64,000 nt of DNA, taken from the NCBI RefSeq assembly GCF_006539525.1, contig NZ_BJNE01000005.1, positions 124,001-188,000 on the forward strand, given 5' to 3'. The translations under genes were made by a program, and so were the position numbers. Source of the stretch: Glutamicibacter nicotianae. GTDB taxonomy: Bacteria > Actinomycetota > Actinomycetes > Actinomycetales > Micrococcaceae. The notes beneath the pieces were generated by a model, which was not told where the DNA came from, ran no database searches, and saw only the letters and a program-made list of their open reading frames with translations. Below are positions 1 through 64,000 of this stretch, in pieces (the first letter of the stretch is position 1; each line of letters opens with the position of its first letter).

Positions 1-1
1 G

Positions 2-199
2 GTGCCAGATCAGCATGTGTGCATCGTGCCGGTTTCCTCGATCGTGCGCCTGCTTCCGGAAGCCATGCCTCGGCTGACGATCACCCGTCCGCAGACCTGG
101 ATCTCCGGTCCGTCGGCCACCAGTGATATCGAGCTGGAACGCGTCGAAGGCGTACACGGCCCGCGTACGCTGGACGTCCTGATGGTCCGCGGCCTCTAA
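2..199 (+). CDS. lutC: LutC-like LUD-domain protein, C-terminal fragment
   Basis: Only the last 65 residues are in the window; the gene begins upstream. The visible part carries the conserved LUD-domain ending [21 protein letters not shown], typical of LutC, the third protein of the LutABC complex that oxidises L-lactate to pyruvate with an iron-sulfur chain. That function is known for the family; the fragment alone shows family membership only. The reading frame is open to the window edge, so the first GTG in view is not taken as the start. It is followed by a strong terminator, so it is probably the last gene of its operon. Confidence 0.85.
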
Positions 200-218
200 G
201 GCCAGCTCACCAAGCTAT

Positions 219-267
219 CGCGGCCGGTTCCCCTCCTAAACCTCCAGGGAACCGGCCGCGAGTTTTT
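219..267 (+). terminator. Rho-independent terminator after lutC
   Basis: A perfect 14-bp stem (219-232 with 247-260, CGCGGCCGGTTCCC on the left arm) with a 14-base loop is followed by AGTTTTT. The T-run is on the + strand only, so it ends the lutC transcript; the convergent IclR gene ends about 30 bases away. Confidence 0.9.
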
Positions 268-292
268 AATGCCTTCCAGCTGCCATTGCCGG

Positions 293-1087
293 TTACTGCC
301 CGGCAATGAAATCTTCCAAGCCGGCTTCAATGCGCTCACGCGCCGCGAAGACCGCCGAGGGCAGCCCAGCCTCGAACATCTGGCGGAAGCGCACCGGCGG
401 GATGGAAACGCTCAGTCCCGCGACCACCTCGCCGGCCCCGTCCCGGATGGCCACGCCCAATGCGTTGGCGCCGACTTCGGTCTCTTCCAAGTTCACGGCA
501 AAGCCCCGCCGGTTGGCCGTAATAAGCTCCTGCTCGAAACCGGCAAACCAGGACTGCGGGAAGTCGGTGCCGTTGATCCTCGATTCGAGAAGGTACAGGT
601 CCTTGACCGCTGGGAGACCCAGCTGGGCGAGCATTGCCTTCCCAGCCGAGGCGGAATGCGCCGGCATCACCTCGCCTTGCCGGTCCCCCACACGCACGGC
701 GCGCGAGCCTTGTACGGTGGCCAGGAAGCGCACTTGCGTGCCCGCGCGGACCATCAGGTTCACGGTCTCGTCCAGCTCATCGCTCAGTGCCTGCAGGTGC
801 GGATGCACGCGGCGACGCAGCTCTGCCGTCCAGCTCATTCCCGCCGGAGCCACGCCCAAGGCCGGGCCGGGAATGTATCGATGAGCGGCATCCTGGTCGG
901 CAAAACCGCGGTACACCAGCATGGCCAGCAGCCGGTGGGCCGTGGAGCGCGAGATGCCCAATTCCAGCGCCGCATCACTCAGGCGCAGGGTGCCGAAATC
1001 GCGCAGCAACTCAAGCAGGGCCAAGGCATTATCCACCGAGGCAATGGGATAGGACGGCCACTTCCGGCGGTATCTCTTGAACTGCAT
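293..1087 (-). CDS. IclR-family transcriptional regulator
   Basis: 264 residues, normal for the family. Residues about 15-75 form the N-terminal winged helix-turn-helix (SVDNALALLELL, then GISRSTAHRLLAMLVYRGF); the rest is the GAF-like IclR effector domain with HSASAGKAMLAQL and the C-terminal GVAIRDGAGEVVAGLSVS motif. IclR proteins bind aromatic or small organic acids and act at the promoter of the neighbouring catabolic gene. It is divergent from the flavin monooxygenase at 1258 with a 170-base shared control region containing a small inverted repeat, so it most likely controls that gene and the MFS transporter after it. The ligand is not visible from sequence. Confidence 0.93.
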   Translation of the reverse strand: MQFKRYRRKWPSYPIASVDNALALLELLRDFGTLRLSDAALELGISRSTAHRLLAMLVYRGFADQDAAHRYIPGPALGVAPAGMSWTAELRRRVHPHLQALSDELDETVNLMVRAGTQVRFLATVQGSRAVRVGDRQGEVMPAHSASAGKAMLAQLGLPAVKDLYLLESRINGTDFPQSWFAGFEQELITANRRGFAVNLEETEVGANALGVAIRDGAGEVVAGLSVSIPPVRFRQMFEAGLPSAVFAARERIEAGLEDFIAGQ

Positions 1088-1144
1088 GCTCCGAGCTTAC
1101 GCGCTGCATGCCGCCCGCTCCGAAGTGCGCAGCATGGCCCAGGA

Positions 1145-1159
1145 TTCTGCTCTGCAGAA
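1145..1159. promoter_or_regulatory. Candidate IclR operator between divergent genes
   Basis: Perfect 6-bp inverted repeat TTCTGC-TCT-GCAGAA placed in the middle of the 170-base gap between the IclR gene and the monooxygenase gene, with a direct repeat of CATGGCC on either side. Position and symmetry suit an operator for the neighbouring IclR protein; binding is inferred. Confidence 0.4.
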
Positions 1160-1257
1160 CAACATGGCCTGAGATCGCGGAAAAGCAATAGCCTCAAGGC
1201 AATCCTTTTACCTTTCCACAGCGGCATCACGACGCTGTCAACCTGCAAAGGCCGAAC

Positions 1258-3171
1258 ATGCAGTACTACCTCAATGGCTTCCGCACCGGAAGCCCCGATA
1301 TCCAGCCAGCGCAGCGCGAGCACGACCCGGAGGTACTCCCCACTCAGGTTGATGTGCTCATCGCCGGAACCGGTCCGGCCGGGGCCATCTTGACTGCGCA
1401 GCTCGCCGAGTTCGGCGATCTGCACACCCTGGTCATCGAGAAGAATGGCGAACCGCTCCTGATGGGCCACGCCGATGGCGTCGCCTGCCGCACGGTGGAA
1501 ATGTTCAACGCCTTCGGCCTGGCAGACCGCCTGCTGCGCGAAGGCTACAGCGTGAACGAGACCGTCTTCTGGGGCCCTGATGCCAAAGACCGTTCGCAGA
1601 TCACGCGCAATAGCCGGGTCAAGGACGTTGCCGAAGGCCTGAGCGAATACCCGCACCTGATCGTGAACCAGGCCCGCCTCCAGGATTTCCTCTTCGACAA
1701 GGCCTCCAAGAGCCCAAGCCGTACAGCTCCCTACTATGGAGTAGAGCTGATCTCCGTGGAAAACACCAATGACGGGGACTATCCTGTGGCGGCCACCGTC
1801 CGGCGCAACGGCGAAGAGCAGCAGATCCAGGCCAAGTACGTGGTGGGCACCGATGGTGCCCGGTCCGCTGTGCGCCGGTCCCTGGGCATCAAGCTCGAAG
1901 GCGATGCCCGCAACCATGCGTGGGGCGTCATGGATATTCTGGCCACCACCGACTTCCCGGACATCCGCTTCAAGGCAGCCATCCAGTCCGCCGATGGCGG
2001 CAACATCCTGTTGATCCCACGCGAGGGCGGATACATGGTCCGCATGTACGTGGACATGGGAGACCTGGACCCAGAAGACCGCGAGGCGCGCAGCCGCTTC
2101 ACCTCGGACCAGCTGATTGCCACCGCGCAGCGGATCATCCACCCCTACTCGCTGGACGTGAAGGAAATCGCATGGTGGTCAGTCTATGAAGTCGGCCAGC
2201 GCGTGGCCGCCCGTTTCGATGATCTGGATGCCAATGCGGCCCCTGATGCGTCACCGCGCATTTTCATCGCCGGGGATGCCTGCCACACCCACTCGGCCAA
2301 GGCCGGCCAGGGCATGAATGTTTCCATGCAGGACACTTTCAATCTCGGCTGGAAACTGGCAGCCGTGCTGCAGGGCCGCGCCCACAGCTCGCTGCTGCGC
2401 ACCTACTCCGAAGAACGCCAGGCCATCGCCCGGGAACTGATCGATTTCGACACCCGCTGGTCCAAGACCATGTCGACCGCGCCCAAGGATCCCGGCAAGC
2501 CCGAAGCAGGCGGGCTGGATCCAAACCAGGTCCAGGAGCAATTCCAGCGCGGTGGCCAGTTCACCGCGGGCTTCGGCACCCGCTACACGCCCTCCCTGCT
2601 CACTGGCGGCACCGAGCACCAGCATCTGGCTGCTGGCTTCCCCGTCGGCGAGCGCTTCCACTCTTCGGATGTCACGCGCATTGCCGATGCGCAGCGCATC
2701 GGTTTGGGCCACACCGCCCAGGCAGATGGACGGTGGCGCCTGTACGCATTCGCGGACCGCGATGCCCAAGGTGCTTCGCCGAAGTATGATGCCTTGATCC
2801 AGTTCCTGGTCGAGGATCCGGACTCGCCGCTGCGGCGCTTCACGCCTGCAGGTGCTGATGTCGACGCGGTGTTCGACTTGCGCGGCGTGCACCAGGGTTC
2901 GCACACGGAGACCACCGTTGCGGATCTGCCGGCGCTGCTGGTTCCGGCCAAGGGCAAGTACGGCCTGCGCGACTATGAAAAGGCCTTTGCCTCGAAACTG
3001 GTTGATGGCGGGGAGGAAATCTACGAGGTTCGCGGCATCGACCGCGTTGCGGGGGCGCTGGTGGTCGTTCGCCCGGACCAGTACGTGTCCATGGTGCTCC
3101 CATTGGATGGCACCTCGGCTCTGACGGAGTTCTTCGCCCGATTCATGGCCGGAACCGTGGTGACTGCCTGA
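1258..3171 (+). CDS. FAD-dependent aromatic monooxygenase, 3-hydroxybenzoate 4-monooxygenase/phenol hydroxylase type
   Basis: 637 residues, the length of MobA-type 3-hydroxybenzoate 4-monooxygenases and phenol 2-monooxygenases. The Rossmann FAD motif is GTGPAG at residues 37-42; the second FAD-binding motif GDACHTHSAKAGQGMN starts at residue 339; the C-terminal third (from about 440) matches the thioredoxin-like domain of the phenol hydroxylase branch. These enzymes use NAD(P)H and oxygen to add a hydroxyl group to a phenolic ring. An AAAGG site lies 9 bases before the ATG. A 3-hydroxybenzoate substrate giving protocatechuate is the best guess from overall resemblance, but phenol-type substrates are not excluded. 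Likely co-transcribed with the MFS gene and regulated by the divergent IclR protein. Confidence 0.85.
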   Translation: MQYYLNGFRTGSPDIQPAQREHDPEVLPTQVDVLIAGTGPAGAILTAQLAEFGDLHTLVIEKNGEPLLMGHADGVACRTVEMFNAFGLADRLLREGYSVNETVFWGPDAKDRSQITRNSRVKDVAEGLSEYPHLIVNQARLQDFLFDKASKSPSRTAPYYGVELISVENTNDGDYPVAATVRRNGEEQQIQAKYVVGTDGARSAVRRSLGIKLEGDARNHAWGVMDILATTDFPDIRFKAAIQSADGGNILLIPREGGYMVRMYVDMGDLDPEDREARSRFTSDQLIATAQRIIHPYSLDVKEIAWWSVYEVGQRVAARFDDLDANAAPDASPRIFIAGDACHTHSAKAGQGMNVSMQDTFNLGWKLAAVLQGRAHSSLLRTYSEERQAIARELIDFDTRWSKTMSTAPKDPGKPEAGGLDPNQVQEQFQRGGQFTAGFGTRYTPSLLTGGTEHQHLAAGFPVGERFHSSDVTRIADAQRIGLGHTAQADGRWRLYAFADRDAQGASPKYDALIQFLVEDPDSPLRRFTPAGADVDAVFDLRGVHQGSHTETTVADLPALLVPAKGKYGLRDYEKAFASKLVDGGEEIYEVRGIDRVAGALVVVRPDQYVSMVLPLDGTSALTEFFARFMAGTVVTA

Positions 3172-3188
3172 CTTGCAGCTCGTCTTGT

Positions 3189-3226
3189 GCCCTGCACCAC
3201 TGTCATGAATGGCAGTTGTGCAGGGC
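3189..3226. repeat. Long near-perfect palindrome between monooxygenase and MFS genes
   Basis: Arms GCCCTGCAC (3189-3197) and GTGCAGGGC (3218-3226) are perfect and the interior continues as ACTGTCAT/ATGGCAGT with one wobble pair, leaving almost no loop. No T-run follows, so it is not a classic terminator. It could be an operator, an attenuating hairpin or an mRNA processing site that separates expression of the enzyme from that of the transporter. Confidence 0.5.
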
Positions 3227-3279
3227 GCACTCTGCTTACATGGGTAGGTAAGCAGAAGAAATAGAAGCGAAAGGCCGGA

Positions 3280-4452
3280 ATGCGGCAAGATCAGGACCTC
3301 CAGTCTCGGGCACATGGCGTTCCCGATTCTGCTTTGCGCTTCATAGGCTTCCTCTCCTTCTTCGACCGCTATGGCACCCCGCCGATGCTGGTCGCTTTGT
3401 CGGTCGGCACCTCGCTCAGCTTCGCGCAAACGGTCCAACTGGTAGCGTCCTATGCCTTGTTCTATGCCATTGGCCAGCCGATCTGGGGCATGCTCAGTGA
3501 CCGCTTCGGGCGCTTGGCGGTGTTGCGTGCTGCGCTCATCGGAGCCGCGCTGGCCGCAATCGCAAGCATCCTGTTCACCAACTACCTGCCGCTGCTCATT
3601 GCCCGCTCCATCTCCGGACTCATGTTCGGAGCGCTGTACCCGACCCTTTTGACGCTGTTGGGCGATACCCGCACCGGTGTAGAACGCGCCCGGGGCCTTT
3701 CCGATCTGCAGGTCTATTCCTCGCTGGGCACGACCTTGGCGACGTTGGCTTCGGGAGCATTGGCGTCCTATGCCAATTGGCGGCTGGTGTTCTTCTTGCC
3801 TGCACTCGGTTGCATTGCTGCCCTGTATTCCCTGCGGAAGTCCGCGGAGCCGGAGCGTTCCCGGTCCGGGTTCAATTTCCGTGCCGCGTTGCGTCCAATG
3901 AATTTGGCCCTCTACGGCATCGTCTTCCTCGAAGGCGGCCTGCTGATGGGCTTGCTGACCTATATCGTCCCGGCCTTGCAGGAATCAGGTGTCTCCATCG
4001 GCCTGGCCGGAGCGCTGGGCTGCGCTTTCGCTGTGGGAGTCATCTTGGGCGCGCGCTTGATGCGCCGATTGGTGGCACGTTTCAGCCGAACGTGGCTTAT
4101 CGGCGCTGGCGGACTGGTGCTTTGCGCGGCGTTCCTCCCCTCAGCATTCGCACCATACCCTGCCTCGTACACCGTCACGGCATTCCTGCTGGGCGCCACG
4201 AATGCCATCATGCACTCGTCCATGCAGGGCTGGGCAACCGATATCTCGCCAGACGCGAGGGCCACCACCGTTTCGCTCTTCGTCTTTGCCCTGTTTGCCG
4301 GAGCTTCTGCGGCGACCTACCTCACCGCGGATCTGGCGCAGCATGGCGGCTACGGCCAGATCTTCGGCTTCGGGTTGGCATCCAGCCTGCTGCTCGTGGC
4401 GTTGGCGACCGGCACCCATGCGCTCTGGCGCCGAAAGCATCCTGCAAGCTAG
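3280..4452 (+). CDS. MFS transporter
   Basis: 390 residues with about 12 hydrophobic segments. The cytoplasmic loop between helices 2 and 3 carries the MFS signature GMLSDRFGRLAVLR (residues about 70-83), and residues 190-200 form the charged central loop. The length and lack of large loops suit a proton-driven importer or exporter of a small solute. It follows the aromatic monooxygenase by 108 bases on the same strand and probably carries the substrate of that enzyme, but the substrate cannot be read from the sequence; a drug-efflux role is the main alternative. Confidence 0.85.
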   Translation: MRQDQDLQSRAHGVPDSALRFIGFLSFFDRYGTPPMLVALSVGTSLSFAQTVQLVASYALFYAIGQPIWGMLSDRFGRLAVLRAALIGAALAAIASILFTNYLPLLIARSISGLMFGALYPTLLTLLGDTRTGVERARGLSDLQVYSSLGTTLATLASGALASYANWRLVFFLPALGCIAALYSLRKSAEPERSRSGFNFRAALRPMNLALYGIVFLEGGLLMGLLTYIVPALQESGVSIGLAGALGCAFAVGVILGARLMRRLVARFSRTWLIGAGGLVLCAAFLPSAFAPYPASYTVTAFLLGATNAIMHSSMQGWATDISPDARATTVSLFVFALFAGASAATYLTADLAQHGGYGQIFGFGLASSLLLVALATGTHALWRRKHPAS

Positions 4453-4577
4453 GCATCCTGGCAGGTTCGAGCCTTCATTTCGTTGCGGAAAGTTCCTATT
4501 GCTCAGGCGCTTTGGCCATCTGCATGAGAGAATCTTGAACTAGGCGCATGAGCTTCACGAACGGAAAGCAGGTTGTC

Positions 4578-5021
4578 ATGACCAGTCCAAGCGAAGAACC
4601 GAGAAACCCTTATTCTTCGGGACAGCAGGGGCAGAACCAGCAGTACCAGCAACCTGGCTACTACGAGCTCAATGGGGTGCCTCAGCAGCCGTACTACAAC
4701 CAGCAGGCTCACGGCCAGCCGGGCCCATATCCCCCGGGCAACTTCGGCTATCCTCCTGCAGCCCATTTCGAAGGCGCCCAGTTGGCGCAGACTTCGATGA
4801 TTCTTGGCATCTTGTCCCTTTTCGTTGCAGGCGTGATTCTTGGGCCGATTGCTATTTCCAAAGCCAACAAAGCCGAGAGGGAATTCAACACGGCAGCCAC
4901 GGTCGGCAAGGTGACCGGCTGGATCGGCACCATTTTCGGCATCCTTTGGGTTGCGTATTTCGCTTTCATGTTCCTCGGCTTGCTCGCCTTTTCCATGGAA
5001 CCTTCATTCAGCGAGTTCTAG
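4578..5021 (+). CDS. DUF4190-domain membrane protein
   Basis: 147 residues. An N-terminal 75-residue tail rich in Gln, Pro, Tyr and Gly (repeated QQPYYNQQ-like units) is followed by two membrane segments (about 80-100 and 120-145) joined by GPIAISKANKAER, the DUF4190 pattern. This family is common in actinobacteria, with the low-complexity tail in the cytoplasm; its function is not known. An upstream in-frame ATG at 4548 exists, but the ATG at 4578 has the better-spaced purine-rich site. A strong terminator follows. Confidence 0.8.
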   Translation: MTSPSEEPRNPYSSGQQGQNQQYQQPGYYELNGVPQQPYYNQQAHGQPGPYPPGNFGYPPAAHFEGAQLAQTSMILGILSLFVAGVILGPIAISKANKAEREFNTAATVGKVTGWIGTIFGILWVAYFAFMFLGLLAFSMEPSFSEF

Positions 5022-5048
5022 GCACCTCGCAATTACGCTCTTAACGGC

Positions 5049-5082
5049 AAAGCCCCGTCTCACTTTCGTGAGCCGGGGCTTT
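5049..5082. terminator. Bidirectional terminator between DUF4190 gene and yceI
   Basis: AAAGCCCC (5049-5056) pairs with GGGGCTTT (5075-5082), with an inner CTCAC/GTGAG stem. The symmetric A- and T-flanks suit termination of both convergent genes. Confidence 0.85.
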
Positions 5083-5132
5083 CCGGTATCGGCCCTTACG
5101 CCGTCATCCCCATGACGGCTTTCGGGAAACTA

Positions 5133-5681
5133 TTACTCTGCGGTTGGCAGTACGAACGAAGCGTCGATTTCGATCTTGACCTTGTCGCTGACCAGAACGC
5201 CACCGGCTTCCAGTGCTGCGTTCCAGGTGATGCCGAATTCCTTGCGGGAAATGGTGGTCGATGCGAAGAAGCCAACGCGGGTTGCACCGAAGGCGTCAAC
5301 AGCTTCGCCGCCGAGCTCAGCTTCGAATTCAACTTCCTTGCTCACGCCGCGGATGGTCAGGTCGCCAACGAGAACAAACTCTCCGGTGTCGCCCTTGACT
5401 GCGGTGGACTTGAAGGTCATGGTTGGGAACTGCTCAGCGTTGAAGAAGTCCTCGCCCTTCAGGTGAGCATCGCGGTTGGCATCCTTGGTGTTGACCGATG
5501 CGATCTGGACGGTTGCCTCAACCGAAGAGTCGGCCAGGGTCTCGCCGGTGGTCAGGGTTGCATCGAACTCGGTGAAGCTGCCGCGCACCTTGGAGATGCC
5601 TGCGTGGCGAACCGAGAAGCCGATCTCGGAGTGCGATGCGTCGAGGTTCCAGGTTCCGGTGGTCAGTGCAGTTGCAGTCAT
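5133..5681 (-). CDS. YceI-family lipocalin-like protein
   Basis: 182 residues, the usual YceI length. Shows the family pattern: TTGTWNLDASHSEIGFSVRH near the N-terminus, the central FDATLTTG strand, and the C-terminal FGITWNAALEAGGVLVSDKVKI motif. YceI proteins are beta-barrels that bind isoprenoid-type lipids; this one has no signal peptide, so a cytoplasmic place is expected, as for most actinobacterial members. The start at 5681 is chosen because AAAGGA sits 8 bases upstream; the ORF could open at 5708 but that start lacks a site. The promoter region carries two TTGA-N4-TCAA palindromes that suggest repression. Confidence 0.93.
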   Translation of the reverse strand: MTATALTTGTWNLDASHSEIGFSVRHAGISKVRGSFTEFDATLTTGETLADSSVEATVQIASVNTKDANRDAHLKGEDFFNAEQFPTMTFKSTAVKGDTGEFVLVGDLTIRGVSKEVEFEAELGGEAVDAFGATRVGFFASTTISRKEFGITWNAALEAGGVLVSDKVKIEIDASFVLPTAE

Positions 5682-5712
5682 GTCTACATCCTTTCGTCGG
5701 GCCGCCAAGTAG

Positions 5713-5724
5713 TTGACGCCTCAA
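5713..5724. promoter_or_regulatory. TTGA-N4-TCAA palindrome, yceI leader
   Basis: TTGACGCCTCAA, a 4-bp inverted repeat with 4-base centre, in the untranslated leader of yceI just after the predicted transcription start. A second copy overlaps the -35 element at 5760-5771. Such paired short palindromes are typical MarR- or TetR-type operators. Confidence 0.5.
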
Positions 5725-5741
5725 TTTGTTTTGCTGATACC

Positions 5742-5771
5742 AGTATGACACTAATGAAGTTGAAGCGTCAA
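5742..5771 (-). promoter_or_regulatory. yceI promoter overlapped by second TTGA-N4-TCAA site
   Basis: On the minus strand TTGACG (5771-5766) and CATACT (5747-5742) are spaced 18 bases, a good sigma-A promoter for yceI. The -35 hexamer lies inside TTGAAGCGTCAA (5760-5771), which repeats the symmetry of the leader site, so a bound repressor would block RNA polymerase. Confidence 0.55.
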
Positions 5772-5903
5772 CCACTTTTTGCAAGAAAAGTTCAAACCGG
5801 ATCGTCGCAAGGTTCATTTTTCGAATCTGACTAGGAAAGTTTCCGATGAAATTATTTTTCAATCACCCCTTTACTCCTGCACGTTGATGGCTAGACTGAG
5901 GCC

Positions 5904-6062
5904 ATGAACGCAAATAACCCAGACCCCAATCATGTCCAAGAGGAAGCCGAGCTATCTGCAGAGCTAGAGGAAATTTGGCAGGAAGAATCCATCACTACCG
6001 CTGCCAGCACCGAAATCGCCGATGAAGTCGACGGCGAGCTCGGCACCCGTGATCAGCCGTAG
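5904..6062 (+). CDS. Small acidic protein of unknown function
   Basis: 52 residues beginning MNANNPDPNHVQEEAEL, with about 14 Asp/Glu and almost no Lys/Arg, so strongly acidic and probably unstructured or helical. No known family is recognised. Support for coding: a CTGAGG site 5 bases before the ATG, G/C-biased third positions, and a strong bidirectional terminator 85 bases after the stop. The gene stands alone between yceI and the compatible-solute importer. It could be a species-group-specific regulator or binding protein; function unknown. Confidence 0.55.
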   Translation: MNANNPDPNHVQEEAELSAELEEIWQEESITTAASTEIADEVDGELGTRDQP

Positions 6063-6146
6063 GCAGAGGGCATCCACCTATCTCCATCCTGCAAGCAAAA
6101 CCATCGGAGCGGAACCAATCCCCAGTGAATCCTCGGCAACATTAAA

Positions 6147-6188
6147 CTGGATCCCCGGCATCGAGATGCCGGGGATCCAGTATTTATT
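6147..6188. terminator. Bidirectional terminator, end of opuC operon and small acidic gene
   Basis: Perfect 15-bp stem (6147-6161 with 6166-6180) around a CGAG loop, followed by TATTTATT on the + strand and TTTAAT on the minus strand. Confidence 0.85.
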
Positions 6189-6211
6189 GCCTGCAATTTG
6201 CGTTGCCGGGA

Positions 6212-7189
6212 TCAGGGTTCGGAGACCAGGCCCTCTCCAACCATCCATTCGAAGGCAACATCGGCTGGTTCACGTCCAACGACATCGACCTGGTAATTCA
6301 GCTCCATCAAGACCTGATCGGTCAGCAATGGAGCGATCTGGTCCATGATCTGCTGGATCTCCGGGTGCTCGTCAAGGAATTCTCCGTTGAAAGCCGGGGC
6401 AGCGTTGTAGCTCGGGAAATACTTCCGGTCATCTTCTAGGACGGTCAGGTTCAACGCCTTGATGCGTCCGTCAGTGGTGAAGACTTCGCCGAAGTTGCAC
6501 GCGCCATTAGCGGTCGCCTGGTAGATGGCACCAACATCGTACAAACCGATATTGTCCTCGCTCACCTCAGAGCCTCGGTCGATGCCGTAATGCTCCAGCA
6601 TCGGTGTCAGACCGTCGCGGCGGGAGTTGAATTCCGGGTCGACGCAGAACGTCAGTTCGTCGGGATCCAGCTTCTGCAGCTCGGAAAGCTTGGTAATCCC
6701 CAGCCGCTTGGTCGTTTCCTCGTTCATCGCCAACGCATAGGTGTTATTCAACGGAGCCGGGTTCCCCCAGACGATTCCGTTGGCAACATCCTCATCATGC
6801 ACCGCCTGCCACTGCTCCTCCTCGCCCACGACAGGCTTCTCATGGCCCAAGTACGTCAGCCAGGCGGTACCGGTGTACTCCCAGAGCACGCTCGCGTCGC
6901 CGGAAAGCAGCAGCTGGCGCGCCGGCTGGGACCCGGGAACATTGGTCAGGTCGGTGACATCATACCCAGCGGCTTCGAGTGCGATCACGGTGATCTTGCC
7001 CAGCAGCAGCTGCTCGGTAAACGCCTTGGATGTCACGGTCACGGACGTGCTTGCAGCATTGTCGACCAGCGGCTTGATCTCGGCCGGGCCGGCTGGGGGC
7101 ACAGTGCCGGTCGAGGGGCTCAGCCCGCAGCCGGTCAGTCCGATCAGCGCGGCCATGGACAGGACAGCGAATTTCAGTTTGCGGTTCAC
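6212..7189 (-). CDS. opuCC: Glycine betaine/choline-type ABC substrate-binding lipoprotein
   Basis: 325 residues. Signal peptide with lipobox LTGC (Cys21), then an OpuAC/OsmX-type binding domain with VTSKAFTEQLLLGKI, VPGSQPARQLLLSGDASVLWEYTGTAW and the C-terminal APAFNGEFLDEHPEI region. It should capture quaternary ammonium osmolytes such as glycine betaine, carnitine or choline outside the membrane and deliver them to the two permeases encoded upstream. Last gene of the four-gene operon; its start overlaps the preceding permease stop by 4 bases. The exact ligand cannot be fixed from sequence. Gene symbol follows the OpuC naming by position and similarity. Confidence 0.88.
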   Translation of the reverse strand: MNRKLKFAVLSMAALIGLTGCGLSPSTGTVPPAGPAEIKPLVDNAASTSVTVTSKAFTEQLLLGKITVIALEAAGYDVTDLTNVPGSQPARQLLLSGDASVLWEYTGTAWLTYLGHEKPVVGEEEQWQAVHDEDVANGIVWGNPAPLNNTYALAMNEETTKRLGITKLSELQKLDPDELTFCVDPEFNSRRDGLTPMLEHYGIDRGSEVSEDNIGLYDVGAIYQATANGACNFGEVFTTDGRIKALNLTVLEDDRKYFPSYNAAPAFNGEFLDEHPEIQQIMDQIAPLLTDQVLMELNYQVDVVGREPADVAFEWMVGEGLVSEP

Positions 7190-7914
7190 GAAAGTCCTCT
7201 CGGTCGGGCCACCTGTTCGACGACGCGGCCAAGCCAGTCAACCGTCAAGGCCAGCAAAGCCACGAGCAGCGAACCGGCGATCAGCACCACATTCAGATTC
7301 AGGTTCACACCCGTGGTGATCAGGATGCCCAGCCCGCCGCCGTTGATGAAGGTGGCCAGCGTCGCGGTGCCGACCAGCAGCACCAGTGCGGTGCGGATGC
7401 CCGAAAGCATCACCGGGACGGCCAACGGCAGTTCAACCTTGAACAGCACCGCCATCTGGCTCATGCCGATTCCCCGTCCGGCTTCCACCAGGCGCGCATC
7501 AACTTGCTGCAGGCCGACAATGGTGTTGGAGAGCACCGGGAGGATCGCGTAGATCACCAGCGAGATGATTGCGGTTTTCGGGCCGAATCCCAGCCAGAAC
7601 GCCAAGAGCACGATAACGCCGATGGCGGGTGCCGCCTGGCCGAAATTGGCTATGGCGCGTACCGCCGGGGCGGCCTTGCGCAGTCCCGGGCGGGTCAGCA
7701 GCACGCCCAGCGGGATGGCGATCAGCAGGACGATGACCGCCGCGATGACCGTGATCTTCAGGTGGTCGAGGGTATAGCCCCAAATTGTTGCCGGATCCAG
7801 CGTTTGCCGTTCGGTCTCGGTCAGATCGGCTGTCACCAGCCAACCCACCAGGATGGCAAAAGCAGCTGCGATTCCGGCGATTTGCCAAATCAAGCTGCGG
7901 GTTTCGGATCTCAT
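7186..7914 (-). CDS. opuCD: Compatible-solute ABC transporter permease (second)
   Basis: 242 residues, five to six membrane segments, with the binding-protein-dependent permease EAA loop at about residues 145-175 (EAGRGIGMSQMAVLFKVELP). Slightly longer than the other permease, with an N-terminal membrane anchor. Forms the membrane channel with the partner at 9166-9807. It overlaps both neighbours by 4 bases (ATPase stop and binding-protein start), which indicates translational coupling in one operon. Confidence 0.9.
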   Translation of the reverse strand: MRSETRSLIWQIAGIAAAFAILVGWLVTADLTETERQTLDPATIWGYTLDHLKITVIAAVIVLLIAIPLGVLLTRPGLRKAAPAVRAIANFGQAAPAIGVIVLLAFWLGFGPKTAIISLVIYAILPVLSNTIVGLQQVDARLVEAGRGIGMSQMAVLFKVELPLAVPVMLSGIRTALVLLVGTATLATFINGGGLGILITTGVNLNLNVVLIAGSLLVALLALTVDWLGRVVEQVARPRGLS

Positions 7915-9173
7915 GCCGATTCACCACCCTGTCCGGCGGCGGCACCGTCGATGTCCACGACATTGATGGCACCGGAATTCAGGCCCACCGGAGCTTCATG
8001 GTCAGCATCCTCGGCATTGTTGGCGGCGGCGATCGCCTCCATGACGGTCTGCACGGTAATGACACCGGTGAGCACATCACGGCGCCCGGTCACCAGGGCC
8101 GACTCGGAACTGGCCACCAGCATGGTGTCCAATGCGTCATTCAAGGTTGCCTGCTCGCCGACTACCGGCATGTTTTCGTCGTAGGTGCCCTCGATGATCT
8201 GGGCACGCGACAGCTGCCTGCGGTCCAGCCGGCGCAGCGGACGTCCGCGCGAATCAAGCACCACAGCGTATTTGCGTCCGGCGCCCTGCAGCTGCGAGAG
8301 CACATCCGAAGCGTTCTTGCCCGGGGTGGTGGTCAGCGCGTCTTCCAGCTCCACTTCGTTCACCCGCGTCAGGGTCAGCTGCTTGAGGCCCGCACCCGAG
8401 CCGATGAAGTTCTCCACGAACTCGCTGGCCGGATTGGCCAGGATCCGTTCCGGGGAATCGTATTGCTCCAGTTGCGCGCCTTCGTTGAAGATCGCTATCC
8501 AGTCGCCGAGCTTCACCGCTTCATCGAAGTCGTGGGTCACGCACACAATGGTCTTCTGGACCTCGGACTGGATATTGAGCAGCTCATCCTGCAGGCGCTG
8601 GCGGGTAATCGGGTCGACCGCACCAAATGGCTCATCCATCAGCAGCACCGGAGGATCTGCTGCCAGCGCACGGGCCACGCCCACGCGCTGCTGCTGGCCG
8701 CCGGAGAGTTTCTTGGGGAAACGGTTCCGGTACAGGTCCGGGTCCAGCGAGACCAGCTCCAGCAGCTCGTCGACGCGGGCGGAGATCTTGTCCTTGGGCC
8801 AGCCCAGCATCTTCGGCACCATGGCGATATTTGCGGCCACGGTCATGTGCGGGAACAGGCCGCCGGCCTGGATCACATAGCCGATGCGGCGGCGCAGCTC
8901 GTCGCCGTTCATGTCAGTGACATCTTCGCCGTCGATGACAATCTTGCCGCTGGTCGGCTCGATCAGGCGATTGATCATCTTCAGAGTGGTCGTCTTGCCG
9001 CAGCCTGATGGCCCGACGAACATCACGATGGATCCTGCGGGGATCTCGAGGGTCAGGCCGCCGACGGCCGACTTCTTCTGCCCCGGATAGGTCTTGGTTA
9101 CTTCTTCGAGCATGATCGAAGCGCCGGTGATATTCTGGGCCACTGCGTTTTCGGAAATCTTATTTTCAGACAC
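7911..9173 (-). CDS. opuCA: Compatible-solute ABC transporter ATPase with CBS domains
   Basis: 420 residues. ATPase core: Walker A GPSGCGKT at 54-61, signature LSGGQQQRV near 157, Walker B LLMDEPFGAVD near 178, and switch His in VTHDFDEA. The C-terminal part from about residue 260 carries two CBS-type segments, one degenerate (KYAVVLDSRGRPLRRL) and one better conserved (SSESALVTGRRDVLTGVIT). In OpuA and OpuC systems CBS domains sense ionic strength or nucleotides and gate transport. An acidic tail follows. It overlaps the first permease gene by 8 bases. Confidence 0.93.
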   Translation of the reverse strand: MSENKISENAVAQNITGASIMLEEVTKTYPGQKKSAVGGLTLEIPAGSIVMFVGPSGCGKTTTLKMINRLIEPTSGKIVIDGEDVTDMNGDELRRRIGYVIQAGGLFPHMTVAANIAMVPKMLGWPKDKISARVDELLELVSLDPDLYRNRFPKKLSGGQQQRVGVARALAADPPVLLMDEPFGAVDPITRQRLQDELLNIQSEVQKTIVCVTHDFDEAVKLGDWIAIFNEGAQLEQYDSPERILANPASEFVENFIGSGAGLKQLTLTRVNEVELEDALTTTPGKNASDVLSQLQGAGRKYAVVLDSRGRPLRRLDRRQLSRAQIIEGTYDENMPVVGEQATLNDALDTMLVASSESALVTGRRDVLTGVITVQTVMEAIAAANNAEDADHEAPVGLNSGAINVVDIDGAAAGQGGESA

Positions 9174-9807
9174 GGATACCTCGCGGGGTAGTCAGTCGGC
9201 CAATGCCGAGCAAAATCAAGTCAAGGATGAGCGCCAGGATGACGACGCCAACGACGCCGGTAACCACGGATTCCAGGGAGTTCGCGCCGCCAAGACGCGA
9301 CAGTCCCTGGAAAATGAATCCGCCAAGGCCTGGGCCCAGGGCGTAGGAGACCACTGCGGCGACGCCCATCACCATCTGGGCTGAAATGCGTATGCCCGTG
9401 AGGATCACCGGCCATGCCATGGGTATCTCCACGGAGACCAGCGTCTTCAGCCGGCTCATGCCGATGCCGCGTGCCGACTCGATAATGGTTGGCTCGATGT
9501 TGTTCAGGCCTACGATCGCATTGCGCAGAATCGGCAAGGCCGCGAAGAACGTCACCACGATGACGGCCGGCGTGACGCCGAAGCCGACGGGAACAATCAG
9601 CAAACCAATCAAGGCGAAGGATGGAACGGTCAGGCCGATGGCGCTAATGCCGTTGGCCAAACCGGATAAGGACTTATTGCGGTAAACCAGTACGGCAATA
9701 AGGACAGAAATAATTGTCGCCAGGATCAGGCACTGCGCGACGAGCGAGAAATGCTGCCAGGAGGCGAAGAGGATATGGCGAGATCTCTCGCCAATAAAGT
9801 CACCCAC
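9166..9807 (-). CDS. opuCB: Compatible-solute ABC transporter permease (first gene of operon)
   Basis: 213 residues, about five membrane segments, EAA loop ESARGIGMSRLKTLVSVEIP at about 110-130. The GTG at 9807 begins MGDFIGERSRH and is taken as start. This is the promoter-proximal gene of the four-gene import operon (permease, ATPase, permease, binding protein), the same order as opuCB-CA-CD-CC relatives in actinobacteria. The 220 bases upstream are shared with the divergent FAH-family gene and should hold the operon promoter; no clear operator was identified there. Confidence 0.9.
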   Translation of the reverse strand: MGDFIGERSRHILFASWQHFSLVAQCLILATIISVLIAVLVYRNKSLSGLANGISAIGLTVPSFALIGLLIVPVGFGVTPAVIVVTFFAALPILRNAIVGLNNIEPTIIESARGIGMSRLKTLVSVEIPMAWPVILTGIRISAQMVMGVAAVVSYALGPGLGGFIFQGLSRLGGANSLESVVTGVVGVVILALILDLILLGIGRLTTPRGIRV

Positions 9808-10026
9808 ATTAAAACCTGCTTCACTTTAGTTTTGTATCTAGATCTTTGTTTCAGGACTGGTCACTGGGACCCGAGCTTGCCCTGAGTTTAGCCGGGTTGC
9901 CGTAGCCTGACCAAGCCACGTTTTGATAACACACCTCTGGCTTGGCCCTATTCAGCGCGGATGGGAATCTCCTGGCGGGTACGAAATATGGTGCACTTTC
10001 AGCGGGAAATGTAGTGAGATAGATTC

Positions 10027-10884
10027 ATGAAACTTGCCACGCTCCGCCTCGCCAGCGAACCAGGCCATACCACCGCGGCTGTCATTGAAGATGGCCGTGC
10101 CTATTATTTGGACAACATCGATTCGGTGCAGCGTTTCCTGCGGCTTGAGGAAGCCGTCCAGCAGGAAGTCATTGCCCGGGCCCTGGTGGGCGATTCCATT
10201 GCCGAGGGCGAAGCCGACTACGCTCCGCTGATTCCCAAGCCGGAGAAAATCTACTGCATCGGTTTGAACTATAAGACCCACGCGGCCGAGGTCGGCGAAG
10301 AGCTGCCGAAGTATCCGACGGTTTTCGCGAAGTTCGCCTCCACCCTCTGCGGTGCCAATGACTCGATTGAAATTCCCGTTGAGGACCACCGTGTGGACTA
10401 CGAAGCAGAGCTGGCCATTATTATCGGCAAGCCTGGCCGTCGCATCAGCCAAGAAGATGCGCCAGCGCATATTGCTGGCTATGCGGTGTCCAGCGACGTG
10501 TCGATGCGCGGCTATCAGGGCCGTACCCAGGAATGGCTGCAGGGCAAAATCTGGGACCACTCCACTCCCCTGGGTCCTTGGCTCGTGACCCCTGATGAGC
10601 TGAATCCTTCGGCGCGCATCAGCAGCAAGGTCAATGGCACCGTGGTGCAGGACGAGCAGATCGATGACCTGATTTTCTCGGCGGATGAGTTGGTTTCCTA
10701 CCTTTCGACGTTCAATGAATTGCGGCCGGGCGACGTCATCCTCACTGGCACGCCCTCCGGTGTCGCCTTGGGTCGCCGGGACGAGAATGGGCGCCACCCG
10801 TGGCTCAAGCACGGCGACGCGTTGGAGACCTCGATTGAGGGCCTGGGTACCTCGACGGTAGTTTTCCACGCGCCGCAGCACTGA
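10027..10884 (+). CDS. Fumarylacetoacetate hydrolase-family enzyme
   Basis: 285 residues. The C-terminal FAH domain begins near residue 72 (KIYCIGLNYKTHAAEVGE) and includes VDYEAELAIIIGKPGR with the acidic metal ligands, and GDVILTGTPSGVALGR close to the end. The family cleaves or decarboxylates 3-oxo acids with Mg or Mn; substrates include fumarylpyruvate (gentisate route), acylpyruvates, oxaloacetate and homoprotocatechuate intermediates. No adjacent ring-cleavage gene fixes the substrate. It may complement the aromatic pathways elsewhere in the window. Stand-alone gene, divergent from the opuC operon. Confidence 0.85.
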   Translation: MKLATLRLASEPGHTTAAVIEDGRAYYLDNIDSVQRFLRLEEAVQQEVIARALVGDSIAEGEADYAPLIPKPEKIYCIGLNYKTHAAEVGEELPKYPTVFAKFASTLCGANDSIEIPVEDHRVDYEAELAIIIGKPGRRISQEDAPAHIAGYAVSSDVSMRGYQGRTQEWLQGKIWDHSTPLGPWLVTPDELNPSARISSKVNGTVVQDEQIDDLIFSADELVSYLSTFNELRPGDVILTGTPSGVALGRRDENGRHPWLKHGDALETSIEGLGTSTVVFHAPQH

Positions 10885-10956
10885 TATTCCCGCTGGTTCT
10901 CGGGGCCTGTCCGCATCGGCGGGCAGGCCACTGGTTGTTAAGCACCGCTTTTCTTT

Positions 10957-10984
10957 TTGTTATTGAGTCTCATTCTCATATAAG
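10957..10984 (+). promoter_or_regulatory. Zur-box-like operator inside a leaderless promoter
   Basis: TTGTTA (10957-10962) and TATAAG (10979-10984) are spaced 16 bases and would start transcription at about 10991-10994, on the GTG start of the COG0523 gene, so the mRNA is probably leaderless. The spacer is filled by TGAGTCTCATTCTCA (10964-10978), which agrees at 11 of 15 positions with the actinobacterial Zur box form TGAAAATCATTTTCA as I recall it. Zn-bound Zur here would block polymerase. Consensus from established knowledge; the site itself is read directly. Confidence 0.7.
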
Positions 10985-10993
10985 CTGTGATGC

Positions 10994-12055
10994 GTGAACC
11001 TCATTGTCCTCTCCGCACTTGACACCTCCAGCCGCGACACCGGCTTGGAGCACCTGCGACGCCACCACCCCGATGCCATCTTCCTGCGCTATGACTTCGT
11101 CGACGGCAATCGGCTGGTGCGCCATGTCTTTGGATCGGCGACCGCCGAACGCGCTGAAGCAGTGCTTGAGCATCCCTGCATTGGCTGTGCCACGAAATTC
11201 GAGATCCTGCCGACCATCAGGCGCCTGGCACCCCAGGATTCCGAAACCACCATGGTCTTGGGGCTGCCTTCCACCTGGCATAGCGCCTCGGTGCTCCAGA
11301 TGCTCGAAACACAACTCGAACCACTGGATCTGCAGATCAGCAGCATCGCGCTGGCCTTGGATCCAGCCGAATTGGAAAACCAGATGTGGGATCGGCATAC
11401 CCTCTGGGAATCGGGATTCAACGCCATGGAGCACGATGCGCGGACTGCCGGAGAGTTCTTCTTCACCGAACTGATGCAGGCAGATACGCTCATTCCGGTT
11501 GAAGGCCTGGAAGCCCAGCTGCTTGAGGATGCTGCAGGTCCGCGGCGTGCTGGCGGCATCCGCTACGAAGCCGGTCTCGGCCTGGCACGGCAGATGGCGC
11601 CGCATGCGCAAATCTGCGTGCACGAAGGGGAACTCGGATCCTTCCACCCCGCCGCGGCCCGCCAGCGCACCAGCGCCGGGCATCTGCCGCGAACACCCCT
11701 TGATGCCAGCAGTGCGCCGATCCGCCTGCACGCGGAACGTCCGCTCCACCCCGAGCGCTTCCGCCAAGCCCTGCCGTCCTTGGCTGAGTCCTGCACCTGC
11801 ATCCGCGGCGTCCTCTGGGTAGCCAGCGCGCTGAGCGAGCGCGTTGCCATCGGCGGAGCCGGTCCGCGCATCTGGATGGAGAACACCGGGGCCTGGCATT
11901 CGCATATCGCCGTTTCAGAATTGCTGCTCTACGGATCCGAGCATGAAGCTTCGCAGATTGAAACGGTTTTCGAGCAGTGCCAGGTCACCGAGGAAGAGCT
12001 CAAGGGGCTGTTCAACTCCGCAAATCACGAGGGAGGTGAATGGCATGAAAGTTAG
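10994..12055 (+). CDS. COG0523/CobW-family protein lacking the P-loop
   Basis: 353 residues. The first strand (NLIVLSAL) aligns with the CobW/COG0523 start, but where family GTPases have GxxGxGKT this protein reads DTSSRDT, so the nucleotide-binding loop is gone. The family metal motif CxCC is replaced by CIGC at 62-65. The C-terminal CobW_C domain (about 243-325) is clear: [16 protein letters not shown] and ENTGAWH. Co-transcribed with the zinc-free L36 gene (11-base overlap) behind a Zur-like box, so it belongs to the zinc-starvation response. Mycobacterial Zur-controlled relatives (Rv0106 group) have been linked to ribosome remodelling and hibernation; a similar ribosome role, rather than zinc-chaperone GTPase work, is my inference. 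Confidence 0.8.
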
Positions 12056-12167
12056 GAATTCCATCCGTGCACTGAAGAAGGCACCGGGATCGCTAGTGGT
12101 CAGACGACGCGGCCGCGTCTTCGTGATCAACAAGAAGAATCCGCGCATGAAAGCGCGGCAGGGCTGA
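12045..12167 (+). CDS. rpmJ: Alternative ribosomal protein L36, zinc-free form
   Basis: 40 residues starting [16 protein letters not shown] and ending NPRMKARQG. This is the YkgO-type C-minus L36: the Cys-x2-Cys...Cys...His zinc ribbon of normal L36 is absent (no Cys at all). C-minus paralogues replace zinc-binding ribosomal proteins during zinc shortage and free stored zinc; this is established for the group. GGGAGG lies upstream of the ATG inside the end of the COG0523 gene, and the two genes overlap by 11 bases, so they are translated together under the Zur-like promoter. A normal zinc-type L36 should exist elsewhere in the genome. Confidence 0.93.
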
Positions 12168-12180
12168 AGCCCCGCAGCTT

Positions 12181-12219
12181 GCCGGCATCCACCGCAGTGG
12201 ATGCCGGCGGAGCCTTTTC
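12181..12219 (+). terminator. Terminator of the COG0523-rpmJ operon
   Basis: Perfect 12-bp stem (12181-12192 with 12197-12208) around CGCA, then GGAGCCTTTTC. Ends the zinc-response operon. Confidence 0.85.
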
Positions 12220-12304
12220 GGCCCAAACAGCTGATCCATTGGTGAAAATAAGTTAATGAACTGGACATGACCCGAACCAGCGCGCTTTGTGACACACCTC
12301 TTCC

Positions 12305-12325
12305 GAGTGCCATATGATGGCACTC
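12305..12325. promoter_or_regulatory. Palindrome in the leader/promoter of the alanine/glycine symporter
   Basis: Perfect 9-bp inverted repeat GAGTGCCAT-ATG-ATGGCACTC, 70 bases before the symporter start. A possible -10 element TATGAT (12313-12318) lies inside it, so a bound protein would cover the promoter. The remaining gap (12220-12395) also holds two copies of ACATAAGG-like sequence (12326 and 12381 regions); no glycine riboswitch core was seen. Confidence 0.45.
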
Positions 12326-12395
12326 ACATAAGGGAATCGGCTTCTCGCCTGAGACTCTTCATCATCAGTCACTCGCACATAAGGATATTGAATCC

Positions 12396-13886
12396 ATGGA
12401 CGCTTTGGGCACTCTCTTCGGGGATATCTCTTCCGTCATTTGGGGACCGTTTGTCCTCATCCCGCTGCTTCTGGGCACCGGCCTGTACCTGACCATCCGC
12501 TTGGGCGGCCTGCAGTTCTTCAAGCTCGCCGCCGCACTGCGCCTTGGCCTGCTCAAGCGCAAGGACGCTGATGCCGAGGGCGACATCTCGCAGTTCCAGG
12601 CACTGACCACCGCGCTGGCCGCTACCGTCGGTACCGGCAACATTGTCGGCGTGGCCACGGCCATCGGCATCGGCGGCCCGGGCGCCCTGTTCTGGATGTG
12701 GGTCACCGGCCTGCTCGGCATGGCCTCGAAGTACACCGAGGCCTACCTCGGCGTGCGCTACCGCGGCACTGACGCCGCCGGCGAAAAGTCCGGCGGTCCG
12801 CAGTACTACCTCGAACGCGGCATCAAGGGACCCTTCGGCAAGTTCCTGGCATTGTTCTTCGCCATCGCCGCCACGCTGGCCTGCTTCGGCATCGGCAACA
12901 TGACCCAGGGCAACTCCATCGCCCTGAACCTGGAGAACTCCTTCAGCGTGGCCCCATGGGTCACCGGCGTGGTCCTGACCGTGCTGTCCATCGCGGTGCT
13001 GGTTGGCGGCATCAAGTCCATCGGCCGTGTGACCGCTGGCTTCGTTCCGGTGATGATCGTCTTCTACGTGGCCGCAGCGATCTACATCCTGGTCGCCAAC
13101 GTCGGTGGCATCCCTGCAGCTTTCGCTACCATCTTCACCGATGCCTTCACCGGCACCTCCGCTGTGGGCGGCTTCACCGGCTCGGCCATCATCATCGCCA
13201 TCCAGTACGGTGTTGCACGCGGCATCTTCTCCAACGAGTCCGGCATGGGCTCGGCCGCCATCGCCGCCGCGTCGGCGCAGACCACCCACCCGGTTCGCCA
13301 GGGCCTGGTCTCCATGACCCAGACCTTCATCGACACCATCATCGTGGTCACCTGCACCGGCCTGGTCATCATCACCACCGGCACCTGGAACCTGATCGAC
13401 GAGGCCACCGGCGAGCAGATCTCCGCCGCGCTGATGACCGGACAGGCCTTCACCCACGGCCTGCCAGGCGAGTGGGGCCACTGGATCGTGACCATCGGCC
13501 TGGTCATGTTCGCCTTCTCCACCATCCTGGGCTGGAGCTACTACGGCGAGCGCAACATCGAGCGCCTGTTCGGCCGCAAGCTGGTCATGCCGTTCCGCGT
13601 CGTGTTCTCGCTGGTCGTCTACGTAGGCTGCACCACCGAGCTGACCGCAGTGTGGAACTTCTCGGACATGATGAACGGCCTGATGGCCCTGCCGAACCTG
13701 ATCGGCCTGCTGATCCTGTCGGGCATGGTGGCACGCGAAACCCGCTGGTACCTCAAGCATGACCCGAAGCTGGAAGCGAGCAAGGCGCAGATCGAGGACT
13801 TCATGATCGATCGTCCCGGCTGGGCCGAGTGGAAGGCCGGCGACGTAGTCGGCTCCTCGCGCAACCGCGGTGCCCACGAGGCATAG
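12396..13886 (+). CDS. Alanine/glycine:cation symporter (AGCS family)
   Basis: 496 residues with about 11 membrane segments. Family hallmarks: FQALTTALAATVGTGNIVGVATAI near residues 68-92 (cation and substrate binding), GPGALFWMWVTGLLGMASKY, and GVARGIFSNESGMGSAAIA around 270-290. AGCS proteins import alanine or glycine with Na+ or H+. A CATAAGGATAT-type purine site precedes the ATG. Third-position GC bias is stronger than in its neighbours, which suggests high expression. Ends at a strong bidirectional terminator shared with the convergent CitE-like gene. Confidence 0.93.
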   Translation: MDALGTLFGDISSVIWGPFVLIPLLLGTGLYLTIRLGGLQFFKLAAALRLGLLKRKDADAEGDISQFQALTTALAATVGTGNIVGVATAIGIGGPGALFWMWVTGLLGMASKYTEAYLGVRYRGTDAAGEKSGGPQYYLERGIKGPFGKFLALFFAIAATLACFGIGNMTQGNSIALNLENSFSVAPWVTGVVLTVLSIAVLVGGIKSIGRVTAGFVPVMIVFYVAAAIYILVANVGGIPAAFATIFTDAFTGTSAVGGFTGSAIIIAIQYGVARGIFSNESGMGSAAIAAASAQTTHPVRQGLVSMTQTFIDTIIVVTCTGLVIITTGTWNLIDEATGEQISAALMTGQAFTHGLPGEWGHWIVTIGLVMFAFSTILGWSYYGERNIERLFGRKLVMPFRVVFSLVVYVGCTTELTAVWNFSDMMNGLMALPNLIGLLILSGMVARETRWYLKHDPKLEASKAQIEDFMIDRPGWAEWKAGDVVGSSRNRGAHEA

Positions 13887-13898
13887 GCGCAGCTAGCG

Positions 13899-13949
13899 AA
13901 AAGGACCCGTCCGGCATCTGGTTGAATCCAGACGCCGGACGGGTCCTTT
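13899..13949. terminator. Bidirectional terminator between symporter and CitE-like gene
   Basis: 16-bp perfect stem (13900-13915 with 13934-13949), AAAGGACCCGTCCGGC on the left, with an inner ATCTGG/CCAGAC pairing. A-rich before and T-rich after, so it works for both convergent genes. Confidence 0.9.
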
Positions 13950-13972
13950 GCTGTTGGAAGAAGGTTAGTACC

Positions 13973-14818
13973 CTAGGCGTTCCACAAGCCGTAGGAGTCG
14001 GCCAGGTCGGCAATCTTCTGGGCACGGGCCAAGCGAGGCAGGTACGAGCCGTCGCCCACCGATGCGCCCGCGGCATGCGCTTCGAGCAGTTCCATGGCCC
14101 AGGACAGTTCGTCTTCGCTTGGTGCCAGTGCGGCGTTGATGCCATCAACGTGGTCAACGGACAGGGACAGCTTGCCGGTCATGCCCATGGAAGCGGTAAC
14201 GCGGGTTTCCTCGGTCACCTTGGCCGCGTCGGCACCTGCTGGCGGTGGCCCGTCGATTGGGCCGGGCAGCTTGCCGACACGCGAAGCGATGACGAGGCGG
14301 CCACGTGCGTAGGCCAGGGCCATCGGCTCATCGGAGATGCCGGTGTCCTTGCGGAAGTCGTTGATGCCGAATGCCAGGCGGAAGGTGCCCGGAGCCGAAG
14401 CGATCTTCGTTGCATTCTCGATGCCCAAGGCGGTTTCGATCAAGGCCAGTACCGGTGTGCCCGCGCGCAGGCGCATCGCGCTGTAGGTCACTTGTTCAGG
14501 CTGCTCGGTCATGGCCAGCATGATTCCGCGCAGGCCGGGGGCGCCGGACAATGCGGCAAGGTCATCGGCCCAGAAATCGGTGTCAATGCCGTTGACGCGC
14601 ACCCAGGCAGTCATGCCATTGGACAGGGCGCGTACCACGTTGTCGCGAGCCTGGATCTTCTGATCATCAGGAACGGCAGCTTCCATGTCGAAAATCACCG
14701 AGTCCGCTTCACATGCTAGTGAAGGGGCGAAAGTTTCCTCCTTGGCAGCATTGACCAAGAGCCAGGAACGGGACAATTTTGCAGGAAGAGCCGCAGCTCG
14801 ACGATTTCGGAATGCCAT
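13973..14818 (-). CDS. HpcH/HpaI aldolase/citrate lyase (CitE-like) family protein
   Basis: 281 residues. RSWLLVNAAKEETF at the N-terminus, ADSVIFDMEAAVPDDQK (acidic metal site) at about 40-58, WVRVNGIDTDFWADDL, and LALIETALGIENATKIA with the second metal-binding Glu. The family contains citrate lyase beta, malyl-CoA lyase and citramalyl-CoA lyase; all cleave CoA thioesters of hydroxy diacids with Mg. No alpha or gamma citrate-lyase genes are near, so it is a stand-alone CoA-ester lyase of the CitE-like type, substrate uncertain. Start at 14818 is preferred over the longer ORF because AGGA lies 6 bases upstream and homology begins there. Confidence 0.85.
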   Translation of the reverse strand: MAFRNRRAAALPAKLSRSWLLVNAAKEETFAPSLACEADSVIFDMEAAVPDDQKIQARDNVVRALSNGMTAWVRVNGIDTDFWADDLAALSGAPGLRGIMLAMTEQPEQVTYSAMRLRAGTPVLALIETALGIENATKIASAPGTFRLAFGINDFRKDTGISDEPMALAYARGRLVIASRVGKLPGPIDGPPPAGADAAKVTEETRVTASMGMTGKLSLSVDHVDGINAALAPSEDELSWAMELLEAHAAGASVGDGSYLPRLARAQKIADLADSYGLWNA

Positions 14819-15426
14819 AAGTCCTACACTACTCACTTGCCACGCACAGCTTCCACTGGCCATGTACAGTATTTGCTTCAAGTGAACCGGTTGCCTTGAA
14901 ATACAACGCAAAAGCAACCGGGTTTCGTGGTGCTCCTGTGCGCCAGCCTGGCTGTTCTGCAGCGAAAAGTGCGCCTGGATTTCGTGGTGATCCTGTTGTT
15001 CCCCTTTTATTGGATCTGCCGTTTCCGATATCCAACGGCAACGTGCACAAAGCTGGAAATGATCACCGATAATTCTGAATCAGCTAATCAAGCGCATCAC
15101 GCTAATTCCATTCGCCGGAACCGGAGAAATTCCTTCATGGATATTCGATTGGTTTTCTTCCTTGCCCATTCCTGCCAGCTTTGCGACTGGCCACTTCGAT
15201 TAATCGCTCCCAAGGGCCAGGCCTGCTCCCCCAGCTATTGTGCGAAGCAGCTTGCAGCATCCTTTGAGACAGGTGCATATAACGAATTTCACAACTGTTA
15301 AGCCTGCTCGCACTCTGCGTTGACGGCCAAATATAGTCGGTCAATGCATCTGCGATAACCTCGTTCTGCGGTCTAGTCCTTCCTCCCAGCGGGCCGTCTC
15401 CTTCGACAAACCGAAGGGATCTGCTC
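14819..15426. other. 608-base intergenic region between divergent CitE-like and CycA-like genes
   Basis: No convincing gene: the 124-residue reading frame at 14927-15301 is Cys- and Arg-rich without a site or family match. It holds a CCGGTTGC/GCAACCGG inverted repeat (14887-14894 and 14914-14921) and a 17-base direct repeat differing at one base (14923-14939 and 14980-14996). It must contain both promoters; long control regions like this suit amino-acid-responsive regulation. Confidence 0.5.
14923..14996. repeat. Direct repeat pair, 57-base period
   Basis: TTTCGTGGTGCTCCTGT (14923-14939) and TTTCGTGGTGATCCTGT (14980-14996), one mismatch in 17. Possibly two binding sites in the CycA/CitE divergent control region, or leftover of a local duplication. 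Confidence 0.45.
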
Positions 15427-17142
15427 ATGAAAGGTGCAGCCGTGGCGAACGATTCCACGCAACTGAAAACCGATTCCTCCGGAACGAAACTTGAGCGCGG
15501 CCTGTCCAGCAGGCATATCCAGCTCATGGCGATCTCCGGAGCAGTTGGCACCGGCTTGTTCATGGGCTCCGGCAAGACCATCTCGGCAGCCGGACCGTCG
15601 GTCATATTCGTGTACATGATCATCGGCTTCATGCTCTTCTTCGTCATGCGCGCCATGGGCGAGATCCTGCTCAGCAACTTGAACTACAAGACTTTCGCAG
15701 ATTTTGCCGGAGACCTGCTGGGGCCTTGGGCCGCCTTCTTCACCGGCTGGACCTACTGGTTCTGCTGGGTTGTCACCGGCATTGCCGACGTAGTCGCCAT
15801 CGCCCAGTACGTCGCCTACTGGTGGTCCGAGATCCCGTTGTGGCTTCCTGCGCTGTGCTGCATCCTGCTATTGGCCGGATTGAATCTGCCAACTGTCAAG
15901 GCCTTCGGCGAGACCGAGTTCTGGTTCTCGTTGGTGAAAATCGTCGCCATTCTGGCCTTGATTGTCTGCGGACTGGCCATGATCGCCACCGGTTTCAGCT
16001 CATCAGAGGGAGACACCGCGTCCTTCGTCCACCTCTGGGCGCACGGCGGCATGTTCCCCACCGGTTTCATGGGCTTTGTCGCTGGCTTCCAGATCGCTGT
16101 TTTCGCGTTCGTTGGCATTGAATTGGTTGGCACTGCAGCGGCCGAGACCAAGGACCCTGAGAAGAATCTGCCCAAGGCGATCAATTCCATTCCGCTGCGC
16201 GTGATCCTGTTCTACGTCGGTGCGTTGACCGTCCTGATGGCCGTCACGCCCTGGTACAAGTTCTCCGCTGATGAATCGCCATTCGTCGGCATGTTCTCGA
16301 TGGCCGGCTTGGCTGCGGCTGCGGGTCTGGTTAATTTCGTTGTCCTGACGGCGGCGGCTTCCAGCGCCAATTCCGGAATCTACTCCACCTCGCGGATGCT
16401 GCGCGGCCTGTCCCAAGATGGAGATGCTCCGAAGAAGTTCAGCAAGCTGTCGACCACGCAGGTACCGCGCAATGCGTTGCTGTTCTCCTGCATGTTCCTG
16501 CTTGCCGCCGTGGTCCTGCTGTACGCGGGCGACTCGGTGGCCCAGGCGTTCACGTTGGTCACCACGGTGTCTGCGTTGTGCTTCATGTTCGTCTGGTCAA
16601 TGATCCTGATCAGCTATTTGGCCTTCCGCAAGCGTCGCCCGCACCTGCATGATGCCTCGAAGTTCAAAGTTCCCGGCGGGATGGGAGCCCCATACATGGT
16701 GCTCGCCTTCTTCGTCTTCATCCTGTGGGCATTGACCACGCAGGCTGATACGCGCGCCGCGTTGCTGGCTACTCCGCTGTGGTTCCTCGTCGTTGGACTG
16801 TCCTACCTCAAGGTGCGCAAGTCCGATAGCCACCAGGCGCTGCGTGCAGCGCATCAGGCAAAAGTTCTCGCTGAAAACGAGGCAGCGGCGATTTACCGGA
16901 AAGCTAGATGCTCCGCAAGAATTTCCTACGACGAGTTGCGCTCCAGTACTGAGGCTCGAAACCCTCGGGCATCTGCCGGTACCGTCCAGCATGCGCCGCA
17001 TGAGGGCCGGACGGACCATCCAATTCAGGCCTTCTGTGCAATTCAAGCATTAGCTAGTCCGACCCAGCTCAACAAAAAGCTCATCTCGCGCCCAGATATG
17101 CACCTCGCGGACTCTTGCTCCAGATCAAGCGACGCGGCGTAG
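15427..17142 (+). CDS. cycA: APC-family amino-acid permease (CycA-like) with abnormal C-terminal extension
   Basis: 571 residues; the family is normally about 470-490. Residues 24-480 are a standard amino-acid:proton symporter of the CycA/AnsP/GabP branch with 12 membrane segments: LSSRHIQLMAISGAVGTGLF with the GxGLF substrate loop, GFMLFFVMRAMGEILL, and FVGIELVGTAAAETKDPEKN. The D-serine/D-alanine/glycine carrier CycA is the closest in style. From about residue 495 (after AAAIYRKAR) the sequence has no membrane or family features and uses rare codons (AGA, TTA, AGT), so the natural stop seems lost; a TAG sits at 16905 in another frame. It also overlaps the convergent DUF4262 gene by 18 bases. 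Transport is probably intact. Confidence 0.8.
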   Translation: MKGAAVANDSTQLKTDSSGTKLERGLSSRHIQLMAISGAVGTGLFMGSGKTISAAGPSVIFVYMIIGFMLFFVMRAMGEILLSNLNYKTFADFAGDLLGPWAAFFTGWTYWFCWVVTGIADVVAIAQYVAYWWSEIPLWLPALCCILLLAGLNLPTVKAFGETEFWFSLVKIVAILALIVCGLAMIATGFSSSEGDTASFVHLWAHGGMFPTGFMGFVAGFQIAVFAFVGIELVGTAAAETKDPEKNLPKAINSIPLRVILFYVGALTVLMAVTPWYKFSADESPFVGMFSMAGLAAAAGLVNFVVLTAAASSANSGIYSTSRMLRGLSQDGDAPKKFSKLSTTQVPRNALLFSCMFLLAAVVLLYAGDSVAQAFTLVTTVSALCFMFVWSMILISYLAFRKRRPHLHDASKFKVPGGMGAPYMVLAFFVFILWALTTQADTRAALLATPLWFLVVGLSYLKVRKSDSHQALRAAHQAKVLAENEAAAIYRKARCSARISYDELRSSTEARNPRASAGTVQHAPHEGRTDHPIQAFCAIQALASPTQLNKKLISRPDMHLADSCSRSSDAA

Positions 17143-17589
17143 ATCCGCGGACAGCGTCTGCGGCTGGATATTGACGAAGTCCAACGGCATCATGCACTGG
17201 AGCCTCGAAACTGGGGCCTTACCAATAATCAGACGCGAGATGGGAAGCTCAGGCAATGCGGCCGAAGACTCCTTGAAGGTGAGCTTGCTGAACAAAGACG
17301 TACTGTGCTGGCCTTCCGAAAAGACCTGCCCGTGATCAACGACTTGCTCTGCAACATGGGAGAGCAAGGCGAAAACATCATCCCCGTCTCCCCCAACACT
17401 GGTGATTTCGGGATGCCCAATCGTGGTCAAGCCCAGCGTGTACCCAATAGCCTGCTGGTGCTTAGCTGAACCGCAGAGCACGATGGCATAGCCTTTCTCC
17501 TCTGTTTCATAGGCAGCGACGAGGCTGAGCAGGACCGTGTCGGGCAATGAGCTGCGCACAGTGAGGCGGAAGTCTGTAGGTTCTAGCAT
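17125..17589 (-). CDS. DUF4262-domain protein
   Basis: 154 residues. Shows the DUF4262 core YAIVLCGSAKHQQAIGYTLGLTTIGHPEI (a GYT-x-GL-x6-HPE type motif) in the first third and an alpha/beta C-terminal half ending LDFVNIQPQTLSADL. The family is widespread in actinobacteria and often found near mobile or defence genes, but its biochemical role is unknown. The start at 17589 has AGGAG 8 bases upstream; the longer ORF start at 17634 lacks one. It overlaps the run-on end of the convergent permease gene. Confidence 0.75.
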   Translation of the reverse strand: MLEPTDFRLTVRSSLPDTVLLSLVAAYETEEKGYAIVLCGSAKHQQAIGYTLGLTTIGHPEITSVGGDGDDVFALLSHVAEQVVDHGQVFSEGQHSTSLFSKLTFKESSAALPELPISRLIIGKAPVSRLQCMMPLDFVNIQPQTLSADLRRVA

Positions 17590-17704
17590 GGTGTCACTCC
17601 TGGAAGATTCGGTTCCATCCAGTTTTGCGCTCATTCATCACCCGCAGCAGAATCTTTCGCGATTGTGGATAACTTCGCCCAACGCATCCAGGGGTGCCGG
17701 GCAC

Positions 17705-17738
17705 GAAAAAACTGCCTGCAACGGTAGGTTGCAGGCAG
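17705..17738 (-). terminator. Terminator of the malic enzyme gene
   Basis: Stem CTGCCTGCAAC (17712-17722) with GTTGCAGGCAG (17728-17738), loop GGTAG. On the minus strand the stem is followed by TTTTTT (17711-17706), ending the malic enzyme transcript before the DUF4262 gene. Confidence 0.88.
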
Positions 17739-17755
17739 CTTTTCGCGTGAAATAT

Positions 17756-18931
17756 CTACTGGTTCTTTTCGGCTTCCGCAGCCACAGCCGCAGCCACGGC
17801 AGGCATTACGCGATCGTCGGTTGCCGAAGGAATGATGTAGCCCGGAGCCAGGTCATCGCCGACCAGGTTGGCAATGGCGTGGGCCGCCGCGACCTTCATG
17901 CCTTCGGTGATCTTCTTGGCGCCCGAGTCCAGCGCTCCGCGGAAGATGCCTGGGAAGGCCAGCACGTTGTTGATCTGGTTCGGGAAGTCGCTGCGTCCGG
18001 TGGCTACGACCGCTGCATACTTCGCGGCGGCATCCGGCATGATCTCCGGGGTCGGGTTGGACAGCGCGAAGATGATGGCGTCCTTGTTCATCTTCGCCAC
18101 CGCAGACTCAGCAAAGGTCGACGAGGAAAGGCCTACCACGACGTCGGCGCCATCCAGGGCCTCGGCCAAGCCGCCCATGACATCTTCGCGGTTGGTGCGC
18201 GCCGCCAGGTCGGCCTTGACCGGGTTCAGGTCGTCGCGTTCGCGGTGGATGGTGCCGCGCGAGTCGAGCACGATGACATCATCCACGCCGGCCGAAAGCA
18301 GCAGGTTGGTGACGGCGACGCCGGCCGAACCTGCGCCGGAGATGACAACCTTGAGCGAGCTGATGTCGCGGTTGGTCTGGCGGGCCGCACCGATCAGCGC
18401 TGCCAGCACCACGACGGCGGTGCCGTGCTGGTCATCGTGCATGACCGGGATGTCCAGGGCCTCGATCAGGCGCTTCTCGATTTCGAAGCAGCGCGGGGCG
18501 GAGATGTCTTCCAGATTCACTGCGCCGAAGCTCGGACGCAGGCGGATGACGGTCTCGACGATTTCATCCACATCGGTGGTGTCCAGCACCAGCGGAATCG
18601 AATCCAGTCCGCCGAATTCCTTGAACAGCGCGCTCTTGCCTTCCATGACCGGAAGCGAGGCGGCGGCGCCGATATCGCCCAGGCCGAGCACCGCGGTGCC
18701 GTCGGAAACCACAGCGACCAGGCGGGAAGCCCAGGTGTGGGTGGCGTGCTTGGCCGGATCATCGGCAATGGCTTGGGACACCTTGGCTACACCCGGGGTG
18801 TAGGCAATGGACAGGTCGCGCTTGGTATTCAGCGGCATCTGCGAGGAGACGGAAAGCTTGCCGCCGAGGTGGGCGTCGAAAATCTCTGCGTCGGTGATGG
18901 TGGACAGGTCTTTGGTGGATTCAACAGACAT
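17756..18931 (-). CDS. NAD(P)-dependent malic enzyme
   Basis: 391 residues, the short bacterial form without the phosphotransacetylase domain. N-terminal malic domain: SIAYTPGVAKVSQAI with the catalytic Tyr, VSDGTAVLGLGDIGAAASLPVMEGK, and NLEDISAPRCFEIE with the metal-binding acidic residues, then MHDDQHGTA. The NAD-binding domain begins near residue 195 with VVISGAGSAGVAV. It decarboxylates malate to pyruvate, supplying NAD(P)H and linking the TCA cycle to gluconeogenesis when organic acids are the carbon source. Monocistronic with its own terminator; 381 bases of upstream space contain its promoter. Confidence 0.95.
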   Translation of the reverse strand: MSVESTKDLSTITDAEIFDAHLGGKLSVSSQMPLNTKRDLSIAYTPGVAKVSQAIADDPAKHATHTWASRLVAVVSDGTAVLGLGDIGAAASLPVMEGKSALFKEFGGLDSIPLVLDTTDVDEIVETVIRLRPSFGAVNLEDISAPRCFEIEKRLIEALDIPVMHDDQHGTAVVVLAALIGAARQTNRDISSLKVVISGAGSAGVAVTNLLLSAGVDDVIVLDSRGTIHRERDDLNPVKADLAARTNREDVMGGLAEALDGADVVVGLSSSTFAESAVAKMNKDAIIFALSNPTPEIMPDAAAKYAAVVATGRSDFPNQINNVLAFPGIFRGALDSGAKKITEGMKVAAAHAIANLVGDDLAPGYIIPSATDDRVMPAVAAAVAAEAEKNQ

Positions 18932-19311
18932 TGAATAGCTCTTCTTTCAAGAAAGTTCTGATTGACGAAAACGCAGTACCCACGAAATTGGTGGCAGAGC
19001 GTAGGAACGCGCATGACCATTCATCCGACCGCAACGGAGCGTGACCCACAGGCAATTAAGGAGGGTGTCAGGCTTCCATGTACACAATTCCCAATCGGGC
19101 TACGCCGGGTGAGGCTGAAGGATCCGTCATGGTGTGCCGGAAGATGGCTGGTCAGTACTTTCTTTAGACCTACGTTTTCCACCATACGGGAACCGTTTGG
19201 CGCAATTCAACCCCCTTTCGTCGTATGCGCGTCACAATTCAAGCGCCGCACGTTGCCGAGGCCCAGCGTCATGAGGTGCGGTTCAGGAGCATCTCGGGCA
19301 AAATTGGGGCC
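18932..19311. other. Divergent intergenic region, no gene seen
   Basis: 380 bases between the malic enzyme and the HTH gene. Reading frames here are short and lack family resemblance. It contains an AAGGAGG sequence near 19059-19065 not followed by a convincing gene. Expected to hold the two divergent promoters; nothing more specific can be supported. Confidence 0.4.
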
Positions 19312-19701
19312 ATGGCATCACCGACTTCAGCACTAGGCAGGGTCCGCACTTTCGAAGCGTTGGATGAGAAGACCACGGTGCGATTGCGCCGTGCGTTGGA
19401 CGAGTCGAATGACACGACAGTATTCGTCAACGGCACTGCCCTGCAGCTGCCCAAGGAAGCCCATCAGGCGCTGATCGAGGTGCTGTCGCGCTTCGCCGAT
19501 GGCGAGTCAGTCAGCATCGGCACGCCCGAGTTGCTGCTCAATACTTCCCAGGCGGCCCAGATGGCGGGCATCTCCAACAGCTACCTGCGCAAGCTGGCCG
19601 ATTCCGGGATCATCCCGGTGGAATACCGCGGCACGCATCGCCGCATCCGCCCGAGCGCCATCCAGGCGTGGCTGGATTCGCGAGGCGAAACCGGAAAATG
19701 A
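19312..19701 (+). CDS. Excisionase-type (MerR-like) helix-turn-helix protein
   Basis: 129 residues from the ATG at 19312 (the frame opens at 19225). The first half, VRTFEALDEKTTVRLRRAL...FVNGTALQLPKEAHQALIEVLSRFADGE, resembles the dimer-forming part of actinobacterial PIN-linked antitoxins. The second half is an HTH_17/excisionase fold: LLNTSQAAQMAGISNSYLRKLADSGIIPVEYRGTHRRIRPSAIQAWL (about 85-125). It would bind DNA and probably its own promoter. The stop codon overlaps the next ATG (ATGA), so the pair is translationally coupled in an antitoxin-toxin-like layout, but the partner is a membrane protein, not a PIN nuclease. Confidence 0.75.
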   Translation: MASPTSALGRVRTFEALDEKTTVRLRRALDESNDTTVFVNGTALQLPKEAHQALIEVLSRFADGESVSIGTPELLLNTSQAAQMAGISNSYLRKLADSGIIPVEYRGTHRRIRPSAIQAWLDSRGETGK

Positions 19702-20555
19702 GCAAGCCGGCCGGTTCATCCGCCAGCGCTCCGCAGGAAGTCGCCTGGTGGGATCGCCTGCTGATCCGCCTTCCCGGGTATTCCCTGTTCGCCTGGATGG
19801 GCGCCTACGGCATGCACCAGTCCGGCGACATCACCCTTGGCACCGCGGCGCTGCTCTTTTTCACGCTCGCCTTTCCCCTGCTAGCCGGGTGGCAAATCTT
19901 CCAGGTCCTGCGCAGCCGCCGGCGCACCCAGGCGTGGCGCGACGCCCAGCGGATCTCCCAAGGCCGGCTGGGCGTTCCCGACCTGCCAGAAATCCGCGCG
20001 AGCCTCGACCGGATCACCAGGACCCGCGCGCTTCGCCCAGAACCGAAAAAGCCGCGTTTTGGCAGCTTGGCCATCTTCCTCATCGTTCTCGGGGTGGCAG
20101 GGTTGGCCATCGCCGCAGGAATTCTGCTGGCCAAGCTCGGTGTTGCGGGCCTGTCGGCCTTCGCCATGGTCGGCATGCTGCTGGCCGCCATCAGGCCGTT
20201 GCAGCTCATGGGGGTGCAGAACCGGGCGCACCGCGCAGTGGTTTCCATTCCCGAAAAGCTCACGGAGATCCGCGAGCTGGTGATGCGCGAACGCCACGCA
20301 CCCAGCGGGCAGCGCGCCACGCAAGCCGCCGATAGCGCACTGGATGCGTCATTGCTGATCATCGATGCTGCCATCGCCCTGTCCCGGTCCGGATATTTCC
20401 GTGCTTCTGCGGACTGCGTCGAGCTGCTGGCCCATTTGGCCACGCAGTGCTGGCTGGCGGGGAGCAAGCCCCGGAATCTTGCGGAGAAACTCCACAATCG
20501 CGTGAACGCGGCGCTGGCCCAGCTGGCCATCGAGGAGCGCCATCCCTCGCGCTGA
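19698..20555 (+). CDS. Membrane protein of unknown function coupled to HTH gene
   Basis: 285 residues. Two hydrophobic hairpins: about 25-70 (GYSLFAWMGAYG...LFFTLAFPLLAGWQIFQVL) and about 125-175 (FGSLAIFLIVLGVAGLAIAAGILLAKLG...AMVGMLLAAI), joined by a basic Arg-rich loop, followed by a 110-residue soluble helical C-terminal domain (IPEKLTEIRELVMRERHAP through QLAIEERHPSR). No known family recognised. ATGA overlap with the upstream HTH gene makes them one unit. Possibilities: a membrane toxin or sensor controlled by the HTH protein, or an unrelated house-keeping membrane factor. A longer start at 19668 is possible but would overlap the HTH gene more. Confidence 0.6.
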   Translation: MSKPAGSSASAPQEVAWWDRLLIRLPGYSLFAWMGAYGMHQSGDITLGTAALLFFTLAFPLLAGWQIFQVLRSRRRTQAWRDAQRISQGRLGVPDLPEIRASLDRITRTRALRPEPKKPRFGSLAIFLIVLGVAGLAIAAGILLAKLGVAGLSAFAMVGMLLAAIRPLQLMGVQNRAHRAVVSIPEKLTEIRELVMRERHAPSGQRATQAADSALDASLLIIDAAIALSRSGYFRASADCVELLAHLATQCWLAGSKPRNLAEKLHNRVNAALAQLAIEERHPSR

Positions 20556-20707
20556 GGCACGGAATCGCGTTGCTGGATGCCCAGGTCTTGCCAAGCCCTG
20601 AATTTCCTGCTGGAATACCAAAGTATTCTATTTGAAAACAATTCTTGTGCCGCACCCAGCGCAGGAATCACGCTCCCCGCCAGCGGGAGCCCCGGCCGAG
20701 GAGAACC

Positions 20708-21949
20708 ATGACCACCGCATCACAATCGCTGACCACTTTGCACGAGTCCCTGCTTTCCGAGCGCGCGGCGGGAATCAAGCAGTCTGCGGTGCGCGACGTG
20801 TTCGAGCTGTCGCTGGACCCTTCGCTGGTATCGCTGGCCGGAGGCAACCCCTTCCTGCAGCTGCTCCCGCTGGAAAAGATCGGCGAGATGGCCCAGCGCA
20901 TCATCGTCGAGCAGGGCCCCGAAGCTCTGCAGTACGGCTCCGGGCTGGGCACCCCCGAGCTGCGCGCGCAGATCATCGACGTGATGGCAGCCGAGGGCAT
21001 CACCAATGTGGGCATCGAGGATGTCGTGGTCACCAACGGCTCCCAATCGGCCCAGGACATGGCCTGCAAGGTGTTCTGCAATCCCGGCGACACGGTGCTC
21101 TGCGAAGACCCGACCTATGTTGGCGCGCTGAACACCTTCGAGGCCTACCAGGTGACCGCCCGCCCGGTGGGCACCGACGAGAACGGGCTGATTCCTTCCG
21201 CCCTGCGCGAGCGCATTGCCGAATTGCGTGCGGCCGGCGAGCGCATCAAGTTCCTCTACACCATCCCGAACTTCAACAACCCCTCCGGCATCACGCTGGC
21301 TGCCGAGCGCCGCCAGGAAATCGTGGAGATTTGCCGTGAGGCCGGCATCCTGATCCTGGAAGACAATCCGTACGGCATGCTGCGCTACGAGGGCACCCCG
21401 GCGCCCACGCTGCGCAGCCTGGATCCGGAGAACGTGATCTACATGGGTTCCTTCTCCAAGATCTTCGCACCGGGCCTGCGCATCGGCTGGGCCGCGGTGC
21501 CTACCCACCTGTTCCGCCGATTCTATCTCGCCGGCGAAGCGGTAGCCCTGTGCCCGCCGACCCTGAACCAGATGATCATCAGCGCCTACCTCAACGAGCA
21601 TGACTGGAAGGGGCAGATCAGCAAGTACAACGACCTGTACCGTTCGCGCCGCGATGCGATGCTCGCCGCCTTGGCCAAGTACCTGCCCGCTGGAGTCACC
21701 CACACCCATCCGGAAGGCGGATTCTTCATCTGGCTGACCCTGCCCGAAGGCATCGATACCTACGCACTGCTCCAGCAGGGCGTGAAGGCCGGGGTCATCT
21801 TCATTCCGGGTGCGGCATTCAGCCCCTCTGGCGAGGCCAGCAATAAGCTGCGCTTGGCGTTCTGCTCGGTAGACGAGGAAACCATCGCCGAGGGCGTGCG
21901 ACGGCTCTCGCTGCTGCTTGAGCAGGCCATCGCCTCCAACCAAGGCTAG
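20708..21949 (+). CDS. PLP-dependent class I/II aminotransferase (2-aminoadipate/LysN-like)
   Basis: 413 residues. Fold-type I motifs: SLAGGNPFLQLLP near the N-terminus, GLGTPELRAQI, VTNGSQSAQDMACKVFCNPGD, NFNNPSGITL, LEDNPYG with the PLP-ring Asp, and YMGSFSKIFAPGLRIGW with the Schiff-base lysine at 251. This subgroup (LysN/MocR aminotransferase domain without HTH) transfers amino groups from 2-aminoadipate, branched-chain or aromatic amino acids to 2-oxoglutarate. GAGGAGAACC before the ATG is a strong site and fixes the start. Stand-alone gene; substrate uncertain. Confidence 0.9.
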   Translation: MTTASQSLTTLHESLLSERAAGIKQSAVRDVFELSLDPSLVSLAGGNPFLQLLPLEKIGEMAQRIIVEQGPEALQYGSGLGTPELRAQIIDVMAAEGITNVGIEDVVVTNGSQSAQDMACKVFCNPGDTVLCEDPTYVGALNTFEAYQVTARPVGTDENGLIPSALRERIAELRAAGERIKFLYTIPNFNNPSGITLAAERRQEIVEICREAGILILEDNPYGMLRYEGTPAPTLRSLDPENVIYMGSFSKIFAPGLRIGWAAVPTHLFRRFYLAGEAVALCPPTLNQMIISAYLNEHDWKGQISKYNDLYRSRRDAMLAALAKYLPAGVTHTHPEGGFFIWLTLPEGIDTYALLQQGVKAGVIFIPGAAFSPSGEASNKLRLAFCSVDEETIAEGVRRLSLLLEQAIASNQG

Positions 21950-22063
21950 CGGCCAACCCTTCTCAGAATACCCACAGTGCCTCCTGTGCTGGCCCATGAT
22001 CCGTCTGCATACGGTAGTGAACACGGCAAACAGCCCCATTTCACCTGGCTCAAGGAGTGCACT

Positions 22064-23014
22064 ATGAATCCCCCACCGCGCTGGTTCGGAAACCGGCCGC
22101 TGCCGAGGCCCGAAGAAGATCTCGAGGACCAGGGGCTGTCCTTCGATGTCGGCACCCTGATCGAGCGGCGCAAGGTTCTGGCCGGTGTGGGCGTGGGCAC
22201 GCTCGCGTTCGCCCTGGCCGCCTGCTCCCCCACCGGCAGCAAGGGCACCGCTTCATCCTCCACCGCTGCGGAGATCCCTGACGAGACGGCCGGCCCCTAC
22301 CCGGGCGACGGGTCCAATGGTCCGGACGTGCTGGAGCAAAGCGGAATCGTCCGCAGCGACATCCGTTCCAGCTTCGGCACCAGCACCACAACGGCCGAGG
22401 GCATCGAAATGACCCTTGAGCTGAAGATCGTGGACATGGCCAATAACAACCAGCCCTTCGCCGGTGTGGCAGTGTACGTGTGGCACTGCGACCGGTCCGG
22501 GGAATACTCCATGTACTCCAGCGGACTGGAAGATGAGAACTACCTGCGCGGGGTCCAGGTGGCCGATGCCGACGGCATGGTGCGCTACACCAGCATCTTC
22601 CCGGCATGCTATGCCGGTCGCTGGCCGCACATCCACTTCGAGGTGTACCCGGATACCGATTCGATCACCGATCACACCACAGCGATCGCCACCTCGCAGG
22701 TCGCCTTGCCACAGGAGACCTGCACCGCGGTGTACGCAACCACCGGCTACGAGCAGTCGGTGAAGAATATGCAGGGGGTGAGCCTGGACTCGGACAACGT
22801 CTTCGGCGAGGATTCGGGAGCCGCCCAAATGGCAACCGTCACGGGGAACACCGGCTCCGGCTTCACTGCCAGACTCACGGTCAATGTGGATACGAACACC
22901 GAACCTGCCGGTGGCGGGGCTCCGGGAGGCATGCCTTCCGGCAACGCCCCGGCAATGCCCGATGGGCAGCGGCCGGGCAACGCCCCGACAGCTCCGGCAC
23001 CGTCCGGCTCGTAG
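22064..23014 (+). CDS. Tat-type lipoprotein intradiol ring-cleavage dioxygenase-like protein
   Basis: 316 residues. A 34-residue cytoplasmic lead, then twin arginine ERRKVLAGVGVGTLAFALAAC with lipobox Cys54, so likely exported folded and lipid-anchored. The catalytic domain is of the protocatechuate 3,4-dioxygenase/intradiol fold with all four Fe(III) ligands in place: Tyr148 (GEYSMYS), Tyr183 and His189/His191 (YAGRWPHIHFEV). A 35-residue Gly/Pro/Ala tail follows. Intradiol dioxygenases open catechol rings; exported versions are little studied and may act on catecholic or lignin-derived compounds outside the membrane. It sits beside the QsuB cluster whose product is protocatechuate. Confidence 0.85.
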   Translation: MNPPPRWFGNRPLPRPEEDLEDQGLSFDVGTLIERRKVLAGVGVGTLAFALAACSPTGSKGTASSSTAAEIPDETAGPYPGDGSNGPDVLEQSGIVRSDIRSSFGTSTTTAEGIEMTLELKIVDMANNNQPFAGVAVYVWHCDRSGEYSMYSSGLEDENYLRGVQVADADGMVRYTSIFPACYAGRWPHIHFEVYPDTDSITDHTTAIATSQVALPQETCTAVYATTGYEQSVKNMQGVSLDSDNVFGEDSGAAQMATVTGNTGSGFTARLTVNVDTNTEPAGGGAPGGMPSGNAPAMPDGQRPGNAPTAPAPSGS

Positions 23015-23034
23015 CGGCAGGATTGGAGGGATGC

Positions 23035-23805
23035 TCAGGCCAGCCGGCCGCCGAAGTCGTCTGCGATCGCCGTGGCGGCTTCGCGCAGCTTGGGCAGCAG
23101 GATCTGCTTGATGGCCTCGGGGTTGTTGCGCCCGGCCTGGACCGAGATGTTCAGCGCCCCGAGCAGCTGGTTCTTGCGGTAGACCGGCACGGCCAGGCCG
23201 CGCAGCCCCTCGTCGAGTTCCTGGTTGACCAGGGACCAGCCCTGCTCGCGCACCGTGTCCAGTTCCCTGCGCAACGCATCCAGGTCCGCCACCGTATGCT
23301 CTGTGTACCGCTGGAGCTGCACGCGCTCCAGAAAGGATTCCTGCTCGGCCTCGGCCAGCTGCGCGATCAGCACGCGTCCCATCGAGGTCGCCCAGGCCGG
23401 CAGCCGGTTGCCGATGGACACGTTCATCAAATGCAGGCGCGGCGCGGCGACACGTTCCACATAGAGGATGTCCTGGCCTTCGAGCACGCACAGGGACGAG
23501 GTCTCCTCCAGTTCGTGCGCCAGCGATTGCAGGTGGGCGGTGGCCGCCTGGGGCAGCGTGAGCCCGGAGAGGTAGGAAGCTCCGATGTCCAGCACCCGCG
23601 GGGTCTGCCGGAAGGTGCTGCCCTGCGCTTCCAGGTACCCGAGATCTGCCAGGGTGAGCAGGAACCGCCGGGCCGAGGCCCGGGTCTGGTCCGTAGCGGC
23701 CGCGACCTGGGAGACCGTCAGCTCGGTGGCGCCGGCATTGAATGCCAGCAGCACGGCCAAGGTCTTTTCCGTGGATTTAACGAAATAATCCGGCCGCTGT
23801 TCCAC
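23035..23805 (-). CDS. IclR-family regulator of the quinate/shikimate cluster
   Basis: 256 residues from the GTG at 23805, which has GGGGGA 8 bases before it and lies just after the qsuB stop; the longer ORF would run into qsuB. N-terminal HTH YFVKSTEKTLAVLLAFN...LTVSQVAAATDQTRASARRFLLTLADLGYL; effector domain with WATSMGRVLIAQL and GLRGLAVPVYRKNQLLGALNISV, the PcaR/PcaU/PobR-like branch. Such regulators answer to protocatechuate, 4-hydroxybenzoate or shikimate-type ligands. It is the last gene of the aroE-qsuB-iclR operon (20-base gap), so it probably controls the operon and the divergent transporter by feedback. Confidence 0.88.
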   Translation of the reverse strand: MEQRPDYFVKSTEKTLAVLLAFNAGATELTVSQVAAATDQTRASARRFLLTLADLGYLEAQGSTFRQTPRVLDIGASYLSGLTLPQAATAHLQSLAHELEETSSLCVLEGQDILYVERVAAPRLHLMNVSIGNRLPAWATSMGRVLIAQLAEAEQESFLERVQLQRYTEHTVADLDALRRELDTVREQGWSLVNQELDEGLRGLAVPVYRKNQLLGALNISVQAGRNNPEAIKQILLPKLREAATAIADDFGGRLA

Positions 23806-23824
23806 TCGACGGTCCCCCGTGTTC

Positions 23825-25675
23825 CTAGTTCCTGCTCCAGCGGTTGCTCTCGAATTGCGCAGCCAGCCGGACCGGCGCATTGGGCGCCCCGTACCCATCG
23901 TAGCCAGCACGGCGCTCAACCACCTCGAAGAACATGTTCCCGAGCGTCTTGGTGTAGAAATGCAGGAACTCGCCCTGCTCGTCCCGGTCATAGAGCAGAT
24001 TCAGCTCCTTGAGCGTAGCCAGCAGCTGCCCGTCCAGCTCGAAGCGGGCGGCCAGATCCTCGTAGTAGTTGGCCGGCACCGGCAGGAATTCCATCCCCCG
24101 GGCACGGGCGGAACGCGCCAGCTGAACGATGTCGCCGGTGCGCAGGGCCACATGCTCCGGGTACTCGTGATGGCGCTCGATGGCTTTTTCCAGCCCCTGC
24201 GGCACGATGTTCAAGGCCAGCCGGACGCAGGAGTCGGCGGTGCGCAGCACCTGGGAACGCACCAGCCCCATGGGGCTGGGCACCTCGGTGCCCGGCATCA
24301 TTTCCAGGTTGAGCACGCTGCTGTAGAACAGCACCGATTCATCGAAGCACTGCCAAGGCTGGGCCAGGTTGATGTGGTCGATACCGTCCACCGCAGGATT
24401 CCCGGTTTCCGGCGCGGCCTCGCCGGCGTCCAGGAATTCGCGTTCCCAGTTGCGCGTATTAGCTGGGGAGCTGAAGAAGACCTCGGTTTCATCCGGGGCC
24501 AGGAAGCCGGGCAGCTCCTGCTCGTGGTGCGTCTGCTGGCGCGGGACCTTGGTGGCCAGCAGCGACGTGCCGCGTGCGCCCCCAGCGCCCGGATCAGGAA
24601 CCTGCACGCCGAAGCCGGAGACCGCCGCTTCGACGCCGCGGCTGCGCTGGGAGTTGATGATGATCCGGGCCTCGCCCGAAGCCCACAGCTGCACCGGCTT
24701 GCGCCGGTGCTGGCCCTTGAAGGCAAAGCCCAGCTGCGCCAGCATCCCTGCCACGCGCTCCGGGTCCTCGGTGCGGATCTCGGCGAAGTCGAAAGCCGTG
24801 GCTTCCTGGGCCCCGGGCAGCGCCTCCAGCTCCAGGGCCGAATGCTGGCCGCTGCCGGCCAGCAGCCCGGCGGCCTGGGACTGCAGCCACTTCAGCGAGC
24901 GCAGCCCGTCAATCGCGGTCCGCTCGACATTGGACTGGCGGAAGACGTCATTGAAGATCTCCAGGGAGACAATGCCTGCATAGCCGGAGCGGACCAGGTG
25001 GAGCATGAACTCATCCAGCGCGAAACCGCCCTGGCCCGGGAAGAGCCGGTAATGCCGCGACCAGGAGAGGATGTCCATGGACAGTACCGGAGCGTCGGCC
25101 AGCTGCACGAAGAAGATCTTCTCGCCGGGGATCTGCGCGATCTGCGCCGGGTCATCCCCGCGCGAGAGAATGTGGAAGCTGTCCAGGCACAGCCCGAAGT
25201 TCGGCCGGTCCACACCCTGCACGATGCGCCAGGAATGCTGGTAGGTGTTCACATACTTGCCCCAGGCCAGCGCCTCGTAGGCGATGCGCACGCCGTAGCC
25301 GGCGGCCAGCTCGGCCAGCTGGCGCAGCTGCGCGATGAACAGCTCATCATTATCGATGGTGGCGGTGGCGACGTTGGAGCACAGCAGCACCAGGTCCATG
25401 CCCAGCCGGTTCATCAGCTGGAACTTGGCTTCGGCGCGATGCAGGTTGGCCTGCAGCTGCGCTTCGGTGACGCCCTCGAAGTCGCGGAAGGGCTGGAACA
25501 AGTCCAGGCCCAGCCCCAGCCGGTCGGCCATGGCCCTGACTTCTTCCGGGGACATCGGGCTGACCAGCAGGTCCTGCTCAAAGATCTCGATCCCGTCGAA
25601 TCCGGCCTTGGAGCAGGCCAGCATCTTCTCTTCCAGTGTTCCTGACAGGCATACGGTGGCGATTGATGTGCGCAT
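23825..25675 (-). CDS. qsuB: 3-dehydroshikimate dehydratase, QsuB type (TIM barrel plus HPPD-like domain)
   Basis: 616 residues in two parts. Residues 1-280: xylose-isomerase-like TIM barrel with metal-binding acids (ERs such as AYEALAWG, CLDSFHIL, FVQLADAP, VSLEIFND) that dehydrates 3-dehydroshikimate to protocatechuate. Residues 290-616: VOC/4-hydroxyphenylpyruvate-dioxygenase-like domain with HINLAQ, EHVALRTGDIV and FFEVVERR. This two-domain layout is that of Corynebacterium QsuB. It feeds quinate and shikimate carbon into protocatechuate ring cleavage. Its ATG overlaps the stop of the upstream shikimate dehydrogenase by one base (TGATG). Confidence 0.93.
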   Translation of the reverse strand: MRTSIATVCLSGTLEEKMLACSKAGFDGIEIFEQDLLVSPMSPEEVRAMADRLGLGLDLFQPFRDFEGVTEAQLQANLHRAEAKFQLMNRLGMDLVLLCSNVATATIDNDELFIAQLRQLAELAAGYGVRIAYEALAWGKYVNTYQHSWRIVQGVDRPNFGLCLDSFHILSRGDDPAQIAQIPGEKIFFVQLADAPVLSMDILSWSRHYRLFPGQGGFALDEFMLHLVRSGYAGIVSLEIFNDVFRQSNVERTAIDGLRSLKWLQSQAAGLLAGSGQHSALELEALPGAQEATAFDFAEIRTEDPERVAGMLAQLGFAFKGQHRRKPVQLWASGEARIIINSQRSRGVEAAVSGFGVQVPDPGAGGARGTSLLATKVPRQQTHHEQELPGFLAPDETEVFFSSPANTRNWEREFLDAGEAAPETGNPAVDGIDHINLAQPWQCFDESVLFYSSVLNLEMMPGTEVPSPMGLVRSQVLRTADSCVRLALNIVPQGLEKAIERHHEYPEHVALRTGDIVQLARSARARGMEFLPVPANYYEDLAARFELDGQLLATLKELNLLYDRDEQGEFLHFYTKTLGNMFFEVVERRAGYDGYGAPNAPVRLAAQFESNRWSRN

Positions 25676-26547
25676 CAGCGTCCTTCTTCCAGCATGGCCA
25701 GCAGGTGAGCGCGCATCCGCGCGGCATCCGGCTTGATTCCGGTAATGATTTCGAAAGCGTCCACCGCCTGGCCCACGGCCATGTGCCCGCCGTCCAGGGC
25801 CTGGCAGCCCAACGCGCGGGCGGCGGTGATCAGCTCGGTGTCCACCGGGCGGTAGATGCAGTCGGCCACCCAGTGATGCGCAGTCAGCGCCGCGATATCC
25901 AGCGGCAGGCCCGGGTGGTGGTGCATGCCGATCGGGGTGGCGTTGAGCAGCCCGTCCTTGCCAGGCAGCAGGCCCGGCACCTCATCCGGGGTCGCGGCGA
26001 AGATCTGCGCCTGCGGGAAGTGGCTGCGCAGCTCTGCCACGCGGTGCTCGACCCGCTCCGCGTCCAAATCCACGATGTGCAGCTCGGTGGTGCCCGAGTC
26101 CAGCAGGGCGTAGGCCACGGCGGCCCCGGCGCCGCCGGCTCCCAGCTGCAGCACCTTGGCCAGGTTGGCTCCGGGCAGCCCGCTGGCCAGGGCGCGGGCG
26201 AAGCCGGAGGCGTCGGTGTTGTGCCCGTAGAACTTGCCGTCCTCGATGAGAACGGTGTTTACCGCGCCGATCTTCCGCGCGCTGTCCGAGATCCCGTCGA
26301 GGTGCTCGAGCACCAGCTGCTTGCAGGGGTGGGTGATGTTGAAGGCGTTGTAGCCCAGCTCGGCTCCGGCGGCCAGTAGCGTCCCGACATCCTGCCCGGG
26401 CCGTTGCAGCACCGCGAGGTCGATCGGCCGGTACAGGTAGCGCAGGGATTGCGCGTCGGCTTCATGCTCGTGCATGGGAGGCGTGAGCGAAGGCATCACG
26501 CCCTCGCCGATCAGTCCCACCAGGAACGACTCGCTGGGTGTACTCAT
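25675..26547 (-). CDS. Shikimate/quinate dehydrogenase
   Basis: 290 residues. AroE/QsuD fold: N-terminal substrate domain with NITHPCKQ (catalytic Lys at about 77) and GHNTDASGFARAL (partner Asp), NAD(P)-binding glycine loop LGAGGAGAAVAYALLDSG, then NATPIGMHHHPG. In this setting beside qsuB and a ShiA-like carrier it should work in the catabolic direction, oxidising shikimate or quinate, as QsuD does in Corynebacterium; the biosynthetic aroE is expected elsewhere. First gene of the operon, divergent from the transporter with a palindrome in the gap. Confidence 0.9.
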   Translation of the reverse strand: MSTPSESFLVGLIGEGVMPSLTPPMHEHEADAQSLRYLYRPIDLAVLQRPGQDVGTLLAAGAELGYNAFNITHPCKQLVLEHLDGISDSARKIGAVNTVLIEDGKFYGHNTDASGFARALASGLPGANLAKVLQLGAGGAGAAVAYALLDSGTTELHIVDLDAERVEHRVAELRSHFPQAQIFAATPDEVPGLLPGKDGLLNATPIGMHHHPGLPLDIAALTAHHWVADCIYRPVDTELITAARALGCQALDGGHMAVGQAVDAFEIITGIKPDAARMRAHLLAMLEEGR

Positions 26548-26623
26548 TTTCGTCGCTGCCCTTCAAAATTGGCATCAGGTCTTGCCCTGCTTGTGATTTG
26601 CATCTACTGTAAACCAATGAACA

Positions 26624-26647
26624 CATTCCGAACAAGTGTACGGAATG
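26624..26647. promoter_or_regulatory. Candidate operator of the quinate/shikimate divergon
   Basis: Inverted repeat CATTCCG-N10-CGGAATG in the 152-base gap between divergent shikimate dehydrogenase and transporter genes. One site could control both units; the IclR protein at 23035 is the most likely binder, the LysR protein at 28110 the alternative. Confidence 0.5.
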
Positions 26648-26699
26648 CGCACACTTAGGACGAGTTCCCCTCCAAACCACTCGATCAGGGAGTATCCCG

Positions 26700-28040
26700 A
26701 TGCAAGCTGCACACCAGGCAACGGCGCCCGACGGCACCGGAAGCCCCAAGCGCACTCCAGTCAAGGCGGCCGTCGCCAGTTTCATGGGAAGCGCCGTTGA
26801 ATACTACGATTTCTTCATCTTCGGCTCCGCCGCCGCGCTCATTTTCCCGCATATCTTCTTCCAGGATACTTCCACCAACGCAGCGGTGATGTCGCTGGCG
26901 ACCTTCGGCTTCGCCTATGTGGCACGCCCCATCGGAGCCATCTTCGTCGGGCACTTCGGCGACCGCGTCGGCCGGCAGAAGGTGCTGATGTTCACGCTGA
27001 TCCTGATGGGCGCCTCCACCTTCCTGATCGGCTGCCTGCCCACCTTCGACCAGGTCGGCTGGCTGTCCCCGATCCTGCTGGTCTTCGCCCGCCTGTGCCA
27101 GGGCCTGTCGGCTGCCGGCGAGCAGGCCGGGGCCTCCTCCATGTCGCTGGAGCATGCGCCGGACCACCGCCGCAGCTTCTTCACCTCCTGGACGCTGACC
27201 GGCACCCAGGGCGGGCAGATCCTGGCCGCGCTGATCTTCATCCCGGTGGTCGCCCTGCCCGATGAGATCAAGTACGGCATCGGCTGGCGCATCCCGTTCT
27301 GGCTCTCTGCCCTCGTCGTGATCGTCACCTTCTTCATCCGCCGCTCGCTGCACGAAACCCCGGAGTTCGAGGAAGCCAAGAAGAACAACGAGATCGCCAA
27401 GCTCCCGCTGGCGGTGCTGCTGAAGTTCCACTGGAAGGACGTGCTGCGCGTCATCCTCTGCGCCTTCATCGCCGCGGTATCCACCGTCTACGGCACGCTG
27501 GCCATCTCCTACGGCAAGACGATCGGCAACATGGACGAGTCCATCACCCTATGGCTGGTGGTAGCTGGCAACATCGGCGCGCTGTTCACCCAGCCACTGT
27601 TCGGCATGCTGGCGGACAAGATCGGGCGCAAGCCGGTATTCATCTACGGCGCGCTGGGCTCCGCGGCCTTCATGCCGTTCTACCTGCGCTCCATGGAAAC
27701 GGATAACGCGCTGGCGCAGTTCGGCCTCTCGGTGCTGGTCTTCTCCTGCGCCTATGCCGCGGCCAATGCGGTCTGGCCGAGCTTCTACGCCGAGATGTTC
27801 TCTTCCCAGGTCCGCTTCTCCGGCCTGGCCATCGGCACCCAGATCGGCTTCTTGATGGCAGGGTTCGCCCCGTCCATCGTCGCCGCCTTGGGCGGCCTGG
27901 AAGCCAATGGGTGGGTGCAGATCAGCATCTTCACCGCGGCGATCTCGCTGATCGCCTCCGTGGCGGCGATGACCGCGCGCGAAACCTACCGGGTGCCCAC
28001 CACGGAGCTGGGCAGCAAGATCGAGAAGGTCTCCAGCTAG
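26700..28040 (+). CDS. ShiA-like MFS importer (metabolite:H+ symporter family)
   Basis: 446 residues, 12 membrane segments, MHS subfamily. Signature ASFMGSAVEYYDFFIFG in helix 1 and ARPIGAIFVGHFGDRVGRQKVL at the 2-3 loop, with the second half LFGMLADKIGRKPVF. MHS carriers include ShiA for shikimate, KgtP for 2-oxoglutarate and ProP. Position opposite the shikimate dehydrogenase-qsuB operon supports shikimate or quinate uptake. Start at 26700 ATG; a GGAGTATCCCG sequence precedes it. Followed by a perfect 17-bp hairpin. Confidence 0.9.
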   Translation: MQAAHQATAPDGTGSPKRTPVKAAVASFMGSAVEYYDFFIFGSAAALIFPHIFFQDTSTNAAVMSLATFGFAYVARPIGAIFVGHFGDRVGRQKVLMFTLILMGASTFLIGCLPTFDQVGWLSPILLVFARLCQGLSAAGEQAGASSMSLEHAPDHRRSFFTSWTLTGTQGGQILAALIFIPVVALPDEIKYGIGWRIPFWLSALVVIVTFFIRRSLHETPEFEEAKKNNEIAKLPLAVLLKFHWKDVLRVILCAFIAAVSTVYGTLAISYGKTIGNMDESITLWLVVAGNIGALFTQPLFGMLADKIGRKPVFIYGALGSAAFMPFYLRSMETDNALAQFGLSVLVFSCAYAAANAVWPSFYAEMFSSQVRFSGLAIGTQIGFLMAGFAPSIVAALGGLEANGWVQISIFTAAISLIASVAAMTARETYRVPTTELGSKIEKVSS

Positions 28041-28068
28041 GGGCAAGACCCAGCCACAGGCCCCAGCC

Positions 28069-28104
28069 GAAACCGGGCAGCTGCAGTTGCAGCTGCCCGG
28101 TTTC
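28069..28104. terminator. Long hairpin between convergent transporter and LysR genes
   Basis: Perfect 17-bp arms (28069-28085 with 28088-28104), loop of 2 bases, ending in GGTTTC. Little T-run, but symmetry and place between convergent genes suit a bidirectional terminator. Confidence 0.75.
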
Positions 28105-28109
28105 CCGCT

Positions 28110-29042
28110 TCAGGCGGAGTGGGACTCGTGATCTGCGGCGATCTGCAGCAGCGTCTGCTCGGTACGGCCCAGCACCTGCGCCGCCGGCCAGATGGCGTGC
28201 AGCTCGCGCAGCAGGGCGGGGCCGTCAAAGGCGATCTCCACCAGGGCTCCGGCCGCCAGCTGGCTTTCCACGGCCAATTGGCTGAGCACCGCCGGGCCCA
28301 TGCCGCCGGCCGCGCACTGGCAGATGGTCGCATTGCTGTTGAATTCGGCCACCGGCTTGGGTCGCTGGGCATGGGCGATATAGTCCAGGAACGCGCGGGT
28401 GCCCGAGCCTTCCTCGCGCTCGATCAGCGGCGTGCTCTGCAGCTCGTGCAAGGTCAGCGGCTGCTCGCGCAGCGCCCATTCATGCCCGGGCGCGACCACA
28501 ATCAGCATCTCGTCGCGGAACACCGGTTTGCTCTTGAGCCCCAGCGGTATATGCGGGGTTTCCACGAAGCCGAGGCCTACCTCGCCTTGCTGCACGGCAC
28601 GGATGACATCCTGCGAATTCATGATCAGCATGCGCGGCGTGATCTGCGGCAGCACCTGGTGCAGCCGGCCAATCCACTGCGGGGCCAAGTATTCGGCCAC
28701 CGTCATGCTCGCCCCGAACTGCAGCTCGGATCCCCCTGCATCGGCCAGCGACCTGGCGCCGGCGGCCAAGGCTTCCAAGCTGGCCAGCGCTTCCCGGGCC
28801 CATTGCACGGTGAGCACGCCCTCGGCGGTCAGCGTGGAGCCGGTGGTTTTCCGGGTGACCAGTGAATATCCCAAGCGGCGTTCCAGGGTTTTCAAGGCGC
28901 GCGAGGCATTGGGCTGCGCCATGCCGGCCGCCCGGGCCCCGGCACTCAGGCTGCCGTGGTCGGCAATGCCCACCAGCAGTTCCAGCGAGGAAATCTGCAG
29001 CCAATGGGACAGGCTTTTCGATGAGGGCGAATCGCTTTCCAT
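28110..29042 (-). CDS. LysR-family transcriptional regulator
   Basis: 310 residues from the ATG at 29042; the longer ORF would overlap the upstream dehydrogenase. N-terminal winged HTH LSHWLQISSLELLVGIADHGSLSAGARAAGMAQPNASRALKTLERRLG (about 8-60), then the two-lobed periplasmic-binding-like effector domain. The variation MAQPNASRALKTLE is seen in regulators close to CysB/QsuR-like groups. It is convergent with the ShiA-like transporter, so it could be the LysR activator of the quinate/shikimate genes (as QsuR is in Corynebacterium), or could control the dehydrogenase gene directly upstream. Ligand unknown. Confidence 0.88.
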   Translation of the reverse strand: MESDSPSSKSLSHWLQISSLELLVGIADHGSLSAGARAAGMAQPNASRALKTLERRLGYSLVTRKTTGSTLTAEGVLTVQWAREALASLEALAAGARSLADAGGSELQFGASMTVAEYLAPQWIGRLHQVLPQITPRMLIMNSQDVIRAVQQGEVGLGFVETPHIPLGLKSKPVFRDEMLIVVAPGHEWALREQPLTLHELQSTPLIEREEGSGTRAFLDYIAHAQRPKPVAEFNSNATICQCAAGGMGPAVLSQLAVESQLAAGALVEIAFDGPALLRELHAIWPAAQVLGRTEQTLLQIAADHESHSA

Positions 29043-29112
29043 ATCACGATCATATGCCTGCGGCGGCTCGATGGGACGGACCAGCTGCCTGCCGGTAGCG
29101 CAGCCATTGCCT

Positions 29113-29883
29113 TCACCTCGCGCTCCATCCCCCGTCCATGGCATAGGACGCGCCGGTGACCATGCTCGCTGCGTCAGCGCACAGCCAAGCCACCAAGGAC
29201 GCCACCTCTTCGGGTTCCACCATCCGCTTGACTGCCGCCTCGGTCAGCATGATTCTCTGGACCACCTCGGATTCTTCGATGCCGTGGGCCTTGGCCTGGT
29301 CGGCAATCTGCTTCTGGACCAGCGGCGTGCGCACATACCCCGGGTTAATGCAGTTGCTGGTGATCCCGTAGTCCGCTCCTTCCAACGCCGTGACCTTCGA
29401 CAGTCCTTCCAACCCGTGCTTGGCCGCCACATAGGCGCTCTTGAAAGCACTGGCCCGCAGCCCATGGATGGAAGAAATATTTATAATGCGCCCGAAGCCG
29501 CGTGCGCGCATGCCGGGCAACGCCGCGCGGATCAGCAGGAAAGGGGATTCCAGCATGAGCCGGTGAATCAGCCGCCACGCTTCGGGATCAAACTCATGGA
29601 TCGGAGCCACCCTTTGCACGCCGGCGTTATTAACCAGGATGTCGATATCCAGGCTGAGCTCTTCCAAGGATTTGGTATCCGAGAGATCCACGGCCCACGC
29701 CTTCCCGCCAAGTGCCCTCGCCGCTTGCCCGGCCGCCTGCTCGTCCACATCGGCAATGGTCACATCCGCACCGGCGCGGGCCAATGCCGTCGCGCTGGCC
29801 AAGCCGATGCCCGACGCGCCACCGGTAACCAAGGCCCGGCGCCCGGCCAGCCCTTCAGGACCCTGCCTGTTCTCTTCAGCCAT
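29113..29883 (-). CDS. Short-chain dehydrogenase, probable D-3-hydroxybutyrate dehydrogenase
   Basis: 256 residues. SDR motifs: TGGASGIG cofactor loop near residue 17, DILVNNAGVQ, catalytic Ser in INISSIHG, YVAAKHG with Tyr-x3-Lys, and NCINPGYVRTPLVQKQI, which is characteristic of 3-hydroxybutyrate dehydrogenases. These oxidise D-3-hydroxybutyrate to acetoacetate with NAD. The acetoacetate could be activated by the ScoAB/thiolase operon at 46.8 kb. The start at 29883 is preferred because GAGG is suitably spaced; an earlier in-frame ATG exists at 29892 with the purine run directly against it. Not adjacent to PHB genes. Confidence 0.8.
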   Translation of the reverse strand: MAEENRQGPEGLAGRRALVTGGASGIGLASATALARAGADVTIADVDEQAAGQAARALGGKAWAVDLSDTKSLEELSLDIDILVNNAGVQRVAPIHEFDPEAWRLIHRLMLESPFLLIRAALPGMRARGFGRIINISSIHGLRASAFKSAYVAAKHGLEGLSKVTALEGADYGITSNCINPGYVRTPLVQKQIADQAKAHGIEESEVVQRIMLTEAAVKRMVEPEEVASLVAWLCADAASMVTGASYAMDGGWSAR

Positions 29884-30131
29884 GTGGCCCATCCTCTGCT
29901 TAGCTCCACTGGATCGTCCCGGTGCGCTGTCCGCAATTGCGTGCACCGCACTTCGTTTCAACGTAAGCTCCGGCAAGGACACCGGTCAACGGCATTGGCT
30001 GTGCAGATTCCGCAGGCAAATGTGCAGGCTTGCACAGTGATTACCGTTGGATCTGCGTTGGCTGTGCGCCAGAAGCTAAGCTGGCATTCAAAGGCTATTT
30101 CGCAATCCACGAGCCAAGGACACGGTAAGCA

Positions 30132-30836
30132 ATGACGACTTCCCCGATACCTGCGACCCCCGCTGAGGTTCCCATCCGCAAGGCAGCCAGCGTTCTGCTG
30201 CTGCGCGAGGCAGCCGCCGGATTCGAAGTATTCGTCCAGCACCGCGTGAACACGATGGACTTCGCGGCAGGCATGGTGGTCTATCCCGGCGGACGAGTTG
30301 ATCTCCAGGACGGACAGGCGGCAGACGAGGCCGAAATGGATCCGGCAGTGCTCAGCGATCACGTCCAGCGTTGGGCGCACACCTCGGTCCTTGCCGAAGG
30401 CCGGGAACGCGCGCCGCACCTGGCCGGCGAGGTCCTCTTCGCAGCCCGGCGCGAAGTCTTCGAGGAAACCGGCCTGCTGCTGGATCCTGGCCAACTGCAT
30501 CCATGGGCCAACTGGGTCACCCCAGCCGGTTTCCCACGGCGGTTCGACACCTATTTCTTCGTCGCTGCATTGCGCGCAGGCCAGGAACCGATCCACCAGA
30601 CCACCGAAGCGGTGATTTCCAAGTGGACCAGCCCCGAAGCGCTGTTCGCTGCGCTTGAGCGCGGCGAGGTCAAAATGATGCGTCCCACCCAGCGCACCTT
30701 GCTGGATGCGATGGAGCTGGGCAGCATCGAGCAGATCATGTCCAGCAAGCCGGTGATTTCCCCAGTCCACCCGAATCCCGAGGATTCGCAGTCGTCACAC
30801 CCGGTGCGGGACTCGGAGCGGCAACCCAGAGGCTAG
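30132..30836 (+). CDS. NUDIX hydrolase with long insertion (NUDT7/19-like)
   Basis: 234 residues. The Nudix box is split: MVVYPGGRVD at about 48-57 and REVFEETGLLL at about 107-117, with roughly 40 more residues between than in ordinary NUDIX proteins. This layout is that of the CoA-diphosphatase NUDT19/NUDT7 group, which cleaves CoA or acyl-CoA to phosphopantetheine derivatives. Mn/Mg-binding Glu residues of RExxEExG are all present. Convergent with an acyl-CoA dehydrogenase gene only 13 bases away, in keeping with a role in CoA turnover, but other nucleoside diphosphate substrates remain possible. Confidence 0.85.
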   Translation: MTTSPIPATPAEVPIRKAASVLLLREAAAGFEVFVQHRVNTMDFAAGMVVYPGGRVDLQDGQAADEAEMDPAVLSDHVQRWAHTSVLAEGRERAPHLAGEVLFAARREVFEETGLLLDPGQLHPWANWVTPAGFPRRFDTYFFVAALRAGQEPIHQTTEAVISKWTSPEALFAALERGEVKMMRPTQRTLLDAMELGSIEQIMSSKPVISPVHPNPEDSQSSHPVRDSERQPRG

Positions 30837-30849
30837 CCGCCGCCCTGGC

Positions 30850-31986
30850 TCAGGATTCCAGCAGCGAGCGCCCGACGATCAGCGACATGATCTCGTTGGT
30901 GCCTTCCAGGATCTGGTGCACGCGCAGGTCCCGGGCGATCTTCTCCATCCCGTAGTCAGCCAGGTAGCCGTAGCCGCCGTGCAGCTGGATCGCGCTGTTG
31001 GCGGCATTGAAGCCGGCATCCGAGGCCATCTTCTTGGCCATCGCGCACAACCGCACCCGGTCCGGGCTCTTGGCGTCCAGGGCGGCCGCGGCACGGCGCA
31101 GCAGCGAGCGGGCGGCTTCCAGTTCCATGTCCATCTCGGCCAGCTTGAAGACCAGGGCCTCCTGCCTGGTCAGCGGCCCGCCGAAGGCCTGGCGTTCCTT
31201 GAGGTACAGCGCCGACTTCTCCAGCGCGCTCTGCCCGCCGCCCAGCGAGCAGGCACCGATGTTCAGCCGTCCGCCGTTCAGCGCCTGCATGGCCATGGAG
31301 AATCCCTGCCCTTCGGTGCCCAGCAGATTGCCGGCGGGGATGCGCACGCCTTCCATGATCACCTGGCGGGTGGGCTGCGCCTTCCAGCCCATCTTCTTCT
31401 CGTTCGGCCCGAAGCTCAGGCCCTCGGCATCTCCGGGGACCAGGAAGGCGCTGATGCCGCGCGAACCGGTATCGGCGGTGCGGGCCATGACGATGTAGAG
31501 CGCCGAGCTGCCAGCGCCGGAGATGAACTGCTTGACCCCGCTGAGCACATATTCGTCCCCGTCCCGGCGGGCCCGGGTCGACAGGGCCGCCGCGTCGGAG
31601 CCGACGCCCGGCTCGGTCAGGCAGTAGGAGCCGAGGTCTTCCATCGTGGTCATCGATGGCAGCCAAGCGGCACGCTGCTCGTCATTGCCGAAGGTGTCCA
31701 CCATCCACACCACCATGTTGTGGATGGAAATATAGGCAGCCAATGTCGGATCGGCCTTGGCCAGTTCCTCGAAGACCAGCACAGCGTCGCTGCGGGTCAG
31801 GCCCGATCCGCCATGGTCTTCCGAAACATAGATGCCGCCCATGCCCAGCTGGCCGGCCTCGGCCAGCACATCCACCGGGAAGTGCTGTTCCTGGTCCCAC
31901 TTCAGGGCGTTGGGAGCAATCCTGGTCTCGGCGAAATCATGAACCATCTCGATCAACGACTTCTGGTCATCGCTTACTTCAAACAA
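30850..31986 (-). CDS. Acyl-CoA dehydrogenase (isobutyryl-CoA dehydrogenase-like)
   Basis: 378 residues from the proposed TTG start at 31986. Family features: YCLTEPGVGSDAAAL (FAD/substrate loop, about 130-145), VKQFISGAGSS, the R-QAFGGPLTRQEALVFKLAEM segment, QLHGGYGYLADYGMEKIARD and catalytic Glu in HQILEGTNEIM. These oxidise acyl-CoA to enoyl-CoA; the overall sequence is closest to the isobutyryl-/short-branched-chain type of valine breakdown. Start choice: AAAGGAG (31993-31999) is exactly 6 bases before TTG at 31986, and the product then starts MFEVSDDQ as usual for the family; the ORF could open at GTG 32007 but that would place the ribosome site inside the gene. Confidence 0.9.
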   Translation of the reverse strand: MFEVSDDQKSLIEMVHDFAETRIAPNALKWDQEQHFPVDVLAEAGQLGMGGIYVSEDHGGSGLTRSDAVLVFEELAKADPTLAAYISIHNMVVWMVDTFGNDEQRAAWLPSMTTMEDLGSYCLTEPGVGSDAAALSTRARRDGDEYVLSGVKQFISGAGSSALYIVMARTADTGSRGISAFLVPGDAEGLSFGPNEKKMGWKAQPTRQVIMEGVRIPAGNLLGTEGQGFSMAMQALNGGRLNIGACSLGGGQSALEKSALYLKERQAFGGPLTRQEALVFKLAEMDMELEAARSLLRRAAAALDAKSPDRVRLCAMAKKMASDAGFNAANSAIQLHGGYGYLADYGMEKIARDLRVHQILEGTNEIMSLIVGRSLLES

Positions 31987-32104
31987 CACCGGCTCCTTTG
32001 CCTGCACCTTGCGTCTTTGACCTCAGTCTATGTGACGCAAGATACACTTAGGGCGTATCAGTTGAATTCCGAAGCATCCATTTCGAAAAGTTGGGCTCAC
32101 CCGC

Positions 32105-32614
32105 ATGCAGATCCGCACTAGCACCGCCGAGGATTGGCCTGGGATCTACGGCTTCTACCGCAAGATCATGGATGAAGGGCAAACGTACGCGTTCCCGCAG
32201 GGCCAGTCCCTTGAGGAAGCCCGTCCGTGGTGGATGGAAGAGCCGCCAGGCCAAACGGCGGTCGCCGTGGATGAGGGCAGGATCATCGGTTCAGCGAAGA
32301 TGGGCCCGAACAAGCCCGGAGCTGGATCCCATATCGCCACCGCTTCATTCCTGGTCGACCCGGAAGCCCGCAGCCGCGGCGTGGGGCGAGCGCTGGGCCG
32401 CTACGTGATCGAGTGGGCCCGGCAGGAAAACTACCACGGCATCCAATTCAACGCGGTTGTCGAAACCAATGAGGCGGCAGTGCACCTGTGGCAATCGCTG
32501 GGCTTCACGATCCTGGGCACCATCCCGGGAGCCTTCAATCATTCGGCCAAGGGGCTGGTGGGCCTGCACTTCATGTTCCTGCCCCTGGAACCGGCCGCGT
32601 CGCCTGGGCGTTAG
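32105..32614 (+). CDS. GNAT-family N-acetyltransferase
   Basis: 169 residues. Acetyl-CoA loop ATASFLVDPEARSRGVGRALGRYVIEWA (motif A, R/Q-x-x-G-x-G/A form as RSRGVGRAL, about 82-105), followed by GIQFNAVVETNEAAVHLWQSLGFTILGTIPGAFNH (motif B). The end GLVGLHFMFLPL is common in phosphinothricin-acetyltransferase-like and YhbS-like proteins. Acetylates a small amine or amino acid; substrate unknown. It overlaps the convergent HxlR gene by 4 bases and is divergent from the acyl-CoA dehydrogenase. Confidence 0.88.
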   Translation: MQIRTSTAEDWPGIYGFYRKIMDEGQTYAFPQGQSLEEARPWWMEEPPGQTAVAVDEGRIIGSAKMGPNKPGAGSHIATASFLVDPEARSRGVGRALGRYVIEWARQENYHGIQFNAVVETNEAAVHLWQSLGFTILGTIPGAFNHSAKGLVGLHFMFLPLEPAASPGR

Positions 32615-32979
32615 CCGCGCGCGTCAAACCGCTCGCGGGCGGCGAGCACCTTAGGCACATGCTCCTCTGACCACAGGCGCAGGATTTCCATGGGTTCCAG
32701 GATCCCCTGGCCCAAATCGGTCAGCTCATAGTCCACCCGCACCGGCACCTGGGCGAACACGGTGCGCTGCACCAGCCCATCGCGCTCCAGATTGCGCAGG
32801 GTATTGGTGAGCACCTTGGGCGTGACAGCTCCGATGCGTTCGCGTAACGCAGAGAAACGTTGCGGTCCGCCCGCCAGCGCCAGAAGCACCAGCGGTGTCC
32901 ATTTATCGCCTAGACGCTGCATAATTTCACGTGACGGGCATTCCTGCATGAACACGTCGAAAGGTTCATGGCTATCCAT
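32611..32979 (-). CDS. HxlR-family redox-type regulator
   Basis: 122 residues, normal length. Single winged HTH: CPSREIMQRLGDKWTPLVLLALAGGPQRFSALRERIGAVTPKVLTNTLRNLERDGLVQRTVF, with the conserved N-terminal Cys14 used as thiol sensor in HxlR proteins such as HypR, YodB and QorR. These respond to quinones, diamide or aldehydes and repress an adjacent oxidoreductase gene. Here the divergent gene is an NAD(P)-binding protein and the gap carries a perfect GGTATC-N5-GATACC palindrome, the likely operator. Confidence 0.93.
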   Translation of the reverse strand: MDSHEPFDVFMQECPSREIMQRLGDKWTPLVLLALAGGPQRFSALRERIGAVTPKVLTNTLRNLERDGLVQRTVFAQVPVRVDYELTDLGQGILEPMEILRLWSEEHVPKVLAARERFDARG

Positions 32980-33007
32980 GAGGAAACCTAGTTTCGTTGT
33001 AGTAGTC

Positions 33008-33024
33008 GGTATCTAAAGGATACC
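33008..33024. promoter_or_regulatory. HxlR operator candidate
   Basis: GGTATC-TAAAG-GATACC, perfect 6-bp inverted repeat between divergent hxlR and NAD(P)-binding genes; a second small palindrome GAAAC-CTA-GTTTC lies at 32983-32995 next to the hxlR start. HxlR-type regulators bind such short GTAT/ATAC dyads. Confidence 0.65.
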
Positions 33025-33063
33025 ATTGTGTCGAAGCCAATTCCCTCAAAGAAAGAGAACACC

Positions 33064-33672
33064 ATGAAGATTGCAGTATACGGAGCGACCGGCATGGTCG
33101 GCTCGGAAGTTGTTGCCGAAGCCATTTCCCGCGGCCATGAGGTCACCTCGGTCACCCGTTCGGGCAAGGAGGTCGAGGGCACCACCGCAGTGGCCGCCGA
33201 GCTGGGCGACGGCGCGGCCTACCGCGATCTGGGCAAGGGCAACGACGTGATCGTCATCGCCGTGCCGCCATCGCGCACCGGCGGCGACCACCAGGAATAC
33301 CTGGATGCCTTCGAACAGATCACCGAAACCCTTGTTCCGGCCCGCCTGGTCGTGGTCGGCGGCGCCGGCACCACCGAAGTGGAGGGCGTGCGCCTGGTCG
33401 ACACTCCGGGATTCCCCGAGGAATACAAGGCCGAAGCCACTACCTGCGCCGAGGTCTACGACATGTTCACCTCGGTTTCCGGCATCACCTGGACCGTCGT
33501 GGCCCCGGCCCCGGTCATCATGCCAGCACGCCGCACCGGCAGCTACACCCTGGGCACCGATTCGCCGGCTGGCGACTTCGTTTCCTCCCAGGACTTCGCC
33601 GTGGCGATCCTCGATGAGATCGAAACCCCGGTCCATGAGAACCGCCGCATGACCGTGGCCAGCGAAAAGTAG
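33064..33672 (+). CDS. NAD(P)H-binding SDR-like protein under HxlR control
   Basis: 202 residues. Rossmann start MKIAVYGATGMVGSEVVAEAISRGHEVTSVTR (GATGxxG at 7-13) and a C-terminal alpha/beta part with VVVGGAGTTEVEGVRLVD; lacks the Tyr-x3-Lys pair, so it is of the atypical NmrA/YwnB-like group rather than a classical SDR. Members act as flavin/quinone reductases or redox sensors. AAAGAGAACACC is the ribosome site and fixes the start at 33064. Divergent from hxlR, whose product should repress it until oxidised. Followed by a long hairpin. Confidence 0.85.
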   Translation: MKIAVYGATGMVGSEVVAEAISRGHEVTSVTRSGKEVEGTTAVAAELGDGAAYRDLGKGNDVIVIAVPPSRTGGDHQEYLDAFEQITETLVPARLVVVGGAGTTEVEGVRLVDTPGFPEEYKAEATTCAEVYDMFTSVSGITWTVVAPAPVIMPARRTGSYTLGTDSPAGDFVSSQDFAVAILDEIETPVHENRRMTVASEK

Positions 33673-33698
33673 TCCGCTTCACGGATTGCCGTTGGCAA

Positions 33699-33741
33699 GC
33701 ATTCGCCAGATCGGAGCGGGACGCTCCGATCTGACGAATGC
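33699..33741 (+). terminator. Hairpin after NAD(P)-binding gene
   Basis: 19-base arms (33699-33717 with 33723-33741) with one mismatch and a GGGAC-type loop; no T-run, so termination may be inefficient or Rho-aided. Confidence 0.55.
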
Positions 33742-33803
33742 GTTCCGGATGACTAGAGTTGGTTTGGTCATCACCACTAGTTCATCGAGGTAAGCACTTC
33801 CCC

Positions 33804-35468
33804 ATGCAACGATACTCGCGCGCATCCCGGATCCTCGGCTGCGCTATCGCGCTCCCGCTCATTGGATCCCTGCTGGCCAGCTGCTCGGCAGGGGCCGGAC
33901 CCGATTCCACCGCAGAGAATGCGAAGCCGGTAGCCGGCGGCACCCTGGTCTACGCTTCGGGCGATGCCGAGCCGTCGTGCCTGGACCCGCATGTGGGCGG
34001 CAACTACCCGCAGGCCCTGGTGGCCAGCCAGTACCTCGAATCCCTGTTCACCAAGGATGCGGACGGGAAGATCATCCCGTGGCTTGCCGAAAGCACCGAC
34101 GTATCCGAAGACGGCCTGACCCGCACCATCACCCTGCGCGACGGCATCAGCTTCACCGACGGCACCAAGCTCACCGCCGAAGCCATCAAGGCCAATATCG
34201 AGCACCTGAAAGATCCGAATACCGCTTCCTCCACCGGCTACCTGGCCGTGGGCAAGGTAGTGGACATCGAAATTGTTGATGAGCTCACCGCCAAGCTGAC
34301 GCTCTCCTCCCCGGATAACGCGCTGCTCGAATCGCTGTCCATGCCGTGGACTGCCATCGAATCCCCCAAGGCGCTGGAACGCGACCAGGCCACCAACTGC
34401 GCCTCCCCGGTAGGCACCGGCCCGTTCAAGGTCGAGTCCTGGGAGCACCAGAAGGCAGTGAACCTGGTCCGCAACGACGACTACGTGCTGCCGGTGGGCG
34501 ACACGGCGCGTGCCGATGACAAGGCCTATCTGGATGGCATCACCTGGCGCTTCATCCCGGAGGCCGCCACCCGCTACGCCGCATTGCAGTCCGGCGAGGT
34601 CGACGTGATCGACAACGCGCAGCCGGACACCATTGCCACCGCGACGAACGACAACTCGCTGGGCCACCTGGATGCACCGCGCCCGGGCGCTTCCAACCGC
34701 ATCGAACTGAACAGCTCCAAGGCGCCATTCGATGACCAGCGCGTGCGCGAAGCATTCATCCGCTCCGTGGATGCCAACTCCGGCATCAGCGCCCTCTACT
34801 TCGGCACCGCGCAGCGCAGCTACTCGCTGCTCTCCTCCGTGGAGCCGCTGGGCTACACCGACGAGTCGCTGTTCGGCACCGATGCGGCCAAGGCCAATGA
34901 GCTGCTCGATGAAGCTGGCTGGACCGAACGCGACGCCGAAGGCTACCGCGTGAAGGACGGCAAGCGCCTGTCCCTGGACTTCCCGGTCTCCACCAACCAG
35001 TCGGTTCCCGCCGAGCAGTCGCTGTTCGAGCAGTTCCAGGCTCAGGCCAAGGCCGTGGGCTTCGAGGTGAAGATCCAGCTGCTGGACCTGTCCAGCTGGT
35101 ACGGCGCCCTGGCCAAGCACGAATACGACCTGGTCTCCGCTCCGTACACCAAGGTCGGCCCGTCGGTGCTGCGCATCCTCTACCACTCCAATTCGACCGT
35201 GCCTGCGCCATCGGGCTACTTTGCCAACAACGCGCAGGTGAAGAACGAGAAGCTGGATGGAATCCTGGCCGAGGCCGAGCAGACCAATGACGAGGCGCTA
35301 CGCGCTTCGCTGTACGAGCAGGCGCAGAAGCTGGTGCTCGAGGGCTACTACGTGCTGCCGCTCTACGACCAGCAGAACCACTTCCTCTACGGCAAGAACG
35401 TGCACGGAGTCGGCGCCACCACCGCCGTGTCCTCGCCGATCTACTACGACACCTTCATCACCGAGTAG
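33804..35468 (+). CDS. Dipeptide/oligopeptide-type ABC substrate-binding lipoprotein
   Basis: 554 residues from the ATG at 33804. Basic N-terminus, hydrophobic segment and lipobox LLASC (Cys27). SBP_bac_5 fold: AGGTLVYASGDAEPSCLDPHVGGNYPQALVASQYLESLFTKDADGKIIPWLAESTDVSEDGLTRTITLRDGISFTDGTKL, the standard opening of DppA/OppA/NikA proteins, and VREAFIRSVDANSG in the middle. It should bind di/oligopeptides, nickel complexes or similar ligands outside the cell. First gene of a four-gene operon; a GAGGTAAG sequence precedes the start. Ligand uncertain. Confidence 0.9.
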   Translation: MQRYSRASRILGCAIALPLIGSLLASCSAGAGPDSTAENAKPVAGGTLVYASGDAEPSCLDPHVGGNYPQALVASQYLESLFTKDADGKIIPWLAESTDVSEDGLTRTITLRDGISFTDGTKLTAEAIKANIEHLKDPNTASSTGYLAVGKVVDIEIVDELTAKLTLSSPDNALLESLSMPWTAIESPKALERDQATNCASPVGTGPFKVESWEHQKAVNLVRNDDYVLPVGDTARADDKAYLDGITWRFIPEAATRYAALQSGEVDVIDNAQPDTIATATNDNSLGHLDAPRPGASNRIELNSSKAPFDDQRVREAFIRSVDANSGISALYFGTAQRSYSLLSSVEPLGYTDESLFGTDAAKANELLDEAGWTERDAEGYRVKDGKRLSLDFPVSTNQSVPAEQSLFEQFQAQAKAVGFEVKIQLLDLSSWYGALAKHEYDLVSAPYTKVGPSVLRILYHSNSTVPAPSGYFANNAQVKNEKLDGILAEAEQTNDEALRASLYEQAQKLVLEGYYVLPLYDQQNHFLYGKNVHGVGATTAVSSPIYYDTFITE

Positions 35469-35474
35469 CAACCG

Positions 35475-36407
35475 GTGGGCACGATTGCTTGGGCCGGGCG
35501 CAAGATCGGCGGCGCGCTGGTGGTGCTGTGGCTGGTCGCCACCGCCATCTTCATCGCCATCCGGCTGATCCCCGGCGACCCGGCCGAAGCAATCATGGGC
35601 GGCCCCGGCTCCCAGGCCTCGGCCGAAGCGCTGGCCGCTGCCCGCGCCGAGTATGGACTGGACCGGCCGCTCATCGCCCAGTACCTGATGTACCTGGGCA
35701 AGCTGGCCACCTGCGATTTCGGAACCTCCTATTCGCTCAAGCAGCCGGTGATCGGCATCATGGGCGAGGTCCTGCCCAACACCCTCTGGCTGGCGCTGCT
35801 CGCCCTGGCCGCTGCGTGGGTGCTGTCCCTGTGCTTCGCCGCCCAGGCCATGCGCGCCAACCGGGTGGGCGCCTGGGTGGGGAATATCGTGGAAATCATT
35901 GCCGCCGCGGTGCCGCACTTCTGGCTTGGCGCGGTGCTGATCATGTTCTTCTCCTCGATGCTCGGCTGGCTCCCGGCGGTGGACAACGGCACGACCCAGG
36001 GCCTGGTCCTTCCGGTGCTGACCCTGGCCTTGCCGCTGGCCGGATTCCTCACCCAGCTGATGCGCGATTCGCTTAGCTACGCCATGTCAAGCCAGTTCGC
36101 GCTGGCCGCCCGAGCCCGCGGCGAGAGCCGGCTGGCAGTCTTCTGGCGCCATGGCCTGCGCCATGCCGCCTTGCCAGCACTGGGCCTGACCGGCTGGGCA
36201 TTCTCCTCGCTGCTCTCCGGGGCAGTGGTGGTCGAAGCGGTCTTCGCCCGCCCGGGCCTGGGCCGCTCGCTGCTCTCTGCGGTGCTGGCGCGCGACATTC
36301 CCATGGTTACCGGCATCGCCTTGTTCTCCGCACTGGTGTACATCGTGGTCATGGCCATCACCGAAGGCCTTGAACGCGCCATCGACCCGGCAGGAGCGAG
36401 CTCATGA
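35475..36407 (+). CDS. Dipeptide-type ABC permease (DppB-like)
   Basis: 310 residues beginning at GTG 35475, 6 bases after the binding-protein stop. Six membrane segments; the N-terminal DppB/OppB signature FIAIRLIPGDPAEAIMGG and the EAA loop ARARGESRLAVFWRHGLRHAALPALGL (about 210-235). Forms the channel with the next permease. The stop overlaps the next start by 4 bases. Confidence 0.93.
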   Translation: MGTIAWAGRKIGGALVVLWLVATAIFIAIRLIPGDPAEAIMGGPGSQASAEALAAARAEYGLDRPLIAQYLMYLGKLATCDFGTSYSLKQPVIGIMGEVLPNTLWLALLALAAAWVLSLCFAAQAMRANRVGAWVGNIVEIIAAAVPHFWLGAVLIMFFSSMLGWLPAVDNGTTQGLVLPVLTLALPLAGFLTQLMRDSLSYAMSSQFALAARARGESRLAVFWRHGLRHAALPALGLTGWAFSSLLSGAVVVEAVFARPGLGRSLLSAVLARDIPMVTGIALFSALVYIVVMAITEGLERAIDPAGASS

Positions 36408-37201
36408 GCCGCACCGCGAAGATCCTCAGCATCGCCTTCATCGCCCTGTGGGCGCTGATCGCTCTTGCCCCTTCGGTGCTGGCCCCGGGCGACCCGTTGG
36501 CCGTCAACCCGGCCGAGGCATTCCAGGCGCCCGGCACCACGCACTTCTTCGGCACCGACGAATCCGGCCGCGACATCTATACCCGCGTCATCCATGGCGC
36601 CCGCGACTCGCTGGCCATCGGGTTGGCCGCCACCGCGCTGGGCATGGGTCTGGCCATCGTCTTGGGCACCGTCGCGGCGCTGTCCCCGCGCTGGCTCGAT
36701 GAGATCATCCTGCGCGTGCTCGAAGCGCTGTATGCGATTCCTTCCCTGCTGATGGCACTGCTGATCATCGCCTTCACCGGTCCCGGAGTCGGACCGGCCA
36801 TCGTCGCGGTAGGCCTGTCCACCGCACCGGGCTATGCCCGGCTGGTGCGCAGCCAGATCCGCACGCTGAAGAGCTCCGAAATGCTGGAAGCGGCCACCGT
36901 GCTGGGCCGCGGCACCTGGCTGCGCGTGCGCAACCACCTGGTCCCCAACGCCCTGAAGCCCCTGCTGGCACTGGTGACCCTCGGGATTGGCCAGGCGGTC
37001 ATCTGGGCCGCGGCGCTGTCGTTCCTGGGCTTGGGCACCCCGCCCCCAGCCCCTGAATGGGGCGCCATGCTCTCGGCCGGACGCACCTACCTGCACCTGG
37101 CCTGGTGGATGAGCCTGTTCCCCGGTCTGGCAATTGTTTTCGTGGCCGCCGGCGCCACCCTGATCGGCCGTGCGCTGGGCGGAAAGGCCAGGACCACATG
37201 A
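36404..37201 (+). CDS. Dipeptide-type ABC permease (DppC-like)
   Basis: 265 residues, six membrane segments. DppC/OppC features: PNPAEAFQAPGTTHFFGTDESGRDIYTRVIHGARDSLAIGL near the N-terminus and EAA loop EAATVLGRGTWLRVRNHLVPNAL (about 160-185). Partner of the upstream permease. ATGA overlaps join it to both neighbours. Confidence 0.93.
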   Translation: MSRTAKILSIAFIALWALIALAPSVLAPGDPLAVNPAEAFQAPGTTHFFGTDESGRDIYTRVIHGARDSLAIGLAATALGMGLAIVLGTVAALSPRWLDEIILRVLEALYAIPSLLMALLIIAFTGPGVGPAIVAVGLSTAPGYARLVRSQIRTLKSSEMLEAATVLGRGTWLRVRNHLVPNALKPLLALVTLGIGQAVIWAAALSFLGLGTPPPAPEWGAMLSAGRTYLHLAWWMSLFPGLAIVFVAAGATLIGRALGGKARTT

Positions 37202-38793
37202 ACGGGCAAGCATTGATCACCGCCAGGAATCTGTCGGTCAGCTTCGGTTCCACCGTGGCGGTGAAGAACGTTTCCTTCACCGTCCGGGCCGGAAGCTGCC
37301 TAGCGCTGGTGGGCGAATCCGGCTCCGGCAAATCCGTGACTGCACGCAGCCTGCTGGGACTCTCCGGCGGCACTGCGACCGCGGACGCGCTGGAAGTCTG
37401 CGGGCAGGATGCCCTGTCGCTGTCCGAGCGCAGCTGGCAGCAGATCCGCGGCAGCTCCGTCTCGATGATCCTGCAGGATGCGCTGATGGCGCTGGATCCG
37501 TTGCGTCCGGTGGGCAGGGAAATCGGCGACGCGCTCAAGGCCCACGGCAAGCTGCCCCGGGCCGAGCGCCAGCAGCGGGTGATCCAGGTGCTTGAGTCCG
37601 TGCGCATGCCCGAACCCGAACGCCGCGCCAGGCAGCGTTCCACCGAGCTTTCCGGCGGCATGCGCCAGCGCGCGCTGATTGCCCAGGCCCTGGCCGGCAA
37701 CCCGCAGGTGGTCATCGCCGATGAGGCCACCACCGCGCTGGACTCGGCGCTGACCGCCTTGGTTCTCGCGCAGCTGCGCGAGCTGAAGGAGCAGGGCCGC
37801 GGCGTGCTGATGATCAGCCACGATCTGGCCCAGGTCGCCCACCTGGCCGATGACATCGCGGTGATGCGCCAAGGCGAGATTGTCGAGGCCGGAGTCGCCG
37901 CGCAGATCCTGGGCAACCCGCAGCATGAGTACACACGGCAGCTGCTGCGCGCCGTGCCTTCGGGCGTGCCGCGCTTCGTGCCCTTGTCGGCAGCCAGCAG
38001 GCCTTTGGCCGCACCGATGCAGAAAGATCCCGCGCCGGCTTCCAGCGCGCTGTCGGCCAACGGGCTGTCGAAGAGCTTCGGCAAGCATGCGGCCGTCGAG
38101 TCGGCCAGCTTCGAGGTACCCCGCGGCAAGACCCTGGGCATCGTTGGCGAATCCGGATCGGGCAAGACCACCACTGCCCGCATGGTCCTGGGCTTGCAGC
38201 CACCGGATGCCGGCACTGTCGAGCTGCTCGGCGAACGCTTCGCCCCGGCCCATGAGCCGCAGCGCCGGAAGCTGCGCGAGCAGATGGGCGCGATCTACCA
38301 GAACCCGCTGGGATCCTTCGACCCGCGCTATTCCGTGGGCCAGCTGCTGGCCGATGCGCTGAGCCGGGGCAAGTCCAAGCGCGCTGCCGAATACCGCGTT
38401 CCGGTGACGGAGCTACTGGAACAGGTTGAGTTGTCCCTTGGTTTGCTGGACCGCAATCCGCGCGAGCTCTCCGGCGGGCAGCGCCAGCGCCTGGCCATTG
38501 CCCGTGCGCTGGCACCGAAGCCATCGGTGCTGGTCCTCGACGAGCCGGTCTCCGCCTTGGATGCTTCCATCCAGGCCACCGTGCTGGATCTGCTGGATAG
38601 GATCCAGGTCGAGACCGGGACCAGCTACCTGTTCATCAGCCACGATTTATCGGTCATCGAGCATATGAGCGATAACGTCGCGGTAATGCATCAGGGCAAG
38701 ATCATCGAGCAGGGTGCGACAGCCCAGGTCTTCGCAGCTCCGCAGCAGGAGTACACGAAGCTGCTGCTCTCGGCGATGCCGCGGTTGCGCTGA
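37198..38793 (+). CDS. Fused double ABC ATPase (DppD-DppF type)
   Basis: 531 residues containing two complete nucleotide-binding domains in one chain. First: Walker A GESGSGKS at about 39-46, signature LSGGMRQRA, Walker B VVIADEATTALD. Second (from about 285): GESGSGKT, LSGGQRQRLAIARAL, VLVLDEPVSALD. This replaces the usual DppD and DppF pair and powers the two permeases upstream. Each half ends with the oligopeptide-transporter C-terminal segment (PQHEYTRQLLRAVP and PQQEYTKLLLSAMP). Start at 37198 follows the ATGA overlap with the permease. Confidence 0.95.
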   Translation: MNGQALITARNLSVSFGSTVAVKNVSFTVRAGSCLALVGESGSGKSVTARSLLGLSGGTATADALEVCGQDALSLSERSWQQIRGSSVSMILQDALMALDPLRPVGREIGDALKAHGKLPRAERQQRVIQVLESVRMPEPERRARQRSTELSGGMRQRALIAQALAGNPQVVIADEATTALDSALTALVLAQLRELKEQGRGVLMISHDLAQVAHLADDIAVMRQGEIVEAGVAAQILGNPQHEYTRQLLRAVPSGVPRFVPLSAASRPLAAPMQKDPAPASSALSANGLSKSFGKHAAVESASFEVPRGKTLGIVGESGSGKTTTARMVLGLQPPDAGTVELLGERFAPAHEPQRRKLREQMGAIYQNPLGSFDPRYSVGQLLADALSRGKSKRAAEYRVPVTELLEQVELSLGLLDRNPRELSGGQRQRLAIARALAPKPSVLVLDEPVSALDASIQATVLDLLDRIQVETGTSYLFISHDLSVIEHMSDNVAVMHQGKIIEQGATAQVFAAPQQEYTKLLLSAMPRLR

Positions 38794-38998
38794 GCGCCTC
38801 TAACCGCGTCCCAGTATCGCTTGGGTCATTCGTGTTACTGGAGCTAGTCACACACCAACACCATCAGTGCGAGTATGTGTTGTGTGCTTGTTCTGCTGCG
38901 AATCGAAACATCTCTGGAACTGGATAATGTGTTTCACACATTAGACTCCCGTGCTAAGTATGCTGGCATCCATACTTGGCTTGACGGCCCTTGGGCCG
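38794..38998. other. Intergenic region rich in inverted repeats at the edge of the accessory island
   Basis: About 200 bases without a gene. Holds CACACACCA...TGTTGTGTG arms (about 38851-38887), TAATGTG-TTTCA-CACATTA (38925-38943) and AAGTATG-N8-CATACTT (38956-38977). Base composition is lower in GC than the flanking operon. It may be an old insertion junction or a cluster of protein-binding sites. Confidence 0.4.
38925..38943. repeat. Inverted repeat TAATGTG-N5-CACATTA
   Basis: Perfect 7-bp arms in the island-edge intergenic region. Looks like an operator, but no adjacent regulator gene is obvious. Confidence 0.45.
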
Positions 38999-39003
38999 TC
39001 AAG
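38980..39003 (-). terminator. Hairpin containing the stop codon of the M23-like gene
   Basis: CTTGACGGCCC-TT-GGGCCGTCAAG, perfect 11-bp stem whose right arm includes the TGA of the minus-strand M23-like gene. No T-run follows on the minus strand; it may terminate weakly or protect the mRNA end. Confidence 0.5.
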
Positions 39004-39619
39004 GAATTTCCAGAATCTTGCCGTTGCGCGGCAGCTGGCCGTCGAAAAGCATCGGCACCGCCTCGGCTGCGTGCACAGGCAGCCTGTCGATAGCCTGCAC
39101 ATGAACATGCGGTTCGGTGCTGTTGCCGGAGTTGCCGCATGCGGCAATGAGATCCCCGAGCGCGACGTGGTCTCCGACGCCAACTTCGAGGCTTCCCTGT
39201 TTCAGGTGGCATAGCGCAACGACCGCTGCACCGGTTTGGATCATCACGTGGTTCCCGGCGAGCGCCTGCCACCCGTGGGCAAGCCGTTGGCGTTGGGTCA
39301 GCGCATAGCCAATTGATGCCAGCCCGCGTCGGGCGCGATGGTCGGGCATCGAGGCATCCGCCGCGATCACGGTCCCGGCGCACGGCGCCAGAATGGGCAC
39401 CCCGAAACCGAAAAAGCTCGTTGGCTCCTCTGTGCCTAACCAGGTCCTGGTGGTCACTGGCGCGGACCCTCCCTGCTCATCGACTTGGACGAAGTCGATG
39501 GCGTAGGATGAGGCGAACAGGGTTGTTCCGTGGCTGGGCACCCGGTCCGCCGGGCTGTTCTGGACCAGCCAGAGCCCGGTGAAGGGATAGTGCAGGTGCA
39601 CCGCATTGCCGCCGCTCAT
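38999..39619 (-). CDS. M23/LytM-like peptidase-domain protein with altered zinc site
   Basis: 206 residues, no signal peptide. The LytM/M23 beta-sandwich is recognisable: YAIDFVQVDE, GFGVPILAPCAGTVIAADASMPDH, GNHVMIQTG...VALCHLKQGSLEVGVGDHVALGDLIAACGNSGNSTEPHVHVQ. The Asp of the HxxxD motif and the HVH motif are present, but the first zinc His is Ser (SYAID), so hydrolytic activity is doubtful. The opening HYPFTGLWLVQNSPADRVPSHGTTLFASSYAIDF is typical of a cytoplasmic actinobacterial subgroup whose role is unknown. Divergent from a YefM antitoxin gene in a small accessory island. AGGGG precedes the ATG. Confidence 0.75.
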   Translation of the reverse strand: MSGGNAVHLHYPFTGLWLVQNSPADRVPSHGTTLFASSYAIDFVQVDEQGGSAPVTTRTWLGTEEPTSFFGFGVPILAPCAGTVIAADASMPDHRARRGLASIGYALTQRQRLAHGWQALAGNHVMIQTGAAVVALCHLKQGSLEVGVGDHVALGDLIAACGNSGNSTEPHVHVQAIDRLPVHAAEAVPMLFDGQLPRNGKILEIP

Positions 39620-39653
39620 AACAACCCCTGTAAGCCAAAACCCATGTTGCCTT

Positions 39654-39663
39654 CTTGTACAAG
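39654..39663. promoter_or_regulatory. YefM-type operator
   Basis: CTTGTACAAG, a perfect 10-bp palindrome with the TGTACA core known as the recognition unit of YefM antitoxins, 15 bases before the antitoxin start. Lies between the divergent M23-like and yefM genes. Confidence 0.6.
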
Positions 39664-39678
39664 ATCTACCATGAGTTC

Positions 39679-39924
39679 ATGATTTCCGTAGCCCTCGCCG
39701 ACGTCCGCAACCGCCAGGCCGATCTCATCGCCACAGCACAGCGTGAGCCTGTCGTGATCACCTCTCGCGGGGCTGGTCGACGCGCAGTCGTCGTATCTCC
39801 GGAGTTCTGCGATCGCGCGCTCCAGGCGTTGGAAGATCAAGCCGACATTCGTGCCGCGGCGGCCGCGCGCCAAGAGACCGAACCCATCTCCCACGAGGAT
39901 CTGGCCGCCGAGGTCGGCCACTGA
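39679..39924 (+). CDS. Phd/YefM-family antitoxin
   Basis: 81 residues from ATG 39679 (MISVALADVRNRQADLIATAQREPVVITSRGAGRRAVVVSPE), the standard Phd/YefM DNA-binding N-terminal half, then a helical tail for toxin binding (FCDRALQALEDQADIR...SHEDLAAEVGH). The antitoxin represses its own promoter and neutralises a RelE/YoeB toxin. The toxin after it is truncated, so this is now an orphan antitoxin. The frame could open at TTG 39655, inside the operator, which is unlikely. No strong ribosome site. Confidence 0.85.
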   Translation: MISVALADVRNRQADLIATAQREPVVITSRGAGRRAVVVSPEFCDRALQALEDQADIRAAAAARQETEPISHEDLAAEVGH

Positions 39925-39927
39925 TTC

Positions 39928-40038
39928 GTGGCGTATCGCATCGGAACCGGTGACTACCGAGTCGTTCATGACGTCGTGGACGATGAACTGGTTGTGTTGC
40001 TCCTCAGGCGCGGGCACCGTCGAAAGGTCAATCGATGA
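39928..40038 (+). pseudogene. RelE-family toxin remnant (C-terminal part only)
   Basis: The 36 codons after the antitoxin stop read VAYRIGTGDYRVVHDVVDDELVVLLLRRGHRRKVNR, the last beta-strands of RelE/ParE-type toxins (Y-RIRVGDYRV-Y-I-D...V-RVGHR). The first half, about 50 residues with the N-terminal helices, is missing. The piece is in the same frame as the antitoxin, separated only by TGA and one codon, so a deletion removed the toxin start. The locus can no longer make an active toxin. Confidence 0.8.
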
Positions 40039-40144
40039 GCGGCGATGGTTCCTCTTCGATCCCAATGTAGATCTCACGCACTCGAGCCCCAGCGTGGAGG
40101 CCAAAGGCACCGATTGGGACCTTATAGTACGGGACTTGGACAGT

Positions 40145-40459
40145 TCACTTCACGGTGGGCACCAACGACTTCAATTCGCGAGGGGCAAGCACTCGGCCCT
40201 CGGCAAAACCCGCCTTCAGCAGCCCCGATGACGACAGTGAGATGCACTTCAGCGACACGCGGAAAGTGGCGATCGATCAGCGTGACGCCGACGACCGTCC
40301 CCTCACTGCTTCGTATAGCCCACGTCTCCTTGGAGTGAGCTGCCTCGATGCAATCCTCGTTGGAATCCGGCCGCGCGAATCACTCGGGGACCGTGGCGAG
40401 CAACTTCGCGACGTCCTCAGGCGCCTGCCGGTCGCGCCGAACAACGAATCCTGTACTGG
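40145..40459 (-). pseudogene. Degenerate GNAT acetyltransferase
   Basis: Reading the minus strand from 40459 gives FVVRRDRQAPEDVAKLLATVPE, stop, FARPDSNEDCIEAAHSKETW, then VVGVTLIDRHFPRVAEVHLTVV, which is the first half of a GNAT enzyme (family members have PEWFG at the stop). The TGA at 40382-40380 is most simply a Trp TGG changed to TGA. After 40230 the frame no longer matches and another open frame (LLKAGFAEGRVLAPREL) runs to a stop at 40145. No start codon is obvious. Sits directly downstream of higA. The rest of the gap from 40039 to 40144 holds nothing recognisable. Confidence 0.65.
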
Positions 40460-40774
40460 TCAGGCGACGGCTAGAGGTGTGATCGCCTCGATCTGCTCAG
40501 ACACCCGGTCCCGGGCTAGCTCCAGCTCATAGTGCGCCTGCAGGTTGAGCCAGAACTGTGGGTCGATCCCGAAGTAGCGCCCAAGGCGCAACGCCGTGTC
40601 AGCAGTGATCGCACGCTTGCCGTGCACGATCTCATTGATGCGGCGTGGCGGCACGCCGATAGATACAGCCAGCTTGTTCTGGGTGATCCCGAACCCTTCG
40701 ATGAAGTCCTCCATGAGAACCTCACCTGGATGAACGGGATCCCACTTCTCAGTGGTAGTCGACGAGTTCGACAT
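40460..40774 (-). CDS. higA: HigA-type antitoxin (XRE helix-turn-helix)
   Basis: 104 residues from the ATG at 40774 with GGAGG 8 bases upstream. Typical HigA: WDPVHPGEVLMEDFIEGFGITQNKLAVSIGVPPRRINEIVHGKRAITADTALRLGRYFGIDPQFWLNLQAHYELE, the VapI/HigA signature. It neutralises the HigB mRNA interferase and represses the operon. The start lies inside the end of higB (26-base overlap), the usual toxin-first higBA order. Intact. Confidence 0.93.
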   Translation of the reverse strand: MSNSSTTTEKWDPVHPGEVLMEDFIEGFGITQNKLAVSIGVPPRRINEIVHGKRAITADTALRLGRYFGIDPQFWLNLQAHYELELARDRVSEQIEAITPLAVA

Positions 40775-41030
40775 TCTCGGCACCTCCTTCTGTCCAGCTG
40801 AAACAGATTCGCCACTGATCGTTGACCCGGATGCTGTGCTGCCCCACACGGTCGCCTTTCAGCGACTCCAACCGGTTGCCAGGTGGCACGCGCAGCGAGT
40901 CGAGGAATCGGGCGGCATGGATCTGCGTCAGCTTTCGAATGGCTGCCTTCTGGACACGGGGATCGACCGACGGCACCTTATCGCGATGCCAAAGTCGCTC
41001 AGTCGCCTTGTCGGCGAAGGATCTGATCAC
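40749..41030 (-). CDS. higB: HigB/RelE-type toxin (mRNA interferase)
   Basis: 93 residues, full family length. MIRSFADKATERLWHRDKV opens the HigB fold; LDSLRVPPGNRLESLKGDRVGQHSIRVNDQWRICFSW is the diagnostic core, with the basic and aromatic residues used for ribosome-dependent mRNA cleavage. First gene of the higBA operon. Upstream is a TAACG-N5-CGTTA dyad and a TTGACG -35 element. Appears functional, unlike the RelE remnant 1 kb away. Confidence 0.93.
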   Translation of the reverse strand: MIRSFADKATERLWHRDKVPSVDPRVQKAAIRKLTQIHAARFLDSLRVPPGNRLESLKGDRVGQHSIRVNDQWRICFSWTEGGAENVELVDYH

Positions 41031-41059
41031 ACCTACAGCATGCCAAGCTTAACGCGATG

Positions 41060-41080
41060 CGTCAATAACGCTATACGTTA
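41060..41080 (-). promoter_or_regulatory. higBA operator and -35 element
   Basis: TAACG-CTATA-CGTTA (41066-41080) is an inverted repeat upstream of higB, and TTGACG on the minus strand (41065-41060) directly abuts it; another TAACG lies at 41050. HigA-type antitoxins bind TATA-centred dyads of this kind to autoregulate. Confidence 0.55.
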
Positions 41081-41135
41081 AACCAGAACTCAACCGCGCT
41101 CCCGCCACTCACGACTACCCGTAGGCTCTGAGTCC

Positions 41136-42836
41136 CTAGACCAGGTCCGACATCTGGTCCTTGACCTGCTTGCGCAGGATCTTGCCCAGCAGCGAACGCG
41201 GCATCTCGTCGATCTGCACGATGCGCTTGGGCACCTTGTAGGCGGCCAGCAGCTCGCGGCAGTGGGCGCGCAACGCGTCCTCGTTCAGCCCGGCGCCTTC
41301 TTCGAGCTGCACCGCGGCAACCACCATTTCGCCGCCACGGGCCAATGGCTTGCCGAAGACTGCGGCATCGGCAACATCGGCATGCTGGCGCAGCGCGATC
41401 TCCACCTCGGTCGGTGAAACATTGAAGCCGCCGGTGATGATCAGTTCCTTGGCGCGGTCCACCACCTGGGCGAAGCCGTCCTCGTCCACGGTGACCACAT
41501 CGCCCGAACGCAACCAGCCGTCCCCGGTCATGGCCTTGGCAGTCTCCTCCGGGTTGTTCCAGTAGCCCTGGAACACCTGCGGGCCCTTGACCAGCAATTC
41601 GCCCGGCTCGCCCTGGGCCACTTCGCGGGAGGGATCCTCCACATCGACGACCTTCATCAGCGTCGAGGGGAAGGGCACGCCGATGGTGCCGGTGCGGCGG
41701 CTCGGGTGGAACGGGTTGCCCAGTGCCACCGGGGAGGACTCGGTCATCCCGTAGCCTTCCACCAGCAGGCCGCCGGACATCGATTCCCATAGCTCCACCA
41801 CGTGGTCCGGCAGATTCATTGCCCCGGAGATGCAGTACTTGGCACTCTTCAGCGACATCCCGCGTTCCTTGGCGGCCAGTGCGGTGCGTTCGTAGATGGG
41901 CGGCACCGCGCAGTACACGGTGGCCGGGGATTTCTTCCACGCGTCCAGGATCATCTCCGGGTCGAATTTCGGGAAGAGCACCAGCAGGCCCTGCTTCTTC
42001 ACGCCGAAGGTCAGGTACAGGGTCATGCCGAAGGCATGGAACATCGGCAGGATCGCATAGAGGATTTCCTCGCGCTCCTTGGCACCGAGCATCCAGGCCT
42101 CGCCCTGCAGGGCGTTGGAGTACAGATTGAAGTGGGTGAGCATGGCGCCCTTGGGGTGCCCGGTGGTGCCCGAGGTGTACTGGATGACCGCCAGGTCGTT
42201 GACTTCCGGATGCGGGTGGCTTTCATCCAGTGCCGACCCGGAGAGCAGCTCCTTCCAAGCCACGGTGCCCGAGGTGCGGGCGGTGAGCGAGGCCTTGGTT
42301 TCGCGCAGCTTCTTCACCGGAAGGTTCAGCGCCAGGCGCTTGATGGCAGGGAAGGCTTCGAGCAGGTTAACCGAGACGATCGAATCGAGCTGCACGTCCT
42401 TGGGGAATTCCTGGAGGTTGGCCACGACCTTGTCCCAGGCAATCACAATGCGCGCCTGGTGGTCTTCGAACTGGTGGCGCAGTTCGCGCGAGGTGTACAG
42501 CGGGTTGTGCTCCACCACGACGGCGCCAAGGCGCAGGATCGCGTAGAAAGCCACCACGTGCTGCGGGCAGTTGGGCAGGACCAGTGCCACGCGGTCCCCG
42601 GCACGCACGCCGAGCTTGCGCAGGCCTTCGGCGGCCTTGGCGACCTGGTCCCCCAGATCGGCGTAGCTGGTGCGGCGGCCGAAGAACTCGGTGGCCGGGC
42701 TTTGGCCGGCTTCGCGAACCGAGCGCTCGAACATGCGGCTGAGCGGTTCGGTGGGCAACTCGATTTCGGCAGGGACTCCGGGCTGGTAATTCGCCACCCA
42801 TGCGGGCGCAGCACTATTTTCCATATCTCCAATCAT
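41136..42836 (-). CDS. Long-chain fatty-acid-CoA ligase (FadD-like)
   Basis: 566 residues. AMP-binding enzyme motifs: YTSGTTGHPKGAMLTHFN (ATP/AMP signature, about 225-242), VEGYGMTESSPVALGNP (A5), GDGWLRSGDVVTVDEDGF (A7) and SLLGKILRKQVKD with the catalytic lysine (A10, about 553). Activates fatty acids, possibly aryl or branched acids, to CoA esters for beta-oxidation. Two close ATGs (42836 and 42824) both have imperfectly spaced purine runs; the outer is listed. Monocistronic, immediately beyond the toxin-antitoxin island. Confidence 0.92.
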   Translation of the reverse strand: MIGDMENSAAPAWVANYQPGVPAEIELPTEPLSRMFERSVREAGQSPATEFFGRRTSYADLGDQVAKAAEGLRKLGVRAGDRVALVLPNCPQHVVAFYAILRLGAVVVEHNPLYTSRELRHQFEDHQARIVIAWDKVVANLQEFPKDVQLDSIVSVNLLEAFPAIKRLALNLPVKKLRETKASLTARTSGTVAWKELLSGSALDESHPHPEVNDLAVIQYTSGTTGHPKGAMLTHFNLYSNALQGEAWMLGAKEREEILYAILPMFHAFGMTLYLTFGVKKQGLLVLFPKFDPEMILDAWKKSPATVYCAVPPIYERTALAAKERGMSLKSAKYCISGAMNLPDHVVELWESMSGGLLVEGYGMTESSPVALGNPFHPSRRTGTIGVPFPSTLMKVVDVEDPSREVAQGEPGELLVKGPQVFQGYWNNPEETAKAMTGDGWLRSGDVVTVDEDGFAQVVDRAKELIITGGFNVSPTEVEIALRQHADVADAAVFGKPLARGGEMVVAAVQLEEGAGLNEDALRAHCRELLAAYKVPKRIVQIDEMPRSLLGKILRKQVKDQMSDLV

Positions 42837-43031
42837 GCCTTGTTGCGTCCACTGGCGCGATTCCAGGGCGGTTCAGGCGCAATCAACCCGCTGCAGGCCC
42901 CCGGTCCACCCGCCGGTGATGCGCATCCGGCGCGGGAGGGCTGGGATTTTCCTGCGAACGCCCGGTTCCGTGAAAGGATCGGCGGTAGTGTGTCCGTGAT
43001 TCCACGGCTACTAAACCAACAGGAGGCTGCC

Positions 43032-44030
43032 ATGGCGGCACGGCGAACCTCGCGGCTTCCCATCACGCGCCGACGCGCAGGAACCGGCTTCTTCTATCTG
43101 GAAGGCTCGCGCTCCGTTAAGGACCCGCGCCTGCTGGAGCGGATCAGGAAATTGTCGATTCCGCCGGCTTGGCAACAGGTCCAGATCGCGGCCAGTTCGC
43201 GGGCCAAGGTCCAAGCTCGCGGAATAGATGCGGCAGGACGCACCCAGATGATTTATCACCCGGAGTTCCGTGATCGCCAGGATGCCGCCAAATTCGACCG
43301 GTTGCCAGCGTTCGGCCGTGCGCTGCCGAATCTCCGCCGTCAGCTGATGCGGGATTTGCGCCGGGGAAGCAGCGACAAGAACAAGGTCACTGCGGCCGTG
43401 ATAATGCTGCTGGATCTTCACCTGCTGCGCATCGGCACGCATGCATACTCGCATTCCAACGAATCCTTCGGGGCTGCTTCGTTGCGATCCAGGCATCTGG
43501 CGGTCCAAGGGCATTGCGCCACCCTCGATTTTCCTGGCAAGAGCGGCCAGGAGCAGCATGTGAAAATCAGGAGCCGGCGACTGGTAAAAGTGCTGGCTGA
43601 ATTGCGCGATCAACCGGGCTATGAGATTTTCCGCTATCTGGACGAAGATGGGAAGTCACGCTTGCTTCAGCCATCACAGATCAACCAGTACCTCGCCGAG
43701 CATCTGGATGGCGAATTCACGGCCAAGGACTTCAGAACCTGGGGCGGCAGCTTGGCAGCGTTCGAGGCATTGCTTGAGGCTCCCGCCTCAGCGATGGCGG
43801 CCGAAGATGCAACGAATCTGCGTAAGCTGGCCGTCGAGCAAGCCGCCAGAAAACTGGGCAATACTCCCGAAATCGCCGCCGGATCCTATATCGACCCGCG
43901 GGTGCTGGCATTGGCGGAAGATCCTGGGAAATTGTCGTCGCTGCGCCGTTCCAAAAGCCAGCTCAAGACCAAGAACCATTTGGATCCTGCGTCGCGTTGC
44001 ATGCTGCGTTTTCTTGAAAGGACCGGGTAG
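43032..44030 (+). CDS. DNA topoisomerase IB (poxvirus type)
   Basis: 332 residues from ATG 43032 with AGGAGG upstream. Active-site residues in order: Arg133 (LLRIGTHAY), Lys170 (FPGKSG), Arg235 (FRTWGGSLAAF), Asn277 where the viral enzyme has His, and nucleophile Tyr286 (AGSYIDPRVL). N-terminal clamp domain covers about 1-75 (GTGFFYLEGSRSVKDPRLLERIRKLSIPPAW). It relaxes supercoils by nicking and rejoining one strand. The long frame upstream of 43032 is antisense to fadD and is not part of the gene. Common in Micrococcaceae. Confidence 0.95.
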   Translation: MAARRTSRLPITRRRAGTGFFYLEGSRSVKDPRLLERIRKLSIPPAWQQVQIAASSRAKVQARGIDAAGRTQMIYHPEFRDRQDAAKFDRLPAFGRALPNLRRQLMRDLRRGSSDKNKVTAAVIMLLDLHLLRIGTHAYSHSNESFGAASLRSRHLAVQGHCATLDFPGKSGQEQHVKIRSRRLVKVLAELRDQPGYEIFRYLDEDGKSRLLQPSQINQYLAEHLDGEFTAKDFRTWGGSLAAFEALLEAPASAMAAEDATNLRKLAVEQAARKLGNTPEIAAGSYIDPRVLALAEDPGKLSSLRRSKSQLKTKNHLDPASRCMLRFLERTG

Positions 44031-44081
44031 GCGACGGCTCGGAATCAGCTCGTGCAGCTGCCTGGCATCAGATTGCGGAAA

Positions 44082-45182
44082 CTAGAAGTTCAGCCCGCGG
44101 GCCGCCACATCCCATTCTTCGCTGGTGCCGTCCTCATGCACGGCCAGCACGGTATCAACCAGGTTCACTGCGACGCAGACGTGGTTGGGGATGACCTGCA
44201 GCTGCTGGCCATGGGCCGGCAGCGGCTGGTCTTCGGGCCACAGCACGGTGGCATGGTGCTCGGACAGCGCACTGATCCGGGCTTCCGGGCATTCGGCGAT
44301 GCGCCCGTAGCCGGTAGCCCAAGCCGGGCGATCTGCGCCGAGCATCTTGCTGCCGGCGTCCAGCACAATGCGCCGGGGAATCTGCGCATCGCCTTCATGC
44401 CGGCTGATCACGGTGGATGCGACAGAAAGCGAAATGTCCTCCCAGCGCACGCGCCCCAGCTCGAACTGCTGCGCATCGCCAAAGACATAGACCCCGGGAC
44501 GCACCTCGGTCAGCACCGAGTTGTCGCTGAGTTCCGCCGTCGGTGTGGAACCGCCGCTGATCCGCTTGATCTTATGCCCTGCCTCGCGCAGCAGGAAAGC
44601 CGCCTCGGCCAAGGTCTTGTGCTCATCGTTCAATGCCGCGTCAATGCCGTCCGGCGAGTAGCTGTGGCCGGGGAAGGTGAAGATCCCGTGCACGCGCATC
44701 CCCAAAGCACGGGCGGCCTCGGCAATCTCGACTGCGCCTTGCGGGCTGGTGCCGCTTCGGTGATGGCCGCTGTCGATCTCGATGATGAGCTTGACCTTGG
44801 AGGCCTTCTCCCCCAGCATCTTGGCCATCTGCTGGACGGCTTCGACCGAGTCAGTGCCAATGCTCAGCTTGGCCCGGCGCATCAGCTCCATGATCCGCTC
44901 TGCCTGGGATTCATTGACCCACAGCGGGTAGGCGATGAAGATCTTGGCGACCCCGTGCAACGCGAAGGCGAGGGCTTCGCCCACGGTGGCCACGGTGAGT
45001 CCGGCGGCACCGGCATTCATCTGGCGTTCGGCGATCTCATGCATCTTATGGGTCTTGGCATGCGGGCGCAGTTTCAGCCCTTGGCTTGCCACCCGATGGG
45101 CCACCCTGTCGATGTTCTGCTGGAGCTTCGCTACGTCAACGATGATCTGCGGGGTGTTGATGCCGGCCGGGATAATGCCCAA
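44082..45182 (-). CDS. D-threonine aldolase/D-serine dehydratase-like PLP enzyme
   Basis: 366 residues from a TTG at 45182 with AAGGA upstream. Fold-type III (alanine racemase-like) barrel: TPQIIVDVAKLQQNIDRVA, then LRPHAKTHKMHEIA with the PLP lysine (about 43-46), IEIDSGHHRSG, GHSYSP, and SGGSTPTAEL (phosphate loop). The C-terminal domain has PNHVCVAVNL, the His-x-Cys metal pair of the DSD1/D-TA group. It splits D-threonine-like hydroxy amino acids or deaminates D-serine. Lies 109 bases downstream of an IclR gene on the same strand and may be co-regulated. Confidence 0.88.
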   Translation of the reverse strand: MGIIPAGINTPQIIVDVAKLQQNIDRVAHRVASQGLKLRPHAKTHKMHEIAERQMNAGAAGLTVATVGEALAFALHGVAKIFIAYPLWVNESQAERIMELMRRAKLSIGTDSVEAVQQMAKMLGEKASKVKLIIEIDSGHHRSGTSPQGAVEIAEAARALGMRVHGIFTFPGHSYSPDGIDAALNDEHKTLAEAAFLLREAGHKIKRISGGSTPTAELSDNSVLTEVRPGVYVFGDAQQFELGRVRWEDISLSVASTVISRHEGDAQIPRRIVLDAGSKMLGADRPAWATGYGRIAECPEARISALSEHHATVLWPEDQPLPAHGQQLQVIPNHVCVAVNLVDTVLAVHEDGTSEEWDVAARGLNF

Positions 45183-45290
45183 ATTTTCTGTCCTTCTTGC
45201 ACGTGTACTGCGTCGCAGGGAACCTGTGGAATTGCATTCCCGCCGATCTGAAAGACTACCGCAGGAAGCTTTGTATAGGGGAAGGAAGAA

Positions 45291-46079
45291 CTAGCGCGGC
45301 AGCGTGCCTGGCCGGCTGGACAGCTTGGTGGACAGCTCATGGGCGTGGTGCAGCAGCAGGTTGCCCAGTTCCTGCCGGCGGCCTTCTTCAAAGCGGGTGT
45401 GGATGCCGGTCAGGCTCAGCGCCCAGGCTGGCTGTCCGGAGTTGTCGAATACGGCGGCACCCATGCCCCAGCTGCCCTCGACGATCAGGCCAGGGTTCAC
45501 CGAATAGCCCAGCTGGCGGGTTTCGGCGACCTTCTTGCGCAGCTCGTCGCGCGAATGCGCCGGCCCGTATTCCGGCTCCAGGTCGGCGTTGCGCAAATAG
45601 CGTTCAATGCCCTGCTCGGGCAGGAACGCAAGAATGGCGATGCCGGCCGAGGCGACGCCAAGCGGGAAGCGCCGGCCTTCATACAGGACGAAGGAGCGGA
45701 TCGGGAAGGCCCCGTCCTGGCGCAGCAGGCACACGGTTTCGTCCCCGCGGCGGGCCGAGAGGAACGCGCTTTCTCCGGTGGTCTCGGCGAGCGCTGCCAC
45801 GTGTTCGCGGGCCAGTTCGCTGATGTCGTAGCGTTCGGCTGCCACCGCGCCCATGAGGTAGAGCTCGGGGCCCAGCAGCCAGCGGCCGGTGCGGTTATCG
45901 TGGTCGCAGAATCCTTCGGTGGCCAGCGCACTGAGCAGCCGGTGCACGGTGGGGCGGGCCAACGCGGTGCTCCGGGCGGCCTGCGTCGTGGTGATGCCCT
46001 CGGGCATGGAGGTGCTCACGGCGCGCAGCACGGCGGCCAGCCGTCCGACGACCTGGGTTCCAGCCGGGGAATTGCTCAT
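45291..46079 (-). CDS. IclR-family regulator near the acetoacetate operon
   Basis: 262 residues from ATG 46079. HTH: VVGRLAAVLRAVSTSMPEGITTTQAARSTALARPTVHRLLSALATEGFCDHD; effector domain: GIAILAFLPEQGIERYL and NPGLIVEGSWGMGAAVFDNSGQPAWALSLTGI. A CATAAT -10 element (46091-46086) lies 6 bases before the ATG, so the mRNA is probably leaderless. It is upstream of the D-threonine aldolase-like gene and divergent from the VOC-scoAB-thiolase region, whose promoter has a cluster of TGTCCA/TGGACA half-sites. Controls one or both; ligand unknown. Confidence 0.9.
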   Translation of the reverse strand: MSNSPAGTQVVGRLAAVLRAVSTSMPEGITTTQAARSTALARPTVHRLLSALATEGFCDHDNRTGRWLLGPELYLMGAVAAERYDISELAREHVAALAETTGESAFLSARRGDETVCLLRQDGAFPIRSFVLYEGRRFPLGVASAGIAILAFLPEQGIERYLRNADLEPEYGPAHSRDELRKKVAETRQLGYSVNPGLIVEGSWGMGAAVFDNSGQPAWALSLTGIHTRFEEGRRQELGNLLLHHAHELSTKLSSRPGTLPR

Positions 46080-46149
46080 GACCACATTATGGACGATGGG
46101 GGTTCGGGCCTGGTAAATTTCGGCTTCATACTTTGTCGCCGCACCCCTG

Positions 46150-46183
46150 TTGCAGTGGGGCCGATCGGCGGATAATTTGGCAC
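46150..46183 (+). promoter_or_regulatory. Probable leaderless promoter of the VOC gene
   Basis: TTGCAG (46150-46155), 15-base spacer and GATAAT (46171-46176); the ATG is 7 bases after the -10 element, so transcription likely begins at or next to the start codon and no ribosome site is present. Confidence 0.55.
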
Positions 46184-46639
46184 ATGGAAAAGACATGGCA
46201 GATCGTCATCGACTGCGCTGAGCCGCAAGCGATGGTCCGGTTCTGGACCGAGGCGCTGCGCTACGTTCCCGAGCCCGCTCCTGATGGGCATCCGACCTGG
46301 CGCGCCTACTGGCGGTCGATGGGTGTGCCCGAGGATGAATTGCCGCCCGGCGCCGGCGACGCTCCGGAGTCGCTGGTCGATCCGCACGGTGGTGGTCCCC
46401 GGATTTGGTTCCAGCAGGTGCCGGAAGCCAAGCACGTCAAGAACCGCCTGCATCTGGATTTGCTGGTCAGCGGCGGCCGCGGTGTCCGCTTCGAGCAGCG
46501 CCGGCAGATCATCACCGACGAGGCAGAGCGCCTAGTCGGTTTGGGGGCAAAGGTCCAGACCGTTCACGACATGCCCGAGATGGGCCATTTCGCCATTTGC
46601 ATGCTCGATATCGAAGGCAACGAGTTCGACATCGTCTAG
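46184..46639 (+). CDS. VOC (glyoxalase/bleomycin-resistance) family protein
   Basis: 151 residues. VOC half-barrels: WQIVIDCAEPQAMVRFWTEALRYVPE at the N-terminus, PRIWFQQVPEAKHVKNRLHLDLLV with the metal-binding His, and FAICMLDIEGNEFDIV with the C-terminal Glu, the pattern of the glyoxalase-like domain 6 group. Often metal-dependent, but in this subgroup function is mostly unknown. Leaderless promoter predicted. It precedes scoA by 163 bases and may be transcribed separately. Confidence 0.85.
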   Translation: MEKTWQIVIDCAEPQAMVRFWTEALRYVPEPAPDGHPTWRAYWRSMGVPEDELPPGAGDAPESLVDPHGGGPRIWFQQVPEAKHVKNRLHLDLLVSGGRGVRFEQRRQIITDEAERLVGLGAKVQTVHDMPEMGHFAICMLDIEGNEFDIV

Positions 46640-46653
46640 CTCCCGTCATACGC

Positions 46654-46678
46654 GTCCATGATATGGACAGGGTGTCCA
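46654..46678. promoter_or_regulatory. Overlapping GTCCA palindromes upstream of scoA
   Basis: GTCCAT-GAT-ATGGAC (46654-46668) overlaps TGGACA-GGG-TGTCCA (46664-46678), giving three alternating half-sites; another TGGACA lies at 46784-46789, 14 bases before the scoA start. IclR-family operators have this TGGAxx-N-xxTCCA symmetry, so the IclR protein at 45291 is the likely binder. Confidence 0.55.
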
Positions 46679-46802
46679 CTTCTCCTCACCATCCGACCAA
46701 TTCACCGGCAAATCTCCGGGCCTATTGCATGCTCACCTGCGACTACGTACGTTAGGGACTAAGCAGATCCGAGCTCCACATAGTGGACACATGGAGGAAT
46801 CG

Positions 46803-47507
46803 ATGACAACGAAGTTTCAGGATGACGCAGCCGCTGCTTTGGCTGCCGTCGTCAAGGATGGCATGACCATCGCAGTAGGCGGATTCGGCCTATCCGGCAT
46901 CCCGAACCGGCTGATCACCGCGTTGCGGGACTCGAAGGCAACCAACCTGACGATCGTTTCAAACAACATGGGCGTGGATGGCAAGGGGCTGGGCGTCCTG
47001 TTGGAAAACAAGCAGGTTTCCAAGGTCCTGGCCTCCTACGTCGGGGAGAACAAGCTGTTCGCCCAGCAGTTCCTTGATGGAGATCTGGAAGTTGAATTCT
47101 GCCCGCAAGGCACCTTGGCCGAGCGCCTGCGTGCTGGCGGTGTCGGCATCCCCGCGTTCTTCACGCCAACCGGCGTGGGAACGCCGATTGCCGAAGGCAA
47201 GGAAGTCATGGAATTCAATGGCAAGCCGGCGATCCTGGAACGCGGCATCTTCGCCGACATCGCCCTGGTCAAGGCGCACCAGGCGGATGCGGAAGGCAAC
47301 CTGCGCTATCGGATGACCTCGAAGAACTTCAACCCGCTGGCCGCCATGTCGGGCCGGCACACCTTCGCCGAGGCCGAAGAAATCCTCGATGACTACCTGG
47401 ATCCGTCATTGGTGGAAACCCCGGGAATTTTCGTGCAGACCCTGGTCCAGGCCGATGAGGTCAAGGACATTGAACAGCGCACCGTGCGCAGCCGAGAGGA
47501 GGCCTGA
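46803..47507 (+). CDS. scoA: Succinyl-CoA:3-ketoacid-CoA transferase subunit A
   Basis: 234 residues. [82 protein letters not shown] and [19 protein letters not shown] are hallmarks of the ScoA/AtoD-like alpha chain, nearer SCOT than 3-oxoadipate CoA-transferase. With subunit B it moves CoA from succinyl-CoA to acetoacetate. GGAGGAATCG before ATG 46803. First gene of the scoA-scoB-thiolase operon; subunit B begins 2 bases after its stop. Confidence 0.92.
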
Positions 47508-47509
47508 AC

Positions 47510-48160
47510 ATGTGGACTCGAGATGAAATGGCGGCCATCGCCGCCAGCGAGCTGACAGATGGCCAGTACGTGAACCTGGGCATTGGCATCCCCACCATGG
47601 TGGCCAATAACCTGCCGGACGGCGTATCGGTCAAGCTGCAGAGCGAGAACGGCCTGCTGGGCATGGGCCCCTTCCCCTATGAAGGCGAAGAAGACGCTGA
47701 TTTGATCAATGCCGGAAAGCAGACCGTGACGATCCTGCCCGGCGGCAGCTTCTTCGATTCGGCGACTTCCTTCGGCATGATCCGCGGCGGCCACGTCCAG
47801 ACCGCGATCCTCGGAGCCCTGCAGGTGGCCGCCAACGGCGATCTGGCCAACTGGACCATCCCGGGCAAGCTGGTCAAGGGCATGGGCGGCGCCATGGATC
47901 TGGTCGCCGGCACCCCGCGCGTGATCGTCTTGACCGATCACGTGGCCAAGGACGGAACATCGAAGATCGTGGAGAAATGCGACCTGCCGCTGACCGGAGT
48001 CGGCGTGGTCAACCGCATCATCACCGATCGAGCGGTGTTTGATATAGAGAACTCGAGCTTGACCCTGCGTGCAGTAGCCCCGGGGGAAAGCGTGGAAAGC
48101 ATCAAGGAAATCACGGCAGCGGAATTTGCCGTGGATATTGTGGAGGATCTGAAAGCATGA
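47510..48160 (+). CDS. scoB: Succinyl-CoA:3-ketoacid-CoA transferase subunit B
   Basis: 216 residues. [21 protein letters not shown] and the active-site loop [15 protein letters not shown] with catalytic Glu46 that forms the glutamyl-CoA thioester; [39 protein letters not shown] completes the family pattern. Pairs with scoA. The stop overlaps the thiolase start by 4 bases (ATGA), so the three genes are translated as a unit. Confidence 0.94.
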
Positions 48161-49326
48161 CCGCAAAGATCGTGGGCTACGCCCGCACCCCGTTCGTGAA
48201 GTTCAATGGCGTTTTCGCCGCGGTTCCCGCCACCGAGCTGGGCGCGCACGCCGCCAAGGCGGCACTGGAAGGCGCCGGAGTAGCACCCAGCGAGGTGCAG
48301 CAGGTCGTCGTCGGCCAGGTGCTGCAGGGCGGCGCTGGCCAGAATCCGGCCCGCCAGTCCGCTGTGGGCGCCGGTGTTCCACTGGATGTTCCGGCCATTG
48401 CGGTGAATGCGGTGTGCCTTTCGGGTGCCGAAGCAGTGGTGGCAGGTGCCCGCTTGATCAACAGCGGCGAAGCTGATGTCGTCCTGGCCATCGGCCAGGA
48501 ATCGATGTCGCTGGCTCCGCACGTGCAGCGCGCCCGTGCCGGCGCCAAGTACGGTGCCATCGAAATGATCGACACCCTGGAATACGACGGCCTGACCGAT
48601 GCCGCCGAGAAGCGTTCGATGGGTGCTTCCACCGAGGAGCACAACGCCAAGCTGTCGATGACCCGCGAGGCCCAGGATACGGTTTCGGCCGCTTCCCACC
48701 AGCGCGCTGCCGCTTCCCGCGATTTCGCAGCCGGCGAGATTGCGCCTTTCACCATTTCCAGCCGTCGTGGCGACACCACCATCAGCGAAGATGACGGCGT
48801 CCGCGCAGACACCACAGTGGAGTCCCTGGGCAAGCTGCGCCCTGCCTTCGCCAAGGAAGGCACCATCACCGCAGGCAACTCCTCGCAGATCACCGATGGC
48901 GCCGCGGCAGTGGTGCTGGCCAGCGACGCGGCCGTTGAGCGACTGGGTCTGAAGCCGCTGGCGGAAATCCTCTCTCATGCTTTTGTTGCCGGTCCGGACC
49001 GTACCCTGCACGAGCAGCCATCCAACGCAATCAGCGCAGCCCTGCGAAAGGCAGGTGCCGAAGCGAAGGATCTGAAGGCGGTGGAAATCAACGAGGCCTT
49101 CGCTGCCGTGTCGGTGCAGTCCACCAAGGCGCTCGGCCTGGATGCCTCCATCGTGAACCCGCATGGCGGTGCCATCGCCCTGGGCCACCCGATCGGTGCT
49201 TCCGGTGCACGAATCGTAGGCACCCTGGCCCGTCAGCTGCATGAACTGCCTGCCGGTTCGCTGGGTGCCATCGGCATCTGCGGCGGCGGCGGCCAGGGCA
49301 CAGCATTGGTCCTGCGCTCGCTGTAG
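48157..49326 (+). CDS. atoB: Acetyl-CoA C-acetyltransferase (thiolase)
   Basis: 389 residues. Acyl-accepting Cys87 in NAVCLSG, catalytic His in [20 protein letters not shown] (about 345-360) and second Cys in [12 protein letters not shown] near the C-terminus. Thiolysis of acetoacetyl-CoA gives two acetyl-CoA, which completes acetoacetate use after ScoAB. The NEAFA motif is present. Could also act on other 3-ketoacyl-CoA. Ends at a strong terminator. Confidence 0.93.
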
Positions 49327-49338
49327 CCACCTGCTAAC

Positions 49339-49386
49339 AAGCCGGTCCGGCAGGTCCTGCTGGGATCAGGCCGCACCGGCTTTTTC
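49339..49386 (+). terminator. Terminator of the scoAB-thiolase operon
   Basis: AAGCCGGT (49339-49346) pairs with ACCGGCTT (49375-49382), with inner pairing, followed by TTTTTCG. Confidence 0.8.
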
Positions 49387-49463
49387 GTTGTCCCAGTGGA
49401 TCAAGAGCAAGAATTCTCGAGCTGACCGCTTGATGTTTCGGTGCTGTGCCTCGCGCTTTGTTT

Positions 49464-50024
49464 CTAATGCCAGAGCGGCTCACGCGATACGTGATTGATC
49501 AGCAGCTGCGGATCCAGTTCGATGTAGGTTCCATTGGCCATCCGCGGGTTGCTTTCTGCGGTGAGCGCAGCGATTACCGAGCAGATCAAGGCACTGTGGC
49601 TGACGACCAGCACCTTCTGTCCCGGATGCTGATGGCAGATCTTGAACAGCGCATTCACTGCACGGCCCACCAGGTGCTCCTCGGTTTCGCCGGTGCCCAC
49701 CAGCAACTGGCGCTGCTCATCGGCACCACCGGCAACCAGGGTGCCTTCCAGATTGCCGAAGTCCTGCTCCATCAGTTCCGGGTTCTCTTGCAGGGCGCGG
49801 ATGCCCAAGCTGTTGGCGATGATCTGCGCGGTTTGGCGGGCACGGAACAGCGGGGAGGAATACACCACATCCCACGGTGCCTGAGGCGCCAGCTCGGCGG
49901 CGAGCTGCTGGGCTTGGCGGATGCCCGTGTCGTTCATCGGCAGGTCGCTGCGTCCATGCAGTCGTCCTGCCTTGTTCCATTCGGTCTGTCCGTGGCGGAT
50001 CAGTACTAGTTTCTGTGCACTCAT
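49464..50024 (-). CDS. Histidine phosphatase (phosphoglycerate mutase-like) family protein
   Basis: 186 residues from ATG 50024 behind AAAGAAGAAG. Catalytic LVLIRHGQTEWN (phospho-His at about residue 11), GRLHGRSDLPMNDTGIRQAQ, YSSPLFRARQTAQII with the second Arg, LMEQDFGNLEG and the distal His in VVSHSALI. Acts as an acid phosphatase or cofactor-dependent phosphomutase-like enzyme on a small phosphorylated metabolite; substrate unknown. Tail-to-tail with the thiolase gene, and 64 bases downstream of the phosphodiesterase gene on the same strand. Confidence 0.93.
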   Translation of the reverse strand: MSAQKLVLIRHGQTEWNKAGRLHGRSDLPMNDTGIRQAQQLAAELAPQAPWDVVYSSPLFRARQTAQIIANSLGIRALQENPELMEQDFGNLEGTLVAGGADEQRQLLVGTGETEEHLVGRAVNALFKICHQHPGQKVLVVSHSALICSVIAALTAESNPRMANGTYIELDPQLLINHVSREPLWH

Positions 50025-50088
50025 CGTCTTCTTCTTTCTGGCCTGCACCGCGGCGACACGCGCCCGGTGCTCAGTTCTGTTCTCCGAG

Positions 50089-50919
50089 TCAGTTGCTGGT
50101 CTGCGAACTCTTGACTGGCGCGGGCAGCGCCGGGCTTTCGTTCAGCGCAAAGCACTGGTCGCTGGACGCAGCGAACGCGTCCACTGTTTTTGCCCCGACA
50201 TTGATGACGTTGAATGCCGCCGCTGGCTCGGCAACGGTCTGGGTCGGGGCGAATGGATTCATGTTGTAGGACACTGCAGGAGCCATGAACACCGGTGTGT
50301 TCACCAGCTGGCTGGTGGACGCCTGATGGTAGTGGCCGCAAAGGATTGCACGGATATCGCTACCGGCGGTAATGGCCGCCAGCTCCATGGGGTTCTGCAG
50401 TCCACGTCCGGCACGGGCCTCATTGGTGGCCTCCACCGGAGGATGGTGCAACAGCAGCAGGGATCCGCGCGGTGCTGGCGCCGCCAGGAGCATGGAAAGC
50501 CAATCGAGCTGCTCGCATTCAAGGTTCCCCTGGGCCAGTTGGAATCCCCCGCTGTCCAGGCCGATGATTCGAAGCCCGTGGACCTCGTGCACCGTGTCGG
50601 CTGGACGGGGACCGGTGGACAGGCGCCTGGTGTTGAAGGATTCCCCCACCGTTCCCAACGGGTCATGGTTGCCCGGCACGCTGATGACCGGGCAATCCAG
50701 TACACGCTGCGTCCGGTTGAACAGCTCGGCGGCCCGCTCATGGATGGGCGAACCGCGGTCGGCGATATCGCCGGTCACCACGATGGCATCCGGCTCCAGG
50801 TACGCGACCGCTTCCAGCGCCTGCTCGGTGCGCTGCCACGAATCAATGGTCCCGTGAAGCAGCTGCCCTTCGGGTTGCAGGTGGGTGTCGCTCAATTGGA
50901 TGATCGTCAGAGGCTCCAT
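50089..50919 (-). CDS. Metallophosphoesterase, CpdA-like phosphodiesterase
   Basis: 276 codons from ATG 50919 with GAGGGAAGAAG upstream. Calcineurin-like metal motifs in order: LSDTHLQPEG (Asp11, His13), TGDIADRG, PGNHDPLG, HHPPVEAT and GHYHQAS. The arrangement is that of class III 3',5'-cyclic-nucleotide phosphodiesterases such as CpdA and mycobacterial Rv0805. Could lower cAMP or cleave other phosphodiesters. The longer ORF to 51114 lacks homology in its extra 65 residues. Probably co-transcribed with the histidine phosphatase. Confidence 0.9.
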   Translation of the reverse strand: MEPLTIIQLSDTHLQPEGQLLHGTIDSWQRTEQALEAVAYLEPDAIVVTGDIADRGSPIHERAAELFNRTQRVLDCPVISVPGNHDPLGTVGESFNTRRLSTGPRPADTVHEVHGLRIIGLDSGGFQLAQGNLECEQLDWLSMLLAAPAPRGSLLLLHHPPVEATNEARAGRGLQNPMELAAITAGSDIRAILCGHYHQASTSQLVNTPVFMAPAVSYNMNPFAPTQTVAEPAAAFNVINVGAKTVDAFAASSDQCFALNESPALPAPVKSSQTSN

Positions 50920-51112
50920 CTTCTTCCCTCCCGTGCGGCTGCTGCATTTCATCCCATTGAACGCCGGAGGTCTGGCCAGCAGGTGAACAGGGCGCCGACG
51001 CCATATGAAGTCCTGAAGAATCAAGGTTCCTCGATTACCGGACAAATGGGCTATCCAAGACAGGGAAAACCCCGTATTACATGCTTTCTGGCGCATATGA
51101 ACAGCGAGTAGC

Positions 51113-51150
51113 ATTCAAAACGACTAACCTTGAAGAGAGAAGTTTTGAAT
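51113..51150. promoter_or_regulatory. Inverted repeat upstream of fabH
   Basis: ATTCAAAAC (51113-51121) and GTTTTGAAT (51142-51150) are perfect 9-bp arms with a 20-base spacer, 20 bases before the fabH start. It may be an operator for a dimer or tetramer controlling fabH, or an mRNA hairpin upstream of the ribosome site. Confidence 0.5.
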
Positions 51151-51169
51151 CCACCGAGGAGCTATATCC

Positions 51170-52120
51170 ATGACCGGCAGCAAAGTCGTCGCCTTTGGCC
51201 ACTTCCAGCCAGAGCGCATCGTCCCGAATACCGAGCTGGAAAAGCTGGTGGAAACCAGCGACGAGTGGATTACCCGCCGCGTCGGCATCGAGGAACGCCG
51301 CTGGGGCACCGGTGTTGAAACCGTCGACTCCATGGCCATCAAGGCCGCAGAGATGGCTTTCGGCAATTCGGCAGACATCAAGGCAGCAGATATCGATTTG
51401 ATTGTTGTCGCGACCTGCACCGCCACCGACCGCTCGCCGAATATGGCGGCCCGTGTTGCCGATGCACTGAACATGGAGCAGGGCCCTGCCACCATGGATG
51501 TCAATGTGGCCTGCTCTGGCTTCGCCCATGCAGTGGGCATCGCCCAAGGTGCTATCGCGGCAGGCACCGCCACCAACGCTCTGGTTATCGGCTCCGAAAT
51601 GCTCACCGATTACACCGACTTCACCGATCGCACCACCTGCGTGCTCACCGCCGATGGCGCTGGCGCCTTCGTGATCACCGCTTCGGAAGACAATGGCATT
51701 TCGCCAGTCGTCTGGGGTTCGGTCCCGTCGCTGTCCGATGCCGTGCGCATCGAGGCCGAGAACGACATGAAGTTCGCGCAGAACGGCCAGAGCGTCTACC
51801 GCTGGACCGTGACCCAGCTGCCGAAGATCGCGTCGCAGATTATCGAGCGTGCGGGCATGAAGCCGGAAGAGCTGGATGCCATCGTCCTGCACCAGGCCAA
51901 CCTGCGCATTATCGAGCCGCTGGCTGAGAAGATCGGCGCCCCGAATGCGCGTGTGGCCACCGACGTGGTCTACTCCGGCAACACCTCGGCTGCTTCGGTG
52001 CCGCTGGCGCTGTCCAAGCTGATGGCTTCGGATGAGCCGCTGCCTTCGGGATCCAAGGCGCTGCTGTTCGCCTTCGGCGGCGGCCTGGCCTACGCAGGCC
52101 AGATCATCACCATTCCCTAG
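51170..52120 (+). CDS. fabH: 3-oxoacyl-ACP synthase III (FabH-like)
   Basis: 316 residues; GAGGAGCTATATCC precedes the ATG. Catalytic triad visible: Cys115 in VACSGFAHAVG, His in VLHQANLRII (about 243) and Asn in YSGNTSAASVP (about 272); C-terminal AFGGGLAYAGQIITIP. The usual FGDGAGA loop reads TADGAGA. FabH starts fatty-acid synthesis by joining acetyl- or branched acyl-CoA to malonyl-ACP. Here it stands alone, away from fabD-acpP-fabF, so it may be a second, specialised copy with its own promoter repeat. Confidence 0.92.
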   Translation: MTGSKVVAFGHFQPERIVPNTELEKLVETSDEWITRRVGIEERRWGTGVETVDSMAIKAAEMAFGNSADIKAADIDLIVVATCTATDRSPNMAARVADALNMEQGPATMDVNVACSGFAHAVGIAQGAIAAGTATNALVIGSEMLTDYTDFTDRTTCVLTADGAGAFVITASEDNGISPVVWGSVPSLSDAVRIEAENDMKFAQNGQSVYRWTVTQLPKIASQIIERAGMKPEELDAIVLHQANLRIIEPLAEKIGAPNARVATDVVYSGNTSAASVPLALSKLMASDEPLPSGSKALLFAFGGGLAYAGQIITIP

Positions 52121-52135
52121 GCTTCCTTCTTCGCG

Positions 52136-52172
52136 AAAGGCGCACCGGCAATCTGCCCGTGCGCCTTTTGCG
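52136..52172 (+). terminator. Terminator of fabH
   Basis: AAAGGCGCAC (52136-52145) pairs with GTGCGCCTTT (52159-52168), loop of 13, then TTGCGG. Confidence 0.8.
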
Positions 52173-52194
52173 GTTAATTTCCCGGCAGACCTTA

Positions 52195-52225
52195 TGCAAT
52201 GCGTAGCAACGGCTAGCGCATTGCA
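52195..52225. promoter_or_regulatory. ArsR autoregulatory palindrome
   Basis: TGCAATGCG-TAGC-AACG-GCTA-G-CGCATTGCA: 9-bp outer arms and 4-bp inner arms around AACG, ending one base before the arsR ATG at 52227. An unusually long, nearly perfect operator placed across the start region. Confidence 0.75.
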
Positions 52226-52226
52226 C

Positions 52227-52574
52227 ATGCTCGAAGTGCTGGAGGTCGCCGCTGAACCGACGCGCAAGCGCCTGGTACAGCTGCTCGGCTCCGGTGAACG
52301 AACGGTGACGGAGCTGGCCAGGCATTTTCCGGTCAGCAGGTCCGCAATCTCCCAACACTTGCTGCTGTTGATCGAAGCCGGTTTGCTCGACGCCCGGAAG
52401 GACGGGCGCCAGCGCTACTATTCGCTCACCCGTGCAGGCATCGCCCGGCTCAAGAAAGAAATCGAGTCGTTCTGGAATACCGAATTGGATCTGCTTGCAG
52501 CCGAGGCCAGCCAGCTGGCCGCCGGCGGGCAGCCCACCGCTTCCCCGATGGCACACCCAGGAGAACAGCCATGA
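52227..52574 (+). CDS. ArsR-family regulator of an SRPBCC gene
   Basis: 115 residues. Winged HTH: LEVAAEPTRKRLVQLLGSGERTVTELARHFPVSRSAISQHLLLLIEAGLLDARKDGRQRYYSLTRAGIARLKKEIESFW. It has no Cys metal-binding motif, so it belongs to the metal-free ArsR group that sits beside SRPBCC/AHSA1 genes. Start taken at 52227, directly after the palindrome; an earlier ATG at 52194 would place the operator inside the coding region. Overlaps the SRPBCC gene by 4 bases. Confidence 0.88.
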   Translation: MLEVLEVAAEPTRKRLVQLLGSGERTVTELARHFPVSRSAISQHLLLLIEAGLLDARKDGRQRYYSLTRAGIARLKKEIESFWNTELDLLAAEASQLAAGGQPTASPMAHPGEQP

Positions 52575-52987
52575 GCTCCGAGAGAACCGTCATCCTCCCT
52601 GTCAACCCGGACACCGCCTTCACCCTGGTCACCGATCCCGAACGCCTGCGCCGCTGGCAAACTGTCGCCTGCCGCATGGACCTGAGGGTCGGTGGCAGCT
52701 ACCGATTCACCATGGGCCCCGGCCTCCATGCCGCAGGCACAGTCACCGAAATCGAGCCAGGCCGCCGGCTGGTGCTCAGCTGGGGCTGGGAATGCTCCGA
52801 CGCGGTGCCTCCCGGTGATTCCGCCCTCTACATCACCATGGAAGCGCATGCGGAAGGCACCGCGCTCACCCTGCGCCACGAAGGCCTGGACGCCGGGCAG
52901 TCCTCCGGCCATGCCGAGGGCTGGAACCACTTCCTGGACCGCCTGGTGCCCTTCGCGAAAATCGGCCATGCCGTCCCCGATGAATGA
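52571..52987 (+). CDS. SRPBCC (AHSA1-type) domain protein
   Basis: 138 residues. START-like helix-grip fold: RTVILPVNPDTAFTLVTDPERLRRWQTVACRMDLRVGGSYRFTMGPGLHAAGTVTEIEPGRRLVLSWGWE and C-terminal helix GHAEGWNHFLDRLVPFA, typical of Aha1-like small-molecule-binding proteins paired with ArsR regulators. Ligand unknown. Its stop (TGA 52985-52987) is followed in the same frame by an open TIGR03086-type domain without a normal start, so the two may once have been one longer protein or overlapping genes. Confidence 0.85.
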   Translation: MSSERTVILPVNPDTAFTLVTDPERLRRWQTVACRMDLRVGGSYRFTMGPGLHAAGTVTEIEPGRRLVLSWGWECSDAVPPGDSALYITMEAHAEGTALTLRHEGLDAGQSSGHAEGWNHFLDRLVPFAKIGHAVPDE

Positions 52988-53990
52988 AACGCCACGCCGG
53001 AACCCGCAGATGCCATCACCGCGGCCGAGGCCTCCCTGGCCGCGCTGCAGCTGGTGCTGCACCACCTTCAGGAAAAGGACCTGCAGCGCCCAACCCCCTG
53101 CACGGAGTTCAACGTCAGCCAGCTCGTGGACCACTTGGCCGGCAACCTCGCACTGGCTTGCAAGGCGATGGGCTCTGAACAAGCAGATGACCCGTCGCTG
53201 GCACCGGAACCGCGCATTGCCCAGCTCGCGCAGGCGGCCCTGGAGTCCTTCTCCGCACGTGGGCTGGAGGGCACGCTCGATCTGGGCTTCGCAGAGGTTC
53301 CGGCCAGCGTCCTGTCCGGCATCCTGAACCTCGAATCCATGGTCCACGGCTGGGATTTCGCCCAGGCCACGAGCCAGGAATTCGACGTGGATCCGGGCCT
53401 GGCCGAGTACGTCCTGGAGCTGGCGCGGGCCACGGTTGGCGAACAGCAGCGCGCTTCGGGCTCTTTCGGTCCCGAGACTGCCATCGCCGAATCCGCCGGC
53501 AGCCTGGAACGGCTGATCGCCTTCACCGGCCGCGTGCCGGCCGGCGCCCGAGCGGCACCGATGGTTGATGCCGCCACCAGCATCGTGATCCGCCGGCCGC
53601 TGCACGAAGTGGCCGGCTACACGATGGATCCGCTCAATGCCCCGGTGTGGTACCGGAACATCAGCACCGCACGCAGGCTCGATGAGGGCAGCTTCGGCAT
53701 CGGAGCGCGTGCCACTTTCGAAGCCCGCTTCCGGGGTCGGCCCTGTCCTACACCTACGTGCTCAAGGAATATGTGCCCGGCCGGCTGCTGGTCATGGCCA
53801 CCGCGCAGGGGCCGTTCCCGATGCGCACCAGCTACCGCTTGGAGGCGGTGGATGGCGCCAGCACCCGGGTGCACCTGCGCAATGACGGGCGGCCCTCGGG
53901 ATTCAGCAAGCTGCTGGCACCGCTGATGGCCCCCGATGATGCGCCGGGCGAAGACCGCCGATCTGCGGATGCTCAAGCGCGTCCTGGAGG
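52988..53990 (+). pseudogene. Damaged TIGR03086 (DinB-like) plus SRPBCC gene
   Basis: From 52988 the frame of the upstream SRPBCC gene continues after TGA as TPEPADAITAAEASLAALQ, then the TIGR03086/maleylpyruvate-isomerase-like core (CTEFNVSQLVDHLAGNLALA, ESMVHGWDFAQAT, RLIAFTGRVP) and, from about 53580, a second SRPBCC domain (IVIRRPLHEVAGYTMDPLNAPVWYRNIS). At about 53735 the frame shifts by one base: the fold resumes elsewhere as LSYTYVLKEYVPGRLLVMATAQ up to SKLLAPLMAP, and about 53935 it shifts again to MMRRAKTADLRMLKRVLEAG. The only start in frame is GTG 53054, which would cut the first helix. Three lesions mean no normal full-length product; sequencing error at some sites cannot be excluded. 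Confidence 0.75.
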
Positions 53991-54092
53991 CAGGACAACG
54001 CTCAGCCAGGCCGGGGATGCAGATGTTTTTCTCCTGCGCTCCATTCCTGCACTCCGTCGCTGACTTGAGTGTTCCCAGTCACCAAAAACTCG

Positions 54093-54106
54093 ACTTGACG
54101 TTAAGT
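54093..54106. promoter_or_regulatory. Palindrome at the start of the asparagine operon
   Basis: ACTTGACGTTAAGT, symmetric except at the two bases flanking the central ACGT, overlapping a TTGACG hexamer (54095-54100) and the first possible GTG of the GntR gene. Likely autoregulatory GntR site. Confidence 0.45.
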
Positions 54107-54836
54107 GGCTCACAGTCGCACACTGGTACACGTGAACCTGTCAGACAGCTGGACACCCGGACAACAGCCGATCGAACGCCGATCCGCTGCCGAAGGCGTC
54201 TTCCATGCACTCCGCCTAGCCATTGAAGCCCGGGAAATCGCCATTGGTGCGAAACTCGGATCCGAAGCAGCCCTCGCGGCCGACTACGGCGTGAGCCGTT
54301 CGGTCATCCGCGAAGCGCTGCGCTCCTGCGCAGCCCTGGGGCTGACCCGCACCGAAACCGGGCGCGGCACCTTCGTGGTCTCCCACCGGCCCACCCGCGA
54401 GCTGAAGCTGGGCAGCTTTTCCTCCGATGACCTGCACGAGGCCCGCCCGCACATCGAGATCCCGGCCGCCACCTTCGCCGCCGCCCGGCGCACCGCCGAG
54501 GACTTGGAGCGGATCAGCGGCCTGATCGAGGCCATGGAGCAGGAAGATGACCCGGCCGCCTGGGTGGAGCTGGATGCCGCCTTCCATGCGTCAATCGCGC
54601 AGGCCAGCGGCAATTCGGTGTTCACCAAGGTGGTCGCCGACATCCGCGAGGCCATGGCCCGCCAGTCCGAGACCGTGAACCTGGTCGCCGGCCGCCGCGC
54701 GCCCTCGAACACGGAGCACCAGGAGATCTACCAGGCCATCGCAGCACAGGATGAGCAAGCCGCCACCGCTGCCATGGCCAAGCACCTCAACGCAGTGCAG
54801 CACGCAGTATCCACCATAGTCAGGAGCAAGAAGTGA
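54105..54836 (+). CDS. GntR/FadR-family regulator of the asparagine operon
   Basis: 243 residues from GTG 54105; GTG 54132 (VNLSDSWTPG) is an equally possible start. Winged HTH ERRSAAEGVFHALRLAIEAREIAIGAKLGSEAALAADYGVSRSVIREALRSCAALGLTRTETGRGTFVV (about 24-92) and a helical FCD effector domain with ELDAAFHASIAQASGNSVFTKVVADI and the metal-binding HQEIYQAI/HLNAVQHAV histidines. Overlaps the asparaginase start by 4 bases, so it heads and probably represses the operon, with aspartate or asparagine as likely signal. Confidence 0.9.
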   Translation: MAHSRTLVHVNLSDSWTPGQQPIERRSAAEGVFHALRLAIEAREIAIGAKLGSEAALAADYGVSRSVIREALRSCAALGLTRTETGRGTFVVSHRPTRELKLGSFSSDDLHEARPHIEIPAATFAAARRTAEDLERISGLIEAMEQEDDPAAWVELDAAFHASIAQASGNSVFTKVVADIREAMARQSETVNLVAGRRAPSNTEHQEIYQAIAAQDEQAATAAMAKHLNAVQHAVSTIVRSKK

Positions 54837-55828
54837 CCCCCGCCGATCCCCAGACCCTGCGCGCATCGCTGGCCAATCAGGCACTGCCCCAGCACGAACC
54901 GCTGGTCATCGCCACCCGCGGTGACGCCGTCGAGTCCATCCACTACGGCTCGGCAGTGCTGCTGGATGCCTCCGGCTCCATCGCCGCCAGCCGCGGCGAT
55001 GCCCAGGCCGTGTTCTACCCGCGCTCGGCGCTGAAGCCGCTGTTCGCCGTGGGAATGCTGCGCGCCGGGCTGCAGTTCGATGACCAGCAGCTGGCCCTGG
55101 CCTCGGCCAGCCACTCCGGCGCAGAACGCCACCAGCAGGTTGCCGCCTCGACGCTGGCAGCGGCCGGGCTGGACGAGCACGCGCTGCGCAACTCCACCGA
55201 CCTGCCCTACGGCGCCGCCGAGCGCCAGCGCCACCTGGCCGCCGGCGGCAAGGCCACCCAGCTGGCGCAGAACTGCTCGGGCAAGCACGCGGCACTGGCA
55301 GCGCTGTGCCAGCTCAAGGGCTGGGACACCGCAGACTACCTGAATGACCAGCGCCTGCTGGATCTGCTGCAGGACACCGTCGAGGAGCTGGCCGGCGAAG
55401 AGATCAGCGGGGTGAGCACCGACGGCTGCGGCACCCCGGTATACCGGATGAGCCTGGCCGGACTGGCCCGCGCCTTCGGCAAGCTGGCCAGCGCCGCCGA
55501 AGGCACCGCCGAGCACCGCGTGGCGGCGGCCATGTCCGGCTACCCGGAACTGGTGGCAGGCGAGGGCCGCGATGTCACCGAGCTGATGCGCGTGCTGCCC
55601 GGCGCCGTGGCCAAGGACGGCTTCGAAGGCATCCAAGCCGTGGGCCTGCCCGATGGCAGCGCGCTGGCCGTGAAGATCGCCGATGGCTCGGACCGCGCCC
55701 GGATGCCGATCACCGCCAAGCTGCTCGCCGAGCACCTTGGCTCCGAAGCGGCTCTGGCCCTTGAGTCGCTGGCCACCAGCCCGGCCCTCGGCGGCGGACA
55801 GCCCGTAGGCCTGCTGGCCGCACTGTGA
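54833..55828 (+). CDS. L-asparaginase (asparaginase II / AnsA-like, Rhizobium type)
   Basis: 331 residues from GTG 54833. This is the Asparaginase_II Pfam group, unrelated to E. coli AnsA/B: YGSAVLLDASGSIAASRGDAQAVFYPRSALKPLFAVGML with the Ser-x2-Lys catalytic pair (about 64-67), ASHSGAERH, NCSGKHAAL with the second Ser-x-Lys, and VSTDGCGTPVY. It hydrolyses asparagine to aspartate plus ammonia; the next gene removes the second amino group. No signal peptide, so cytoplasmic. Confidence 0.92.
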   Translation: MTPADPQTLRASLANQALPQHEPLVIATRGDAVESIHYGSAVLLDASGSIAASRGDAQAVFYPRSALKPLFAVGMLRAGLQFDDQQLALASASHSGAERHQQVAASTLAAAGLDEHALRNSTDLPYGAAERQRHLAAGGKATQLAQNCSGKHAALAALCQLKGWDTADYLNDQRLLDLLQDTVEELAGEEISGVSTDGCGTPVYRMSLAGLARAFGKLASAAEGTAEHRVAAAMSGYPELVAGEGRDVTELMRVLPGAVAKDGFEGIQAVGLPDGSALAVKIADGSDRARMPITAKLLAEHLGSEAALALESLATSPALGGGQPVGLLAAL

Positions 55829-55875
55829 AGTTTCCCGTTCCCACCCATTCAATGAACACTGGAGAAGAATCCACC

Positions 55876-57291
55876 ATGCCTGAAACCTTGCTCAGCGGCG
55901 AGTACCGCACCGAGCATGACCTGATCGGCGACCGCGAGATCCCGGCGGAAGCCTATTGGGGCGTGCACACCCTGCGCGCCAAGGAGAACTTCGACATCAC
56001 CGGCACCGCGCTGTCCGGCAACCCGCACCTGATCCGCGCATTGGCGCGCGTGAAGCAGGCGGCCGCCCGGGCCAACCACGAGCTCGGCCTGCTCGACGCC
56101 CAGCGCGCCGCGGCCATCGACTCAGCCTGCGAGCGCATCGCCGCCGGCGAGCTGCATGACCAGTTCATCATCGACCCGATCCAGGGCGGGGCTGGCACCA
56201 GCACCAACATGAACGCCAATGAGGTCATCGCCAACCTGTCGCTGGAGATCCTCGGCCATGCAAAGGGCGAGTACCAGCACCTGCACCCGAACGACCATGT
56301 GAACCTGTCGCAGTCCACCAACGACGCCTACCCGACCGCAGTGAACATCGCCACCCACTTCGCCACCCAGCCGTTGCTGGCGGCCATCGAGGTGCTGCAG
56401 GATTCCTGCAACGCCAAGGCCGCAGAATTCCGCACCGTGGTGAAGATGGGCCGCACCCAGCTGCAGGATGCCGTGCCGATGACCGTAGGCCAGGAGTTCC
56501 GCGGCTGGGCCGTGACCCTGGCCGAGGACCGGGCACGGCTGGAGGAATCGCTGTCGCTGGTCACCGAGATCAACCTCGGCGCCACAGCCATCGGCACCGG
56601 GCTGAACGCCCCGGCCGGCTACGCCGAGGCCGCCTGCCGCCACCTGCGCGAGCTGACCGGCCTGCCGCTGACTACCAGCCCGGATCTGATCGAGGCCACC
56701 AGCGATGTGGGCGCCTTCGTGCACCTCTCGGGCGTGCTCAAGCGAGTGGCGCTGAAGATCTCCAAGATCTGCAACGACCTGCGCCTGCTTTCCTCCGGAC
56801 CCCGCGCTGGCCTGAACGACCTGCAGCTGCCGGCCGTGCAGTCCGGCTCCTCGATCATGCCCGGCAAGGTCAACCCGGTGATCCCGGAAGTGGTCAGCCA
56901 GATCGCCTACCAGGTGGTGGGCCACGATTTGACCGTGACCATGGCCGCCGAGGGCGGGCAGCTGCAGCTGAACGCCTTCGAGCCGGTCATCGCCCACTCG
57001 ATCGGGCTCTCGCTCAAGCACCTGGCCAACGGCTGCCTGACGCTGGCGCGCAAGTGCATCGACGGGATCACCGTGGACGAGCAGGCGCTGCGCCGCGAGG
57101 TGGAGAACTCCATCGGCCTGGTCACCGCGCTGAATCCGCGCCTGGGCTATGCGGCGTCCACTTCGGTGGCCCTCGAAGCGCTGCACACAGGACGCGGCGT
57201 GGCCGAACTGGTGCTCGAACGCGGCCTGCTTTCGGCCGAAGACCTCAATGAGCTGCTCTCCCCCGAGCGGCTTGCCAACCTCACCGACTAG
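55876..57291 (+). CDS. aspA: Aspartate ammonia-lyase (aspartase)
   Basis: 471 residues from ATG 55876 with GGAGAAGAATCC upstream. Fumarase/aspartase superfamily: [76 protein letters not shown] and the signature loop [12 protein letters not shown] with the catalytic Ser (about residues 318-329). Converts aspartate to fumarate and ammonia, feeding the TCA cycle. AspA is favoured over fumarase by the N-terminal pattern and by the asparaginase upstream. Confidence 0.95.
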
Positions 57292-57305
57292 ATCCAAGGA
57301 ATCCT

Positions 57306-58784
57306 ATGGATAATTCCACCCCGCACGCCACCGCGGCGCACGTCCCCGATGCCGCGCTGACTGCCGGCGACAACGATTACCACAAGGGCCTGTCCTCCCG
57401 GCAGATGCAGATGATCGCCATTGGCGGCGCGATTGGCACCGGCCTGTTCATGGGCGCCGGAGGGCGCCTCGAGGCGGCCGGCCCGGGCATCGTGATCAGC
57501 TACGCGGTCTGCGGCTTCTTCGCCTTCCTGATCCTGCGGGCGTTGGGCGAACTGGTCATGCACCGTCCGTCGACCGGCTCCTTCGTCTCCTACGCCCGCG
57601 AGTTCTACGGCGAGAAGGCGGCCTTCGCCACCGGCTGGCTGTACTGGCTGAACTGGGTGATGACCGCCATCGTGGACATCACCGCGGTCGCCCTGTACAT
57701 GGGCTTCTTCGGCAAATACGTGGGGTGGATCAGCTCGGTGCCGCAGTGGCTCTGGGCGCTGGCGGCGCTGGCCGTGGTGCTCACCATGAACCTGATCTCC
57801 GTCAAGGCCTTCGGCGAGATGGAATTCTGGTTCGCGCTGATCAAGGTCGTGGCCCTGGTGGCCTTCCTGGTTGTCGGCTGCTACTTCGTCATCTTCGGTA
57901 CCCCGCTGGACGGGCATGAGGTCGGCTTCTCGCTGCTGGCCGATAATGGGGGGCTGCTGCCCAACGGCCTGCTGCCGGTGCTGGTGCTGATGCAGGGAGT
58001 GGTCTTCTCCTACGCATCCATCGAGCTGATCGGCACCGCCGCAGGCGAAACGGCAAACCCGGAAAAGGTCATGCCGAAGGCGATCAATACCGTGATCATC
58101 CGCATCGCCGTGTTCTACGTCGGCTCGCTGGTGCTGCTCTCGCTGCTGCTGCCCTATTCGGCCTACAGCGCCGGGGAATCGCCGTTCGTGACCTTCTTCG
58201 GATCCATCGGCGTGCAGGGCATGGACGTGGTGATGAACCTGGTGGTGCTCACCGCGGCGCTGTCCTCGCTGAACGCCGGGCTCTACTCCACCGGGCGCAT
58301 CATGCGCTCCATGTCGTTGAACGGGTCGGCACCGAAATTCGCCGGACGGATGAACAAGGCAGGGGTGCCCTACGGCGGCATCGTGATCACCGCCGTGGTG
58401 GCAGTGCTCGGCGTGGTGCTCAACGCCGTGGTCCCGGCCAAGGCCTTCGAGATCGTGCTGAACTTCGCTGCCATCGGCATCATTGCCTCCTGGGCGATGA
58501 TCGTGCTGTGCCAGATCGCCCTGATGAAGTCCGCCAAGCGCGGGGAGCAGGATCGCCCGAGCTTCCGGATGCCATTCGCCCCGGTTTCCGGCTGGGTCAC
58601 CCTTGGCTTCCTTGCCCTGGTGCTGGTGATGATGGCCTTCGACAATCCGGTGGGCACCTGGACCATTGCCTCGCTGGTGATCATCATCCCGCTGATCATC
58701 GGCGGCTGGTACCTGTGCCGCGGACGGATCAACGAGATCGCCGAGGCTCGGTTGCGCAACGAGCAGCCGGCCAACCAGCCGTAG
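57306..58784 (+). CDS. ansP: APC-family amino-acid permease (AnsP-like)
   Basis: 492 residues, 12 membrane segments. [72 protein letters not shown] is the AnsP/GabP opening; [28 protein letters not shown] lies at the helix 6-7 turn. Imports asparagine or aspartate with protons. Last gene of the gntR-asparaginase-aspA-ansP operon, 14 bases after aspA, so uptake, deamidation and deamination are expressed together. Confidence 0.92.
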
Positions 58785-58795
58785 CAGGATCGCAG

Positions 58796-58840
58796 AACCG
58801 GCCTGGATGCAGCATCGCGCTGCTTCCGGGCCGGTTTTCT
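58796..58840. terminator. Terminator after ansP, shared with the convergent oxidase gene
   Basis: AACCGGCC (58796-58803) pairs with GGCCGGTT (58829-58836) with an inner GCAGC/GCTGC stem, then TTCTGCG; the minus strand shows a short TTCTG tail. Confidence 0.75.
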
Positions 58841-58855
58841 GCGTTCCGAGCCTGT

Positions 58856-61768
58856 CTAGCCGGTGATCTTGGCCTTGAGCAGCACCTGCGCCAGGTGCAT
58901 TCCGCGGGCCTCTGTGCCCTCGGCGATCTGCGTGCGGCAGGAGAATCCGTCGGCGAGCACCACATCGTCCTGCGCACGATTGCGAATGGCCGGGAAGAGC
59001 TCGCGTTCGCCCAGCGAGCGGGATAGTTCCGCATGTCCGGGTTCGAATCCCCAGTTGCCGGCCAAGCCGCAGCAGCCCGTTTCGATTTCGCGCTCGTCAA
59101 TGCCGATGCTGCGCAGCACGGCCGAGGACGAGCCATGGTCGCCCTGCGAACGCTCATGGCAGTGGACCTGCGACACCGCGCCGACATTCAGCTGTTCGAA
59201 GGGCCAGCCGGCGCTGGGCTTGCCATCGGCCGGAACGTGCTTGGCGATCAGATCCGCGAACGGCACGACGGCTGCCGACAGCGCAGCCGCGCGCGGGTCC
59301 TCGGGAACCAGCTCGGTGATTTCGTGGCCGAGCATAACCGTGCATGACGGTTCCAGGCCGATCACCGGGTAGCCTGCCTTGACCAGGGGTTCCATGACGT
59401 CCAAGGTGTGCTTGATGACCTTGCGCACGGTATCCAGCTGGCCGGTTGAGTGCCAGGTCAAACCGCAGCAGACGAATCCTTCGGGAATGATTACCCGGTA
59501 GCCGAGGGTTTCGAGCACTTCGACTGCCGCCTGGCCCGGTCCGGTATCCAGGTGGTTATTGAAGGAATCTGGCCAGAGCACCACGGTGCCCTGCGGCGAT
59601 TCGGCTTCTGTTTCCTTCCGCTTGGCCGCCCAGCGCTGCAGCGATTCGCCCGAGAACGTGATCATCTTGCGTGTCGGTTCAATGCCGCCAACCTTCTTGA
59701 CAAGCCGTTGCACCGCGTCGATGCGCAGCACCGTGTTGGCCAGGGGTGCTACGCCTGGCACCTGGTGCATCCAGTGGGTGAGCTTGGGTAGCCACCCCAT
59801 GGTGTAGTGCGCCATCGGGCGGATGCGACCCTCGTAGAACTTGTGCAGGAACTCCGACTTGTAGGTCGCCATATCCACATTGACCGGGCATTCGGAAGCG
59901 CAGGCCTTGCAGGACAGACAGAGGTCCAGGGCGTCCTTCACCTCTTCGGACTTGTAGGCATCGGGCAAGGTGGTGCCGCGGAACATCTCGGAAAGCACCC
60001 GGGCACGGCCGCGCGTGGAGTTGACCTCGTCATGGGTGCCCTGGAAGGACGGGCACATGGCCCCCTCGTCCGAACGGCACAGGCCTACGCCCACGCAGCG
60101 GTTGACCGCGTTGACCAAGGAACCCTTGTCGCGCGAGAGCGCATGAACCGGCGTCAGCTCGAAGCTGCGCTGCCCGGGTCCGGGACGCAGCGACTCATCG
60201 ATGCGTTCCGGATTGACCAATACCCCGGGGTTGAACAGGCCCTCGGGGTCAAAGGCCGCCTTGAAGCTGGCGAATGCCTTCATCATCTTCGAGCTGTACA
60301 TGCGGGTGAGCAATTCCGAGCGGGCCCGGCCGTCCCCGTGTTCGCCGGACAGGGAGCCGCCATGCTTGGCCACGGTGTCGGCGGCCTGTTCCATGAACTG
60401 GCGGAAGATCGCCACGCCTTCATTGGTGCCCAAGTCGAAGGAGATGCGCACGTGGACGCAACCCTCGCCGAAGTGCCCGAAGGGGATGCCGCGCAGTCCA
60501 TGGGCGTCCATGAGCGCGTACAGATCGCGCAGGTATCCGGCAAGATTCTCCGGCGGTACGGCTGAATCTTCCCAGGACGGCCAGGCCTCGCCGCCATCTG
60601 GCAGGCGGGTGACAATACCGGCGGAGGCTTCGCGGATCTTCCACAGCGTGCGGGCCTCGGCATGGTCCGTAACGACCACGGCATCGATCGCGGCCCCGGC
60701 CGCTGCATCATACGCTGACTGCACCAGCTCATCGGCGATGCTTCGTGCTTGTTCGATGGTTTGCCCGGCTGTCTCGCAGAAGAGCCAGCCGCCGGCCTTG
60801 GCGACGCCACCGCGGTTGGCGGCACCCATGCCAGGCAGATTGGATCCGGCACTCTGCTGACCGGGACGGCTGCGCAGCGCATCGAGCAGATCTCCGCCCA
60901 TGCCTTCCGCAGTGGCAAGACCGGGACGGCGCAGGGATGCTGCCGCGGCCGCGGCATCGAAAACAGTTTCAAAAGCCAGGACTGCAAGCGCAGTATGCTT
61001 CGGCTTCTCGACAAGGCGCACCACCAGCTCGGTGATCACCCCGAGGGTGCCTTCGGACCCAGCCAGCGCCTTGGCGACATTGAACCCGTTTTCCGGGAGC
61101 AGATAGTGCATGCCGTAGCCCGAGACCTGGCGCGCGAAGCGGCCCAGTTCTGTGCGCAGTTCCTTGAGGTTCGCATCGCGCAGCGCCTTGAGCTTTCCGT
61201 CAAGCTCATCGCTGTTGGTTCCGTCGGCATTGACCTCGACCACGGATCCGTCGCCGAGCATGATCTTCATGGACACAACGTTGTCCGCGGCGGTGCCCCA
61301 CGCCAGCGAGTGCGATCCGCAGGCGTTGTTGGCCACCATGCCGCCTACGGTGCAGCGGCTATGGGTCGACGGATCCGGACCGTAGGTCAGCCCGTATTGC
61401 GCAGCAGCATCACGCAGCTGGTCGCAGATGACTCCAGGCTGGATGCGCGCGGTCTTCGCCTCGGGATCGATGTCGAGGATCTTATTGAAATAGCGGGAGG
61501 TGTCCAGCACCAGACCTTCGCCGATGGCATTGCCCGCAACCGAGGTGCCTCCACCTCGCGACGTGATCGAAAGGCCTTCGGCCTTGGCATACTCGATGCC
61601 CAAGGCGATGTCGGCCTCACTGCGCACTTCAAGTACAGCCTGCGGCACCCGGCGGAAAATCGAGGCATCGGAAATATATGCAGCCCGAGTCGTCAGATCG
61701 GTCCGTAGCCGTTCCCGCATCTCAATTGCCTCAGGGGTCAGGGTCTGGATGCTCGACTGAGCTGACAT
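58856..61768 (-). CDS. FAD/Fe-S D-2-hydroxyacid (D-lactate-type) dehydrogenase fusion
   Basis: 970 residues from ATG 61768. N-terminal PCMH FAD domain (about 30-260; SRGGGTSVAGNAIGEGLVLDTSRYFN, STHSRCTVGGMVANNACGSHSLAWG), FAD-oxidase C domain (about 260-530; GHFGEGCVHVRISF, GSLSGEHGDGRARSELL), two 4Fe-4S clusters (CVGVGLC...CPSF and CLSCKACASECPVN, about 565-645) and two CCG domains (FVCCGLTWHSTGQ, TGCCGLAGNWGFE). This GlcD-GlpC-like fusion oxidises D-lactate, glycolate or 2-hydroxyglutarate and passes electrons to quinone. A GntR regulator is divergent and a TRAP carrier follows it. Confidence 0.9.
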   Translation of the reverse strand: MSAQSSIQTLTPEAIEMRERLRTDLTTRAAYISDASIFRRVPQAVLEVRSEADIALGIEYAKAEGLSITSRGGGTSVAGNAIGEGLVLDTSRYFNKILDIDPEAKTARIQPGVICDQLRDAAAQYGLTYGPDPSTHSRCTVGGMVANNACGSHSLAWGTAADNVVSMKIMLGDGSVVEVNADGTNSDELDGKLKALRDANLKELRTELGRFARQVSGYGMHYLLPENGFNVAKALAGSEGTLGVITELVVRLVEKPKHTALAVLAFETVFDAAAAAASLRRPGLATAEGMGGDLLDALRSRPGQQSAGSNLPGMGAANRGGVAKAGGWLFCETAGQTIEQARSIADELVQSAYDAAAGAAIDAVVVTDHAEARTLWKIREASAGIVTRLPDGGEAWPSWEDSAVPPENLAGYLRDLYALMDAHGLRGIPFGHFGEGCVHVRISFDLGTNEGVAIFRQFMEQAADTVAKHGGSLSGEHGDGRARSELLTRMYSSKMMKAFASFKAAFDPEGLFNPGVLVNPERIDESLRPGPGQRSFELTPVHALSRDKGSLVNAVNRCVGVGLCRSDEGAMCPSFQGTHDEVNSTRGRARVLSEMFRGTTLPDAYKSEEVKDALDLCLSCKACASECPVNVDMATYKSEFLHKFYEGRIRPMAHYTMGWLPKLTHWMHQVPGVAPLANTVLRIDAVQRLVKKVGGIEPTRKMITFSGESLQRWAAKRKETEAESPQGTVVLWPDSFNNHLDTGPGQAAVEVLETLGYRVIIPEGFVCCGLTWHSTGQLDTVRKVIKHTLDVMEPLVKAGYPVIGLEPSCTVMLGHEITELVPEDPRAAALSAAVVPFADLIAKHVPADGKPSAGWPFEQLNVGAVSQVHCHERSQGDHGSSSAVLRSIGIDEREIETGCCGLAGNWGFEPGHAELSRSLGERELFPAIRNRAQDDVVLADGFSCRTQIAEGTEARGMHLAQVLLKAKITG

Positions 61769-61801
61769 GGTGAGCGCCTCTCGTTGATTCGTCCCACCAG
61801 A

Positions 61802-61813
61802 GTAACATGTTAC
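61802..61813. promoter_or_regulatory. GntR operator candidate between oxidase and regulator
   Basis: GTAACATGTTAC, a perfect 12-bp palindrome within AGTAACATGTTACATACT, in the 108-base gap of the divergent pair. FadR/GntR-FCD operators commonly have this GTnnnACnnnnAC or palindromic GTAAC/GTTAC form. Confidence 0.65.
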
Positions 61814-61876
61814 ATACTGTTTAGTTTCTTGATTACGTGAAAACTCCGCAAGAGATTTCAATGAGAGAATCAGTTC

Positions 61877-62602
61877 ATGACCTCCGATCTCCAAGTCCCC
61901 GCCCAACATGGGCGCACATTGACCGAACAAGTGATGGACTACGTCCGTTCAGCTGTCATTTCTGGGGAATTGAAGACCGACACCCTCTACAGCGTCTACC
62001 AGCTGGCTGATCGCCTGAAGATATCCCGCTCACCGGTGCGCGATGGCTTGTTGCGCCTGGAGGAAGCCGGCTTGGTTGAATTTGCTCGTAATCGCGGCTT
62101 CCGCATCATTCCGACCCAGCCAAAGGATGTCGCAGAAATTTTCTCGCTCAGGCTGGCGCTGGAGGTTCCCGCCGCATTCAGGGCCGCGCAGGCCTGCACC
62201 CCGCAGATCGCGGCGCGGCTCAATGACATCGTTGCCGGCTTGGCCCGATGCGCCGAAGCGGATCTGACCGAAGAGTTCTTCGATCTGGACCAGCAGCTGC
62301 ACGACTTCATCCTTGAGGTCGCGCAGTCGAACCGCGGGCGCAACATCGTGAACCGCCTTCGTGTCGCAACGCGGCTGCTTGGTGTTTCCACCGCAGGCAA
62401 GCAGCGCACCCTGGGTGACATCATGGCCGAGCATGAACCGATCATCACCGCCATCTCCAGCGGCAATGCCCCGGCGGCTGCGCTTGCCATGCGCCAGCAC
62501 CTGGTCGCGACAGGAAAGCTACTGCTTGTACAAGCAGTTCAGGGCCAAGGCTTGGACCTTGACCCTGAAAACTTGTGGACTGAACTGACAGCTGGCTACT
62601 AG
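61877..62602 (+). CDS. GntR/FadR-family (FCD) regulator
   Basis: 241 residues. Winged HTH: LTEQVMDYVRSAVISGELKTDTLYSVYQLADRLKISRSPVRDGLLRLEEAGLVEFARNRGFRI (about 14-78); FCD helical domain with FFDLDQQLHDFILEVAQSNRGRNIVNRL and DIMAEHEPIITAISSGNAPAAALAMRQHL carrying metal-binding Asp and His residues. LldR/GlcC-type FCD regulators answer to lactate or glycolate. Divergent from the D-2-hydroxyacid dehydrogenase with a perfect palindrome between; convergent (4-base overlap) with the small membrane gene of the TRAP unit. Confidence 0.92.
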   Translation: MTSDLQVPAQHGRTLTEQVMDYVRSAVISGELKTDTLYSVYQLADRLKISRSPVRDGLLRLEEAGLVEFARNRGFRIIPTQPKDVAEIFSLRLALEVPAAFRAAQACTPQIAARLNDIVAGLARCAEADLTEEFFDLDQQLHDFILEVAQSNRGRNIVNRLRVATRLLGVSTAGKQRTLGDIMAEHEPIITAISSGNAPAAALAMRQHLVATGKLLLVQAVQGQGLDLDPENLWTELTAGY

Positions 62603-62826
62603 TCCTGCTCGTCTTCCTTGTATTCCTTTGAATACTGCAGCACGAAGGCGCACAGTGCGCACGCGGTCGCAAAACTGAAGGTCCACGGATACAGGATCTG
62701 CTTGGCTCCGCTGACCAGATCACCATTCAGTGACAGCACACCGGCCAGCTGGGTACCGACGATTGCAGTGCCGCCGATCATGAACAGCGCCAAGAAGACC
62801 AGGAATAGTATTTTCATGAGTCGCAT
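62599..62826 (-). CDS. Small two-helix membrane protein next to TRAP permease
   Basis: 75 residues: MKILFLVFLALFMIGGTAIVGTQLAGVL forms the first membrane segment, YPWTFSFATACALCAFVLQYS the second, then an acidic tail KEYKEDEQD. It begins 9 bases after the TRAP large-permease stop, so it is in the same transcript. TRAP small subunits (DctQ) have four helices and about 160 residues, so this is not a normal DctQ. It could be an accessory or regulatory subunit; no known family recognised. Confidence 0.7.
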   Translation of the reverse strand: MRLMKILFLVFLALFMIGGTAIVGTQLAGVLSLNGDLVSGAKQILYPWTFSFATACALCAFVLQYSKEYKEDEQD

Positions 62827-62835
62827 GTTTTTCTC

Positions 62836-63999
62836 CTACGAAATCGGAATCGGCAGCCAGCCCATGCCGACAAGCCAGGCAATGACGATCATTGGCAGCA
62901 CGAAATAGCCCAGCAATGGCATGAACATCTTGGTTGGATTGGTTTCGGCAAAGCCGGCAGCCAGATAGATCGGCGCACCGACCGGTGGAGAAGAACCCTC
63001 TGTCGAGGTGCACAACAGGACCGTCACCACGGCGATGACTGGATCGATACCCACGCTGGTCAACGCCATCACTGCCGGCGCACCCACGGCCGCGGCGGTT
63101 GCCGTCGAGGACAGCGGGGTGGCTACGACAACGGCCATGACACAGACGATTGCGACAATCGCCGCCTTTGGCATATCCAGCGAACCCAGGAAATCCGAAA
63201 GCTGCGGACCGACGCCCAGCGCTTCCATGATGTTCGAAGCGCTCAGCGCAGCGAACAGCGAAACACCAACAGTGGCGAACTGCGGCAGCTCGCGATTCAG
63301 GATCACCTTGAACTTCGAATCCGGCGCGAAGATCCGCTTTCGGCCCTCGATCAATGCGATCGCCGAGATGAGAATCGGAACCCAAACAATGATGGAGATC
63401 GAGCCCATCGAGTCCTTGCCCACCAACTCCGGGCGGGACAGGAATTCAAACAGCGGGCCGAAGGTCAGTGCAACAGGGATCGCGATGCCAAGGAAGATCA
63501 GTAGCGAGCGCCATCCTTCGCGCAGCGCTTGCCCTAACGTCGCCATGCCCTCCCGATTCGCTACGGGAATGCCGTCGGCACGAGCCCAAGTGAACACCAG
63601 GATCATGCGGTAGAGCACGCAATAAGCACCGCCAATGGCCAGTGCAACATATACGTCGCCAGCAGAAATTCCAGCGGCGGCCGGCATGGCCAAGAGGATG
63701 AACATGGTGCTGTTCGGCGGGAGCGCGACGCCCAAGCCGGAGTTTCCCGCTACCAGCGTTGCGGCGCGATTGGACGACCAGCCGTTTTCCTTCATCCACG
63801 GAATGGTTACCGAGCCGACCGTCGCCGTGTTGCCTGCGGTAGATCCTGCCACCAGCCCGATTGCGGCCGAGCCCAGGGTCGAGACGTAGGCCGATCCACC
63901 GCGAACGCGCCCGAACATCGAATTCAGGATATGGATCAGGCGCTCGATCAGGCCTGTCGCCGAGACGATCACTCCCATGAACACAAAGGCCATGCCCGC
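62836..63999 (-). CDS. TRAP transporter large permease (DctM family), 5' end outside the window
   Basis: About 388 codons are visible; the start lies beyond the window edge. DctM pattern: GLIERLIHILNSMFGRVRGGSAYVSTLGSAAIGLVAGSTAGNTATVGSVTIPWMKENGWSSNRAATLVAGNSGLGVALPPNSTMFILLAM in the first half and SVGIDPVIAVVTVLLCTSTEGSSPPVGAPIYLAAGFAETNPTKMFMPLLGYFVLPMIVIAWLVGMGWLP at the end. TRAP systems import C4-dicarboxylates, lactate or other organic acids using a Na+ gradient and a periplasmic-type binding protein. Nearby 2-hydroxyacid dehydrogenase suggests a hydroxy-acid substrate. Unusual residues (PPNST rather than PPSxx) mark a divergent subgroup. Confidence 0.85.
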   Translation of the reverse strand, partial: AGMAFVFMGVIVSATGLIERLIHILNSMFGRVRGGSAYVSTLGSAAIGLVAGSTAGNTATVGSVTIPWMKENGWSSNRAATLVAGNSGLGVALPPNSTMFILLAMPAAAGISAGDVYVALAIGGAYCVLYRMILVFTWARADGIPVANREGMATLGQALREGWRSLLIFLGIAIPVALTFGPLFEFLSRPELVGKDSMGSISIIVWVPILISAIALIEGRKRIFAPDSKFKVILNRELPQFATVGVSLFAALSASNIMEALGVGPQLSDFLGSLDMPKAAIVAIVCVMAVVVATPLSSTATAAAVGAPAVMALTSVGIDPVIAVVTVLLCTSTEGSSPPVGAPIYLAAGFAETNPTKMFMPLLGYFVLPMIVIAWLVGMGWLPIPIS

Positions 64000-64000
64000 G

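Follow-up and report, generated by a model that had tools for sequence, protein, structure and literature searches.

Background

Mrf (mycobacterial protein Y recruitment factor; Rv0106/MSMEG_6069) has been described as a mycobacterial factor, and the zinc-hibernation model itself is reportedly disputed (by Tobiasson, in 2019). Where a 2026 review (PMC13418864) turns to this factor, it states that mycobacterial Mrf promotes loading of Mpy (the homologue of protein Y) on C-minus ribosomes, and that Mrf, a CXXC-bearing protein, is degraded via ClpS-ClpC1-ClpP1P2 when zinc is present. The work of Haas et al. 2009 (PMC2770081) records that Rv0106 is without both GTPase motifs and carries CXSC, so that P-loop loss is already known from Rv0106 and constitutes no novelty of the gene described here. 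On the side of regulation, PMC2823685 gives the Streptomyces Zur type of operator as a 7-1-7 palindrome (TGAAAATGATTTTCA) and places RpmJ among the ribosomal paralogues of predicted actinobacterial Zur regulons, while a Neisseria operon that includes a second L36 gene (rpmE2-rpmJ2) is reported as zinc-repressed in another source (PMC13343924).

Here we analyse a locus of Glutamicibacter nicotianae, located in a stretch of 64,000 nucleotides (the window), in which a gene for an Mrf-like, P-loop-less protein of COG0523 fold overlaps a gene for zinc-free ribosomal protein L36. What is new is the spread and synteny of the P-loop-less clade in Actinobacteria, as well as its reduced Micrococcaceae form, paired with L36 alone; in the openly licensed literature we found no report of a Micrococcaceae Mrf homologue.

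Genomes and sequence sets

The clade set comprised 43 P-loop-less rows, namely the window protein, 27 rows from a family search, one from a contig scan and 14 from a phylum sample. In the family search the best 30 of 43 matched genomes supplied loci; the 13 weaker matches stayed outside the protein set (some of them may be ordinary COG0523 proteins), with the region of one (G114) being scanned for neighbours. The phylum sample covered 296 genomes, of which the best 30 of 46 matched ones supplied loci (14 of these without a P-loop, 16 with one; one locus per genome). The comparison set of 17 P-loop rows was drawn from one family search together with the own-genome paralogue at G000:C2:64579, and represents no census of COG0523. 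Three loci were left out of the rows: L005 (identical to the L004 locus), L003 (a short PF02492 match, judged to be another protein) and L025 (G049; frame incomplete at the N-terminus), the last of which has CLSC and an adjoining L36B gene.

Sequence and predicted structure of the protein

The gene (10994..12055, + strand) is an open reading frame of 353 aa with a GTG start. The only Pfam domain found in its product is CobW_C (residues 244-329, 11723..11980, +), which scored 33.8 bits against a cut-off of 22, no Pfam match to PF02492 being present; the initial annotation was right in describing the C-terminal domain as well kept. Among the 43 P-loop-less rows CobW_C was recognised in all and PF02492 in 22 (E up to 0.01), and the CobW_C residues R255, R271, G272 and G290 are invariant across the clade.

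At the place where a P-loop is expected the protein carries DTSSRDT (residues 10-16, 11021..11041, +), as had been claimed from the sequence at the outset: residues 8-16 (ALDTSSRDT) align to the Gly-rich GFLGAGKT loop of P-loop COG0523 proteins, and neither GxxxxGK[ST] nor [NT]KxD occurs anywhere in the sequence of any of the 43 P-loop-less rows. The losses go beyond those mentioned in the initial annotation, since GLPS stands at the E-S-T-G column and VE at the NK of NKxD in the alignment with P-loop COG0523 proteins. E-S-T-G strings are found in five of the 43 rows, all of them around residue 300, inside CobW_C and distant from the Walker-B position. The second replacement proposed at the outset, that of the CxCC metal motif by CIGC, is correct for the window protein (C62 and C65, 11177..11188, +; a likely zinc site, aligned to CICC/CVCC of P-loop COG0523 proteins) but fails as a description of the clade, in which six rows, all from family f21 (L043, L047, L049, L050, L056 and L058), retain the third cysteine. 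As these f21 rows are P-loop-less and yet keep CxCC, the loss of the P-loop and that of the third cysteine were apparently separate events. Both CxxC cysteines are kept in 43/43 rows, a His at residue 60 in 35/43, and an Arg at the column of the P-loop Lys (R14 in the window protein) likewise in 35/43. The 17 P-loop rows are themselves variable (CxCC in 16, [NT]KxD in 12 and E[ST][TS]G in 11), which leaves the P-loop as the sole clean separator of the two sets. Since the absence of these motifs is common to 43 rows, the loss of the P-loop defines a group and is no accident of one gene.

The AlphaFold2 model of the window protein, built on the 43-row alignment (mean pLDDT 91.8, pTM 0.89), has strand 1 at residues 2-8 and helix 1 at residues 11-24, so that two residues are left at the place of the P-loop and most of DTSSRDT forms the beginning of helix 1. 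In a control model of a P-loop relative (strand 2-9), helix 1 begins at residue 15, i.e. the P-loop Lys, three residues later than in the window protein (aligned numbering); this control is only moderate (13 rows, pLDDT 73), which makes the comparison of helix starts merely indicative. The structure prediction proposed along with the initial annotation places helix 1 at the P-loop position, the comparison with the control being indicative only. The closest solved structure is E. coli YjiA (Foldseek E 3e-12 to 4e-11, TM 0.37-0.41; Z 11.7 in VIA, with an rmsd of 9.1 over 260 residues), a loose match in view of its high rmsd and low TM, but one that covers both domains (residues 1-331); the next structural matches, Shulin (Z 9.7) and then SRP GTPases (Z 9.4), cover residues 1-228 or less. 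A direct sequence search of the window protein against the PDB gave no match up to E 1. The predicted fold is of the COG0523 kind, with the phosphate loop unformed in the model, and the loss of motifs, together with a high-confidence model whose helix 1 starts at the P-loop position, supports a role other than that of a GTPase. We found no motif in the sequence from which a GTP site could be rebuilt by other residues.

The best NCBIfam model for the window protein is NF047431 (63.1 bits, E 2e-17, residues 3-310), an equivalog named ‘ribosome hibernation factor-recruiting GTPase MRF’ whose curated threshold lies at 375 bits; as this threshold is missed, we call the protein Mrf-like and not Mrf. 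The same model matches all 43 P-loop-less rows, and in the maximum-likelihood tree of 60 rows one branch (support 100/99) splits the 43 from the 17 P-loop rows. The split recurred with support of 100/99 after removal of the four motif regions and of two long-branch rows (58 rows), and in this motif-free tree 20 rows from Micrococcaceae group together (100/100). Above the MRF cut-off stand six of the 296 genomes of the phylum sample, all of family f22, which branch inside the P-loop-less clade and stay there in the motif-free tree too. The P-loop and NKxD are absent from 43/43 rows, these six included, and yet NF047431 is named a ‘GTPase’; the database name is misleading for this family. The window protein shares 18-23% identity with the f22 rows, which, together with its 63 of 375 bits, implies that its function may have drifted. 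With the 20 other Micrococcaceae rows its identity ranges from 85% down to 30%, all with open frames and invariant cysteines; this conservation led us to reject a pseudogene or a sequencing accident.

Genomic context and putative regulation

Immediately downstream lies rpmJ2 (12045..12167, +; ATG at 12045, stop at 12165-12167), encoding a type-B (zinc-free) L36 of 40 aa without Cys (NF002021, 72 bits against a cut-off of 70; PF00444, 63 bits), preceded at 5 nt from its start by a Shine-Dalgarno-like GGAGGTGA (12032..12039, +) inside the 3' end of the Mrf-like gene. The Mrf-like gene ends with its stop at 12053-12055; the 11-nt overlap is in a different frame, which makes rpmJ2 an operon neighbour, and the claim that the two are fused was not borne out. 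A true fusion with L36 is ruled out by the separate frames and by the variable spacing, which in relatives ranges from an overlap of the 11-nt type to a gap of ~57 nt.

Queries with the ribosomal proteins of E. coli detected a ribosomal-protein gene within ~1.5 kb flanks at 41/43 P-loop-less loci versus 5/17 P-loop loci. The initial annotation had suggested to set the phylogeny of P-loop-less members against their ribosomal linkage, and the two agree: the clade supported by 100/99 is the one in which 41/43 loci have this linkage. A wider set of 41 regions (40 plus the window; distance 3 kb) revealed zinc-free L36B in 18 of 19 Micrococcaceae regions (G046 being the exception). Among ten other regions of the order Micrococcales nine had a ribosomal match (S14, L31B and L33 in 8 each, L28 in 7 and L36B in 6); the remaining one (L095), where none was detected inside 3 kb, is truncated by the end of its contig and shows a match to L33 at ~4 kb. 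Family f22 has the gene flanked by L31B on one side and by L28-L33-S14-S18 on the other in five of six regions by direct match, and the sixth (L100) has the ribosomal genes too, its Mrf-like gene having been placed by phylum-search coordinates after being missed by the window query. This f22 layout equals that of M. smegmatis mrf as given in PMC7174638. Family f21 has the L28, L33, S14, S18 and L31B set in 5/5 regions, in another order, and the single f24 region has L28, L33, S14, L31B and L36B. No L36B match was present within 3 kb in the f22 and f21 regions, and across the 41 regions no neighbouring ribosomal match contained CxxC within the matched segment.

In Micrococcaceae, L33, S14 and L31 gave one match each in all 11 genomes of the family searched (two or three matches each in three other genomes of the order Micrococcales); L28, L33 and S14 were without CxxC in six Micrococcaceae genomes (G000, G010, G042, G046, G009 and G023), and L31 in three (G000, G009 and G010), in contrast to the housekeeping L33 of G077 and G112 and the housekeeping L31 of G077, G112 and G116, all with CxxC. 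The housekeeping L36 of the window genome carries CDKC and one further Cys. Among L31, L33, L36 and S14, for which genes were counted, only L36 has a zinc/zinc-free pair in the window genome; L28 was seen there in a zinc-free form. Two L36 matches were found in 21/22 Micrococcaceae genomes having the Mrf-like gene versus 6/50 without it (Fisher 7e-12, a guide only, as the genomes are related and L36B adjoins the Mrf-like gene), and within the genus the Mrf-like gene and a second L36 are both present in 13 of 18 genomes and both absent in 5. The G046 genome (L024/L085) has the Mrf-like gene without the upstream box described below, without nearby L36B and with a single L36 match, which may reflect decay, a misplaced start codon or an L36-independent role. 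Conversely, G018, G037, G051, G053, G056 and G064 have two L36 matches and no detected Mrf-like match; here a second L36 may exist without the partner, or the partner may be too diverged for the query.

Upstream of the gene, 30 nt before its start, lies a putative Zur-like operator (TGAGTCTCATTCTCA, 10964..10978; consensus score 12 of 14), a 7-1-7 palindrome with a decayed left half, followed directly by a -10-like hexamer (TATAAG, 10979..10984, +); the transcript is probably leaderless or nearly so. The palindrome (TGAGAATNATTCTCA), which resembles the actinobacterial Zur type, recurs 29-31 nt before the start in 20/21 Micrococcaceae loci (12-14 of 14 positions), while 4035 other 80-mers of the same loci scored at most 10, in a test that is partly circular as the consensus was drawn from the loci scored. 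Scanning the whole genome with a relaxed form of the pattern (up to one mismatch) returned 10 rows, with three places without mismatch (the window operator included) and five rows at one mismatch; as a control, the pattern was reversed and yielded 0 and 2 matches. The box points to an operon under probable zinc-starvation control.

The other two places without mismatch lie beside transporter genes. At one (G000:C2:215125-215139) the palindrome is found where a gene for an ABC-transporter ATPase begins; the cluster also encodes a binding protein of family 5 (peptide/nickel type), a divergent PBP_like_2 gene is close by, and the whole is a possible zinc or metallophore importer. The other (G000:C6:133727-133741) is followed by genes for a Peripla_BP_2 protein, an MFS transporter and a FecCD permease, possibly a zinc-metallophore system. 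The window genome encodes two Fur-family regulators (one of them at G000:C14:46107), neither of which passes a named NCBIfam cut-off. One HPF gene was found in each of the 14 genomes searched (in the window genome with an HPF/YfiA match over residues 1-103, 77 bits against a cut-off of 41, and a C-terminal extension); HPF is the partner required by the Mrf model, but since it is equally present in genomes without the Mrf-like gene, its presence is non-discriminating.

Discussion

Taken together, these observations incline us, at slightly better than even confidence, towards a zinc-starvation bicistron that would pair an Mrf-like pseudo-GTPase with a zinc-free L36, its role being carried over from that of Mrf. 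This reading draws on the kinship (NF047431 and the clade), the f22 layout, the adjacency of L36B, the L36 copy numbers and the conserved box, as well as on the HPF gene in 14/14 genomes and the two Fur-family regulators. Against it stand the low identity and MRF score, the decayed operator half, G046, the six genomes with two L36 matches and no Mrf-like match, the unnamed status of the Fur-family regulators, the equal presence of HPF in genomes without the gene and the dispute over the zinc-hibernation model. The comparison with Mrf made at the outset holds in part: kinship (43/43 rows matched by NF047431), context (zinc-free ribosomal neighbours) and probable regulation (a Zur-like box) agree with it, while the curated cut-off is missed. 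By analogy, ribosome hibernation through HPF would be the likeliest role. In the presence of zinc, Zur would sit on the operator beside the -10-like element and keep the operon silent, as the box suggests; when zinc falls, both genes would be made, and the zinc-free L36 would presumably replace the zinc form. The Mrf-like protein with its CxxC would, in analogy with Mrf, be unstable in its zinc-loaded state and stable in its zinc-free one, and the stable form would help HPF to load on, and preserve, the remodelled ribosomes, a recruitment step modelled on mycobacterial Mrf.

A different function for the same cysteines, which we regard as unlikely though worth keeping in sight, is that of a GTP-independent zinc metallochaperone or buffer of the ZigA/YeiR sort, whose CxxC would take zinc from the replaced zinc form of L36 and pass it to essential enzymes, the link to the ribosome being one of shared regulation only. 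The invariance of CxxC would fit such a function, as would the match of the ZigA model to 42/43 rows and the closest fold being that of YjiA, which was solved with zinc bound (4ixm, by its title). However, known COG0523 chaperones have the P-loop that is absent here, the ZigA model gives the window protein 23 of 600 bits, resting on CobW_C only (residues 245-306), and the ribosomal neighbours that mark 41/43 P-loop-less loci accompany only 5/17 P-loop ones. The pairing with L36B alone in 18/19 Micrococcaceae regions, and the joint presence (13/13) or absence (5/5) of the gene and a second L36 within the genus, could instead indicate a factor dedicated to L36 that helps to load the zinc-free form into the 50S subunit, or to expel the zinc form, with no part for HPF; we consider this improbable, given that the f22 and f21 loci adjoin other zinc-free proteins while giving no match to L36B over 3 kb, which makes an L36-specific role unlikely as the one shared by the clade.

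The name GTPase given to the family by NCBIfam, and the Arg that occupies the P-loop Lys column in 35/43 rows (R14 here), would be accommodated if a nucleotide or another phosphate were still bound via a remodelled site. With no Gly-rich loop, E-S-T-G off its column, NKxD absent and helix 1 starting three residues earlier than in the P-loop control, we rate the chances of such a site as slim. Lastly, the loss of motifs and the G046 relative without partner or box might be taken as signs of a decaying remnant without function, for which we see scarcely any likelihood given that the frame is open, that identity to the 20 other rows of Micrococcaceae spans 85% to 30%, and that the cysteines are invariant and the operator conserved.

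Within the bicistron reading, a bolder extension, to which we give low credence, is that in Micrococcaceae the swap of L36 alone marks the ribosomes of zinc starvation, and that the Mrf-like pseudo-GTPase reads or enforces this mark, leading to hibernation by HPF; L28, L33, S14 and L31 are zinc-free in every Micrococcaceae genome whose sequences were read. If L36 were indeed the single mark, these bacteria would hold a minimal natural form of zinc-coupled ribosome hibernation, and recognition by Mrf would take place at or near L36. The P-loop-less clade occurs in several actinobacterial families, across which it remains syntenic with zinc-free ribosomal proteins although the set of partners changes, in Micrococcaceae down to L36 alone. 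Should the role be shared, the locus would offer a non-mycobacterial, reduced system for studying how zinc shortage is coupled to the storage of ribosomes.

In comparison with the COG0523 GTPases (YjiA, YeiR, ZigA and CobW), the window protein shares the overall fold (YjiA, Z 11.7) and CobW_C, and differs by being without the P-loop, E-S-T-G at its column, NKxD and CxCC. With the Zur-controlled rpmE2-rpmJ2 operons (ykgM-ykgO in E. coli; Neisseria) the locus has in common a zinc-free L36 and genes that touch or overlap, although the partner there is a zinc-free L31 and here the Mrf-like protein, the sole L31 found in the window genome being already zinc-free. Of Mrf itself the protein recalls the P-loop-less, COG0523-like architecture, the CxxC, the zinc-free ribosomal neighbours and the Zur-type box upstream, and its clade includes rows that pass the MRF model; unlike Mrf, which is found with L28-L33-S14-S18-L31, the window gene is paired with L36B only, and its product, at 18-23% identity to the f22 rows, remains under the curated cut-off.
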